From a virus: DNA of 38,656 bases. The notes under the pieces were generated by a model. That model ran no database searches, had not been told where the DNA came from, and saw nothing but the letters and a program-made list of their open reading frames with translations. Position 1 is the stretch's first letter. The number at the start of each line of letters is the position of its first letter. Positions 1 through 38,656 of the stretch are shown here, in pieces. Location of the stretch: the IMG/VR virus record IMGVR_UViG_3300023093_000067, positions 1-38,656 of that record. One strand, written 5' to 3'. The translations under genes were made by a program, and so were the position numbers.

Positions 1-366
1 GACGACCTGCCCAGGCGTCACAGTGAAATCGATCTTGTTCAGGTTGGTGGTGGTGGTCCCGATCTTGTAAACACGCCGCTGCGCACCCTTGTCCCCAACC
101 AACTGCGCAGCGCCTTTGTCGAACATACGCATGGCGTTGATTGCGCCGGTGTCGAGCCACTTGAGCGGACTAAGCGCCGTAGCAACTTCCTCCCCCGGAA
201 TGGCGGTGTTGGCCGCCACAAGGGACTCCCATACGTGCCGATTTTTGATGACCTTGGCGCCGAGGGCATAACTCCCAGCTACCCAGTCGGTAGCGCCTGG
301 CTCAGTCAGTGGCACATTCGTCACCAGCATCGCGGGCGTTATATCTACCTGATCAATAACGTCCAT
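1..366 (-). CDS. phage tail protein, partial (3' end outside window)
   Basis: The frame is open from an ATG at 366 to the left edge, giving 122 codons with no stop, so the gene continues beyond the window. The start overlaps the tape measure stop as TAATG, which implies translational coupling in the tail operon. The N-terminus reads MDVIDQVDITPAMLVTNVPL. It is followed by a Trp/Gly/Tyr pattern (WVAGSYALGAKVIKNRHVWE) that resembles small carbohydrate-binding beta modules in tail and baseplate proteins. A gene directly downstream of the tape measure is normally a distal-tail or minor tail component. The specific role is inferred from position only. Confidence 0.75.
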   Translation of the reverse strand, partial: MDVIDQVDITPAMLVTNVPLTEPGATDWVAGSYALGAKVIKNRHVWESLVAANTAIPGEEVATALSPLKWLDTGAINAMRMFDKGAAQLVGDKGAQRRVYKIGTTTTNLNKIDFTVTPGQVV

Positions 367-3300
367 TAAGCCTCCATAGCTTTTAAGCCGACTGTCCGGA
401 TAGCGTCGAGGTGAGTCTCCGTGCGACCAGTGTTTACGGTTGTTTGGCGCAGATAATCCCGCTGCTCTTTTACTTCCTTGGTCAGGCCGCGAAACTCTTC
501 CAGCAGCTCTTCGAAGCCCTGCAACTGACCTGCTGACTGCTGGGATGCAGCCATACGAACCGGCGCAGCTACATCCAGCACCGGCCCGCCGACCGCAAAA
601 GCAGGAACCTGCAGGCTGTTCATCTGATCGAGGTAGTCAGTGCCGAAAGCACTCACCGCTCCGGCGCGCATGACGTATTCACCCGCAGACACACGGGCAA
701 GAATGCTGTCACTGGTGCCGGTGCCAGGGCCGGTGATCAAACCGCCCGAGGCATATGCGGGAACCTTCTGGTTATTCAGATAGGCCTGAGCCGCCGCCTT
801 GGAAGCAGCGATAGCAGCCTGACTGACCGCGCCTGCGTACTTGGTCGCATCGAGCGCCAACGCTTCTTTGGCGATGGTTGCCGCTGCCTGTTGGTACGTG
901 ACTGCCCCGCTCTGCAGCTTCGCAGCCCAGTACGCAGCGCCTTCAGCATCCGAGCTTCGACCGAGGACCGTTCTGTAAAGCGTCTCTACCAGTGTCGCGT
1001 TGTTGCCTGGTGTATTCGCCTTACCGGCACCGGCCAGCGCACCCTGAAGCGCCGCAACCACGGCGATGTTCATGGCGTTGATCGCAGCCGTAACCGTCAT
1101 GATCGAGGTGTCTACGCCATTGAGCGCATCCATCTGAGCCTGAGCGAATTCGAGCTGCTGGTCGTACTGCGCCATTTGCGCGTCATAGGCTTCCTTCGCT
1201 TGGTCGATCTGAGTTTCCAGACCTGCCTGGAGCTTTTCAGCGGCGGTGAGCTGTTTGCCGTTGATGGCATTCAGCTCGGCGACGACGTTTGCTGTCCGGC
1301 CCTGGTCCCGTGCGAAATCCTCCATGGACGAATACAGATCGGTGTTGTTGTCACCGACCGTATCCAGCGCGTCTTCGAGGCCTGCGAAGCCTGCCAGCGA
1401 TCCGCCAGAACGTGCGGTAGCCAGCGCGGCCTGGAGTGTGGCCACGGCCTGAGAACGAAGCATCTTGACGGCATCGCCGGATGTGCCGCGCAAAGATTTA
1501 AGCGCGCTTTCGAGGGAGTTGCTGACCGTCGACAGGTCGGTGACGCTCTGCGATGCCGTGGCAGACATATCGTTGAGCGATGCAGTTGTCGCGTTGTAAG
1601 CCTCGGTCGCTTTCTTCTGCTGCGCGGAGATTGCCCGCTGAATCGCAGAGAAACTGTTCGACACGCCCTGATTAAGCAGGTCGGCGGTCGCCTGCGCCTT
1701 GGCGGCCGCAGCGTCAGCGGCAGCCTGAACGGTCGACTCCAAGGCATCGAACACGGCCCCGGCTGCGCCCGACACGCCCATCAGCGTGTCGTACATCGCT
1801 TTTCCGCTTTCGGTCGTCAGTTTGGCAGCGTCCTCGACCATCTTCCGGAAAGCATCACGGGTTCCAGGAAGCGTTACCCCGAGCCTTTTAATCTCGGCAG
1901 TAGACTCCGCGATAGTGCGTGCGGTGTTTTCTGCCTCGCTGTAAAACGCACCGTAGTAGTCGGCCTGGCGCTGCTTGAGGATGGCGTAAGCCGATGCGGC
2001 CGACTCAGAGGCCGCAGTCAGCTGCACGAACATCTGCCGACCTGCCTCGGTGGTCACGTCGATGGCCGAAACCATGGCGCGATAACCGGCAGCATTTTCG
2101 GGCAACACCACGTTCATCGCCTGGAACTGCGCGCGCACCGCCGCCAGCGTATCTGCCATCCTCTCCGTGTCGCTGAAGAAGCCGCTGTAGTACGCATTGT
2201 TCGCGGTATTGAAGGCTTCAATCCCGCCCGCCATGGCGATCAGCTGCTCGGCCATCCAGCCGCTGGACAAGGACACGTCCAGAACCTTGACGTCCAAGTT
2301 CTTGAGGGCGTCCCGTACGGTGTACAGGTTGTTAACAAACTCGGTCAGTTGATCAAAGTTGTAACCGCCCAAGCCGGAATTGGTCGCGGCGGAGATCGCC
2401 GACACAGCCTGGTTGCCCAGCTCAGTGAACCACGCATCTAGTGATGTCTGGATTTCCTCGGAGGTCTTGCCTTGTGTGCTGATCTTTTCGGCAGCAATGT
2501 TCAGCCCGTCCAGAACAGAATCGCTAAGCTCTACACCGAGAGAAGCGTACAGGCCCATGGAATTGAGGATTTTGTCGTTATAAGCGCTGCCCAGCGTGTT
2601 GTAGGTCTCGGTATCAAGCTCGCTATATCGAGTGCGCTTCTTGCTGCTGGAGAATAAGCCGCCCTTCTTTTTCTGGTCGATGTACTGCTGGGCCTCGAAC
2701 TGACCATCTTGGACGCCAAGCGAGATGCCGCCGTCCTTGGTCTCCCAAGCGCCGCCGAAAAGCTTCTTGCCAATAGCGCCCCACACCGCCTGGTGCAAGG
2801 TTGAGCCCGAGAGGATCGCGGCCAGCTTGCCACCAACGAGTGAGCCGGTGATCTTGTCCTGTAGTTCCATAAAGCCAGATTGCAGGGCTATCGGGGCCAT
2901 TGTGGCCTTGCCAACAGCGGTGCCGCCGCCACTATCCAGCATTTCACCGGCATCGGGACGGACCCCGGCATCGTAAAGCTTGCCGGATTGATACATGCCC
3001 ATGACGATCGCGAGCGGCCACATTGCTGCAGCACTGCTGAGCGCCGCAGACACACTCGCGGCCAAGCCTGACGAAGCCGCCGCCGTAGTTGCGCCAGCTA
3101 CGCCGATGTTCGTGCCGATGGATGCTGCACCTTCGGCTACGGCTGCCTGCAATGCCGCCGCCGTGATGCCTTCTGCGCCCACAGACGCCGCAGCACCCGC
3201 CGCCACCTCAGCCGTAACGCCAGTCAGAGCCGCAGTGGTAGCCGCCGTGCCTGCCGCTGTTGCACCCGTCAGCGCAATGTTGCCGCCGATCAGGCTGGTG

Positions 3301-6300
3301 AAGCCGCTCGATAGAGTGCTGGCAATACCATTGAGCATGTTGCCGTAGTAGCCAGCGCCACCAGAGATCGCACCGCCGATACCGCCCGAGGCATAACCGG
3401 ACATGACCGACGAACCAACACCCGTGACGGCGTTCCAAGCCGACATCAGGTTCTGGCCCATGCTCAGCACGCCACTGAACAATCCGCCGCCGGATGAACC
3501 AGAGGAGGATCCGCCGGCGCTGCCGAGCAACTTGCTCCACACCGAAGACAAGCCCTGGCCATTGTCGGTACCGGTCAGCCAGTTGCTGATCGACGCCAGC
3601 AGAGGCTTGGTGGTGAGCATGTGAGCGATTTCGCCCAGCGTCTGCTTAAATCCGGTTTTGAGGTTGTCCCACAGATCATTGGCACCGCTGCCGATGTTGC
3701 CCCACGCGCTGGCAAATGCCTCGTCGATGCGATCAATCGCACCCTCGGTCATCTGGCCCCACAGCGTGGCCTTGCTGCGGTTTACCTCGTATTCGGTGCC
3801 AAGCTTCGCCAGCGCTTCCTGATACTGGGAAGCCTTCGCCGGGTACAGCTCCATGGCAGCATTAAGGGCATTCTGATCCTCGGTGTATTCCTTGAGCAGC
3901 TTCGCTTCAGGGTAAAGCCGGTCCATGATTCCGGTGGCATTACCCGCCCGCTGCGCGATTTTTAGGGCGTCCAACTGAGCCTTGTTTGCCGCCAGTAGCT
4001 GCTTGTATTCCTCGCTCCCAACGGCGATGTTTTTACCCGCGAGGGCAATGGTCATCGACTTTTCAAGGTTGTAAGCCGCGAGCGCGTCCGCGCCCTGAAG
4101 CGTGGCTTTGGCCTGAGCGATGATGTCAGCCGTTTCTTTACCCAGGTCATACGCAGCTTTGCTGACGTTCAGCTTGTCCTGAGCATCCTGCTGAGCAGTG
4201 AGCTTGGCGATTACCTCAGCACGAGCAGCGGAGCCGGTTTTCAGCAACGCCTCTTCGATCTTCTGCTGCAGGCCGAGCTCGCGGGATTTGTCTGTACCGG
4301 CCAGGTACGCAGCGGCCAAACCAGTCGCAGAAGCGATGGCTATATTGGTTTGGGTTTTAAGATCAGCAAGCGCCTTAGCCTGGTTCTTTAGCTCAGTGGC
4401 TGCCTCTTTAGCTGCGCTGGTTCCACTTTTAGTGGCTTTGGCTGCCGCGTCGTCCGCAGCCTTTTGCGCGTCCTTGGCCGCCGCAACTTTGAGGATCTCG
4501 GCGCCCATTTCTTTGGTGAGAAGCTTGTTCTCCGAAATGAATCGATTGGCAGCCTCTACGGCGGTTTTGTCTTGAGAGGTGGCAAGCTGCTTTTGCAACT
4601 GCTCCAGGTATTTCTGGCCAACGCCGGCGGCTTCCGCTTTCGCAGCAGCGTTTTCACGCTCGGCCTGGGTGAGCGCGTTGGTTTCGCCAGTGAGCTGAGA
4701 TACTGTGTCCTTTAGCTTCGCAAGCTCAGCATTAGAGGTTGCTGCCGCTCCGCCGCTTTTCTCCAGCGCGTCAGCAACCTCTGCGGTCACCCCTGGGACC
4801 TGACGCACCTGGTCGGCCACAGCCTTCCAGTCAACTACCATTCCAGTGGCTTGATCAGCCGAAGCCTTTTTTACAATATCTATGGCGGCCTGGAACTCAG
4901 CAGGCAGCGGCGCAATGCCCGCCATGAATCCAGAAGCGCCAGCCAGTCCAGCGTTGGTAAGACTGCTTTGAAATTCAAAGGAGATAGAGTTGGCAGCGGT
5001 CGATAGGTCCTCTTGGGCGTCAGAGATCGTACTGCGCAACTCTCGCAATGTAACCGATTGCGTGGCGCGATCGAGTTCGTTGAATTTCTTGGTGAGCTTG
5101 TCGATGGGGTCGGAAAGGTCGCCCAGCTTCTTTTCGAGATCACTCGTGTTATCGCGCAGGGTTAGAAATGCGGTGGCCGCGCCAATGGCAAGAAGGGCAA
5201 TACCGACCGGGCCGCCCAGTATCCCGAGCAGGGTCCGGCCAGTTCCGACAATTGCGCCCTGGGCTGCGCCGACCGCCGCCGTTGCCCGGGTTTCTGCCAA
5301 TCGAGCTTCTGCGAGCTGCAGTGACATCTGGGTTTGAACTGCAGTCCCTCGGGCAGCAATAGCTTCTTTCTCGGCCAGAAAGACCGTGGTTTGTGCTTTC
5401 TGCTGATCAGCCTGTGCAGCCAATAGCACGGAGGTAGCTTGAGCGCGACGAACCAGTGCTTCTTCAATGCTCGCTTTGATGGCAAGTGCAGTTGCCGCTG
5501 TCGACACCACGGCGCCGCGCGCGTACACAGCAAGAGCTCCGGCGGCAACTACGCCAGCCACCTCTGCGACTGCGCCAAAATTATCCGCAAGCCCGGAAAT
5601 TCCGGATGCTAGAAGCCCGGTGCCATCGGTAGATTCATTGAGCTGACCGACGTAAACAGAAAAAGCGTTGTTGAGAGCTACGACTGCATCTCGAACAGCA
5701 ACACCCATTTTGTCGGCGAGTAGGCCGTTGGCCTCCGAGCTCTTCTGCAGGCCCTTTGTCAATATGTCGAGACTGAGCTTCCCCTGTGCGCCGAGGCTCC
5801 TTATCTCCTCTGCTGATTTGTTGGTTGATTTCGACAGGGTATCAACAATCGTCGGCATCGCCGCGAGCATAGCCTGCCAAGAGTCAGCCTCTACCTTCCC
5901 GGTCTGCAACGACTTGGAATAAGCGTCAATGGCAGAGCTTGCCTTATCAGCCGATGCGGAGTTGGTCACCAGCAGATAGCTGAAACTATCCATGACATCC
6001 ATGGACTGGTTTGCGCTGAGGCCCATTGATCGCAAGCTGTCAGACGTACGGATATAAAGTTCTTGAGCTTCTTCAAGCGGGCGGTAGGTACGATTAGCGG
6101 TAGCTAACAGCCGATCCTGAACAGTTGTGTACTCGGCAAAGCTTTTTGTAGCCATGCCGATGCGGTCAGACATCTGCGAATAGGAATCAGCGGCCTTGAC
6201 GATGGTGCTGATAGAGGCTGCGCCGATTGCAGCAGCCATAGCGGTCTTGATAAGACCTGAAGCGCTTTGAGCGCTAGAGCCTGCACGATCAAATGCGGAA

Positions 6301-6437
6301 TCGATACGACCAAGACTGGTATCCATCTTGCCGGCCGACTGGGCAACTGCAGCTTCTCCACGCGCAATTTCCTGACGGAGCTGCGCCGTTGTCGCTTCAA
6401 TGCGAATCAGCATGCCTTGAACGTCGGCGTCAGCCAT
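366..6437 (-). CDS. tail tape measure protein
   Basis: This 2,023-residue protein sets tail length and is packed inside the tail tube. Residues about 75-250 match the siphophage tape-measure domain (TIGR02675 type: SYSQMSDRIGMATKSF, then a SADKASSAIDAYSKSLQTGK stretch). A hydrophobic segment lies near residue 412 and a long Ala/Gly-rich region near 1050-1130. The rest is largely helical. A DUF4214 module sits near residues 1815-1870 (LYRTVLGRSSDAEGAAYWA), followed by a conserved C-terminal Gly-rich motif. I chose the ATG at 6437 because GGAG lies 8 bases ahead of it; an in-frame ATG at 6455 has no such site and lies inside the upstream hairpin tail. It follows the tail chaperone, as usual. 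Identity is secure; the function of the DUF4214 part is unknown. Confidence 0.95.
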   Translation of the reverse strand: MADADVQGMLIRIEATTAQLRQEIARGEAAVAQSAGKMDTSLGRIDSAFDRAGSSAQSASGLIKTAMAAAIGAASISTIVKAADSYSQMSDRIGMATKSFAEYTTVQDRLLATANRTYRPLEEAQELYIRTSDSLRSMGLSANQSMDVMDSFSYLLVTNSASADKASSAIDAYSKSLQTGKVEADSWQAMLAAMPTIVDTLSKSTNKSAEEIRSLGAQGKLSLDILTKGLQKSSEANGLLADKMGVAVRDAVVALNNAFSVYVGQLNESTDGTGLLASGISGLADNFGAVAEVAGVVAAGALAVYARGAVVSTAATALAIKASIEEALVRRAQATSVLLAAQADQQKAQTTVFLAEKEAIAARGTAVQTQMSLQLAEARLAETRATAAVGAAQGAIVGTGRTLLGILGGPVGIALLAIGAATAFLTLRDNTSDLEKKLGDLSDPIDKLTKKFNELDRATQSVTLRELRSTISDAQEDLSTAANSISFEFQSSLTNAGLAGASGFMAGIAPLPAEFQAAIDIVKKASADQATGMVVDWKAVADQVRQVPGVTAEVADALEKSGGAAATSNAELAKLKDTVSQLTGETNALTQAERENAAAKAEAAGVGQKYLEQLQKQLATSQDKTAVEAANRFISENKLLTKEMGAEILKVAAAKDAQKAADDAAAKATKSGTSAAKEAATELKNQAKALADLKTQTNIAIASATGLAAAYLAGTDKSRELGLQQKIEEALLKTGSAARAEVIAKLTAQQDAQDKLNVSKAAYDLGKETADIIAQAKATLQGADALAAYNLEKSMTIALAGKNIAVGSEEYKQLLAANKAQLDALKIAQRAGNATGIMDRLYPEAKLLKEYTEDQNALNAAMELYPAKASQYQEALAKLGTEYEVNRSKATLWGQMTEGAIDRIDEAFASAWGNIGSGANDLWDNLKTGFKQTLGEIAHMLTTKPLLASISNWLTGTDNGQGLSSVWSKLLGSAGGSSSGSSGGGLFSGVLSMGQNLMSAWNAVTGVGSSVMSGYASGGIGGAISGGAGYYGNMLNGIASTLSSGFTSLIGGNIALTGATAAGTAATTAALTGVTAEVAAGAAASVGAEGITAAALQAAVAEGAASIGTNIGVAGATTAAASSGLAASVSAALSSAAAMWPLAIVMGMYQSGKLYDAGVRPDAGEMLDSGGGTAVGKATMAPIALQSGFMELQDKITGSLVGGKLAAILSGSTLHQAVWGAIGKKLFGGAWETKDGGISLGVQDGQFEAQQYIDQKKKGGLFSSSKKRTRYSELDTETYNTLGSAYNDKILNSMGLYASLGVELSDSVLDGLNIAAEKISTQGKTSEEIQTSLDAWFTELGNQAVSAISAATNSGLGGYNFDQLTEFVNNLYTVRDALKNLDVKVLDVSLSSGWMAEQLIAMAGGIEAFNTANNAYYSGFFSDTERMADTLAAVRAQFQAMNVVLPENAAGYRAMVSAIDVTTEAGRQMFVQLTAASESAASAYAILKQRQADYYGAFYSEAENTARTIAESTAEIKRLGVTLPGTRDAFRKMVEDAAKLTTESGKAMYDTLMGVSGAAGAVFDALESTVQAAADAAAAKAQATADLLNQGVSNSFSAIQRAISAQQKKATEAYNATTASLNDMSATASQSVTDLSTVSNSLESALKSLRGTSGDAVKMLRSQAVATLQAALATARSGGSLAGFAGLEDALDTVGDNNTDLYSSMEDFARDQGRTANVVAELNAINGKQLTAAEKLQAGLETQIDQAKEAYDAQMAQYDQQLEFAQAQMDALNGVDTSIMTVTAAINAMNIAVVAALQGALAGAGKANTPGNNATLVETLYRTVLGRSSDAEGAAYWAAKLQSGAVTYQQAAATIAKEALALDATKYAGAVSQAAIAASKAAAQAYLNNQKVPAYASGGLITGPGTGTSDSILARVSAGEYVMRAGAVSAFGTDYLDQMNSLQVPAFAVGGPVLDVAAPVRMAASQQSAGQLQGFEELLEEFRGLTKEVKEQRDYLRQTTVNTGRTETHLDAIRTVGLKAMEA

Positions 6438-6455
6438 GTACTTTTCTCCAGGCAT

Positions 6456-6480
6456 AAAAAAACCGGCACATGGCCGGTTA
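6456..6480 (-). terminator. rho-independent terminator ahead of tape measure
   Basis: Inverted arms AACCGGC and GCCGGTT (7 bp, 5-nt loop) are followed on the minus strand by seven T residues. It lies between the zinc-ribbon gene and the tape measure ribosome binding site, so it would terminate or attenuate late transcripts in mid-operon unless they are antiterminated. Confidence 0.75.
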
Positions 6481-6515
6481 ATTGCAAATCCTGCTCAGCG
6501 CAGGTTTTGAATTGG

Positions 6516-7109
6516 TTAGATGTTGAATTTTTCCGCTAGCTGGAAGTACAGCTCGCCGCTGGTGCCGTTACGTTCAGCGAAGCGGTTTCTAAAATCTTTA
6601 GCGTCGTCCTTTTCTCGGAAGAAACCGGTAACTACAGTCATTCCATCATTTTTTCTGATCACTCCGCTCATCTCAGCAATGAGGTTTTTCACGTGATCCA
6701 TCTGCTCTTTAGATGCGCAATCAAAACGAACGGTCCAGCCGCCTTTCCCATCATCTAGGCTTACGGGGGCGATAGGTGGTTTAGCTAATGCGTCAATATC
6801 TGATCCGCAGTGCTTGCACTTTACGGCGGCGCGTTTGATCGTCTCTGCACATAGAGGGCATGGCCGGGTGTCGTATTCCGTCGATGCTGAGGCCGCTGCC
6901 GAGTTCGCGCTACCGACGCGGCCAAATACAACCATGATTAGGCCGACAAGCACCGCCAAGCCGGCGACGATCGTGTAGTTTTGTCGCTCAGCCATAAGGC
7001 CGAGGTTGTTGACACGACTAAACCCAGAGGACACGGAAACATCCATATTCAAGGCGGCGATCAGGCCGACGACACCTAAAACGAGTACTAAATATCCAAA
7101 TCCACGCAC
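6516..7109 (-). CDS. zinc-ribbon membrane protein
   Basis: The product has 197 residues from a GTG at 7109, which has GGAGGG about 8 bases upstream. The in-frame ATG at 7124 has no visible ribosome site. Two membrane spans are visible: residues about 5-20 (GYLVLVLGVVGLIAAL), and a second after a GLMAERQN motif (IVAGLAVLVGLIMVVF). A zinc ribbon follows (CPLCAETIKRAAVKCKHCG), then a soluble C-terminal domain of about 80 residues. Similar proteins occur in Pseudomonas chromosomes and prophages, but their function is not known to me. It sits between the tail chaperone and the tape measure and is followed by its own terminator, which is unusual for a tail operon. It may be accessory cargo, or a cell-envelope protein made late. 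Confidence 0.85.
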   Translation of the reverse strand: MRGFGYLVLVLGVVGLIAALNMDVSVSSGFSRVNNLGLMAERQNYTIVAGLAVLVGLIMVVFGRVGSANSAAASASTEYDTRPCPLCAETIKRAAVKCKHCGSDIDALAKPPIAPVSLDDGKGGWTVRFDCASKEQMDHVKNLIAEMSGVIRKNDGMTVVTGFFREKDDAKDFRNRFAERNGTSGELYFQLAEKFNI

Positions 7110-7175
7110 TACATATCCCTCCATAGTTGAGCCGTAACTCTACCATGGCTGCCTGCCCTCCCTGAGCAGGGCAAG

Positions 7176-7786
7176 TTATGACGCCTTCCGACTCAGCGCG
7201 GCCACCCTGAACCCCATTCGTGCTTCCTTGGCCACTTGAATTTTCGACTGCTTGTCGTTTTTCTCGCCGCTTCCGTTCGGATTCGTGTCGATCATGAACT
7301 GACGCTTCGATTCCCAAGCCAGCAGCGTTTCAACCATGGGGGTGTCCCATGCCTGATCGGCTGACCAGCCCAGCCAGCCGGTAGCAATCTTGAAGATCAG
7401 ATCTACCGTGCCGACTTCCGGGCCCGCCTTTACTCGTTTCCCGAGGCTTCTTCTTTCTCTTTTTCAATCTCGGCGTCGGTCTTGCCAGCCGGATTCATAA
7501 GCGCATTGAGAAATGGCATCACTTGGGAGGTCACGGTGTTCACGCCAGCAGCGAAAACCTGCTCTTCGACCGCTTCGACCTCCTTGCGCTTACCGGTATC
7601 AACACCGGTTCCTGCCGCGATGACGAACGAGACGTTGCTAACGTTCCCTGCGCCAATTGCCTGCATGGCAGAGATAACACCACCAAATCGACGCTCAATC
7701 TCGCGAAATGCACGCAGAGTCGGTTTCAGGGTAAAGGTGATGTCGCCGCCGGTAATGATGACAGTGCCGTGTTCAGTCTTGGACAT
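7176..7786 (-). CDS. tail assembly chaperone, -1 frameshift fusion (gpGT-like)
   Basis: This reading is produced if ribosomes slip back one base at the G GGA AAC heptamer (7442-7436). The first 117 codons are shared with the short chaperone. The -1 frame then continues for 86 codons (starting RVKAGPEVGTVDLIFKI) to a TAA at 7176, giving about 203 residues. The extension contains GWLGWSADQAWDTPMVE and an Ala-Trp-Glu helix, typical of the T domain of siphophage tail chaperones, and has no plausible start or ribosome site of its own. In lambda and many siphophages the G and GT products bind the tape measure and recruit tube subunits. The gene order tube - chaperone - (accessory) - tape measure fits. 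The frameshift is inferred from sequence. Confidence 0.85.
7430..7786 (-). CDS. tail assembly chaperone, short form (gpG-like)
   Basis: The zero-frame product has 118 residues and starts MSKTEHGTVIITGGDITFTL. It resembles the Phage_TAC_11 / GTA-type chaperone family, with FTLKPTLRAFREIERRFGG near residues 17-36 and a charged C-terminus (EIEKEKEEASGNE). It ends with TAA immediately after the slippery heptamer. It lies downstream of the tail tube gene and acts in the cytoplasm during tail assembly, holding the tape measure. It makes most of the chaperone; a minority would be the longer frameshifted form. Confidence 0.85.
   Translation of the reverse strand: MSKTEHGTVIITGGDITFTLKPTLRAFREIERRFGGVISAMQAIGAGNVSNVSFVIAAGTGVDTGKRKEVEAVEEQVFAAGVNTVTSQVMPFLNALMNPAGKTDAEIEKEKEEASGNE
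7436..7442 (-). other. programmed -1 frameshift slippery site
   Basis: The heptamer GGGAAAC is read in zero frame as G GGA AAC, the X XXY YYZ pattern. It sits two codons before the zero-frame stop. A GC-rich stretch with GGGCCC starts about 9 bases downstream and could help pausing. Confidence 0.85.
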
Positions 7787-7851
7787 GGGTTATTCTCGCG
7801 ATGGGATATGGAGTTAGGTTGCCGCCGCCGGAATGGAGACGGCAGAGGGAC

Positions 7852-8322
7852 TTACTCGGCTTCTACTTCGTAGATTTCCGAGTTGATACCCAGGGTGACG
7901 GTGCGCTTCAGCACGCCCTCGACGCTGATGCCGGTCTTCTTGTTGCTCATGACCTTGGCAGCGAAGTAATCGGTCTCGCCATCGACGTACACGACCTTGA
8001 TCGGGTAGTCATAGCGGGAGCGATCCAGGAATGCTGCGACCATCGCCATTTGGCCGGCATCACCGGCATCGAAGCCGATGGACAGCTCAGAAGAACCAGC
8101 GTCAGCCAGGCCCTTCAAGTGCTGCGCTCGCCCGGCCGCGAGACCGGAGAAGGTCACGTCGTTGATGGTGTCGCCGTAATCGCCGATGCTTTCCAGCTCG
8201 CCGACCTCGGTGTAAGTGATCGCAGCAAGCAGCGTGATGGCATCAGCCTTGAGCTTGGGCAGCGCGGCAGCGAGACGCGGCCCAATATAAAGTCGCGTGC
8301 CAGCGCCGGTATTGATAGGCAT
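7852..8322 (-). CDS. major tail tube protein
   Basis: The product has 156 residues, starts MPINTGAGTRLYIGP, and belongs to the siphophage tail tube family. Typical features are a short N-terminal arm, ITYTEVGELESIGDYGDTIN near residues 35-54, an acidic DGETDYF turn, and the C-terminal ISVEGVLKRTVTLGINSEI strand. It polymerises as hexameric rings around the tape measure to form the tail tube. An AGGAGGA ribosome site lies ahead of the ATG. Its neighbours, the tail terminator upstream and chaperone downstream, support the call. Confidence 0.85.
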   Translation of the reverse strand: MPINTGAGTRLYIGPRLAAALPKLKADAITLLAAITYTEVGELESIGDYGDTINDVTFSGLAAGRAQHLKGLADAGSSELSIGFDAGDAGQMAMVAAFLDRSRYDYPIKVVYVDGETDYFAAKVMSNKKTGISVEGVLKRTVTLGINSEIYEVEAE

Positions 8323-8377
8323 GGGTAGTCCTCCTGAGGACAGGTGATGAAGCCGCGTGGCGGCGTTGGTTCAGCGG

Positions 8378-8761
8378 TTAATGCGTGGTGAGGATTCGGA
8401 GCGTGACGCTGCCCTGGTAGGTGACACCGTCCGGCTCGGGCCTCGCCTGCTTGCGAGTGACCCGGATTGAAACGACCCTACCCGTGGACAGAGGCATTGG
8501 GCGCTCATGAAGCGCGGCATCGACCTCGGCCATCAGCTTTTTCACCTGTTCTTGTCCCTCGAAGTCAGACCAGACAGTGAGATAGAACAGCCGAATGTCG
8601 CGGCGGGCATTGATGGTGTCGTCATTGCTCGAAATCTCAGTACCGATCGTCACATAGGGAAACGGCGAGTTCATCGGCACAGAGTCATAGAACGGGCACG
8701 AGAGCTCGGCTTCCATACGTTCAAATATGGCGACCTGAAGAGCAAAGGAAGGATCAGCCAT
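8378..8761 (-). CDS. tail terminator / completion protein (DUF3168)
   Basis: The product has 127 residues. The pattern is that of DUF3168 (lambda gpU-like): an N-terminal helix (MADPSFALQVAIFERMEAEL), a PYVTIGTE strand, an LFYLTVWSDFEGQEQVKKLM segment, and a C-terminal TYQGSVTLRILT strand. The family forms the ring that stops tail tube polymerisation and joins the head. The start overlaps the preceding gene by 8 bases. Confidence rests on family pattern plus position between the gp10-like gene and tail tube. Confidence 0.85.
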   Translation of the reverse strand: MADPSFALQVAIFERMEAELSCPFYDSVPMNSPFPYVTIGTEISSNDDTINARRDIRLFYLTVWSDFEGQEQVKKLMAEVDAALHERPMPLSTGRVVSIRVTRKQARPEPDGVTYQGSVTLRILTTH

Positions 8762-9257
8762 TGCCCAACTCCTGTACTGCCCGTTTCAGGGTGTTGCTGA
8801 CCGCGTGGTTGATACTGGCCAGAATGAATTCCTTGTTCACGTCATAGGCCGGGCGCAACCAAGGATGAGCCGGGCGGGCTGGGATGTCGGGGTATTTGCC
8901 GAAGAATGCCGAGCCGTTCGACTTGTTGGTAACCCTCTTATTACGATTCCCAGCCCGTTTTTTGCCGTCATAGCCCTTGGTCCCGTACTCAAGGAAACGA
9001 AGGTAGTAGAATCGCTGATTATTCTTTTTCCCGCGCAAGCCGACCTGCGCATCGAGTCCGCTTTTGGACACAAAAGCCGTCAGCGCAGCCGCGCCCTCCC
9101 CCGTATCCTTAGGGATCATCTCTTTCATACTGGCAAGAAGCTGATCAGCAGCCGCCTGCATGGCGGGCTTTAGCTCGTTATCGAGCTGGGTGTGGATGTT
9201 GCGCAGCGTTTTTCGCAGCTTGAAGTCACCCGACATTCTGGATCTGCGCGGCGCCAT
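8754..9257 (-). CDS. HK97 gp10-like neck protein
   Basis: The product has 167 residues. The family signature is visible: N-terminal amphipathic helices, MIPKDTGEGAAAL (usual form IPVDTGNLR), YYLRFLEYGTKG (the YA-x-x-x-E-x-GT motif), and C-terminal PARPAHPWLRPAYD. The N-terminus is basic (MAPRRSRMSGDFKLRK). The ATG at 9257 is supported by AAGGAG six bases upstream. Members are head-tail joining or tail-completion proteins. It lies between the head closure gene and the tail terminator. Confidence 0.88.
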   Translation of the reverse strand: MAPRRSRMSGDFKLRKTLRNIHTQLDNELKPAMQAAADQLLASMKEMIPKDTGEGAAALTAFVSKSGLDAQVGLRGKKNNQRFYYLRFLEYGTKGYDGKKRAGNRNKRVTNKSNGSAFFGKYPDIPARPAHPWLRPAYDVNKEFILASINHAVSNTLKRAVQELGNG

Positions 9258-9260
9258 GAC

Positions 9261-9431
9261 TTACTCCTTCGCAGCGGGTGACTCTGCCTGGGGCTTGGTC
9301 GGCGCCGTTACCGCCTCAACAAGCTTTCGCTCGATCAGCTCTTTGCCCAAGGCGGCAGCCACTTCAAATTCATCGCCGGCACTGTGGGAGCCAAATGGGC
9401 CAGAGATACCGGCCAATGCACGTACTTTCAT
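9261..9431 (-). CDS. small conserved head-tail protein, unknown function
   Basis: The product has 56 residues, starting MKVRALAGISGPFGSHSAGD and ending in an Ala/Pro-rich tail (TKPQAESPAAKE). I chose the ATG at 9431 because TGAGG lies just upstream; a longer frame from 9464 would overlap the head closure gene. It is tightly packed between the head closure and gp10-like genes. Similar short proteins with an AGxxGxxGSHxxGDE pattern occur at this place in other siphophages. Function is not known. Confidence 0.7.
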   Translation of the reverse strand: MKVRALAGISGPFGSHSAGDEFEVAAALGKELIERKLVEAVTAPTKPQAESPAAKE

Positions 9432-9439
9432 AGAAAACC

Positions 9440-9760
9440 TCAGGGGTTGGTGACGCTTGAGCACAACAGCCGAAGCATCGCGGGATCTCGGTCAGGCAGA
9501 GCAGCCTCGACCAGGTATGTACCTCTGCTGTAAGCCAAGCGCATGCCTGCAATTACGTCAGATCGGTACCGGATTTTGATTTCTGCGGTGACAGTAGCTT
9601 CCAGGCGGTCAGCCATCGGAGCCGTCCGGCCAGTCGGGGTGGAGATTTCCGCCCAGAGTTTGCCAATTTCTATCCAGGACTCGTCGAAACCGCCGCCGGG
9701 GCGCTTGACCTTCTGCGACTCCATCAATCCGCAGTGCTTGTTCAGCGGACCTGCTCTCAT
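9440..9760 (-). CDS. head closure protein (Phage_H_T_join, SPP1 gp16-like)
   Basis: The product has 106 residues and starts MRAGPLNKHCGLMESQKVKR. It has the head-tail joining family pattern: LNKHCGLMESQ beta strand, ESWIEIGKLWAEISTPTGRT, then a Glu-rich strand (EATVTAEIKIRYRSDVIAGM) ending with RGTYLVEAALPDRDP. The family plugs the connector after packaging and receives the tail. Its start overlaps the stop of the connector gene by one base. Confidence 0.85.
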   Translation of the reverse strand: MRAGPLNKHCGLMESQKVKRPGGGFDESWIEIGKLWAEISTPTGRTAPMADRLEATVTAEIKIRYRSDVIAGMRLAYSRGTYLVEAALPDRDPAMLRLLCSSVTNP

Positions 9761-10101
9761 CAGACCCCCCAGCCGATACGGTACGGCGTCAGGAGCGAAC
9801 GAGAACCCATGGGCAACTCGCTCGCTGTCACACCAACGACAACGTCTTCACGATTTGCATACAGACTGCCGAGAATCAGCAGGCAGGCCGCCCGAACAGA
9901 AGCGTTGATCAGAATCGGATCAACGCCAGCCGAGCCATTCAGAACAGCAGCTTCGAGAGTCGCCTCATCGACATAAAAGCGGCGGTTCATGAACTGCGAT
10001 GCGCTGTCTTCAGCCGCAGCGAGTAGCAGCTCGACATGGTTACGATCCGCGTCATCAGCACGCACGTGCTGCATCGCTTCATCCGTGCTGATCGCGTTCA
10101 T
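9760..10101 (-). CDS. head-tail connector (HK97 gp6-like)
   Basis: The product has 113 residues from an ATG at 10101 (MNAISTDEAMQHVRADDADR), with GAAGG upstream. An in-frame extension to 10212 lacks a ribosome site and overlaps the previous gene. The family pattern is visible: two helices beginning with HVELLLAAAEDSASQFMNR, then a VDPILINASVRAACLLILG helix and a short C-terminal YRIGWGV. Members form the ring under the portal. The gene lies one base after the stop of the Thr/Ala-rich gene. Confidence 0.85.
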   Translation of the reverse strand: MNAISTDEAMQHVRADDADRNHVELLLAAAEDSASQFMNRRFYVDEATLEAAVLNGSAGVDPILINASVRAACLLILGSLYANREDVVVGVTASELPMGSRSLLTPYRIGWGV

Positions 10102-10102
10102 G

Positions 10103-10513
10103 TCAGACCTTCGGTTTTTTGTCAGTGGCAAGACCGGCAGCGATGAGCGACACGGCATCGTGTTTCGGAGACTTGTAGCCATCACTGCCAGCGCGGCGCA
10201 CTTCCTTACCATCCAGATAACTGCGCAGCGGATAGATGGTGACCTCCGCAGTCGTGCTGGCTTCGGTCAGTTCAGCTTCATGGGCTGCTGCATCGGCGAT
10301 GTCTACCGTTGCATCCGTCGCAACCTGGGTCAGAGCACCTGGCGTTGCAGCTTGGGCTGATGCCGCGCCAGTATCTGATGTCAGTGCATCTTCAGGTGCT
10401 ACCGTCGACGAGGGACTGTCAGCCACGGCAGAGGTTTGAGTAATCGGCTGGGTGGCTGTAGCTGGTTCATTCACTACGGGCTTAGCCTTATGGGTCGTAT
10501 TGGTGCGTGCCAT
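10103..10513 (-). CDS. Thr/Ala-rich protein next to major capsid gene, unknown function
   Basis: The product has 136 residues. The first 85 are low in complexity and rich in Ala, Thr, Ser and acidic residues. A compact C-terminal part follows (VTIYPLRSYLDGKEVRRAGS) ending with DAVSLIAAGLATDKKPKV. It lies between the major capsid and connector genes, where phages may encode decoration, head-fibre or minor head proteins. The order, a flexible linker ahead of a small domain, would suit a capsid appendage. That is inference; I do not recognise the family. Confidence 0.75.
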   Translation of the reverse strand: MARTNTTHKAKPVVNEPATATQPITQTSAVADSPSSTVAPEDALTSDTGAASAQAATPGALTQVATDATVDIADAAAHEAELTEASTTAEVTIYPLRSYLDGKEVRRAGSDGYKSPKHDAVSLIAAGLATDKKPKV

Positions 10514-10568
10514 TTGATGAACTCCTGAGAAGCGAGGCCGCCCGCAGGCGGCGCTCGGTGGTGGGGTA

Positions 10569-11765
10569 TCAGGCGGCGGTAAGGTCGCCGGTCACGAAAG
10601 CTTCGGGACGATACACAGCGAAGGCCAGCCGCTCTTCAGCGCGGATGGACACCATGTTTTTCTCGAAGTCGTCGGCGTTTTCGGTCGAGATCAGAACTTC
10701 GATACCCATGCGGTCGTAGATCTGCGCGGCGAGGCTGAATGCGCCCACCAGGAACTGGTTCTGCACAATGGCTGGAGTTTCAACCACCGGCAGATTCCAC
10801 AGGCGTGGAGTGGTGCCGTCCTGAGGCTTGCCGATGATGTAACGGCCGTCGCCATCCTTCAGCAGCTCAATCGCAGCCCAGTCGATCGGGTTGAGCACTA
10901 TGCCAGTGGATGGGAATTCAGCCAGCATGGCCTGCAGGAGCGCTAGGCGGATGCGGTCAATGCGTTGTTCAGCTTCGACAACAATGCCGCCAGGGGCAGC
11001 GTAGGCCTGAGCCTGGGGAATGATGCCCTTGAGGTTGTTGCCTGTGCCATTGCCGTAGAGCAACTGCGCTTCTTCAGCCATCAGCAAGCCGTAGCGCGCA
11101 CGCGCATCGATGTAGCTTTGCAGGGCAGACGCGTCATCCAGAATCTGACGGCTACCTTTGAACAAGTGAGCGATGGTGCGCACGTTCGCGTTTTCCAGCG
11201 CGAAGGTCAGCTCACTGTACGGCTTGGCCAAGCCCTCACCAACGATGGCAGCATTGTTGGTGAAGCCGGTTTCGCGCACGTACTCGACGGAGCTGCTGCC
11301 CGTGGTACCTGGGGCCACCAGATCGCGGATGGTCAGGCGGCGCTGCGGCGCCAGGATCACGCCGACGCGCTCGCCTTGGACCAGGGCGCCGCCGGAAGTC
11401 GGGGCAGAGGTAATGGCAGCGCGAGGAACTTCAACACGTCGCGAGCCACGGAAGGAACTCGTAACGCCCTCTTCTGCCATTTTGGTCGCGACCATGTCGC
11501 CAGCCGACTGCTGAACACCAGGTTCTTGGCGTTTACCAGCATTCACCAGCTTCTGTTCCGCTTCCTGCATGCGCGCCTGCAGCTCGCCCTGCTTCATCAG
11601 CAGTTCGTCCACCTTGCCGCGGGTTTCAGCCTGCATTTCACCCGAGGCTTTGATTTCCTTCTCGGTTCGCTCGGCATAGGTTTTGATCTGATCGCCAACG
11701 GCTTTCAAGTCGGCCTGGGTTTGTTTCTGGGAAGCTTCAATTTGTGCGTAATCAGGAGCTGGCAT
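10569..11765 (-). CDS. major capsid protein (HK97 fold)
   Basis: The product has 398 residues from an ATG at 11765 with AAGGAC ahead; the longer frame to 11801 runs through a terminator hairpin. Residues 1 to about 100 are a Gln/Lys/Glu-rich coiled coil (delta/scaffold domain). The HK97 core follows (VPRAAITSAPTSGGALVQGE, then VRETGFTNNAAIVGEGLAKP). The C-terminus has the family's GAFSLAAQIYDRMGIEVLIS and RAEERLAFAVYRPEAFV. In HK97-type phages the delta domain is removed by the prohead protease, here the upstream ClpP-like gene. A cut between the coiled coil and the core near residue 105-120 is likely but not shown. Confidence 0.95.
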   Translation of the reverse strand: MPAPDYAQIEASQKQTQADLKAVGDQIKTYAERTEKEIKASGEMQAETRGKVDELLMKQGELQARMQEAEQKLVNAGKRQEPGVQQSAGDMVATKMAEEGVTSSFRGSRRVEVPRAAITSAPTSGGALVQGERVGVILAPQRRLTIRDLVAPGTTGSSSVEYVRETGFTNNAAIVGEGLAKPYSELTFALENANVRTIAHLFKGSRQILDDASALQSYIDARARYGLLMAEEAQLLYGNGTGNNLKGIIPQAQAYAAPGGIVVEAEQRIDRIRLALLQAMLAEFPSTGIVLNPIDWAAIELLKDGDGRYIIGKPQDGTTPRLWNLPVVETPAIVQNQFLVGAFSLAAQIYDRMGIEVLISTENADDFEKNMVSIRAEERLAFAVYRPEAFVTGDLTAA

Positions 11766-11788
11766 GTTTTTTGGTCCTTTCAGATATG

Positions 11789-11812
11789 AAAAAACCGCCA
11801 CTCGGGCGGTTT
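11789..11812 (-). terminator. rho-independent terminator ahead of major capsid gene
   Basis: Arms AAACCGCC and GGCGGTTT (8 bp, 5-nt loop) are followed on the minus strand by six T residues. It lies between the protease gene and the capsid gene ribosome site. It could terminate, act as an attenuator, or protect the capsid mRNA 5' end. Confidence 0.75.
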
Positions 11813-11836
11813 GTAATCGGTTGCGGATTCAGTCGC

Positions 11837-12700
11837 TTAGCCGCCAGGGAACAGTCCCCGGAGTGCTGACGCCTGATTTGCGGTTTCTTCAAACGCGGAT
11901 ACATCAAGGGCAGCGCTAGGCATACCCGGCACGACAGCGCGAGGCTTGTCGCCGCCAGCAGCGCTAGGCGTGCCGGTCTTGATTTCAGAAATAAGCTTGC
12001 GACGTTCGCTGCGGGGCATGCCCGACTTCGCCAGCGCGGCGTCCAGTTTCCGAGCCGAATGCGCCTGGGCTTGTTCGTCATCAGGGACTTCTGCAACTTC
12101 GGCGGCGGAAATAAGCCCCGTCGCGAAGCCCTTCTCAACTGCGTTCGCGCCGTTCATGTAGGTCTCGGCGTCGAGCATTTTTTCAACCGTCTTTTCGTCC
12201 TGCCCACTGGTGTCCGAATACAGGCTGATCATCGCGCGATCAAATTCCTCCATCGTGTCGGCCAGTTCGCGGATCGCATGGCGATTACCGGCGTAGTAGG
12301 TCCAGCAGTTGTGGATCATGAGGAAGGCCGTCTTGGCCACTTCCCGCTTGTTCCCGGCCATTGCGATTACCGACGCGGCCGAAGCTGCCAGGCCAAGCAC
12401 CTTGATGGTGATTTCCTGCGAGTGCTCAAGGAGACGGTTGTAGATCGCGATCCCCTCAAACATGTCGCCACCAGGGGAGTTGATGTAGACCGTGACGGGC
12501 TTGTCGCCAATGGCGCGCAGAGCAGCGTCTACACGCTTGAGCGTAACGCCATCACCGTACCAGTCTTCACCGATGATTCCGTACATGGTGATGGTGTCGG
12601 TACCGGCTTCCAGTGCAGCGCGAAGGTCCGGATTCCACATATCGAGCGCACGAGGGCTCAGCTCACAGCGAAAGCTGCCGGCCTTAATGTTCAGCTGCAT
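11837..12700 (-). CDS. ClpP-like prohead protease
   Basis: The product has 287 residues. A ClpP fold spans about residues 35-200, with an INSPGGDMFEG motif (73-83), nucleophile Ser107 in GLAASAAS, and His130 in LMIHNCW. An Asp for the triad lies further on. The C-terminal 90 residues (from about 200) are charged and Ala/Pro-rich and may act as scaffold or linker. Phages with the Clp-type protease use it to mature the prohead and capsid subunit. It is located portal - protease - capsid, the standard order. Confidence 0.93.
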   Translation of the reverse strand: MQLNIKAGSFRCELSPRALDMWNPDLRAALEAGTDTITMYGIIGEDWYGDGVTLKRVDAALRAIGDKPVTVYINSPGGDMFEGIAIYNRLLEHSQEITIKVLGLAASAASVIAMAGNKREVAKTAFLMIHNCWTYYAGNRHAIRELADTMEEFDRAMISLYSDTSGQDEKTVEKMLDAETYMNGANAVEKGFATGLISAAEVAEVPDDEQAQAHSARKLDAALAKSGMPRSERRKLISEIKTGTPSAAGGDKPRAVVPGMPSAALDVSAFEETANQASALRGLFPGG

Positions 12701-12702
12701 GG

Positions 12703-14004
12703 TTACTCCTGATTCTGGCCAAGCCAGTTTTTAAGGGCGGCCTGCGCGGCTTGGCCATCGGTTGAATTGCCCAACTTGTCGATGGGCGCCAGGTTGGTCT
12801 GCACAGTGAGCACCGCAGCGTTTCCGCCATGGCGAGGCAGGTTTTCTTTAATTCGGCACTCATCGCGGGTCATGATCCCGTTCTGGGTCATCTTGCTGTA
12901 CCACTCAGCACGTCCGGCGCTGTCGGCCTTGAGAAAGGCTTCTAGCGAATATTCTGCATAATGTGACTGCCGCTCGACTGGCGTCAGAAGCCGCTTGTTC
13001 ACACACTGCTGGATCTGATTGGTGATCGAACTGATGCTGAATGTCAGAAAGGCGATCATCTGTTGTTCGAGGCCTGTTCCCCAGTTGCTGCCGGAATCCG
13101 TCTTGCCAACCATCCAGGGTGGGACGCCAAACCAGCGGCAGACTTCTTCAATGCTGTATGACCTGGACTCCAAGAGCTGGGCGTCAACCGGGTCAATACC
13201 GATGGACTCTGGGGTGATCCCCTGCTCAAGCACAGGGGACCGACCAGCATTCAGCGCGCCTGATATCTGCTTCACATAGTCGCGAAACTCATCACGCTGC
13301 TCAGGCTTCAGTATCCGGTCAACCTTGAAAGCCACCGCCGGTAACAACCCGTTCTTGAAGGTGCCGTTCGCCGCATCATCAGCCGACATCGCGGCGCCGA
13401 AAACGTCAGCACCGTAACGGATAGCCGAAAGCCCCACTCGACCATCAAGACTGAACGCCGGGATGTGAAGCATATTTTGGCGGTCGATCTGTCGCCGCGC
13501 ACCCTTCCTTGGCCTGTACCAGTAAGTGATTCGACCTTCGTCATCAAGGTCAAGATCAACTCGCGATGGAAGGAGGAAATCCAGTGCGACGATACGAGAG
13601 CCAATGCGCAGAATCTCCGCGAAAGCGTTTCCGCGCAGCAACATAGCGGCAACCATCGCCTGCCAGAACTGAAACGCCGTCATGTCCTCGTTGGGACTGT
13701 TGTGGATAACGTCATACAAACCAAAGTCGCGCGCGTCCTTACGGCCACCATCGACTTCACGGCGATAGACACCGAGCGGAAGACCCGCAACCGAAGTCGA
13801 GATGATCCGTACGCAGGCCCAAACGGCCGAAAGCTGCATCGCATTGTCGACGGTTACAGTCTTTCCGGAGCTGGACTGACCGCCGAGGAACTGGCCCCAG
13901 AACCCACCATCACTCAGCTTGATGGACTTTCCGAACCATTCGCCCAGTGAGGCTTTTGGCTTGCTGGCTGCTCGGCCAATCACGGCCGATAAGGATTTAG
14001 TCAC
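12703..14004 (-). CDS. portal protein (HK97 gp3-like)
   Basis: The product has 433 residues and begins with a GTG at 14004, inside the end of the small membrane gene (overlap GTGACTAA). Family motifs are VDNAMQLSAVWACVRIISTS, YDVIHNSPNEDMTAFQFWQ, a VEEVCRWFGVPP-like run (SIEEVCRWFGVPPWMVG), and the C-terminal NLPRHGG segment. It forms the dodecameric ring through which terminase packages DNA. Members usually have 380-450 residues. Confidence 0.93.
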   Translation of the reverse strand: MTKSLSAVIGRAASKPKASLGEWFGKSIKLSDGGFWGQFLGGQSSSGKTVTVDNAMQLSAVWACVRIISTSVAGLPLGVYRREVDGGRKDARDFGLYDVIHNSPNEDMTAFQFWQAMVAAMLLRGNAFAEILRIGSRIVALDFLLPSRVDLDLDDEGRITYWYRPRKGARRQIDRQNMLHIPAFSLDGRVGLSAIRYGADVFGAAMSADDAANGTFKNGLLPAVAFKVDRILKPEQRDEFRDYVKQISGALNAGRSPVLEQGITPESIGIDPVDAQLLESRSYSIEEVCRWFGVPPWMVGKTDSGSNWGTGLEQQMIAFLTFSISSITNQIQQCVNKRLLTPVERQSHYAEYSLEAFLKADSAGRAEWYSKMTQNGIMTRDECRIKENLPRHGGNAAVLTVQTNLAPIDKLGNSTDGQAAQAALKNWLGQNQE

Positions 14005-14158
14005 CTGTCAGCCCCTTGCGCACAAAACCAGCGATTAGAAGTAAAGAAGTTCCGCCCGCCAGCAAAGACCAGCCCAAACCAAACAGGACATAGACACCGC
14101 TGACACCCACGGCGAACCCAGCCAAAGCGGTAAAGATGTATACGTGCAGTGGATTCAT
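13997..14158 (-). CDS. small two-span membrane protein between terminase and portal
   Basis: The product has 53 residues, starting MNPLHVYIFTALAGFAVGVS. Two hydrophobic spans (HVYIFTALAGFAVGVSGVYV and LGWSLLAGGTSLLLIAGFV) are separated by a short turn, and the C-terminus is basic. The start overlaps the large terminase stop as ATGA and the stop overlaps the portal start, so it is coupled on both sides. Short membrane ORFs at this position recur in HK97-like phages. The role is unknown; a second frame over the same bases has no such pattern. Confidence 0.75.
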   Translation of the reverse strand: MNPLHVYIFTALAGFAVGVSGVYVLFGLGWSLLAGGTSLLLIAGFVRKGLTGD

Positions 14159-15843
14159 ACGATGATCGGATTCCGAATGGCGGCCATGAAGTCGTCATTC
14201 CCCCGGCCTTCAGGGTTCAAGGAAATCAAGGTCACAGCGTTGAAGAGAGCCATCAGAGGGTCAATCTTGGCCGACCCGCTGGCTTGCTTGGTGATCAGTA
14301 TCGAATTGGCGCGAGGTTCGACTTTGGCGTTGCCAACACACCAGGCCATCATTGGGCGGCCGGCGTGTTTCATTCCCCCTTCTGCCAGCTTGCGTTCGGC
14401 GGTCTTAATGGCGCCGCCAAGTTTCCAGCCCTGGCTGATCGCTACAATTTTTTCGGCGGGAATCTCCCGCTCGATCATGGCGTCGTAAATCGCGCCAATG
14501 CCTACCGGGTCAACACCCACTTTGTCGAGCAGGCCCGAAGCCTCGATCTGTTCGACGAGATCGGCGACATCTGAAACGTCGTCGCCAATGCGGATGGATA
14601 ACGTGAGGTCTCCATCCTTTTCGAAGTCGTGGAAGCGCGGAGCTTCGGACTTTCGCCGCTCAAGCACCGAAGGGTGCGCCCAGGCATGAGTCCAAACCAG
14701 CCAGTCCCGAGTTCGTTTGTCACGGCCCACCGCGGCGAATCCCAGCAAGTCATCAAGGCCGCCACCATCAATGCCGACGTCTATGACCTCTGACATCGCG
14801 ATGAGCATGTCCAGCGTCAGCACGGGCACCGCTGCGGCTGCCCAAAAGTCCGCGCCTGCCCATCGATCAGAACGTAACGCCAGACCGATCTCAACGTTCA
14901 GATGCTTGGACATAAAGCCCAGCACTTCTGCCTCGCCCGCCTCTTCGGCTTTTTTCATTTCCCGAATCAGAAACTTCTCGCTCACCGAATACCCCATGTT
15001 TGGGTTGGTGATGTAAAAGTTTTCCGGGTTTCGGTGTTCTTTTGCATCCAGGATGCGTTGAGGAAACTCGTAGATGACCGGCAAGAAATTCGGGTCGATG
15101 ATCGTGCCGTCGCGTACGCCCCGGGCGTACTGCAGCTTTTCCCGAAACACGCCCGCCGGCGGCTGGTCCGACTGGGTGGTCAGGTAAATAACAAACCCTT
15201 CCGGCCTTGAGGCCAGTCCGCCGGTCGCCTCACGCAGCATGTTCGCGGCATGCGGGTTCTTACCGAACAGGTGAAGCTCGTCAACGAGAACGACAGCCGC
15301 CTTTTTTCCGCCTACCGTATTCTGATCCGCAGCGACGACCTTCAGAGTCGCACCAGACTCTCGATGGGTGATCGTGCGCAGGTGGTCCTGCACGTGCAAC
15401 AGAGCCGACAGCTCTTCGTCATGCTTGACCATGTCGCGGGCCGGGGCGTAGGCGTTATTCGCGACCTCGATCGTCGGTGCAAGGATGATGAATTCTGCCG
15501 ACTGCCTCCAGTTCCTGATCAGGACGGTGAGCATGATTGCTGCGGCAACGGTGCTTTTTGCGTTCTTCTTGCTGATGAGCAGGAAGAACTCTTGAATCAG
15601 TCGCTCCCCGGTATCGCCGTTGTACGCGCCGAAAATTGCCCCGGCCAAGTCCGCTATCCACGGAGCACAGGAGTCCCCAATCAGAGGGCTACCAGGTGCG
15701 TCCACAATTTTCAGGTCGTTCAGGACCTGCATGCAGGCCTCTGCCTCAGCTGGAAACAGCGGCGGGAACGGCACAAGTGACTGCCGGTTGACGATTCGCG
15801 ACTCCCAATCGGGGCACGACGTGTCCCAAGTAGGTTCGCTCAA
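14155..15843 (-). CDS. terL: terminase large subunit
   Basis: The product has 562 residues of the Terminase_1 / HK97 type. The ATPase is N-terminal: a variant Walker A LISKKNAKST at 89-98, and Walker B VVLVDE at 184-189 followed by HLFG. The nuclease domain begins near VIDVGIDGGGLDDLLGFAAV with metal-binding Asp residues. The protein translocates DNA into the prohead and cuts the concatemer. Its start lies one base after the small subunit's stop. The HK97-type terminase together with the neighbouring HNH nuclease points to cos packaging. Confidence 0.95.
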   Translation of the reverse strand: MSEPTWDTSCPDWESRIVNRQSLVPFPPLFPAEAEACMQVLNDLKIVDAPGSPLIGDSCAPWIADLAGAIFGAYNGDTGERLIQEFFLLISKKNAKSTVAAAIMLTVLIRNWRQSAEFIILAPTIEVANNAYAPARDMVKHDEELSALLHVQDHLRTITHRESGATLKVVAADQNTVGGKKAAVVLVDELHLFGKNPHAANMLREATGGLASRPEGFVIYLTTQSDQPPAGVFREKLQYARGVRDGTIIDPNFLPVIYEFPQRILDAKEHRNPENFYITNPNMGYSVSEKFLIREMKKAEEAGEAEVLGFMSKHLNVEIGLALRSDRWAGADFWAAAAVPVLTLDMLIAMSEVIDVGIDGGGLDDLLGFAAVGRDKRTRDWLVWTHAWAHPSVLERRKSEAPRFHDFEKDGDLTLSIRIGDDVSDVADLVEQIEASGLLDKVGVDPVGIGAIYDAMIEREIPAEKIVAISQGWKLGGAIKTAERKLAEGGMKHAGRPMMAWCVGNAKVEPRANSILITKQASGSAKIDPLMALFNAVTLISLNPEGRGNDDFMAAIRNPIIV

Positions 15844-16359
15844 TTATTTCACCGATCGTAAATGGCCAGGGGGTGGTGGGGATGCACCAAACTTTCCTTT
15901 CGATGCAGACTTGGCGGCATTTTCCTTTTCTTCTTTCTTGCCGCCCTCACCTTTGCGGGGATGAATGAACGGCATCAACGCCTTCGCTGCATCGACACGT
16001 AGTTTCGAGTCGGTTTCGAAGTCATTCATCGTGGCAAGTAAGAACTCTTTGGGATCAGTGAAGCGAATGGCCCTGCTGAAGTCGAAGCTCGCTTCGCCAT
16101 GGTCCTGCGTTGCTGCTTCGTTCGGAGCAGCCCGGCTTTCTACCGCTTTTGGTGGTGCGTCGCCTTTAACAAATTTGTTAACTTTTTTGTTAACTGCTAG
16201 GGCGCCCAGTGCGGCGATGACGTAAGGGTCTTTTGCGAGTCGCGCGCCAGCCTGCGGAGCGCTGGAAGCCGCATAACCTGCGGCTATCGCTGCATCTTTA
16301 TTAGACGCACCTTCCCTCTTGGCAGAGACGAATGCCTGCTTTTTTGGGGTCAGTGCCAT
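15844..16359 (-). CDS. terS: terminase small subunit
   Basis: The product has 171 residues. The N-terminal LTPKKQAFVSAKREGASNKD followed by AAIAAGYAASSAPQAGARL is the DNA-binding HTH of the Terminase_2 family. Near the C-terminus are the assembly helices (FLLATMNDFETDSKLRVDAA, then KALMPFIHPRKGEGGKKEE). The middle contains a low-complexity linker. It recognises the packaging site and loads the large subunit. Confidence 0.92.
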   Translation of the reverse strand: MALTPKKQAFVSAKREGASNKDAAIAAGYAASSAPQAGARLAKDPYVIAALGALAVNKKVNKFVKGDAPPKAVESRAAPNEAATQDHGEASFDFSRAIRFTDPKEFLLATMNDFETDSKLRVDAAKALMPFIHPRKGEGGKKEEKENAAKSASKGKFGASPPPPGHLRSVK

Positions 16360-16520
16360 TTAACAAAAAACCTATGAGGGGGAAAAAATCTCTACGTGCG
16401 GTCGGGGGCGGTGTCCGGCACCAAAGGTCCCACGGTTTCGACCCGCCCCGCCGGGGCAGTGACGTGCCACACGGAAAACGGGGCGTTTTCTTCTCTTTGA
16501 AGCACGCCATTGACGTGCCT
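16360..16520 (-). other. gene-free GC-rich interval, candidate cos region
   Basis: No plausible gene lies between the HNH nuclease and the terminase small subunit. The interval is G/C-rich, with inverted arms GGGGCGG (16405-16411) and CCGCCCC (16443-16449) and an A-rich stretch near the terS ribosome site. In cos phages of this layout the cos site lies just ahead of terS. The exact cut cannot be seen from sequence. Confidence 0.35.
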
Positions 16521-16838
16521 CTAGCACCCACCTTGCGCCGCCTCTCGCGCCGTCTTCGCCTGGTGGCAAGGAACGCACAGTGCCTGCAGGTTGGCATCAT
16601 CATCAGTCCCGCCTTGGGCGATGTTGACGATGTGGTCAACTTCGAGATCCAGCGTGACGAGCTGGCAGACTTGGCAGGTGTACTTGTCGCGGATCAGGAT
16701 CAGTTCGCGCTTTCGCCGCCATGGGCGACCGCCCCTTCCATTACCCCAACCACGCTCGCCGTCGGGGCTTGATGCTGTCCCCAGCTGCCGACCTTGAACC
16801 TCTTTGAAGCGCGGTTTGATTGTGGTCAGCCTGCTCAT
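16521..16838 (-). CDS. HNH endonuclease
   Basis: The product has 105 residues. A zinc-binding HNH core is clear: two Cys in DKYTCQVCQ, then LEVDHIVNIAQGGTDDDANL, then LCVPCH with the second pair of Cys and the final His. The N-terminus is basic. In HK97-like cos phages an HNH protein next to terminase is required for cos cleavage together with TerL. The adjacency here supports the same role. GGAG lies 9 bases before the ATG. Confidence 0.92.
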   Translation of the reverse strand: MSRLTTIKPRFKEVQGRQLGTASSPDGERGWGNGRGGRPWRRKRELILIRDKYTCQVCQLVTLDLEVDHIVNIAQGGTDDDANLQALCVPCHQAKTAREAAQGGC

Positions 16839-16861
16839 GAGTCAATCTCCAAGCGTGCGCA

Positions 16862-17080
16862 TCAATTGCCGACAAGCCTGACCATTTCGCCATCGATGGA
16901 AAACTCAACCCGCAGCACAGCGAGGGAGTCAGGCTCCTGATGCAATGACACACGCATCTGACCGCCCAAGACTTCACCACTGAATGCGTCGTGCAAGCAG
17001 ACATGAATGCCGTCCTGCTTGATGAGCAAGGGCCGAGCCGACAACAGGTAACTGAGGCGAGACTGTTCAGACCGTTTCAT
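16862..17080 (-). CDS. hypothetical phage protein
   Basis: The product has 72 residues, starting MKRSEQSRLSYLLSARPLLI. I do not recognise the family. It is probably a small beta-rich protein (IHVCLHDAFSGEVLGGQMRV, then LAVLRVEFSIDGEMVRLVG). It lies in line with the lysis and packaging genes, with 23 bases to the HNH start. The ribosome site is weak, so the start is uncertain. Confidence 0.6.
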   Translation of the reverse strand: MKRSEQSRLSYLLSARPLLIKQDGIHVCLHDAFSGEVLGGQMRVSLHQEPDSLAVLRVEFSIDGEMVRLVGN

Positions 17081-17126
17081 CAGCAGTCACCCGCTCGATC
17101 TGGATTGCCAGCAGATTGTCGAGGTG

Positions 17127-17564
17127 TTAGCCCAGGCGATCACACAACGCTGTGTCCTCCTTCACACCAGCCTCGGTCATCTGCTGATGTTCGTCACGCA
17201 GCATGCCCACAGTAGTGGAGATGGCAGACTCAAGCGGGTCGATGACATACCCGGTAGTGAAGCCGCTCAGAACTTCGATGCTCTGCTCGGCCGGGTCATA
17301 AGTCATCGCAAAGATGTCACCCTTGCAAGGGTAGATCTCACCCTTCACGCCAGTGATCAGCATGTCACCGCGTTCAAAGCGCATCGTGCCTTCAAGCGTG
17401 GGGATCAAGTAGCAGTCGTCGTTCTCATGGGTGATGCCATGACCGGCGTACTCGAATGACCAAGCCATGCCACGCTGGATGTTTGCGCTATTGGCCAAGC
17501 CATAGGCGACCAGCTCATCAAAGGTGATGGCTTCGACTACTACTGCCTTCTTACGAAATTTCAT
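17127..17564 (-). CDS. phage protein with PGDYG-like motif
   Basis: The product has 145 residues. It begins MKFRKKAVVVEAITFDELVA and contains TLEGTMRFERGDMLITGVKG followed by EIYPCKGDIFAMTYDP. This is a widespread phage/prophage family (usual form: K-x-R-K-K-P-V, then GD-x-I, GVKGE-x-YPC-x-PDIF). The C-terminal 40 residues are extra. The function of the family is not established. It lies 6 bases after the 42-residue gene, within the lysis-packaging stretch. Confidence 0.8.
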   Translation of the reverse strand: MKFRKKAVVVEAITFDELVAYGLANSANIQRGMAWSFEYAGHGITHENDDCYLIPTLEGTMRFERGDMLITGVKGEIYPCKGDIFAMTYDPAEQSIEVLSGFTTGYVIDPLESAISTTVGMLRDEHQQMTEAGVKEDTALCDRLG

Positions 17565-17570
17565 AGGGGC

Positions 17571-17699
17571 TCACTCGACTGTCGCGTTAGGCCAGATGCC
17601 TTGGGCGAATGCCAGTGCTCCAGCGTGGTCGTGGTCTTCTTGCATGATCATGGGGAATGGTGGATAGCCTGGCGCTGTGACTGACCAGGACTTCTTCAT
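17571..17699 (-). CDS. short conserved phage protein (42 aa)
   Basis: The product reads MKKSWSVTAPGYPPFPMIMQ, then about 20 residues ending IWPNATVE. The pattern V-x-x-PGYP-x-F-x-M with a terminal A-x-x-IWP-x-x-x-VE recurs in small genes of Pseudomonas phages as far as I recall. The start overlaps the Rz stop as ATGA, implying coupling. Function is unknown. Confidence 0.65.
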   Translation of the reverse strand: MKKSWSVTAPGYPPFPMIMQEDHDHAGALAFAQGIWPNATVE

Positions 17700-18193
17700 C
17701 TGTTCTGTGCCGCTGAGTAAGCAGCCTCGCAGGCCAGCCCCGCTATTCGACTGCGGTCAAGCGCTTCAGCCAGGCTTCCCGCTCTTTCGTCAGCGCTTCG
17801 ACGCAAGTCGGCAAGCACTGCGGCAAGGTCGTCTCTTGTCTTGCCTCCTGCGGTAGCCGGGGCAGAACAGGGCTTTCTGGCGGCAAGGAGACTGGTGATT
17901 TGCTGCTGCAGGCTGTCAGCCCGATCAGCAGCAACAGCGACAGCAGCCGTAACATGGTCAGCATTGGCTTTCGCATCGTCAGCTACCTGATCTATGTCAT
18001 GGGTTATTTGGCGCTGCAGGCGCAGGGTGCCTGCCAATGACGCGGCCTTAGCCTGGGCGGTGTCACGCTCCAGCGTCACGGCGACACGATCAGCCTTAAC
18101 GCTATCCAGCCGCCACGCCAAATAGCCAATAGATGTCAGCAGACCGAGTGCTGCCCATACCCAGAGGGGAACCAGCTTGAGCGCGGCGGTCAT
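17696..18193 (-). CDS. Rz: Rz-like inner-membrane spanin (DUF2514)
   Basis: The product has 165 residues: a single N-terminal membrane span (LVPLWVWAALGLLTSIGYLA, about residues 7-26) followed by a periplasmic coiled coil rich in Ala, Asp and Gln (RDTAQAKAASLAGTLRLQRQ and on). This is the DUF2514 family found in Pseudomonas prophage lysis cassettes. With Rz1 it spans the periplasm and fuses inner and outer membranes at the last step of lysis. Its start overlaps the upstream membrane gene as ATGA. An Rz1 frame lies wholly inside it. Confidence 0.88.
   Translation of the reverse strand: MTAALKLVPLWVWAALGLLTSIGYLAWRLDSVKADRVAVTLERDTAQAKAASLAGTLRLQRQITHDIDQVADDAKANADHVTAAVAVAADRADSLQQQITSLLAARKPCSAPATAGGKTRDDLAAVLADLRRSADERAGSLAEALDRSRIAGLACEAAYSAAQNR
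17743..17976 (-). CDS. Rz1: Rz1-like outer-membrane spanin lipoprotein, embedded in Rz
   Basis: The product has 77 residues in another frame of the Rz gene. A lipoprotein signal is clear: basic start (MRKPMLTMLRLL), hydrophobic core SLLLLIGL, lipobox LTAC with Cys at residue 23. A Pro-rich segment follows (SPVSLPPESPVLPRLPQ), as in lambda Rz1, then a short helix. Inner-start ATGs at residues 5 and 8 are possible. Embedded Rz1 genes are known in lambdoid phages. Confidence 0.85.
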   Translation of the reverse strand: MRKPMLTMLRLLSLLLLIGLTACSSKSPVSLPPESPVLPRLPQEARQETTLPQCLPTCVEALTKEREAWLKRLTAVE

Positions 18194-18528
18194 GGGCTCT
18201 GCCGCTCCACCGCCTCATTGACCTTATCAGCAGCCTTGCTCGCAGTATCTGCCGCATGAACAGCGCTGGCTGACGCTGCTTCAACCTTCGACGCAGCATC
18301 AGTGGTCTTGTCCGCCAACTTGGTGAGTCGGAGATCACGCTGCTTTGTGGCTTCGTCATAGCCGCGGCGCACCTCTGAGACCTGAGCGCTATACCAACCG
18401 GCGAGCGACCACTGCGCCGCCTGGAAGCCGAGCATGGCACCACCCGATAGCAGCAGAATAGCGATCAGCCAAACCTCTACCCGACGCCACCAATGACGTG
18501 CGATGAAGTTGATTGCGCATTTGTCCAT
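18190..18528 (-). CDS. single-span membrane protein of lysis cassette (holin candidate)
   Basis: The product has 112 residues. A basic, Trp-rich N-terminus (ARHWWRRVEV) precedes one hydrophobic span (WLIAILLLSGGAMLGFQAA), and a soluble Ala/Lys/Asp-rich coiled coil follows. The gene overlaps its neighbours by 4 bases (Rz side) and 1 base (upstream), so the three are co-translated. Position suggests a holin, antiholin or other lysis partner. The long coiled coil is unusual for a holin, so function is inferred only. Confidence 0.7.
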   Translation of the reverse strand: MDKCAINFIARHWWRRVEVWLIAILLLSGGAMLGFQAAQWSLAGWYSAQVSEVRRGYDEATKQRDLRLTKLADKTTDAASKVEAASASAVHAADTASKAADKVNEAVERQSP

Positions 18529-18899
18529 CAGTTGATTCCTCCCAACTTGGTGCGAAGCCGAGTGATCTCGTCGCTTTGCTGGGTGACGCGCTGTGTTAGC
18601 TGGGCGACTTGGCTGGTCAGGGCTTCAATCTTCCCTTCCATCCGGCCAACTGCTGCGGCGAGCTCGTTACGTTCTTTGGCGAACTGATCAGCACGTGCTT
18701 CTGCCTCTCTACGCGCCTGGCGCTCCGAGTCCAACAGTTCGTTCAGCCGGCGGACGGTGCCGATATCGGCGTTATCCATCGCCCGATCCGCCGCATCCCG
18801 CGAGAGAAACTTGCGCAGCCACAAGAAGCCTGCAAGCAACACCGTGCCAGTACCGCCCAGCCAGGTAGCTGTGCCTGGTCCGAGGTCAGTAGGGTCCAT
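18528..18899 (-). CDS. membrane-anchored coiled-coil protein of lysis cassette
   Basis: The product has 123 residues. The N-terminus MDPTDLGPGTATWLGGTGTV leads into one span (VLLAGFLWLRKFL). About 90 residues of heptad-like coiled coil follow (ERQARREAEARADQFAKERN, later IEALTSQVAQLTQRVTQQSD). It is the first gene after the terminator at 18917 and so heads the late operon. Related Pseudomonas phage proteins start the same way. It may be a holin or lysis regulator; I cannot tell which of the two membrane proteins forms the lesion. Confidence 0.75.
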   Translation of the reverse strand: MDPTDLGPGTATWLGGTGTVLLAGFLWLRKFLSRDAADRAMDNADIGTVRRLNELLDSERQARREAEARADQFAKERNELAAAVGRMEGKIEALTSQVAQLTQRVTQQSDEITRLRTKLGGIN

Positions 18900-18916
18900 C
18901 CGTCACTCCAGAATGC

Positions 18917-18943
18917 AAAAAGCCCCGGCAAATGCCGAGGCTT
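18917..18943 (-). terminator. terminator at head of late (lysis) operon
   Basis: Arms are AGCC-C-CGGC and GCCG-A-GGCT, with one mismatch and a 4-nt loop. Five T residues follow on the minus strand (plus-strand A17-A21 of this block). It lies just upstream of the first lysis gene, like tR' of lambda. Confidence 0.7.
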
Positions 18944-19032
18944 GAAATCTATGTAAAGCATTGAAAAAATCTATGAATCTTCTCGGGAGGCTTTTTATCA
19001 ATCTGGTGACATTGTCATAACGAGAGCCCGCC

Positions 19033-19257
19033 ATGCCACTGGAACATCACTACCGTATCGATTACCTATTACACGGCACTTACAAATCTTTCTATGTCCG
19101 CGCGGCCACAATGAGCAATGCGGAAGCGTGGCATTGGGCGACTCTGGATGCTGGTATCGGTCAGATCCCTAAATATCGAACCGACCCAGTGCCCAAACTG
19201 AGTAAGCCTCAGGCAGAGAGACTTGGCATCACGAACGTCGAGTGGATTCCCGCGTGA
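19033..19257 (+). CDS. DUF6555-like small protein
   Basis: The product has 74 residues, starting MPLEHHYRIDYLLHGTYKSF and containing TMSNAEAWHWATLDAGIGQI and ERLGITNVEWIP. This is the compact Pseudomonas-specific pattern (Y-x-I-x-Y, NAEAWHWA, GI-x-x-VEW) I associate with DUF6555. Function is unknown. It is transcribed against the late operon, from between two terminator clusters, so it probably has its own promoter; none is clear. It could be expressed in the lysogen. Confidence 0.8.
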   Translation: MPLEHHYRIDYLLHGTYKSFYVRAATMSNAEAWHWATLDAGIGQIPKYRTDPVPKLSKPQAERLGITNVEWIPA

Positions 19258-19483
19258 GTAGATCGCGCCCAGATGAAGTGAGACGAACTCTCGCGGCAGC
19301 ATGTTCCGTGGCACCATCAAGGACCAGAAGCTCAACCTCAATCAAATGCTGGAGTAACTCTTCTTCTATCTTCCAACTTCCAGCAGCCGCTGCCATGAAC
19401 TCGGCCAGGATCAAGCCTCGCTCATCGGCTCGGCGCGCTACGATGCCAAGAGCCTCAAACACCATATCCCTGTTCGCTTCCAC
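19229..19483 (-). CDS. hypothetical protein, possible winged-helix-like
   Basis: The product has 84 residues if started at the GTG at 19483, or 78 from an ATG at 19465; neither has a strong ribosome site. The sequence (MVFEALGIVARRADERGLIL, then ELLQHLIEVELLVLDGATEH and RVRLTSSGRDLL) looks like a helical domain followed by a beta hairpin ending in LTSSGRDLL, a pattern common in winged-helix proteins. It overlaps the end of the DUF6555 gene on the other strand by 29 bases. The terminators at 19543-19615 lie upstream of it. Confidence 0.45.
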   Translation of the reverse strand: MEANRDMVFEALGIVARRADERGLILAEFMAAAAGSWKIEEELLQHLIEVELLVLDGATEHAAARVRLTSSGRDLLTRESTRRS

Positions 19484-19542
19484 CGTCGCTACTCGAACAA
19501 TTGCAGCTGCTAACTATGCAACAAAATCGACGATAAAAGAAG

Positions 19543-19571
19543 AAAACCCGGCTCAAATTCGGCCGGGTTTT
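19543..19571. terminator. bidirectional rho-independent terminator
   Basis: Arms AAAACCCGGC and GCCGGGTTTT (10 bp, perfect, 9-nt loop) are followed by T-rich tracts on both strands. It is the second of two stacked terminators downstream of the gene at 19683-20246. Confidence 0.85.
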
Positions 19572-19585
19572 CTGTTTGTGGAAAC

Positions 19586-19615
19586 AAAAAAGCCCAGCTT
19601 GGTGGCTGGGCTTTT
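19586..19615. terminator. strong rho-independent terminator
   Basis: Arms AAAAGCCCAGC and GCTGGGCTTTT (11 bp, perfect, 6-nt loop) are followed on the minus strand by six T residues. It would stop the early minus-strand operon after the gene at 19683-20246. Confidence 0.88.
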
Positions 19616-19682
19616 GGGGTCTTCTCTCATAACGCGTAGGATCGACATGATGGGGTGAATTTACGGCCAATCGGCCGATTCG

Positions 19683-20246
19683 TCAAGCGGCGTCAAGGAA
19701 TATCTGTTCCAGGTCGAAAAGCTCGGTGGCGTGAATCACTGCCGCCTCTTCCAACGACTCAAGGCGCTTATGGATCCCAGCCCTCCAGCCTCGACGAGTC
19801 CGCTCCGGGGAGGCTGCCGGGTCCCATGTGTTCATGTCGTAGAACTCAGCAGGCAACACGATCATGTCTGTGGAGCGCTTGCCAGTCTGGACGCCTTTGA
19901 GCTGCGGGATTGCCCACGCAGTCAGCGCCTTATAAAGGAAGAGTTGCGGCGCCGGTGACGTGATGCGGCTCGCGAGACGACCAATCGAGGCCACCTTGTT
20001 CGCCTTATGCGTTGAATACTTGGCTACCAGCACGTCCCATTGAGCCGGGGCCAGCTCGCGATGCAGCAGCGCATACAGGCAGCAGTCGTAATCGAATTTG
20101 TCTCGGACAGAGATCGAACTGCCGTTGCCACCCTGGCGAAGGTCAGCATCGATCAGCTTCTGCCAGCTCTGCTTGGTGCTGTTGTCGATGTTGTCGGCGG
20201 CCAGTACACGTACCAGGGTGCCCATCACGTCGTTATAGATGCCCAT
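19683..20246 (-). CDS. phage protein in lambda-Q position (candidate late regulator)
   Basis: The product has 187 residues. Notable runs are KQSWQKLIDADLRQGGNGSS, SVRDKFDYDCCLYALLHREL, and QWDVLVAKYSTHKANKVASI with a basic Arg-rich stretch (PERTRRGWRAGIHKRLES). I recall similar proteins at the end of the early operon in Pseudomonas phages but no proven function. It does not have the zinc finger of classic Q. It is the last gene before two strong terminators and the lysis/late operon, exactly where lambdoid phages place the Q antiterminator. The role is a position-based inference. Confidence 0.75.
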   Translation of the reverse strand: MGIYNDVMGTLVRVLAADNIDNSTKQSWQKLIDADLRQGGNGSSISVRDKFDYDCCLYALLHRELAPAQWDVLVAKYSTHKANKVASIGRLASRITSPAPQLFLYKALTAWAIPQLKGVQTGKRSTDMIVLPAEFYDMNTWDPAASPERTRRGWRAGIHKRLESLEEAAVIHATELFDLEQIFLDAA

Positions 20247-20249
20247 CGC

Positions 20250-20561
20250 TTAATCCCCTGTGTAATTCGATCCGCCGGCGCCGCGGCGGTTGTTCTGTTC
20301 GTATTGCTGCTGCGGGCCTGACTGCTGATCGGCCAAAGCCAGTTCGCGCTCCACGGCCCGAAGCTTCATGCCCAGTTGCAGCACCAGGTCAGCCAGAGGC
20401 AGCGCCTCGCCCGTTTCGGCGCAGACCCAGCCCGACGCGTTACAGGTAGCGCATTCCAATTGATGGAACATGCCCATGCGAAGACCGCTGCCGCGACAGT
20501 CGTAGCAAGCTCGGAGCGGCTTCATCACCTTGCGAAAGGCTGGGCCGTGACTCTTCCTCAC
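20250..20561 (-). CDS. small zinc-finger protein (CxxCxG type)
   Basis: The product has 103 residues. Two CxxC knuckles (CYDCRGSGLRMG and CATCNASGWVC) form a DnaJ-like zinc ribbon. A helical LADLVLQLGMKLRAVERELA segment follows, then a Gln/Gly/Asn-rich tail. The GTG at 20561 has GGAGG 7 bases upstream and overlaps the previous stop as GTGA. Similar short zinc proteins accompany Pseudomonas phage replication genes. Function is unknown. Confidence 0.75.
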   Translation of the reverse strand: MRKSHGPAFRKVMKPLRACYDCRGSGLRMGMFHQLECATCNASGWVCAETGEALPLADLVLQLGMKLRAVERELALADQQSGPQQQYEQNNRRGAGGSNYTGD

Positions 20562-20764
20562 TCGCTTGCCTCCATTAACTGGGCATGGATCACGTTCAGA
20601 TCGACTTGGCCGAGGTCGTTGCTGGCCGGTATCACAATCTCCCTGCCAGAGATCATGTGCAGCTCCAAAATCCAGCGGCCACCGATGCCCTGCGCCATCT
20701 GCATCGAACTGATATCGCCGGGCTGGACTGCCAGCTTTCGGCGGTGATCGACCATAATCATCAT
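20558..20764 (-). CDS. hypothetical early phage protein
   Basis: The product has 68 residues, starting MMIMVDHRRKLAVQPGDISS. Beta-rich runs (GRWILELHMISGREIVIPAS) precede a helix (LNVIHAQLMEA). No family is recognised. GAGG lies 8 bases before the ATG, overlapping the end of the recombinase gene. The stop overlaps the next start, so it is part of the operon. Confidence 0.65.
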   Translation of the reverse strand: MMIMVDHRRKLAVQPGDISSMQMAQGIGGRWILELHMISGREIVIPASNDLGQVDLNVIHAQLMEASE

Positions 20765-20766
20765 TT

Positions 20767-22044
20767 TTAAACCTCGCCTATGGTGGTGTTGGCAACTGCG
20801 CCAGAGGCCACGCCATCCGTGGGCTGTAGCTGATTATCAGAATCTTCGAATCTAAAGCCGGTCAATGCGTGAATGAGGTCGAAGCCCTTCCCGTCTAGAT
20901 GGGCGTTCCACTTGATCAGGGCATCACGCTTGCGGGCCATCACACCCGACTGGACGTAGACCTTCACGTTGTGGCCCATGGCGTGGTTGATCAGCAGCTC
21001 ACCAATCAGATGATCGATGCCGATGTCTGCCCAGCAAGTACGAGCCAGTTTGCGAAGGTCATGACTGGTCCACTCGCCCTTCCCTACCCGAGCGAATACG
21101 GCACTGGCCCGGCCTTCGCTGAGACCGGCACCACCACGACCGGGGAACAGGAACTGCCCGTCATAGCCACCGGCCTGCTGTTTGTCGCGGTACCAGATCA
21201 GCAACTGCCGCACCTGGTCTGTCAGTGGCAGGTGGTGCTCGACACCGGTCTTGGTGTTCTCGCTGGGAATAAACCACTCACGCTCCGCTAAGCTGATATG
21301 AGACCAGCGGGCCTGCCGGGTTTCGCCGATGCGCGTGCCGTGGCAGAGCATCATCACGGCCAGCATGCCGTCGTGCGGATTGGACTCGATGACCCCGGCC
21401 AGATGGTGGAGCAGCTCCTGTAACTGGGTGCCGCGCAGCCGGGACGCCTTGATGCCGACCTTGGCTGTTGAGAAGTCCTTGAACTTGATGTCCTTCATCG
21501 GGTTGGCCGATATCAGGCGCAGTTTGAATGCCTGACCGAAGCCCAATGCCAGTAACTGAAATGCCGATCGCACGTAGTCGATGGAGACGCTTTCCTGCAT
21601 CGGCCACATGAGCAGGCTGTCGAGGGTGGCTTTGTCGATGTTGGCCAAGGGCGTTTCGCCCAGGCACGGCATGAGGTGGCATTTGATCATCGACGCGCCG
21701 GTCTTCTTGCGTTTGTCCGAGAGGCTACGGTCCCGTGCGTATCGCTCGGCGAACCAGTTCAGCAGCTCGCCCGTTGTCGCCCACTTGGACAGCGTCGAGT
21801 TGGCCCCGGCCTCGATGCGCAGTCGGATAGAGGGCAGTGCCGCGACCACCTGTTTGGCGGTCAGGTCGGGGAAGCTGCCCACAAGGTTCCACTTACCCTT
21901 GCGCACCAGGTACCACGATGCGCGGGCGCGGTCCCGCGTGAAACGCAGGTACAGGCCCCGATTCTCGACGTCGCGCAGATCCCGCTCACTGCCGGCGGCT
22001 TGGCGTTTGATTTCGGCGTCGGTGATGCGCACTGCGGCAGTCAT
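20767..22044 (-). CDS. second tyrosine recombinase inside the early operon
   Basis: The product has 425 residues. The N-terminus has an arm-type DNA-binding part (GLYLRFTRDRARASWYLVRK, residues 30-49) and a core-binding region about 95-190. The catalytic domain shows Arg238 (CHGTRIGE), a Lys near 265, H-x-x-R at His328/Arg331 (TSHDLRKLART), His354 (LINHAMGH) and probable Tyr363 (VKVYVQSG). All residues are present, so it looks active. It is co-translated with the VRR-NUC gene (ATGA), far from the prophage end, and is distinct from the integrase at the right edge. It may resolve multimers or serve recombination. This is inference. Confidence 0.88.
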   Translation of the reverse strand: MTAAVRITDAEIKRQAAGSERDLRDVENRGLYLRFTRDRARASWYLVRKGKWNLVGSFPDLTAKQVVAALPSIRLRIEAGANSTLSKWATTGELLNWFAERYARDRSLSDKRKKTGASMIKCHLMPCLGETPLANIDKATLDSLLMWPMQESVSIDYVRSAFQLLALGFGQAFKLRLISANPMKDIKFKDFSTAKVGIKASRLRGTQLQELLHHLAGVIESNPHDGMLAVMMLCHGTRIGETRQARWSHISLAEREWFIPSENTKTGVEHHLPLTDQVRQLLIWYRDKQQAGGYDGQFLFPGRGGAGLSEGRASAVFARVGKGEWTSHDLRKLARTCWADIGIDHLIGELLINHAMGHNVKVYVQSGVMARKRDALIKWNAHLDGKGFDLIHALTGFRFEDSDNQLQPTDGVASGAVANTTIGEV

Positions 22045-22472
22045 GCTGCGGCCCTCGTCCGTGGTTGGAGCAGGTAAGCACGGATCACCTCAAGCGTATC
22101 TATGTGCCCTCGGCAAACTATGGCCAGATAACCCTGCTCTGTGAGTGCGTGGATGTATGCGTCCTGGCTTGCCGAAACCGCAGCATCGAATGGCGGCATG
22201 GCCTTGAATTCGATGTAAAGCCCGAAGTACCCGCCACGCGCCATGGGCAGCACCAGATCAGGAACGCCGGCCTTCACGCCCTGCTCTTTCAGCTTCATGG
22301 CAACCAGCTTGTGACGATGCCCGCCATTTGGTACGTGGAACATCAGCTTGGCAGCGCCGGGATAGCGAAGGCAGATTTCCTTAATGAGCGCGGCCTGCTC
22401 CATTCCTTCACGGTCTATGGCCTTCGCGCGCTTCGGCTTAGGCTTGAAAAGCGTCATCGCTGCGGGCTTCAT
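22041..22472 (-). CDS. VRR-NUC domain nuclease
   Basis: The product has 143 residues from an ATG at 22472 (MKPAAMTLFKPKPKRAKAID). The start overlaps the upstream stop as ATGA, with GAGGG upstream. The VRR-NUC (PD-(D/E)XK) core is clear: FHVPNGGHRHKL, then KAGVPDLVLPMARGGYFGLY with the catalytic Asp, and YIEFK with the Glu/Lys. The C-terminal QDAYIHALTEQGYLAIVCRG is typical. Such phage nucleases act on branched DNA in replication or recombination, often in place of RusA-type resolvases. Confidence 0.9.
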   Translation of the reverse strand: MKPAAMTLFKPKPKRAKAIDREGMEQAALIKEICLRYPGAAKLMFHVPNGGHRHKLVAMKLKEQGVKAGVPDLVLPMARGGYFGLYIEFKAMPPFDAAVSASQDAYIHALTEQGYLAIVCRGHIDTLEVIRAYLLQPRTRAAA

Positions 22473-22873
22473 TTGGACGCCCTCTTGGTCCCGTCCGGAT
22501 TTCTCCCTGGCGACGTGCAAAAGTCGAATACCCAGCAGCCTTTGCCCCAGGTCGATGGGCTCCAGGTTCGGGCGAATGAAACCCACCGGCCTACCACGTC
22601 GCGAAAACCAGAACGCGCCCCACAAGTACCGCAAACCTTACGGTGAGTGAATGCGTTCTCAAACTTGGCGTCGTGCGGACAATCATGAACCGCGGAGCAG
22701 TCAATGCAGATCACGACGTTGCGGTATGGTCCGGCCGACGCTTTAAGCAAGCTCACCTGTTCAAGAAGCCGGTCGAAATTGGGAGTGGTCAGAGTTTCAG
22801 GGGCCATGCCCGCGGGAAATCCGATTCGCCTCATCCCCTCTGCGATCAAATACTGGTTGTCAGCAGCGGTCAT
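22469..22873 (-). CDS. hypothetical Cys-rich early protein
   Basis: The product has 134 residues, starting MTAADNQYLIAEGMRRIGFP. Several Cys pairs (CIDCSAVHDC and VCGTCGARSG) suggest a zinc ribbon in the middle. The C-terminal part (RDVVGRWVSFARTW) is of unknown type. It overlaps both neighbours by ATGA. The HDC and CGxCGA spacing is compatible with zinc binding. Function is unknown. Confidence 0.7.
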   Translation of the reverse strand: MTAADNQYLIAEGMRRIGFPAGMAPETLTTPNFDRLLEQVSLLKASAGPYRNVVICIDCSAVHDCPHDAKFENAFTHRKVCGTCGARSGFRDVVGRWVSFARTWSPSTWGKGCWVFDFCTSPGRNPDGTKRASK

Positions 22874-23166
22874 AATCTCACCTGCCCTTCACGAATCAGG
22901 ATGTCCTGAGTACGCATGACGCCCTCAGCGAAGTAGAGCCGAACCTCGTCATGGCTCAGCACGGCGGGAGCGCGAAGACGCCCATCGGCGATGTCGTGGC
23001 AGTAGGCGCAAGCCCATGCAGCCTGGAGGTCGTTCGGCTTCATGCCCATGCCGCAAGTACCCGCCAGACGATAGTGCGCAAGCACTGTGGTGGAAGGCTC
23101 GCAGGAGCAGCCCGGGTACCGAACCTGGCATTCGCGGTCGCGGGCAGCATTGGTAAGCTTGCTCAT
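22870..23166 (-). CDS. YbcO-like nuclease domain protein (DUF1364)
   Basis: The product has 98 residues. The family run is complete: LTNAARDRECQVRYPGCSCE, VLAHYRLAGTCGMGMKPNDL, and WACAYCHDIADGR, with Cys and His residues placed as in the DUF1364/YbcO fold, a treble-clef HNH-like nuclease of lambdoid recombination regions. It overlaps the replication P-like gene as ATGA. The role is probably in recombination or Holliday-junction processing, by family. Confidence 0.9.
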   Translation of the reverse strand: MSKLTNAARDRECQVRYPGCSCEPSTTVLAHYRLAGTCGMGMKPNDLQAAWACAYCHDIADGRLRAPAVLSHDEVRLYFAEGVMRTQDILIREGQVRL

Positions 23167-23852
23167 CGCGCGCCCCCTGACCTGCGGGCGCGCAGCTCAG
23201 CCAGCGCTTTGTTTCCGACTTCCATAGTGATCACAGGTGCAGGCCCAGCAATCTCCGCAGCGGGCAGTGGGCCGATATCCTCCCCACGCCAAACCTTGCA
23301 GACCTGGACCATGTAACGCTTTTCGAAGCTGACCAGACCCAATTCGCGACTGAGCAACGGCAGGCTGTGGAATCCGGCTGCTGCCGTGGCGTGATACACC
23401 GCAGGGTGAAACCATTTCTCTTGTCCGCGCATCGCCGGGTGGCAGTTGCGCAGCGCCTGCTCGTAAGCGGTTTCGACGCTTGGCAGGCCGATCATTTCCG
23501 GCAGCGGAACGCACATGTGGACAAACTTGCCAGGGCTCGGAATGAAATCGGTGTTCTCGGCACGACAGCGAGTCAGCCCGATATCGATCTGCTCTTGGGT
23601 GCATACCCCGTTTTCGATGAATGCCCGCAGCCAGGTCAGTTTGGAAGCATCGTATGCAGCCTGATTAGGCCATGCCTGACGCCAAGCGGAGTGGATGGAA
23701 CGAAGATCCCGGAACAGCTGATTGATGATCAGGCCGACAGCATCGGAATGGGATTTCTGCTCTTGAGCGCCAATTGCAGGGACTATGTCGATGTATTCGC
23801 CTGAAACGACCCCGGCGACGGCGCTGGCAGCGATGGTGGCAACGGACCTCAT
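23163..23852 (-). CDS. replication protein P-like (helicase loader)
   Basis: The product has 229 residues from an ATG at 23852 (MRSVATIAASAVAGVVSGEY). The start overlaps the upstream stop as ATGA, so the longer frame to 23873 is less likely. The lambda-P pattern is seen in INQLFRDLRSIHSAWRQAWP, then LTWLRAFIENGVCTQEQIDI, then FIPSPGKFVHMCVP. The protein would load the host DnaB helicase at the phage origin. It follows the DnaT-like gene, mirroring lambda O-P. Confidence 0.85.
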   Translation of the reverse strand: MRSVATIAASAVAGVVSGEYIDIVPAIGAQEQKSHSDAVGLIINQLFRDLRSIHSAWRQAWPNQAAYDASKLTWLRAFIENGVCTQEQIDIGLTRCRAENTDFIPSPGKFVHMCVPLPEMIGLPSVETAYEQALRNCHPAMRGQEKWFHPAVYHATAAAGFHSLPLLSRELGLVSFEKRYMVQVCKVWRGEDIGPLPAAEIAGPAPVITMEVGNKALAELRARRSGGAR

Positions 23853-24592
23853 GGCTTCACCCCGTTCATCCAACTGGTGTCGTCGGCATCAAAGTCCGCA
23901 GTAGCCCGCGGCCGCAATGCAGTGACGTTCGAAGCGGCAGATCGGGTGCGGTTGTTCTTCACCCACTTCACCAACATGCTGACCCACTCAGCCTGGGTGT
24001 TCACCTGGCCCTTCGGCTCGTAGTAGCTGGTGAAGTCGGCCACGTCGGCATCGGTGACCGCATCGACTGTCAGCCCCTGATGCAACGTATAGGTTTTCAA
24101 AAGCTTCGGATCGGCAACCCAGTCGAGGGTCATCGCGGACGGCATCCGGGGGTCAACCGGCTCACGCGCAGAGAGAGGGTGTTCTATCTTCTCTACATCT
24201 TCTTTAGGTAACGCACTGCTAACGGTGGGAACGTTACTTTTACCGTTAGCAGACTTGTGATTTGCTACACGTTTAGCCGTCAGAAGCCTGTTTTTAGCGG
24301 TCTTCCCGTTGTGACGCTCGAAATGGGGCAGAGAGATCACGCCGTCAGACTCAACCATCCAGCCCACCGACTTCATGTGTTCACAGAAGCCGGTAACGCC
24401 AACCTGACGATCCAGTAACTTTTTACTAACGCTCGGAGCGTTACCGTCTTCGGTCTGCTGGTCGAACCAGCCCCACACGCGCATCAACTTACCCACCACG
24501 GCATCCGGATCGATGTCGGCAAGGTCACCGATCTGGCATACCTCTGGCTTGTCCAGGGTGGTGAGTTCGAACTTGATCCAGTCGCCAGCCAT
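23849..24592 (-). CDS. DnaT-like replication protein (O-like initiator)
   Basis: The product has 247 residues. The N-terminal part (MAGDWIKFELTTLDKPEVCQ, then IGDLADIDPDAVVGKLMRVW and a HFERHNGKTAKNR motif) is the phage replication-initiator type. The C-terminus (DWVADPKLLKTYTLHQGLTV, DVADFTSYYEPKGQV, EWVSMLVKWVKNNR) matches the DnaT ssDNA-binding domain. It should open the origin or remodel the primosome, with P-like next. A variable linker (residues about 110-145) contains a cluster of TAACG/CGTTA repeats in the DNA, so the gene may hold the origin. The start overlaps the Rha gene stop as TAATG. Confidence 0.85.
   Translation of the reverse strand: MAGDWIKFELTTLDKPEVCQIGDLADIDPDAVVGKLMRVWGWFDQQTEDGNAPSVSKKLLDRQVGVTGFCEHMKSVGWMVESDGVISLPHFERHNGKTAKNRLLTAKRVANHKSANGKSNVPTVSSALPKEDVEKIEHPLSAREPVDPRMPSAMTLDWVADPKLLKTYTLHQGLTVDAVTDADVADFTSYYEPKGQVNTQAEWVSMLVKWVKNNRTRSAASNVTALRPRATADFDADDTSWMNGVKP
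24209..24443. repeat. TAACG iteron-like cluster and hairpins, candidate origin
   Basis: Seven copies of TAACG/CGTTA occur at 24209, 24220, 24232, 24244, 24394, 24427 and 24439. Among them are a perfect 11-bp inverted repeat (24216-24226 with 24242-24252, 15-nt loop) and an 8-bp near-palindrome TAACGCTC-G-GAGCGTTA (24427-24443). All lie in less constrained parts of the replication gene, as lambda ori lies in O. Confidence 0.4.
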
Positions 24593-25335
24593 TACAAAGC
24601 CTCCTGCAGCATTTCAGCGAGGCGCGCCATGCCTTTGGGCGTGACCAGCGGCTGGGGAACTGCCTTGGTCTCACCTGTCAGCTCATTGGCTTTTAGCTCG
24701 GTAAACTTATGAGTCATGTAGCCCTGATCAATCCGATCCTGCTTGGCTGTCAGGCGCTTGCGGTTGCCGCGCTGGTAGAGCCAATCACGATTGACCATCC
24801 ATTCGATGAACTGACGGGGCTTTACCTGGAGCAGCTTGGCGGCGTCGGTAAGACACACGGCGCCATGGGCAGCAGCCAGCCGCTTAATAGCAGCGACCTT
24901 GGGAGCCTGGAGCTGGATGACACCAATGAGCCGTTCGTTCTCTTCCGCTTGGTCAGCAGCGAGCCGTAGCGCTTCGGGCAAGGTCGATGGAACTGCGAAC
25001 TGGCGTGATGCCTGGTCTTCCAATTCCTGCCAACGATCAATCACTCGGGCTCTGTGCTCGTCGCTGTATCCAGAAACAACAAGGTGGGTATCCCGTTCGA
25101 TCAGGTCGTAAACCTCAATGGGGCGCCCGCCTGTAGCTTCCCGGCGGCTTTTACGAGGAGATCGTAAAAGCCCCTTCGAGAAAAGCCGTTCTATTGTGGC
25201 GAGCACGTCGTTGTGTCGTGCCTCTACCAGTTCGGATATTTCACGCGACGACATGACCTGACGCGTCAGATTTGACGATTGATGCAAAACTGACGAATCA
25301 GCCCTGCTATTGATCGGGGTGGATATGGTGTGCAT
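24592..25335 (-). CDS. Rha-family / KilAC antirepressor-like protein
   Basis: The product has 247 residues from an ATG at 25335, with GTGAGG 7 bases upstream. The Rha domain is N-terminal (LTRQVMSSREISELVEARHN, DVLATIERLFSKG). A KilAC/ANT domain is C-terminal (KVAAIKRLAAAHGAVCLTDA, AKLLQVKPRQFIEWMVNRDW, then LYQRGNRKRLTA). The two-domain make-up is typical of phage antirepressors. It is in the place lambda uses for cII, immediately downstream of cro, so it is expressed early from PR and probably counteracts CI or another repressor. The target is not known. Confidence 0.88.
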   Translation of the reverse strand: MHTISTPINSRADSSVLHQSSNLTRQVMSSREISELVEARHNDVLATIERLFSKGLLRSPRKSRREATGGRPIEVYDLIERDTHLVVSGYSDEHRARVIDRWQELEDQASRQFAVPSTLPEALRLAADQAEENERLIGVIQLQAPKVAAIKRLAAAHGAVCLTDAAKLLQVKPRQFIEWMVNRDWLYQRGNRKRLTAKQDRIDQGYMTHKFTELKANELTGETKAVPQPLVTPKGMARLAEMLQEAL

Positions 25336-25362
25336 AATCGACCTCACAAAGTGTTGTTGAAG

Positions 25363-25388
25363 AAGCCGGTCTAGCCACCGGCTTTTTT
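25363..25388 (+). terminator. rho-independent terminator in cro-rha interval
   Basis: Arms AAGCCGGT and ACCGGCTT (8 bp, 6-nt loop) are followed on the plus strand by six T residues. It would stop antisense transcripts moving toward cro/cI. On the minus strand the T-tract is interrupted (TTCTTC), so it might act there as a weak tR1-like site. Confidence 0.7.
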
Positions 25389-25476
25389 GTGCCTGAAATT
25401 TGGTACTGGATGAAACACCAGCTAATCCGCTGTACTACTGCCGCCCTTCCATTGCGCTGATAATTGGCTCAGCGGA

Positions 25477-25650
25477 TCAGGCCGCCTTGGGCGAGACCTT
25501 GAACTTGCCCTTTGAAAGAACCTGAATTTGGTACTGGCGAGACGCGGGAATCGTTTCACCCCACATCGTCACGGCGCTCGGACGGATGCCGAGAGCGTCA
25601 GCCAGCTTTTTCTTGCTACCGAAGAATTCGGCCACGTCATGCGTGTTCAT
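25477..25650 (-). CDS. cro: Cro-like repressor
   Basis: The product has 57 residues: MNTHDVAEFFGSKKKLADAL then GIRPSAVTMWGETIPASRQY. Residues 13-32 give the HTH (KKLADALGIRPSAVTMW) and 33-45 the typical Cro tail (IPASRQYQIQVLSKGKF). GAGG lies 8 bases before the ATG. It is transcribed divergently from cI, from the promoter at 25678-25706 overlapping operator sites. It should bind the same operators and shut down cI, permitting lytic growth. Confidence 0.93.
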   Translation of the reverse strand: MNTHDVAEFFGSKKKLADALGIRPSAVTMWGETIPASRQYQIQVLSKGKFKVSPKAA

Positions 25651-25677
25651 TGAGCATCCTCGTTCAATCGCTGACCA

Positions 25678-25706
25678 ATTTCAGCATGCTTAATACGCTC
25701 AGTCAA
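25678..25706 (-). promoter_or_regulatory. PR-like promoter of cro/early operon
   Basis: On the minus strand TTGACT (25706-25701), a 17-bp spacer, then TGAAAT (25683-25678). The -10 region overlaps the operator at 25680-25693, so CI bound there would block it. It drives cro and the replication operon. Confidence 0.7.
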
Positions 25707-25749
25707 TCGATGGCTTAGGCAACTGCATACTTAAATTCAGTTAACTTAA
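25680..25749. promoter_or_regulatory. operator cluster between cro and cI (OR-like)
   Basis: Sites fit the 14-bp palindrome TTNAGNNNNCTNAA: TTCAGCATGCTTAA at 25680-25693 and TTCAGTTAACTTAA at 25736-25749. A weaker one, CTTAGGCAACTGCA (6 of 8 fixed positions), lies at 25714-25727, exactly 22 bp before the last. The same motif recurs in the OL-like cluster at 27677-27735. Confidence 0.8.
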
Positions 25750-25752
25750 TAT
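25747..25752 (+). promoter_or_regulatory. possible PRM -10 element of cI
   Basis: TAATAT lies 7 bases before the cI ATG and overlaps the last OR-like operator. A transcript from it would begin at or next to the ATG, giving a leaderless cI mRNA as in lambda PRM. No good -35 is seen, which suits an activated promoter. Confidence 0.4.
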
Positions 25753-25759
25753 TGAGCCC

Positions 25760-26416
25760 ATGGAAAGACACGAAAGAATCGCCAAAGCCATTGCGGCTAG
25801 CGGACTAAAGAAAGGTGAGATCGCCACTGCTTGCGGTGTGGCGAACTCAGCCGTTACTCAATGGATCAGCGGGGAGAGCAAGAGCCTCCGCCCTGAGAAT
25901 CTGTATGCGCTGGCGAAAGCTACCGGGTACAGGGCTGAGTGGCTCGCCATTGGCGAGGGGCCTGAAACGGAGGTCTCTGAGTCCTCAAACGTCAAAGCGA
26001 CTGCCCAGCCGAACGAGATGTATCGATATCCCATCATCAGCTGGGTATCCGCCGGATCATGGGAAGAAGCTGTGCAGCCCTATCCCGATGGCTTCTCAGA
26101 TCGCTACGAAATTTCCGATTACGACTCCAAAGGCCCAGCGTTCTGGCTTGAGGTCAAAGGCGACTCGATGACATCGCAAAGCGGCGTCAGCGTCCCTGAA
26201 GGAATGATGATCCTGGTAGACACCGAGGCTGATGTTCAGCCAGGCAAGCTGGTTATCGCCAAGCTGCCAGCCAGCAACGAGGCCACGTTTAAGAAGCTCG
26301 TCGAGGACGGCGGGACTCGATATCTGAAGCCGCTCAACACTGCGTATAAAATGGTTGAGTGTGATGAAGACTGTAAGATCATAGGAGTGGCTGTGAGGAT
26401 GACTGGCCGACTCTGA
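25760..26416 (+). CDS. cI: CI-like repressor (HTH + S24 peptidase)
   Basis: The product has 218 residues. The N-terminal HTH covers about 5-60 (GEIATACGVANSAVTQWISG). A linker leads to the LexA/CI C-terminal domain: self-cleavage site Ala98-Gly99 (WVSAGSW), nucleophile Ser136 (KGDSMTS) and a Lys near 178 (ATFKKLV). It would keep the prophage silent by binding TTNAGNNNNCTNAA operators at both clusters, and cleave itself when RecA is activated. No ribosome site precedes the ATG; leaderless translation is likely. It is divergent from cro. Confidence 0.95.
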   Translation: MERHERIAKAIAASGLKKGEIATACGVANSAVTQWISGESKSLRPENLYALAKATGYRAEWLAIGEGPETEVSESSNVKATAQPNEMYRYPIISWVSAGSWEEAVQPYPDGFSDRYEISDYDSKGPAFWLEVKGDSMTSQSGVSVPEGMMILVDTEADVQPGKLVIAKLPASNEATFKKLVEDGGTRYLKPLNTAYKMVECDEDCKIIGVAVRMTGRL

Positions 26417-26504
26417 GCCGCGGCGGGAGAACGTGTCAAAAATCGCCTATATTTGGGTTTCTGCCATGCGGTGCTGTCCCTGCGTATCTTATTAAGGAAG
26501 TGCC

Positions 26505-27257
26505 ATGAGCGTTAAGCATCCGCCACATCCCAGATCGACTCCCAAGGCGAAGGCCGGGGTTACGCGGGATAAAGTGACTGGCAGGTTGGTGGATACCCAT
26601 GAAAAAATCTTCATTCCAGTATCAAAAAATCTGCGATCTGGGGTGTGGATCGCGGCTACAGGCGATGCAGAGACCGAGCCGCCTCTTTCGGTAGCGGAGG
26701 CTCAGCGAAGGTTCGAAGAATCGATAGCGAAGCATCGGGAAGCCCAGGTCAAATGGATCGAGGCGTTTGGCCCTCCTGAGGGGTGGGTAAAGATCGAAGA
26801 CTTGCCGGTGGACACTCCAACAGAGCAAAGCCATACTCCAGATATGACCGACATTTCACGTGAAGAATTTAACGCCCGCATGGAGACCATCGAAGTAAAG
26901 ATGGACGCCAGGGTTAATGATGTCTCCAGCAAAATAGAAGGTTTTCTGTCTGCGCAGGTTGAGCGTGACAAAGCCCAGATTGAGCGCGATAAACGGTATG
27001 AACTGTTGGCGGAACGAGTAATAAAAGCCGCAGAGGGTGCCGAAAACGCCGCAAAAATGGCAGCTACTGTGAAGTCCAACTACTGGGCTGCAGTCGGCGT
27101 GCAGCTTTTTGCGGTTGCAGCGATTTTAGTAGGCGCCTACTTCGCCACGCAGGCTAATACGCTAAGCGCGATCGCCACTACTTTGTCAGCCTATCAGGCT
27201 GGCAAATTGGATTCTCCGAGACAACCAGCGCCGCCGGACCCAGCCGAGCGCAAATGA
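26505..27257 (+). CDS. coiled-coil membrane protein downstream of cI
   Basis: The product has 250 residues. The N-terminus is basic and Pro-rich (HPPHPRSTPKAKAG), then helical and charged. A coiled coil runs about 115-185 (EEFNARMETIEVKMDARVND, then AQVERDKAQIERDKRYELLA). One C-terminal membrane span (YWAAVGVQLFAVAAILVGAY, about 198-217) and a short tail follow. AAGGAAG lies ahead of the ATG. It follows cI in the same direction and ends at a terminator, so it is likely co-transcribed with the repressor in the lysogen. Such a position in lambda is used by the rex exclusion genes. Superinfection exclusion is an inference; no family is recognised. Confidence 0.8.
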   Translation: MSVKHPPHPRSTPKAKAGVTRDKVTGRLVDTHEKIFIPVSKNLRSGVWIAATGDAETEPPLSVAEAQRRFEESIAKHREAQVKWIEAFGPPEGWVKIEDLPVDTPTEQSHTPDMTDISREEFNARMETIEVKMDARVNDVSSKIEGFLSAQVERDKAQIERDKRYELLAERVIKAAEGAENAAKMAATVKSNYWAAVGVQLFAVAAILVGAYFATQANTLSAIATTLSAYQAGKLDSPRQPAPPDPAERK

Positions 27258-27286
27258 AAAAAAGCCCGCCAGTCGCGGGCTTTTTT
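27256..27286. terminator. bidirectional terminator after cI-linked operon
   Basis: Arms AAGCCCGC and GCGGGCTT (8 bp, 5-nt loop) have six T residues downstream on the plus strand and seven on the minus strand. It isolates the cI unit from the DUF1654 gene. Confidence 0.88.
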
Positions 27287-27298
27287 GTGCCTGCAACG

Positions 27299-27324
27299 CA
27301 AAAGAGTACAGATGTACTCTTTTG
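27299..27324. promoter_or_regulatory. 26-bp palindrome with GTAC-N4-GTAC (LexA2-type box)
   Basis: Perfect 12-bp arms CAAAAGAGTACA and TGTACTCTTTTG, separated by GA, contain GTAC-AGAT-GTAC at 27306-27317. GTAC-N4-GTAC is the motif reported for the second LexA of Pseudomonas putida. It lies 63 bp before the DUF1654 start. Confidence 0.7.
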
Positions 27325-27349
27325 GATTGCCTGCCACCTCCAGATGGAA

Positions 27350-27369
27350 TACTGTATATCCATACAGCA
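27350..27369. promoter_or_regulatory. LexA (SOS) box of E. coli type
   Basis: TACTGTATATCCATACAGCA has the CTGT-N8-ACAG core (27352-27367) and differs from the E. coli consensus at few positions. It lies 18 bp before the DUF1654 ATG, so LexA would block its transcription until DNA damage. Confidence 0.88.
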
Positions 27370-27386
27370 ATGGTAAGGAGGACCGG

Positions 27387-27638
27387 ATGTCTATCAGCAG
27401 TAAAGCTACCCACCCCACCCCATCACCCTACGAGATTGTCGGGCGGCGCATTCAGCGCGTGGTCGCCGATCCAAAGGTCCAGAAAATTCAAGTGGTCACT
27501 GTCACCCGCCGTGATGACGAGCCGGTCGAGGCCTGGGAGCGAGTGCTCGCAGAGCTTGAGGCAACTGACGGTGTTGTCGTTGACCGAGATGAAGACGGCA
27601 CAGCACGCATTGGCTGGAAGCAATACATCGACCGTTGA
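27387..27638 (+). CDS. DUF1654 protein, SOS-controlled (PP_3901-like candidate)
   Basis: The product has 83 residues. The DUF1654 pattern is seen: SPYEIVGRRIQRVVADPKVQ, then a VVTVTRRDDEPVEAWERVLA stretch and DGVVVDRDEDGTARIGW. AAGGAGG lies just before the ATG at 27387. It lies between the OR- and OL-like clusters, with its own terminators on both sides and two LexA-type boxes ahead. In P. putida KT2440 a prophage gene (PP_3901) was reported to be controlled by both LexA proteins and to be needed for damage induction of prophage genes. This gene is a good candidate for the same role. I infer the equivalence from context and have not compared the proteins. Confidence 0.85.
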   Translation: MSISSKATHPTPSPYEIVGRRIQRVVADPKVQKIQVVTVTRRDDEPVEAWERVLAELEATDGVVVDRDEDGTARIGWKQYIDR

Positions 27639-27641
27639 ATG

Positions 27642-27664
27642 AAGCCCGCTCTAGGCGGGCTTTT
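27642..27664 (+). terminator. terminator after DUF1654 gene
   Basis: Arms AGCCCGC and GCGGGCT (7 bp, 5-nt loop) are followed by TTTT. It lies just after the DUF1654 stop and before the OL-like operators. Confidence 0.8.
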
Positions 27665-27676
27665 CTACGCCAGAAA

Positions 27677-27735
27677 TTCAGCAAACTTAATTAATTCATT
27701 CAGCATGCTTGACTCATGCATTTCAGTTTGCTTAA
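27677..27735. promoter_or_regulatory. operator cluster of second early operon (OL-like)
   Basis: Three sites fit TTNAGNNNNCTNAA: TTCAGCAAACTTAA (27677-27690), TTCAGCATGCTTGA (27699-27712, one change) and TTCAGTTTGCTTAA (27722-27735). Starts are 22 and 23 bp apart, i.e. about two helical turns, which suits cooperative CI dimers. The last two overlap the PL-like promoter. Confidence 0.85.
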
Positions 27736-27737
27736 AT
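27709..27737 (+). promoter_or_regulatory. PL-like promoter
   Basis: TTGACT (27709-27714), a 17-bp spacer, then TTAAAT (27732-27737). The two hexamers overlap operators 2 and 3 of the OL-like cluster. It has the same TTGACT-17 arrangement as the PR-like promoter. Confidence 0.75.
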
Positions 27738-27783
27738 TCAACCAAGCCGAACGATACACCGGCCCTGAGGCGGACTGCCTCGC

Positions 27784-27826
27784 CGCTCTTTAACAGCCTG
27801 AAGACAGACCCTGATTGCGATCAGGG
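27784..27826 (+). other. nut-like site (boxA + boxB hairpin)
   Basis: CGCTCTTTAACA (27784-27795) is a one-change match to the rRNA boxA (TGCTCTTTAACA). Thirteen bases later is a perfect hairpin CCCTGAT-TGCG-ATCAGGG (27809-27826), in the place of boxB. The leader from 27738 to 27952 has further hairpins at 27767-27781, 27864-27886 and 27906-27928 and no clear gene. It probably sets up antitermination of the PL transcript. Confidence 0.65.
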
Positions 27827-27952
27827 AACAACACGCAACACGGCCTGCTTCCGTGCCCGGTAACTCGGCTCGCAAGGTTCGCCGAGCAAGACAACCGATT
27901 TACTGATGCCGCTTCGATGAGGCGGCATTGGAAATTGAATGGAGCCAATGAA

Positions 27953-28195
27953 ATGAGCACAACAGTATTTGAAGCAAGTGATGAAGTGGTTAACGAGGCG
28001 GCTGCATCGTGCGCCAGGCTGCTAGAGAAATGGTTCGGTGGTGTCGATGAGGCAATAGCAGCGCTTGAGGCTGATCAGGTCGATTTGGCGGACCTGGCGA
28101 TGCGCGGGCACATCAAACAGCGCAAAGCAATGACGGTAGCTACGCACATGAACATTCACGCATTTAGCCGTGCAGTTCTGGAGCAGGTTTCTTGA
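27953..28195 (+). CDS. hypothetical early protein (first gene after nut-like site)
   Basis: The product has 80 residues from an ATG at 27953, with GGAG 9 bases upstream; a longer frame from 27815 would run through the leader hairpins. The sequence is helical (MSTTVFEASDEVVNEAAASC, LLEKWFGGVDEAIAALEADQ, then HIKQRKAMTVATHMNIHAFS). No family is recognised. It lacks the Arg-rich N-terminus of a lambda-N protein, though its place as first gene of the PL operon is where N usually lies. Confidence 0.65.
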   Translation: MSTTVFEASDEVVNEAAASCARLLEKWFGGVDEAIAALEADQVDLADLAMRGHIKQRKAMTVATHMNIHAFSRAVLEQVS

Positions 28196-28267
28196 AAATT
28201 TCGCTGGCTGGCCTTGGCGACAGGGCCAGACGGGAAGTTAACCAGGAGTACCAACAGGAGCAGCACG

Positions 28268-28651
28268 ATGGATTCGACAATCACTTACGGCGGGTGGAAA
28301 GGAAATTTAGGGCAAGGGCTGGCACCGAGAGAGCTTCAGTTCGTTCTCTCGGTTGCCCAGGGCATGACAGCAAAAGAGATCGCCCAGATGTTCGGCGTTG
28401 CGCCGGGCACCGTAGTTAAGCGTTTGTCGAACGCCATGTTCAAGCTTGGAGTGAATCGCCAGACGGCGATGGTCGCGGAATGTATGCGGCGGCGAATCAT
28501 ATCGCCGGTTTGCGTGGTACTGGCTGCCGTGATCGCCATACACGCAATGATCGATGACCAGCCAATGAGGCGGGAACGACGTTCCAGCGAGCGGCGCATG
28601 ACTGATACGCGCCCTGCTCGCCGCCCGGACACGCTGGAATTGTACGGCTGA
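28268..28651 (+). CDS. LuxR-type HTH protein with membrane segment
   Basis: The product has 127 residues from an ATG at 28268 with AGGAG 8 bases upstream. A GerE/LuxR HTH covers about residues 18-75 (LAPRELQFVLSVAQGMTAKE, IAQMFGVAPGTVVKRLSNAM). It is followed by one hydrophobic span (ISPVCVVLAAVIAIHAMI) and a basic Arg-rich tail. There is no receiver or ligand domain. Membrane-tethered LuxR HTHs are uncommon; similar short proteins are found in Pseudomonas phages. It probably regulates phage or host genes, target unknown. Confidence 0.8.
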   Translation: MDSTITYGGWKGNLGQGLAPRELQFVLSVAQGMTAKEIAQMFGVAPGTVVKRLSNAMFKLGVNRQTAMVAECMRRRIISPVCVVLAAVIAIHAMIDDQPMRRERRSSERRMTDTRPARRPDTLELYG

Positions 28652-28655
28652 AGCG

Positions 28656-28865
28656 TCAGTTGTCTTCGTTTTCCAGCATCACCCGCCGGTCTTCTGCCAG
28701 CTCCAGCTTTGCCTGGACGAGCAGCTCGATGAGGCTATCGACTTCATCCTCTTCGAATATCAGCGTGAACCCATCCCGAGTTCCCTGATCCTGCTTGATG
28801 CAGATTTTTCCTGAGTCCGAAATATAAACCTCTGCGCCGTAGCGCGGCTCGATCTTCCCAACCAT
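28656..28865 (-). CDS. hypothetical protein, opposite to the early operon
   Basis: The product has 69 residues, starting MVGKIEPRYGAEVYISDSGK and ending with an acidic helix (EVDSLIELLVQAKLELAEDR). I chose the ATG at 28865 (AGG 8 bases upstream) over the GTG at 28874. The balanced beta-alpha composition suggests a real gene, and similar small proteins exist in Pseudomonas phages as far as I recall. It converges on the LuxR-type gene (4 bases between stops) and diverges from the 48-residue gene 11 bases away. Confidence 0.65.
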   Translation of the reverse strand: MVGKIEPRYGAEVYISDSGKICIKQDQGTRDGFTLIFEEDEVDSLIELLVQAKLELAEDRRVMLENEDN

Positions 28866-28876
28866 GGAATGCACCT

Positions 28877-29023
28877 ATGCGATTTACCTACGAATTGAAG
28901 GGTGGAATGTACATCTATAAAGGGCCGCGAGGCCATGGCGGCATTGCCTATTCGCTGGAACAGATCAATCAGCGACTCACCAAGGCATACGGTGATGGCC
29001 AGTACGAGCTGATTTCAGTCTGA
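28877..29023 (+). CDS. short hypothetical protein (48 aa)
   Basis: The product reads MRFTYELKGGMYIYKGPRGH, then AYSLEQINQRLTKAYGDGQY. It has a credible fold pattern (beta hairpin, then a helix) and a GGA about 10 bases before the ATG. It diverges from the gene at 28656-28865. Function is unknown. Confidence 0.55.
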   Translation: MRFTYELKGGMYIYKGPRGHGGIAYSLEQINQRLTKAYGDGQYELISV

Positions 29024-29073
29024 CAACCAGCGCCACGTCAGCCTGACGTTAACCGCCCGACGCCTCGAAAGAG

Positions 29074-29186
29074 GCTGCATCGGAATGTCGGCGGGACATG
29101 AAAAAAGCATCTCCAGAGCAATCAGATTGTGGCGAAGCCCGGACGTCGATTGCAAAAAATGGTGTGGACCGACATTCCAATGCAGC
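29074..29186. repeat. long inverted repeat H1
   Basis: Arms GCTGCATCGGAATGTCGG (29074-29091) and CCGACATTCCAATGCAGC (29169-29186) pair over 18 bp with a single C/A mismatch (G-U when read in one direction). They enclose 77 bases. The arms carry the GCATCGG/CCAATGC pair that H2 also has. Confidence 0.8.
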
Positions 29187-29238
29187 TTCGATAGGTGGCC
29201 ACTGCCTTCCCAGTGAGCGAGCGAAAGGAGATAAGGCC

Positions 29239-29247
29239 ATGAAGTAG
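29239..29247 (+). other. two-codon minigene (ATG AAG TAG)
   Basis: AAAGGAG lies 8 bases ahead of an ATG that is followed after one codon by TAG. The ribosome site is among the best in the window. It may be a regulatory minigene or the remnant of a broken gene. Confidence 0.4.
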
Positions 29248-29436
29248 TCAGCGATCCACCAGGGCGGCGCAGCAAGCCTGAAGGCTGCGCCCAACACCTG
29301 ACAGGCAGCGGAAAGCAGGGGCGACGATTTCACCGCGCATCGGCCGTAAGGTAGGCCCACCTCAAGAAGACGATTCGACGCGGATGAGTACAAGCCGTTA
29401 AGTCGGCCCCCTGCGTCACCCTCCCCCAACCAATAC

Positions 29437-29512
29437 GACCGCATCGGCAGATGCCAAGCCAGTCTCACGGCTGGGTTTGGTCACCCGTGCTTGGCATCTG
29501 GCCAATGCGGTC
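29437..29512 (+). repeat. long inverted repeat H2 ahead of gene at 29525
   Basis: Arms at 29437-29458 and 29490-29512 pair over about 22 bp with one G-T and one bulged C; each contains AGATGCCAAG or its complement. The loop itself can form CCAG/CTGG. The right arm ends three bases before the GGAG ribosome site of the next gene. Confidence 0.8.
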
Positions 29513-29524
29513 TTGGAGAATCAA

Positions 29525-29884
29525 ATGAATCAGACGATCAGCCAGAACCGCGCGATCCTCGAAGGCCTGCGTCAGCGTTGCACGCTCTCAACTGCTGAGT
29601 TTTACGACAAAGTTGACCGCATCAACCCGGCCCCACCGGCCCCGTTTATTGTGGTGCCCTGTGGTAACGGCGAATTCAGCATCGTGGACCGCGCCAGCGA
29701 CCGCACTAAAGCAATGTGCACCGGCATCGACAAGGCCGTGCGATTCGCCAAGCGTTGCGAGGAAGCACCCGTAGTTGAACAGCAAGCCAAGGCCCCGCCG
29801 CACTTCGGCACCTTGATGCTTTACTGGACTGCCGCCCTGTCCGTGATCATCGGCCTGTTCGCCTTCTTCGGTGCGCATCCATGA
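29525..29884 (+). CDS. hypothetical protein with C-terminal membrane anchor
   Basis: The product has 119 residues from an ATG at 29525 with GGAG 6 bases upstream. A longer frame to 29477 would start inside the hairpin. The N-terminal half is soluble (MNQTISQNRAILEGLRQRCT, then FIVVPCGNGEFSIVDRASDR). The last 25 residues are a span (LYWTAALSVIIGLFAFFG), giving a tail-anchored layout. The next gene starts in its stop (ATGA). Function is unknown. Confidence 0.75.
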   Translation: MNQTISQNRAILEGLRQRCTLSTAEFYDKVDRINPAPPAPFIVVPCGNGEFSIVDRASDRTKAMCTGIDKAVRFAKRCEEAPVVEQQAKAPPHFGTLMLYWTAALSVIIGLFAFFGAHP

Positions 29885-30570
29885 TCAGCACCGAGCTGAG
29901 CATGGTTCAGCACAACCGCAGCGCCTCTGAACGACTGGAGGCTGCCACACGCGAATTCTTGAACCGGGGCGGCAAGGTCGACCAGATCGGAACCACCTAC
30001 TACCGGCCACTGACCTACAACAACGAGGTTATCCCGCCCAGCGCCAAGCTGAGCCAGGCCGCCAATCTGAACCGTGCGGCAAAGGCCCTGCAATTTGAGC
30101 GCTCGATTGCCGAAAAGCTGGTCGCCTACATCGATATCGGCGTTGCCCAGGCGGCGAAAGACTTGGGGCTCAGCACCCGCCGACTGAACTTCATCGCGTC
30201 CAGCTACGGCGTGGTGTTCAACACGGTCAGCCATGAATCAGCGATCAAGCGTAAACGAGCGGCTGAAGCTGAGTTAGCGCCCCAGATCATCAAGATGTTC
30301 GCCGATGGGTGCAGCCAGCAGGACGCGATTAGAAAATTCGGCCTGACGAAGGACCGGCTCAGGCGAATGGCTCGGGATCACGGCATCAAGCTGCCCGGCC
30401 GTGTCGATGAGGCAGCCGACCGCAAGCTGATCGAAAGCATCACGGCTATCCGAGATCTTGGCTTGCCGCGTCGAACGTGCGCCCAGCGCCTCGGCATTGC
30501 CGGCAAGAAGCTCGACCGCATCGTCGAGATGTACGGCGTCAGCTACCCGCTACAGCGCATCCACAGATGA
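29881..30570 (+). CDS. triple helix-turn-helix protein
   Basis: The product has 229 residues. Three HTH-like units share the pattern A-x-x-x-GL-x-x-x-RL-x-x-IA-x-x-YGV: residues 88-113 (GVAQAAKDLGLSTRRLNFIA), 145-170 (QQDAIRKFGLTKDRLRRMAR) and 196-221 (PRRTCAQRLGIAGKKLDRIV). The charged linkers are 30-50 residues long. It is translation-coupled to the membrane-anchored gene. Probably a DNA-binding regulator reading a long site; the family is not recognised by me. Confidence 0.8.
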   Translation: MISTELSMVQHNRSASERLEAATREFLNRGGKVDQIGTTYYRPLTYNNEVIPPSAKLSQAANLNRAAKALQFERSIAEKLVAYIDIGVAQAAKDLGLSTRRLNFIASSYGVVFNTVSHESAIKRKRAAEAELAPQIIKMFADGCSQQDAIRKFGLTKDRLRRMARDHGIKLPGRVDEAADRKLIESITAIRDLGLPRRTCAQRLGIAGKKLDRIVEMYGVSYPLQRIHR

Positions 30571-30661
30571 GACGCCTCAACGCCAAGGTGCATCAGCGCC
30601 GCCGCCAAACCCAATTGCACATCCCACCCAGCGGGCTAAAGGCCCACCCGGAGAACAGCCC

Positions 30662-31009
30662 ATGTCCACTGCAACTGACACCGCCGAATTCCTCGAAGAA
30701 CTGAACGGCGGCGCGTTCGCCAGCCAGATTGGCCACGCCCTTTCCGAAGTTGCCGCCGGTGTCGTTGACCATGGCAAGGCCGGGAAGCTGGTCATCACCC
30801 TGGACTTCTCCCAGATCGGCGAATCCGCCCAGGTGAAGATCAAGCACAAGCTCGACTACAAGGTGCCGACCAAGCGCGGCACCCGGAGCGAGAACACCAG
30901 CCTCGACACGCCGATGCACGTTGGCAGCGGCGGCAAAATCTCACTGTTCGCCGAGAAGCACGACCAGATGTTCACCCGGGACGAAGCTCCGATCCCGCGC
31001 CGCACCTGA
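30662..31009 (+). CDS. hypothetical protein upstream of DUF2303
   Basis: The product has 115 residues, starting MSTATDTAEFLEELNGGAFA. Beta-rich runs (GKLVITLDFSQIGESAQVKI) and a basic C-terminus (DEAPIPRRT) follow. GGAG lies ahead of the ATG. Its place before the DUF2303 gene resembles the yfdP-yfdQ order of E. coli prophage CPS-53, suggesting a joint function, but I cannot name it. Confidence 0.75.
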   Translation: MSTATDTAEFLEELNGGAFASQIGHALSEVAAGVVDHGKAGKLVITLDFSQIGESAQVKIKHKLDYKVPTKRGTRSENTSLDTPMHVGSGGKISLFAEKHDQMFTRDEAPIPRRT

Positions 31010-31045
31010 TCCCCGCTCTACCCATTCCCTACAGAGACCTGAAAT

Positions 31046-31861
31046 ATGTCCCTTACTGCAGAAGCAATTCAACTGATCACCGATAACGCGATGATCGCCA
31101 CCGCAAAAGCGCTGGATACGAACAACCCCGTCGTGGTGCTACCAGCGGGCGCGAAAGTCTTCGACTTGGAACAGTTCAGCGCTGGCCGCAGCCGCTTCCG
31201 TGGCACCTTCTCCACCAACTCTCTGGTGGACTTCAGCAAGTACGTTATCGACCGTAACGTCGCCGACGCCCAGGGCTTTATCAACCAGGACGAAATGACC
31301 TGCTCCGTGCTGTTCAACCTCGGCGACGTGCTCGCGCCAGGCCACGCCGATGACCGTGCCGCGTTGAAACTCAAGGCGACCGCCGGTTATCAAGCGGTGC
31401 AGGCAATCAACGGCCGCGCAATGTCCCAGAAGGACATGAGCGACTGGATCGAAGACTGGCACAGCACCCTGACAGCGGTTGGGGCTGACAATCAGGACAT
31501 CAGCCTAGTGAAAGCCATCGCGGCGGTTCGGACCATCTCGGTTAAAGCTACCTCGGAAAGCGATCACACCGTCAGCGAGACCCGCGCCAGCCGCAGCGCG
31601 ATGGATGCCATCGAGGCAACCAGCAAAGAAACACTGCCCACGTCGCTGATCTTCTCGGTGGTGCCCTTCGAAGGCCTGTCGGTGCGCGAGATCATCCTGC
31701 GCATCTCGGTCATCACCAGTGGTGCCCAGCCTGCATTGAAGCTGCGCTGGGTCGGTGAAGACGTACAGCGCGAGGAAATCGCTCAAGAGTTCAAGTCGGT
31801 GCTTGATGCTCAGATCGGCGAAGCGGCCAAGCTTGCACTGGGCACCTTTAGCCCGAACTAA
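31046..31861 (+). CDS. DUF2303 (YfdQ-like) protein
   Basis: The product has 271 residues. Family motifs are visible: VVVLPAGAKVFDLEQF, then RFRGTFSTNSLVDFSKYV, CSVLFNLGDVLAPGHADDRA, and the C-terminal ISVITSGAQPALKLRWVGED. DUF2303 proteins occur in many prophages next to recombination genes; their role is not established. A hairpin follows the stop. Confidence 0.9.
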   Translation: MSLTAEAIQLITDNAMIATAKALDTNNPVVVLPAGAKVFDLEQFSAGRSRFRGTFSTNSLVDFSKYVIDRNVADAQGFINQDEMTCSVLFNLGDVLAPGHADDRAALKLKATAGYQAVQAINGRAMSQKDMSDWIEDWHSTLTAVGADNQDISLVKAIAAVRTISVKATSESDHTVSETRASRSAMDAIEATSKETLPTSLIFSVVPFEGLSVREIILRISVITSGAQPALKLRWVGEDVQREEIAQEFKSVLDAQIGEAAKLALGTFSPN

Positions 31862-31873
31862 AAAAGACTACTT

Positions 31874-31910
31874 GCCGGGGCAGCACCGATAGTTTCAGGA
31901 TCCCCGGCAC
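31874..31910. terminator. hairpin between DUF2303 and FRG genes
   Basis: Arms TGCCGGGG and CCCCGGCA (8 bp) enclose 21 bases. No T-run follows on the plus strand; on the minus strand TTTTTT comes about 9 bases after the stem. It is a possible terminator for the convergent FRG gene. Confidence 0.45.
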
Positions 31911-31916
31911 TTCAAT

Positions 31917-32741
31917 TCATTGCCTCTTCGGAAGAATCCTCGTCTGGAAACCTCCAAAGTAGGTAAAGTGCAAGTCTCTACATAAACCCTCAAGATCTCC
32001 AAACATCGTCTTAGCGCCAACCCCTGCCTGGATTAGGTCCGTAACAACTGTAGCTATAAACTCTCTCTTAATAACTATTTTATGGGCGACTTCTTTCGGG
32101 AATAAGTGCTGAACGGTACACCCGACCGAGAAAACACCACTTTGAGTCCGGAGCCTGCTATTCAGATAGTTAGGCGTGTAGAAGCAATATCCAGATTGTT
32201 GTGCTTTATCCACAACATCAAACACATCTTCTGGCAAAGATTCACTATCAACCCAGATCGCTGGATCATCGCCCGTGACCACAAACACCACAGCATCTGC
32301 TACAGCTGATCCGAACTCGTTGCCCAGTGCCGGTATACATTCGGCGCCAGACCTGACTAAATCCGAACAATCGAACATATTCTTAAACTCATACTTGACG
32401 CCGTCTATCGCAAAAAAAAGCGCGGCCAATGGTGATAAAGACCAATCAAGAAGTCTAGTTGGCATGCCGTAGTGCTGTGCAAGAGCCAGCACATCCCATT
32501 TGTTCTGACTAGACAGGTTGTGATATCCGTGCCGCTCAGCATTAAAGATATCAAATGCTGTCTTTGCTCGTGAAATCCTACTGTTATCCTCAAAGTCTGG
32601 GGCTCTAGCAAGAGAGCTTTTCAGATCCCAATCGACGTTAGCCTGACCTCTATACACTGCCCTCTTATGACCGTTAACAACCTTCTTGATGGCCGCCATA
32701 AATTGCGCCAGATTACAAACATACTCAGTCATAGCTTCCAT
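31917..32741 (-). CDS. FRG-domain protein, accessory (moron) gene
   Basis: The product has 274 residues from an ATG at 32741, with AAGGGA about 8 bases upstream. The FRG domain is clear: AVYRGQANVDWDLKSSLARA (about residues 28-47) and LALAQHYGMPTRLLDWSLSP (about 86-105), followed by FFAIDG. It is on the strand opposite to the early operon and visibly richer in A+T than its neighbours, with an own terminator-like hairpin, so it was probably acquired separately. FRG proteins are common in mobile elements and defence-linked loci. The biochemical activity is not settled. Anti-phage or toxin function is an inference. Confidence 0.88.
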   Translation of the reverse strand: MEAMTEYVCNLAQFMAAIKKVVNGHKRAVYRGQANVDWDLKSSLARAPDFEDNSRISRAKTAFDIFNAERHGYHNLSSQNKWDVLALAQHYGMPTRLLDWSLSPLAALFFAIDGVKYEFKNMFDCSDLVRSGAECIPALGNEFGSAVADAVVFVVTGDDPAIWVDSESLPEDVFDVVDKAQQSGYCFYTPNYLNSRLRTQSGVFSVGCTVQHLFPKEVAHKIVIKREFIATVVTDLIQAGVGAKTMFGDLEGLCRDLHFTYFGGFQTRILPKRQ

Positions 32742-32848
32742 ACATAGTCCCTTATCGCCAACGACAATACATCACTAGCTACAGCTTACCGGTTAATTGA
32801 TCAGATATATCCCACTTCAACGAATCACGCCACAACCACTGACGCCCG

Positions 32849-33070
32849 CTACCAATCAGCGTGATCAGTGCCCTTCACAAGGTCTCGGCAACGGCGAAGC
32901 TCTTGCACAGCGCCAGGCTTGAATCGGTCAAACCACGCGAGCGTATCATCTTCGGTCAGATCCTCGGCCGCCTGCTCTGACAGCTCGTCAATATCGATAC
33001 CCATGCTCGCCGCCGTTGCCAATACGGCGATGAGCGCCTGCTTCAGTTCCATTACGTGCTTGTCGGTCAT
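32849..33070 (-). CDS. hypothetical protein next to FRG gene
   Basis: The product has 73 residues: MTDKHVMELKQALIAVLATA, then ASMGIDIDELSEQAAEDLTE and a C-terminal basic helix (AVQELRRCRDLVKGTDHADW). Small helical proteins with the MTDKHV-x-ELKQAL start occur in Pseudomonas phages as I recall. It has normal GC content unlike the FRG gene. A further 107 bases with no gene separate the two. Confidence 0.7.
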   Translation of the reverse strand: MTDKHVMELKQALIAVLATAASMGIDIDELSEQAAEDLTEDDTLAWFDRFKPGAVQELRRCRDLVKGTDHADW

Positions 33071-33161
33071 CTCGGCACCCTCTGGGGTTGAGATGTGAGT
33101 TTAGGCCGGGCGCAGCACGGCTTTAAATCACGTCGCTATAACGACTATTCCAATCAGCCGG

Positions 33162-33257
33162 TCACGTCCGGCGATGTGCAAACCACAAGATTAGAATTCC
33201 CGAAACAATTCCCAAGACGTTGTTCGCCAACTCTAGATACAACACCCAACTTTCCAT
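33162..33257 (-). CDS. possible small membrane protein (31 aa)
   Basis: The product is MESWVLYLELANNVLGIVSG plus 11 residues (ILILWFAHRRT). One hydrophobic span ends with a basic tail. GAGGTGACC precedes the ATG at good spacing. The rest of the stretch 33095-33361 shows no other gene. Coding is plausible, not proven. Confidence 0.45.
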   Translation of the reverse strand: MESWVLYLELANNVLGIVSGILILWFAHRRT

Positions 33258-33296
33258 CCGGTCACCTCGTTCGTTGTGTCCGAAGTTTCCTACCGC

Positions 33297-33325
33297 AACC
33301 CCAAGCGTTCCACTTGGGGTTTTTC
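33297..33325 (+). terminator. rho-independent terminator upstream of methyltransferase
   Basis: Arms AACCCCAAG and CTTGGGGTT (9 bp, 7-nt loop) are followed by TTTTT on the plus strand. It lies 39 bp ahead of the methyltransferase ATG, so that gene needs antiterminated read-through or its own promoter. Confidence 0.82.
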
Positions 33326-33363
33326 CATTTCAACGAATCACGCCACACCGGCGAGGATGATCT

Positions 33364-35166
33364 ATGTCCGCTCACCAAAAGAAACATCCACTCGTCCTTG
33401 CCCCTACATTCGGCCTTCCTTTCGAAAAGGAACTGGTCGTCGACCTCTTCGCGGGTGGTGGTGGCGCGAGCACCGGCATTGCCCGGGCGTACCGCGAGCC
33501 GGACGTTGCCGTAAACCATAACCAGATTGCGCTGGCTGTTCACCGCGCGAACCATCCAAACACTCAGCACTATGTGGCTGACGTGTTCGAGGTCGATCCG
33601 GTACTTGCAACTGGCGGGCAGCCGGTGGGAATTCTCTGGGCATCACCTGATTGCCGCCATCACAGCAAGGCCAAGGGCGGCGCGCCGCGTGATCGCAAGG
33701 TGCGCGGGTTGGCATGGGTGGTTATCCGGTGGGCATTCGCCACCCGACCGCGCCTTCTCTTCCTCGAAAATGTTGAAGAGTTCTGCGACTGGGGGCCGAT
33801 TGATGATGAAGGCCAGCCAATCAAGTCGGAAAAAGGCCGCACGTTCCGCTCTTTTATTGCGGCCCTGAGCACCGGCCTCCCCGCCGATCATCCCGACATG
33901 GGTGAGATTTTGGAATCGATCGGTGAATTTGTTCCAGTCGCCAGCTTGGTACGCGGGCTTGGCTACAACGTCGAATGGCAGGAGCGCATCGCAGCCAACG
34001 CAGGAGCACCGACGATTCGCAAGCGCCTGTACCTGGTGGCGCGGAGCGATGGAAAGCCAATCGTGTGGCCAGAACCTGTACGCCATAAGAAGCCGGTTGG
34101 TAACCAGAAGGGATGGCGCAGCGCTGCGGAATGCATCGACTGGAGCCATGAGGGGCGAACCATTTTCCGTAAAAACCCCATGGCCCGAAACACTATGCGG
34201 CGCGTGGCAAAAGGTTGCTGGCGGCACGTTCTGACTAGCGCGAAGCCATTCATCGTGCCAATGCGCGGAACATCGCCCTCCCACACAAGCTCCCACGGCG
34301 TTGACGAGGCTCTTTCCACAATAAGCGCTGGCGGCAATCATCACGCGCTCGTTGCGCCGAAAATGGCGACCTTCCTAACCGAATGCGCCAATGGCTCGGC
34401 GCAACGAAACTTCAATGTGCAAGAGCCCCTACGAACACAAGTAGCTCAGGTTAAAGGGGGTCATTTTGCGGTGGTCGCAGCCTCGATGGTGACGCTGCGC
34501 AAAGGGTCTGTCGGTGCCGATATCCAAAATCCCCTGTCGGTCGTCGCCACTAGCACCGGGCACCACGCCGTAGCCGCTGCATTCTTCGAGCAGGCCAACG
34601 GCGGCTTTTATACCGGCGATGGGCGCTCAGCTGGCGACCCCCTTTCGACTATTTGCCAGTCCGGCTCAAATCAGCGGCTGGTAAAGGCGTACCTGGTCAA
34701 ATATTACGGCAACGAAAAAGACGGCGTCCCTCTTACCGAGCCGATGCACACGCTGCCAACCAAGGACCGTATTGCGCTGATCGAGACGGTTCAGGTCCCG
34801 GATACGCTGACGCCTGAGCAGATGGAAGGTGCCCGCCGCTGCGCCGCATTCATGCATGAGTTCCTACCTGAGCACTTTAAAGACCCGGCCGAAATGGTTT
34901 TGGTCGGCGGTTACGTGCTGGTGGATATCACTCTCCGCATGCTCCAGCCGCCAGAGCTGAAGAAGGCCCAGGGCTTCCCGGACAACTACATCATTGATCG
35001 CGGCCTTTTTGTTGATCCGGAAACAGGTGCCGAGGAATGGCGCAGCGTCAACAAAACCGAGGGTGTCAGGCTCATTGGGAACAGTGTTTGCCCGGACGAA
35101 GCCGAGGGGTTGGTATCGGCCAATGCGGCTGACCTAATCGAGATGTACAGGAGATTGGCAGCATGA
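33364..35166 (+). CDS. DNA (cytosine-5) methyltransferase
   Basis: The product has 600 residues. Motif I is LVVDLFAGGGGASTG (24-38). Motif IV is SPDC with catalytic Cys97, where PC is usual. Motif VI is LENVEEF (about 134), motif VIII is RKRLYLVA (about 219), and motifs IX-X include KAQGFPDNYI (about 534) and RLIGNSVCP (about 569). Between about 295 and 476 there are five degenerate repeats with cores EALSTI, EPLRTQ, NPLSVV, DPLSTI and EPMHTL, likely the target-recognition region. GAGG lies 8 bases ahead of the ATG. It probably protects phage DNA from restriction; no partner nuclease is seen. Confidence 0.93.
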   Translation: MSAHQKKHPLVLAPTFGLPFEKELVVDLFAGGGGASTGIARAYREPDVAVNHNQIALAVHRANHPNTQHYVADVFEVDPVLATGGQPVGILWASPDCRHHSKAKGGAPRDRKVRGLAWVVIRWAFATRPRLLFLENVEEFCDWGPIDDEGQPIKSEKGRTFRSFIAALSTGLPADHPDMGEILESIGEFVPVASLVRGLGYNVEWQERIAANAGAPTIRKRLYLVARSDGKPIVWPEPVRHKKPVGNQKGWRSAAECIDWSHEGRTIFRKNPMARNTMRRVAKGCWRHVLTSAKPFIVPMRGTSPSHTSSHGVDEALSTISAGGNHHALVAPKMATFLTECANGSAQRNFNVQEPLRTQVAQVKGGHFAVVAASMVTLRKGSVGADIQNPLSVVATSTGHHAVAAAFFEQANGGFYTGDGRSAGDPLSTICQSGSNQRLVKAYLVKYYGNEKDGVPLTEPMHTLPTKDRIALIETVQVPDTLTPEQMEGARRCAAFMHEFLPEHFKDPAEMVLVGGYVLVDITLRMLQPPELKKAQGFPDNYIIDRGLFVDPETGAEEWRSVNKTEGVRLIGNSVCPDEAEGLVSANAADLIEMYRRLAA

Positions 35167-35489
35167 AGAAACTCTACCTCGCCGGGCCTATGTCCGGATT
35201 GCCCGACAACAACTACCCGGCCTTCGCTGCCGAAACTATCCGGTTGCGCGGCCTGGGTTACGAAGTAGTCAGCCCCGCCGAAATCAACCCCGAAGGCGGC
35301 ACTTGGCACGAATGCATGCGCCGCGACATGGAACAGATGGTTCGCTGCGATGAAGTGGCCACCCTGCCCGGCTGGGACAAATCACAGGGCGCAACGCTTG
35401 AGGTGTACGTCGCCGACCGTCTCGGCATCGAATCAAAGGCCTCCTCAACCTACACCGGAGCACAGGTGCCAACATGCTCAAGCCTCTGA
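35163..35489 (+). CDS. DUF4406 (nucleoside deoxyribosyltransferase-like) protein
   Basis: The product has 108 residues. The start MKKLYLAGPMSGLPDNNYPA and the later EVVSPAEINPEGGTWHECMR and MVRCDEVATLPGWDKSQGAT are the DUF4406 pattern, a Rossmann-like fold related to nucleoside 2-deoxyribosyltransferases, with the final Glu in GATLEVYVA. It overlaps the methyltransferase stop as ATGA, so the two are made together. It may act in nucleotide metabolism or base modification. The reaction is not known. Confidence 0.88.
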   Translation: MKKLYLAGPMSGLPDNNYPAFAAETIRLRGLGYEVVSPAEINPEGGTWHECMRRDMEQMVRCDEVATLPGWDKSQGATLEVYVADRLGIESKASSTYTGAQVPTCSSL

Positions 35490-35653
35490 CAGTCGTCCAC
35501 GCCCACAAACAAAACCTGATCGTGTTCGACAGCCTGCCCGCCAGCGTAACCCCGCAGGAAGCAATGCTGCTCGCTCGCGCCATTCAACAAGCTGGCATCG
35601 ATGCGCTCCAGGGTGCAAAGGGTCAGCACACCTATCCTCAGGAGGCTGTATGA
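35474..35653 (+). CDS. hypothetical protein (59 aa)
   Basis: The product is MLKPLTVVHAHKQNLIVFDS, then SVTPQEAMLLARAIQQAGID and a short tail. The fold pattern (two strands then a helix) and the ATGA overlap with the next gene support coding. Its start lies 16 bases inside the DUF4406 gene in another frame. Function is unknown. Confidence 0.7.
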   Translation: MLKPLTVVHAHKQNLIVFDSLPASVTPQEAMLLARAIQQAGIDALQGAKGQHTYPQEAV

Positions 35654-36369
35654 CAGACCAGCCCAAAACCTCCGAAGAGATGGCGCCTTTTATTCGGGAA
35701 AATCGCTACATCGTCGTAAAGATATCGAAGCTCAATGAGCCTTATACCGGGGCCTTCAACAAGAAAGCCGAGAAGATTAGAGCGCTGGCCAAGGGTGCGA
35801 CGGTCGACTGCGTGGTCATCGAGAGCGACTGGCCGGAGTACGGGCCAGCTTGGCGGATGATTGAGGCTCGCGTTAACGGTGCCGAGCCGACGCCAGCGGT
35901 TGGCGGGGATTCATCATCCCTGAACGGCAAACCAGATGACTATGAGTCTCGCAGGTCCTGGACAGTAAAGGACTGGTACACGCACCTCGGGGCCTGGGAG
36001 AACGACAAGGGCCAGCTCTGTTTCGGCAGCACCATCGCGTTCGCAATTATGCTGGAGCAGTTTCACCGCACCCACACTGCTCCGCTGCTGGCTCAAATCA
36101 CGGACCTTGTGGAACAAAAGAGCCATCTGGTCGAAATGCGCGAAATGCATGGGTTCGATTCTTGGGCGGCCGCACTGGTAGCTTTGGATAAGGCTAACGC
36201 TCGCATCGCAGAACTGGAGGCGCAGCAGGGCTCCAGATCACAGGCCGATGAAGAGCTGACATTTAAAGCCTGGGAGCCAAACGGAAATCCATGCTCGGGA
36301 ATTTCCGCCCATCTTGCGGCTAAGGCTGGATGGATGGCCCGGGCGAGGCTGATCGGAAGCTCATCGTGA
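35650..36369 (+). CDS. hypothetical early protein (239 aa)
   Basis: The start MTDQPKTSEEMAPFIRENRY at 35650 overlaps the previous stop and has AGGAGG just upstream. A much longer open frame to 35350 overlaps two real genes and is not used. It contains YIVVKISKLNEPYTG and RSWTVKDWYTHLGAWENDKG, a coiled helix near 150-195 and a conserved-looking SGISAHLAAKAGWMARARL end, seen in other phage proteins (A-x-x-x-AW-x-AR). Function is unknown. Confidence 0.75.
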   Translation: MTDQPKTSEEMAPFIRENRYIVVKISKLNEPYTGAFNKKAEKIRALAKGATVDCVVIESDWPEYGPAWRMIEARVNGAEPTPAVGGDSSSLNGKPDDYESRRSWTVKDWYTHLGAWENDKGQLCFGSTIAFAIMLEQFHRTHTAPLLAQITDLVEQKSHLVEMREMHGFDSWAAALVALDKANARIAELEAQQGSRSQADEELTFKAWEPNGNPCSGISAHLAAKAGWMARARLIGSSS

Positions 36370-36539
36370 GCCGTGGGACCCAGTATTGGGTGCACTCAAT
36401 GATCTTCCTGCTCCTTTCACGAACGACAACAAGCGGCGGCGTTATAGCTGCCATCGAGCACGCAGCGTTCTTCTTGGCGTTTGTAGGCTGCGCCGTCGTA
36501 TCGCTGACCTACTGGGTGCGTGACTGGCGAAAATCGTAA
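36366..36539 (+). CDS. small membrane protein
   Basis: The product has 57 residues from a GTG at 36366 that overlaps the previous stop (GTGA), with GGAAG upstream. The sequence has TQYWVHSMIFLLLSRTTTSG and a strong span (AAFFLAFVGCAVVSLTYWV), then a basic tail. Function is unknown. About 90 bases without a gene follow. Confidence 0.6.
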   Translation: MSRGTQYWVHSMIFLLLSRTTTSGGVIAAIEHAAFFLAFVGCAVVSLTYWVRDWRKS

Positions 36540-36629
36540 TCCCTTTGCAAAAACGCTATCTCGCAGCACCGCGCCCACAAATTCGTTAACCAATTCAAAG
36601 TCAGCCGCTGTAGCGGTAAGGACGAAGTC

Positions 36630-36941
36630 ATGCCCGAAGAAAAACAAGCTGATCCCTTCGAACTCAACGGCAGCCAGCCTGCGCGCCCGGCGCTGCTGTG
36701 CTTTCAAGTAGGCGACCAAGACTGGGTAGCCGCCGTCGACGAAGCAGGCGCGCGTCAGGTACTGGAGGAAATGAACGGCGAGGAGCCGGGCGCTTACCAC
36801 GACTGGGATGTCGAGCTGAGCACCGAAAGCATGCTGGATAAGCAGTGGCTCGAAGAGGATCCGCCGCACGCTGAGTGCGGGTGCCTTCGTAAGTGGCTGG
36901 CAGAAGCCACAGAACCCACTTATCTAGCCGGAGTGGAGTGA
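36630..36941 (+). CDS. hypothetical protein (103 aa)
   Basis: The product is acidic: MPEEKQADPFELNGSQPARP, then LLCFQVGDQDWVAAVDEAGA, and a C-terminal PHAECGCLRKWLAEATEPTY. No family recognised. It is followed by the next gene after 3 bases. The steady amino-acid composition supports coding. Confidence 0.65.
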   Translation: MPEEKQADPFELNGSQPARPALLCFQVGDQDWVAAVDEAGARQVLEEMNGEEPGAYHDWDVELSTESMLDKQWLEEDPPHAECGCLRKWLAEATEPTYLAGVE

Positions 36942-36944
36942 GCC

Positions 36945-37268
36945 ATGACCAAAGATCAGCTTTCCGGCCTTGGGCCAAAGATCCAGATCGCTATCCAAGC
37001 TGGCAAGGAAGCGGCGAATGCCTGCTCCGACGACGGCGGCAGCGCCAACTGTGATCGGGTGGTTATTCCCATGCCCGGCGTGCGCGAGACCGCCGTCGCA
37101 GGGCTGCCCGGCTATCTCCAGCAGCGCAGCGGCTGGCATCGCCGCGGGCTCCACCTCGACACACCCTTCGGCGGAATCGGCAACAGACGGGCCGCAGGGG
37201 TTCAAGCGATGCAGAAGTCGCTTAAAGCGCAGGACGTCGACTGCTACGTGTACTACCAGATCGATTAA
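36945..37268 (+). CDS. hypothetical protein (107 aa)
   Basis: The product starts MTKDQLSGLGPKIQIAIQAG and contains CDRVVIPMPGVRETAVAGLP and a C-terminal AMQKSLKAQDVDCYVYYQID. No family is recognised by me. It sits between the acidic 103-residue gene and the excisionase-like gene. Several competing frames exist over the second half, but only this one has a start placed after a GGAGTGAGCC ribosome site. Confidence 0.65.
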   Translation: MTKDQLSGLGPKIQIAIQAGKEAANACSDDGGSANCDRVVIPMPGVRETAVAGLPGYLQQRSGWHRRGLHLDTPFGGIGNRRAAGVQAMQKSLKAQDVDCYVYYQID

Positions 37269-37307
37269 TGACTAACTCTGCCGCAATAGTCCGGCACGGA
37301 GCACCAC

Positions 37308-37547
37308 ATGAAATCTAAGCGCCCAGCAGTACCGGCGCGCCGCGAACTGGTGAAAATCAGCGAGTTCCAGCGGCGCGTATGGGGAGAAAATGGCACGCCG
37401 CTTTGCTCTCAAGCCATCCGCAATCAGATCAGAAATGACGCCCTGCCAGGTGAACGGGTCGGGAAACTATGGTTCATTGACTGGACGTCCTACCAAAACT
37501 CGACCGGTAACGATCTGGTTGATTCGGTGCTCAGAGGAGCCGCCTAA
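37308..37547 (+). CDS. excisionase-like protein
   Basis: The product has 79 residues: basic N-terminus, then LVKISEFQRRVWGENGTPLC, SQAIRNQIRNDALPGERVGK and LWFIDWTSY. That is the winged-helix pattern of small recombination directionality factors (a helix pair choosing DNA, then a GK-x-W-x-ID wing). It overlaps the integrase start as TAATG. Small DNA-binding proteins coupled to int are usually Xis; direct proof is lacking. Confidence 0.75.
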   Translation: MKSKRPAVPARRELVKISEFQRRVWGENGTPLCSQAIRNQIRNDALPGERVGKLWFIDWTSYQNSTGNDLVDSVLRGAA

Positions 37548-38656
37548 TGTCGCCACGCCCACGCAGCCCCAAGCACAAGGGGCTCCCGCCAAACCTTTAT
37601 GCCAATAACGGCGGCGAATCATTCAAGTACCGCCGGCCTGACACCGGCGCATGGCACGGCATGGGCACAGACCGGCATAAGGCGGTCCAGGCAGCGAAGC
37701 AACTGAACAGTTTGCTCATGGCGGGCACGGATCTGGTGTCTGGCGTCATGGGCGCAACGCAGAACCTTTCAACGTTTCTCGACACCTACGAGCGTGAAAT
37801 CCTTCCGCCACGCGAGCTGGCCAAGGCCACGCTGGACCTTTACAAGGTTCGCGCCAAACAGATTAAAGCTGCTTTCGGGGATCAACCCATAGATCAAATC
37901 ACCATCCGCCACATAGCTGAAATGCTGGATGGGATGACGCCACGCGGTGCTAACCAGACCCGGGCGCTGCTGGTGGACGTCTTCAACCATGCCGCATCCA
38001 AAGGGCTTTGCCCCGACAATCCAGCAGCGAACACCATTCCCAAGATCGAGAAAAAGCAGCGCAAGCGCCACACCGTGGAAGGCTTGAAAGCGATTCGCGA
38101 AGTTTCCCCGCCATGGCTACAAAACGCCATCGACCTGGCACTGATCACCGCCCAGCGTCGGGGCGATATCCTGAACATGAAATTCAGCGATGCGCACGAC
38201 GGAGGCTTGCACGTAGTCCAGAGCAAAACTGAAAAGGCCAGTGATGCTGGTTGGATCAAGTTCGCTTTGACGAAAGAGCTGGCCGCAGTGATCGCTCGGT
38301 GTCGAGACGATATCGTCTCACCCTATCTGATCCACAGAAAGCCTGAGCGCAAAAAACAGTCGCAGGCCAGGGGCAAAGCGCATTGGACGAAGGTCGAGGA
38401 AAGGTTTCTGACGAGAGCGTTCAAGGACGCGAGGGACGCTGCAGGTTGCTACAGCAAATGGACCGAGGCGGAGCAGCCAGGCTTTCATGAGGTGCGCGCG
38501 TTGTCGCTCCACCTGTACAAGCGGGCGGGCAAAGACGGGCAGAGAATCGCGGGGCATACAACGGAGGGAATGACGCGGAATTACCAGAAAGACCACAACG
38601 ACATCATCTGGTCAGAGGTGGTGGCTGACCTCGATATCAAGGAGATTTCGGGCTGA
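37547..38656 (+). CDS. int: phage integrase (tyrosine recombinase)
   Basis: The product has 369 residues and is complete; its TGA is the last codon of the window. The N-terminal arm-binding domain is about 1-60 (PPNLYANNGGESFKYRRPDT), and the core-binding domain about 70-165. The catalytic domain has Arg204 (TAQRRGDIL), Lys227 (VQSKTEK), His314/Arg317 (FHEVRALSLHLY), His337 (IAGHTT) and Tyr346 (MTRNYQKDH). All active-site residues are present. It integrates the phage at attB, with attP expected just beyond its 3' end or nearby, outside the window. Confidence 0.95.
   Translation: MSPRPRSPKHKGLPPNLYANNGGESFKYRRPDTGAWHGMGTDRHKAVQAAKQLNSLLMAGTDLVSGVMGATQNLSTFLDTYEREILPPRELAKATLDLYKVRAKQIKAAFGDQPIDQITIRHIAEMLDGMTPRGANQTRALLVDVFNHAASKGLCPDNPAANTIPKIEKKQRKRHTVEGLKAIREVSPPWLQNAIDLALITAQRRGDILNMKFSDAHDGGLHVVQSKTEKASDAGWIKFALTKELAAVIARCRDDIVSPYLIHRKPERKKQSQARGKAHWTKVEERFLTRAFKDARDAAGCYSKWTEAEQPGFHEVRALSLHLYKRAGKDGQRIAGHTTEGMTRNYQKDHNDIIWSEVVADLDIKEISG

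Follow-up and report, generated by a model that had tools for sequence, protein, structure and literature searches.

The 83-residue DUF1654 gene in the immunity region of the phage studied here is probably a prophage gene under SOS control and of the same type as PP_3901; it would be held off by both LexA1 and LexA2 and, by analogy, its product may aid induction. PP_3901 belongs to both LexA regulons of Pseudomonas putida, and the damage induction of prophage genes in strain KT2440 requires it (Abella 2007, as reported in PMC4595014). The gene analysed here is a further member of this already known kind. Its predicted dual LexA1/LexA2 control, which the first-pass annotation had proposed on the model of PP_3901, is well supported by the boxes themselves, by the geometry of the promoter and by a layout conserved in other phages.

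The window, i.e. the whole stretch of DNA that was analysed, is the 38,656-base IMG/VR virus record IMGVR_UViG_3300023093_000067, an isolated virus contig without host genome. It is a Pseudomonas temperate-phage record, whose nearest annotated relatives are Pseudomonas phages (~76-81% over short stretches). From left to right, the region comprises a KilAC/pRha antirepressor gene (-), cro (-), OR-type operators, cI and a 250-aa gene, followed by a terminator, the two-box promoter, the DUF1654 gene (83 aa), another terminator and three OL-type operators (Table 1). The DUF1654 gene is situated in a temperate-phage immunity region, downstream of cI and with cI, cro and OR-/OL-type repeats around it.

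Table 1. Coordinates of the DUF1654 locus and of the surrounding immunity region in the window.
Feature	Position	Strand	Evidence and remarks
cro, P22 Cro family	25477-25650	-	PF14549 E=3.3e-19
Two OR-type CI/Cro operators	25677-25750 (25677-25694, 25733-25750)		Consensus TTCAGc..GCTTAA
cI repressor, S24 family, Ala-Gly cleavage motif WVSAGSW	25760-26416	+	PF00717 E=7e-27; motif from translation
Intrinsic-terminator-like hairpin closing the upstream transcript	27258-27286	+	12-bp perfect arms AAAAAAGCCCGC/GCGGGCTTTTTT; RNA fold -18.4 kcal/mol, z -3.6
Predicted LexA2 operator	27299-27324 (core GAGTACAGATGTACTC 27304-27319; GTAC-N4-GTAC 27306-27317)		Centre ~-51 from predicted start
-35 hexamer TTGCCT	27327-27332	+	From sequence; TTGCC- is the commonest -35 (61 distinct homologous promoters)
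-10 hexamer TACTGT	27350-27355	+	17-bp spacer; overlaps LexA1 box; all 61 homologous two-box promoters have TACTGT
LexA1 (E. coli-type) SOS box CTGTATATCCATACAG	27352-27367		CTGT-N8-ACAG occurs nowhere else in the window (chance expectation 0.45)
Ribosome-binding site AAGGAGG	27375-27381	+	Read from sequence
DUF1654 gene, 83 aa, PP_3901 family	27387-27638	+	PF07867 E=1.7e-19; phrog_2707 E=5.5e-22
Terminator-like hairpin 3' of DUF1654	27642-27664	+	GC-rich stem-loop with T run, RNA fold
Three OL-type CI/Cro operators directly past DUF1654	27674-27736 (27674-27691, ~27696-27715, 27719-27736)		

The candidate LexA2 site lies directly upstream of the -35 hexamer. It had been described as a perfect 26-bp palindrome and does consist of two perfect 11-bp arms, but the central AGAT is not self-complementary, so that the palindrome is not strictly perfect; imperfectly, the arms extend to 18 nt each (27293-27330, 89%). 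Within its core (GAGTAC-AGAT-GTACTC), the sequence GTAC-AGAT-GTAC is present as a single copy in the 38.7-kb window, where 0.05 would be expected. The core is also no more than one mismatch away from GAGTACAAATGTACTC, for which 0.13 matches would be expected with up to three mismatches allowed. This latter sequence is found upstream of the gene preceding imuA, 3 bp from its start codon, in 13/13 genomes, and then in 10/10 more (23/23), the first 13 being the ImuA-positive genomes among 14 tested hosts of related prophages, one of which was ImuA-negative. In the one genome checked, the gene following it encodes a LexA DNA-binding domain and an S24 domain. The proposed equation of GTAC-N4-GTAC with the LexA2 motif is thus supported: the window core agrees with the operator of all 23 lexA2-imuA promoters at 15/16 bases, the difference being one spacer base, and the site does not resemble the CI operators. 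The promoter of the lexA2-imuA-imuB-dnaE2 (imuC) operon of Pseudomonas shares this operator, and often the same AAAAGA flank, but has it just ahead of the start codon of lexA2, and none of the 13 stretches scanned for a LexA1 box next to it had one.

The LexA1 box of the window fits the consensus and overlies the promoter, overlapping TACTGT and running from the -10 hexamer past the predicted transcription start (~27362). Counted back from the ATG, the two boxes together occupy the stretch between 88 and 20 bp, i.e. within the 90 bp originally given, and the strong ribosome site, the 83-residue gene and the terminators on both sides, each a GC-rich stem-loop with a T run, were recovered as well. 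A generic promoter scan of the window did not list the TTGCCT/TACTGT promoter, because it requires an A and a T as the second and sixth bases of the -10, plus 9/12 matches; the predicted assignment draws on conservation across homologues. An AlphaFold2 model of the DUF1654 protein (pLDDT 82) has a helix-helix-strand-helix-strand-strand arrangement. Foldseek searches of this model against PDB and BFVD returned nothing at E<0.001, and no function was therefore assigned from the fold.

In order to compare the window gene with PP_3901, the latter was located with published primers (PMC4595014) in a viral contig, where the other three primers also match. PP_3901 of KT2440 is itself a DUF1654 gene (PF07867 E=1.7e-32), and its promoter carries GAGTACAAATGTGCTC 33 bp before CTGTCTATGCATACAG. 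The two genes have in common their prophage location, the layout of their promoters, with a LexA2-type box followed by TTGCC-17-TACTGT under a LexA1 box, and nearly the same spacing of the boxes (32 bp in the window against 33 bp). They differ in the LexA2 half-sites, which are perfect in the window whereas one is imperfect (GTGC) in PP_3901. The proteins are 25% identical, and the claimed relation is thereby sustained at the level of family and promoter layout, the window protein being a distant member; a role in induction was tested for PP_3901 only. A regulatory parallel is provided by LexA-controlled phage antirepressor genes such as tum of coliphage 186. Both are SOS-controlled early prophage genes proposed to aid induction, but tum answers to one LexA protein and the window gene would answer to two, and the likeness is one of regulation.

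The two-box promoter is widespread. A scan of IMG/VR DNA for GAGTAC-N4-GTRCTC-N24..45-CTGT-N8-ACAG, made without protein information, recovered 67 contigs. Of 68 instances, the window included, 66 have DUF1654 directly downstream, and in the remaining two the contig stops too early to tell. The gap between the boxes is 33 bp in 34/66 instances and 32-35 bp in 61/66. In all 61 distinct promoters the 16-mer has the same base at positions 1-7, 11, 12 and 14-16; for GAGTAC and the R-containing right arm this invariance is imposed by the search pattern, for position 7 it is not. A looser pattern run on 399 Pseudomonas genomes gave 28 matches, ten of which were well formed, nine of these before an intact DUF1654 ORF and the tenth (L131) with no ORF of at least 60 aa found. 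The remaining matches are chance-like, and a reversed control also yields matches. All ten host genomes with a well-formed two-box promoter possess lexA2-imuA. The same pair of boxes, at the same spacing ahead of DUF1654, is thus found in dozens of other phages, and a chance occurrence is rejected by the conserved spacing and the association with DUF1654.

The second box turned out to be less constant than the first. A protein search by similarity to three proteins provided 62 distinct DUF1654 upstream regions, so that the shares of second-site types in this sample do not stand for those among DUF1654 genes at large. A LexA1 box with at most one mismatch is present in 60/62, ~35 bp before the start codon, and appears to be common to almost all DUF1654 genes, including the chromosomal copy of most Pseudomonas. 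The second site was ATGCAT-N2-ATGCAT in 34 regions, ATATGT-N11-ACATAT-like in six and GAGTAC in one, and none was recognised in 21. The class b prophage genes (L016, L027 and others) have the same gene, promoter and LexA1 box as the window, but their second site, ATGCAT-N2-ATGCAT, matches sites around PrtR-like tailocin repressors, not LexA2. The combination of ATGCAT site and LexA1 box was found on 57 IMG/VR contigs, before DUF1654 in 57/57 and with a gap of 44 in 52. Among loci with enough sequence, 27/42 of the LexA2 group and 31/31 of the ATGCAT group have a homologue of the window's CI family encoded upstream, on the same strand. The ATGCAT site occurs as one copy per ~10-kb phage locus, and is therefore not a usual multi-copy CI operator. 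In 19/19 genomes, a PrtR-like S24 repressor adjoining a phage-type holin gene has the same ATGCA-type sequences on its flanks; this locus was taken to be the chromosomal tailocin cluster. From these matches we infer that the promoters of the ATGCAT group would be read by LexA1 and PrtR.

The distance between box centres is 49 bp in the LexA2 group vs 59 bp in the ATGCAT group, about one helical turn apart, although a comparison of only two groups does not allow a conclusion. On a tree of 89 columns, weakly resolved and used only for second-site change within clades, the type of second site changes nine times against a minimum of three, and L023, of the ATATGT type, falls inside the clade of the window, where its second site was probably swapped. 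These observations make it somewhat more probable than an even chance that DUF1654 phage genes constitute a modular two-input damage gate, in which a constant LexA1 box is combined with an exchangeable upstream site for LexA2, for a PrtR-like repressor of the host tailocin or for another regulator. The LexA1 box would accordingly be general for the family and the second box one of several alternatives, which goes beyond what the first-pass annotation had envisaged; within limited literature searching, the exchangeable second operator and the tailocin link appear undescribed.

Two further observations concern these second sites. The palindrome ATATGT-N11-ACATAT is found upstream of DUF1654 in L015, L023, L042, L053, L055 and L075, and a search for its regulator gave no match. 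In the genome of Pseudomonas sp. BCA17 (L112, 1500-3018), the LexA1 and ATGCAT pair, here ATGCATAAATGCAT and CTGTATGGGTATACAG, the latter being the LexA1 box, precedes an ORF whose product has both a colicin M-like and a colicin pore-forming domain, which suggests that a bacteriocin gene may be under the same LexA1 and PrtR-type control.

Other explanations of the palindrome were considered. Its place in the immunity region, with OR-type operators on one side and OL-type operators on the other, would fit an operator for the CI or Cro of the phage itself. However, the phage operators read TTCAGC..GCTTAA and are present in five copies at OR and OL, whereas the GTAC site has a single copy in 38.7 kb and matches them at 9/20 at best; this reading was rejected and is scarcely credible. 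The palindrome also folds well as RNA (-14.4 kcal/mol, z -6.0) and could act as a hairpin, either terminator or attenuator, but it is placed upstream of the -35 hexamer, a good terminator already stands ahead of it, and among the 61 distinct promoters only the 16-bp core is strongly conserved, the flanking pairs that lengthen the stem being complementary in about half or fewer. With the core conserved as DNA and the stem flanks not, an RNA hairpin was likewise rejected as very improbable. Alternatively, LexA1 alone might control the window gene, the GTAC site being a functionless leftover in a present host that has no LexA2. That the record comes without a host genome, that a third of the sampled upstream regions (21/62) have no recognised second site, and that one of the 14 tested hosts is ImuA-negative would all be compatible with this. 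Nevertheless, a relic would decay, and the extended palindrome is near-perfect, agrees with the lexA2 operator at 15/16 bases and is placed as in dozens of relatives; we consider control by LexA1 alone unlikely.

On the preferred reading of repression by both LexA proteins, a sigma-70 promoter would drive a one-gene DUF1654 transcript, which terminators on both sides insulate within the immunity region of the phage. Host LexA1 would, in the lysogen, occupy the -10/start region and host LexA2 the stretch just upstream of -35, both keeping the promoter off. Upon DNA damage, RecA would prompt the self-cleavage of both LexA proteins, and the DUF1654 protein would be made in parallel with the RecA-driven cleavage of phage CI and would then help to switch on prophage genes. 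Binding of LexA1 and LexA2 is predicted here from the two boxes, their joint, AND-like repression would follow the same scheme, and the inducing function of the window protein is proposed by analogy with PP_3901. As a counterpoint to dual repression, it is not obvious how a repressor at -51 would occlude the promoter. The additional cleavage of CI invoked earlier is plausible, the phage CI having an S24 domain and the WVSAGSW Ala-Gly site. Because CI also looks cleavable, DUF1654 is probably an additional input and not the sole trigger.

The regulation may also be right and the role of the protein different: it could be an accessory protein of the host SOS response, in a copy carried by the phage, acting in repair, cell division or host takeover, and not an inducer. 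At least one DUF1654 is present in 349/399 Pseudomonas genomes. A CTGT-N8-ACAG-type box was found close upstream in at least 36 of 40 mostly chromosomal copies, a sample biased towards the best family scores, and neither a GAGTAC nor an ATGCAT site was found upstream of these 40. DUF1654 is thus a widespread Pseudomonas gene family that is probably LexA1-regulated, and since a chromosomal copy with its own LexA1 box is widespread, the family may serve the cellular damage response, not prophage induction as such. In the window phage, moreover, an antirepressor gene and a CI that looks cleavable are present already. Against this stands the reported need for PP_3901 in the damage induction of KT2440 prophage genes (Abella 2007, in PMC4595014), and we regard the accessory role as a real possibility, but a doubtful one. 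In one genome (L206, 3205-4159), a chromosomal DUF1654 gene is followed immediately, on the same strand, by a gene for endonuclease I.

PP_3901 has been described as the sole gene common to both P. putida LexA regulons. Our results indicate that it is now one apparent case of a widespread phage family read by two damage-sensing repressors, the second of which changes from phage to phage. If this is true, prophage induction would be tied to the commitment of the host to mutagenesis or to bacteriocin-driven lysis. This opens to testing the idea that temperate phages tune their induction to the damage programme of the host, be it translesion mutagenesis or tailocin production, and that they would do so via host-encoded repressors, besides phage CI.

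Several other genes of the window were noted. Beyond cro, an antirepressor-like protein with pRha and KilAC (ANT) domains (24592-25347, minus strand) is a second possible route to CI inactivation. The 250-aa protein between cI and DUF1654 (26505-27257, plus strand) belongs to no known family and has a C-terminal hydrophobic segment; it is possibly a lysogenic membrane or exclusion protein, and a relative was found at the equivalent position in L219. A protein encoded at 29881-30570 (plus strand) has a weak, below-cut-off match to a SutA RNA-polymerase-binding segment (E=9.4e-6). An FRG-domain protein at 31917-32741 (minus strand), encoded on the strand opposite to its neighbours, has the look of a cargo gene, and a gene for a C-5 cytosine DNA methyltransferase of 600 aa is located at 33364-35166 (plus strand).

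Follow-up and report, generated by a model that had tools for sequence, protein, structure and literature searches.

What fills the gap between two neighboring genes of this Pseudomonas phage genome, and could it act as RNA? The window (the whole 38,656-nucleotide stretch analyzed, IMG/VR record IMGVR_UViG_3300023093_000067) has such a gap at positions 29024-29524, exactly the interval between the stop of a 48-amino-acid open reading frame (ORF) and an ATG at 29525. A sequence-only reading of the window had described the gap as gene-free, with two long hairpins of shared design (H1 and H2), and had suggested a functional RNA or a control leader outside any known family. Our analysis gives good support to the first part of this proposal: the region is very probably a conserved functional RNA. 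We see about an even chance that it is, more specifically, a cis-acting intercistronic control region of the early operon, which would set read-through, processing, or both.

Up to about 25 kb, the longest frames of the window are those of the minus strand. The plus strand, from 25760 on, carries a CI-type repressor gene (Peptidase_S24 plus HTH) and then small genes; past the gap, the order is a phrog_6742 gene, a gene whose product has a sub-threshold match to the SutA RNA polymerase-binding domain, and a DUF2303 gene. The features of the gap and its borders are as follows.

28214-28651, plus strand: gene for a phrog_3282 "sigma factor"-like HTH protein
28877-29023, plus strand: 48-amino-acid ORF directly upstream of the gap
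29020-29084, plus strand: core of module A, made of the upstream ORF stop codon, single-stranded CAACCAGCGCCA, hairpin I (29036-29048, CGTCAGCCTGACG), and hairpin II (29057-29083)
29071-29189, plus strand: H1, or cassette hairpin III, with arms at 29071-29091 and 29169-29189 and a structured 77-nucleotide loop
29194-29217, plus strand: module C hairpin (GGTGGCCACTGCCTTCCCAGTGAG), with 107 distinct copies in the fetched loci, a near-invariant stem, and variable loop positions
29226-29247, plus strand: minigene, Shine-Dalgarno AGGAG (29226-29230) and ATG AAG TAG (29239-29247)
29266-29291, plus strand: module D hairpin, GGCGCAG..AGCCTGAAGGCTGCGCC, 24 to 30 nucleotides past the minigene stop
29331-29417, plus strand: D2/B, predicted from sequence; GACGCGG serves both as the 3' strand of the D2 hairpin and as the 5' strand of module B
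29377-29417, plus strand: module B, GACGC..GCGTC, present in 61 of 171 regions
29417-29431, plus strand: C-rich unstructured stretch before H2 (CACCCTCCCCCAACC)
29437-29512, plus strand: H2, or module E, a long stem with a small variable hairpin and an invariant GGGTTTGGTCACCC hairpin, its end abutting the Shine-Dalgarno of the next gene
29525-29884, plus strand: next gene, phrog_6742 family, function not known (PHROGs E = 4.8e-22)

H1 and H2 lie where they had been placed, and both exceed chance. The arms of H1, first described as 18 bp around a 77-nucleotide loop, extend over 21 nucleotides with 90% complementarity and indeed have 77 nucleotides between them; the best 21-nucleotide inverted repeat matches at 19 of 21 positions, against 13 to 15 in 40 dinucleotide shuffles. 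H2, read as having arms of about 22 bp, pairs at about 22 positions altogether, including a perfect core of 12 bp. Both hairpins carry the expected motifs, GCATCGG at 29077 and 29441 and CCAATGC at 29177 and 29502. They also share the same imperfection, which is C·A on the plus strand and G·U, as it had been described, only on the minus strand. Folding of the whole region gave z scores of -2.6 (plus strand) and -3.9 (minus strand).

Related prophages, proposed as a place to look for covariation, contain conserved counterparts of the A core, H1, and H2, each with many compensatory changes. In the H1 frame, 44 sequences with distinct stems, many of them unrelated to one another, have 93.4% of cells paired and 185 two-sided changes; here as below, such cell counts are not independent events, since the instances are related by descent and recombination. 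The covariation score is 0.628 against 0.145 when shuffled, and at most 38% of cells pair when the arms are slid. Since this first placement of the 3' arm had used complementarity, the arm was then set solely by the CCNATGC motif and the test repeated. Of 11 positions, 9.3 pair, whereas shuffling the partners among the 86 distinct pairs leaves 5.9 (maximum, 6.3). Judged by sequence, the H1 stem is the most telling part of the region, each of the 44 predicted stems being matched by its own complementary arm.

Matched changes of this kind bear on the idea that the region works as DNA, its conserved linkers or cruciform-forming repeats promoting modular recombination between phages while folding is incidental. 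Module exchange among phages is clearly mosaic, and the excess of G·U pairs is weak, as this idea would have it. Yet linkers do not explain matched two-arm changes in 44 different stems, and neither the fixed orientation relative to the genes nor the retention of a Shine-Dalgarno-minigene with differing codons is accounted for, so we regard a DNA-level element as highly improbable. A short protein gene in the H1 loop is harder still to entertain, and we consider it extremely improbable. A 49-codon frame starting at ATGAAAAAAGC (MKKASPEQ...) is open in the window and ends at the minigene stop, but it is broken by indels among 32 relatives and is therefore not coding, and the loop contents of other cassettes are unrelated.

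H2 covaries as well, with 95.9% of cells paired and 33 two-sided changes at 11 pairs among 22 diverse copies (0 of 500 shuffles). The common design of the two hairpins turns out to be a general frame, GCATYGG-cassette-CCRATGC, that takes different cassettes; the frame that adjoins the A core of loci L224 and L235 contains the H2 cassette. Across relatives (at least about 180 distinct A instances), the region is a mosaic in which A is followed by this frame and then by B, C plus minigene, D, E, and terminators in various orders. The order in the window is A-C-minigene-D-B-E. Pyrimidine-rich stretches recur ahead of H2-type hairpins in relatives.

Long stems that keep their pairing and change their sequence could also serve RNA processing or stability. 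H1 and H2 would then be RNase III sites or end-protecting hairpins, the early mRNA would be cut into cistrons of different lifetimes, and pairing alone would matter, leaving the stem sequence free. The T7 R sites, RNase III processing sites of phage early mRNAs, are likewise long intercistronic hairpins, and the stems of 18 to 22 bp seen here, with their total sequence turnover and with one stem after a stop codon and the other just ahead of a Shine-Dalgarno, fit such a role. But the region adds conserved primary-sequence motifs and modules to its hairpins: the near-invariant CCAGCGCC and GCATCGG, hairpin I, the invariant GGGTTTGGTCACCC loop, and the minigene are left unexplained. We consider this explanation unlikely.

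The A core is 62 to 75 nucleotides long. In the window, it lies about 2.1 kb downstream of cI, directly behind a stop codon, and covariance model R1 matches it at 29023-29084 with 71.7 bits. Its two hairpins are backed by covariation: in 47 diverse cores, the 14 pairs of hairpins I and II have 95% of cells paired and 42 two-sided changes, with a covariation score of 0.207 against 0.083 when shuffled and 19 to 40% of cells paired when slid. In 118 of 156 instances, a stop codon (TGA, TAA, or TAG) stands 3 or 4 nucleotides before CCAGCGCC. The genes flanking A are diverse, with 32 BLAST clusters downstream and 38 upstream; the upstream genes were grouped by single linkage, which joined unrelated proteins via a common leader, so that their true diversity is at least as large. 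A single cluster, whose example matches phrog_6742, holds 65 of the 167 downstream genes. The recurrence of a stop codon just ahead of the A core behind so many unrelated genes argues for an element that would act in cis.

The left arm of H1 belongs to H1, as had been read, and also to a competing conserved hairpin, hairpin II. The ATCGG of GCATCGG is common to hairpins II and III, with possible pairing upstream (CCGAT, in hairpin II) or downstream (CCRATGC, in H1); where B directly follows, the downstream strand doubles as the 5' strand of B. Of 52 representatives, 50 retain the C of GCATCGG, whereas the position opposite it holds G (31), A (14), or C (4). A likely reason for this constancy is that hairpin II has a conserved G with which that C also pairs; this would explain the C·A imperfection in H1 and H2. 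Hairpins II and III may therefore represent alternative folds. An equilibrium switch between II and III, or between II plus B and III, is not favored: the form with H1 closed wins by about 4 to 13 kcal/mol (median, 9), so any switching would be kinetic, occurring during transcription or with the help of a ribosome or a protein.

No ordinary protein is encoded in the gap, and to that extent it is gene-free. It does contain the Shine-Dalgarno with ATG AAG TAG, the sole site within 29024-29524 that combines a Shine-Dalgarno with a minimal ORF. Among the parsable copies of module C, 103 of 105 have a stop no more than five codons past the ATG; by comparison, 80% of the Shine-Dalgarno-ATG sites in all fetched loci pooled open frames of at least 30 codons. 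The contents of the minigenes vary (MK*, MD*, M*, MKR*, MWK*, MGH*, MSSY*, and MN*), which indicates that brevity rather than the peptide is conserved. A few copies read MTIM*, where the second ATG is probably the start. Minigenes are found behind other 5' modules too.

What follows the minigene is also ordered. Of the 171 A regions, 65 have a minigene, and 28 of these contain D, against 2 of the 106 without one (Fisher p = 5e-12), and its spacing of 24 to 30 nucleotides from the minigene stop is fixed. An intrinsic terminator is present in 16 of 65 and 2 of 106, respectively (p = 4e-6), with a spacing of 73 to 91 nucleotides from the minigene stop in 15 of the 16; terminators are on the plus strand in 18 regions and on the minus strand in 4. 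Between the relatives' terminators and the next gene, we found no convincing sigma-70 promoter (best, 5 to 8 of 12 matches), so the downstream genes there appear to need read-through. In the window, what follows the minigene is D and not a recognizable terminator. When three terminator-bearing leaders were put through simple folding, no switch between terminator and antiterminator emerged: whether or not a ribosome was placed on the minigene, the terminator formed. In L004 (about 3320-3440), L021, L058, L069, and other terminator-bearing loci, an extra conserved hairpin, apparently covarying, lies between the terminator and the next gene: CGTCAGCACTC-(CCTGC GCCCAACGGCAACCA GCAGG)-GAGTGCTGACG.

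The minigene unit recalls leader-peptide attenuators, with which it shares a very short ORF with a Shine-Dalgarno and, in 16 relatives, an intrinsic terminator at a fixed distance. It differs in that it has no instructive codons and that folding revealed no competing antiterminator; the window has D in the terminator's place. A second parallel is offered by the bar minigenes of the temperate phage lambda, two-codon ORFs reading AUG AUA UAA (PMC8012679). The window minigene is likewise a two-codon ORF with an immediate stop and a strong Shine-Dalgarno, AGGAG. Its second codon is AAG rather than AUA (GAC or none in relatives), and the RNA around it is structured, with D or a terminator often following at a fixed distance. 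The toxicity of the bar minigenes arises when peptidyl-tRNA hydrolase is limiting.

How widely is this region distributed? By blastn against annotated phages, the 5' part of the gap lies in unannotated intergenic stretches of the P. aeruginosa phages phi1, phi2, MD8, zjk6, and vB_PaeS-D14E and of phage SC_8_H2H8, and other parts are found in the P. syringae phages Aurca01 and Medea1. IMG/VR was scanned for four exact motifs, the fourth of which gave at least 106 stretches, counts from such collection scans being lower bounds; a degenerate scan with one genome per species gave at least 65 stretches, all from Pseudomonas. Model R1 matches 66 of 249 Pseudomonas genomes (57 at E < 1e-8) and 2 of 273 other Gammaproteobacteria, the latter both weakly (5e-4 and 1e-3) and none strongly. 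A search of two complete phage records gave exactly one A core in each. In one of the genomes scanned, R1 matches four times with equal score on separate contigs; the contigs of Pseudomonas agarici LMG 2112, where four short contigs (L135, L148, L152, and L167; 9 to 11 kb) each carry an A core, fit this pattern. These may be either repeated prophage fragments or an effect of assembly.

The conserved neighbors of A are on its strand in every case: cI upstream (27 of 27), phrog_3282 (48 of 48), phrog_6742 (26 of 26), and DUF2303 (21 of 21). Counts of G·U against A·C favor the plus strand weakly (44:34 in the H1 stem, or 43:18 without the basal pair, and 13:11 and 11:10 elsewhere); the main grounds for choosing this strand are gene order and the minigene. 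This constancy of position matters for the alternative that one or more small RNAs, processed from or terminated in the region, act in trans on host or competing-phage RNAs. Hypervariable cassettes within a conserved frame could supply target specificity, and some relatives have terminators of their own after the minigene. But no promoter or terminator of its own was found in 29024-29524 of the window, the module is in every case flanked by genes of one operon and shares their strand, and the four equal-score matches in one genome, if they are separate prophages, oppose a role in incompatibility. A trans-acting RNA is, in our judgment, quite unlikely.

Control in cis of the early operon is suggested by the fixed same-strand position, the tie to the stop codon, the ribosome-binding site that follows, and the minigene-plus-terminator unit. 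Against it stand the presence of D instead of a terminator after the window's minigene, the failure of simple folding to show a switch, the equilibrium preference for closed H1 over hairpin II, and the weak G·U support. We infer that the region is transcribed and controls read-through. On this cis-acting reading, the early operon would run from cI towards the phrog_6742 and DUF2303 genes and carry a control RNA assembled from exchangeable structured modules. The A core would fold in the nascent RNA just behind the stop codon and serve as a read-through (antitermination-like) element, followed by the cassette hairpin H1, the Shine-Dalgarno and two-codon minigene with D, module B, and H2 at the next ribosome-binding site. 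The minigene unit would form an attenuator-like or terminator-bearing checkpoint, and the long stems may also insulate or process the RNA. Together, these parts would set how far transcription and translation extend into the downstream genes.

Among described systems, the HK022 putRNA and the lambda bar minigenes come closest, and we claim membership in neither. The putL and putR antiterminator RNAs of HK022, about 70 nucleotides long with two stem-loops, belong to the early operon of a lambdoid phage and act without factors via the zinc-binding domain of the RNA polymerase beta' subunit; putL is just downstream of PL, and putR is about 270 nucleotides from the start site (PMC9378689). The A core, likened to put by topology alone, has a similar size (62 to 75 nucleotides) and two hairpins and would act in cis on read-through. 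Whereas put is near the promoter, the A core has a stop codon immediately before it and exchangeable modules behind it, and its distance downstream from cI is about 2.1 kb.

As for known families, the sequence-only reading stands: Rfam 15 gave no gathering-score match in the window or in the corresponding stretches of 12 related loci, where just two tRNAs were found outside those stretches. Sub-threshold matches were to microRNA and snoRNA models only (E up to 5), and the window has no tRNA or tmRNA. Literature searches by topic and sequence words found no description of the region. We tentatively raise the possibility that Pseudomonas phages share a combinatorial RNA control locus in which a small set of structured modules, with start-stop minigenes and with helices that overlap and exclude one another, is shuffled between phages inside conserved frames, giving each phage its own early-operon read-through program; the A core would then be a new class of RNA acting on the elongating RNA polymerase or the terminating ribosome. 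If the control-region reading is right, the early operon of prophages in about a quarter of the sampled Pseudomonas genomes would have, at a fixed place, a structured RNA that has gone unrecorded. This would bear on the ways in which temperate phages get past terminators outside the lambda N system and on the role of start-stop minigenes, and it would show RNA stems replacing their whole sequence while the shape stays. Several new RNA family models would result, filling stretches that are unannotated in GenBank phage records.

Four further observations concern the surroundings of the gap. At 27222-27290, an exact CAACCAGCGCC (27222-27232) is followed shortly by a strong intrinsic terminator (AAAAAAAGCCCGCCAGTCGCGGGCTTTTTT); R1 matches weakly there (11 bits, E = 0.17). 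The early protein encoded by the second gene past the RNA region (29881-30570) matches the SutA RNA polymerase-binding domain below threshold (E = 9.4e-6, 25.3 bits against a cut-off of 29.3), making it a candidate RNA polymerase-binding phage factor. Within the early region, on the opposite (minus) strand, 31917-32741 encodes an FRG-domain protein (Pfam E = 3e-24), possibly an accessory (moron) or defense gene. Finally, upstream of the phrog_3282 gene, 28199-28239 holds module F, another portable RNA motif, TTTCRCT-(stem)-CTTGGCGACAG-(stem)-RCGGGAARTC, with no Rfam match in the window. Its 6-bp stem is kept in 102 of 108 distinct copies, and the pair types vary (CTGGCC/GGCCAG, CTGCAC/GTGCAG, and GATGAC/GTCATC).
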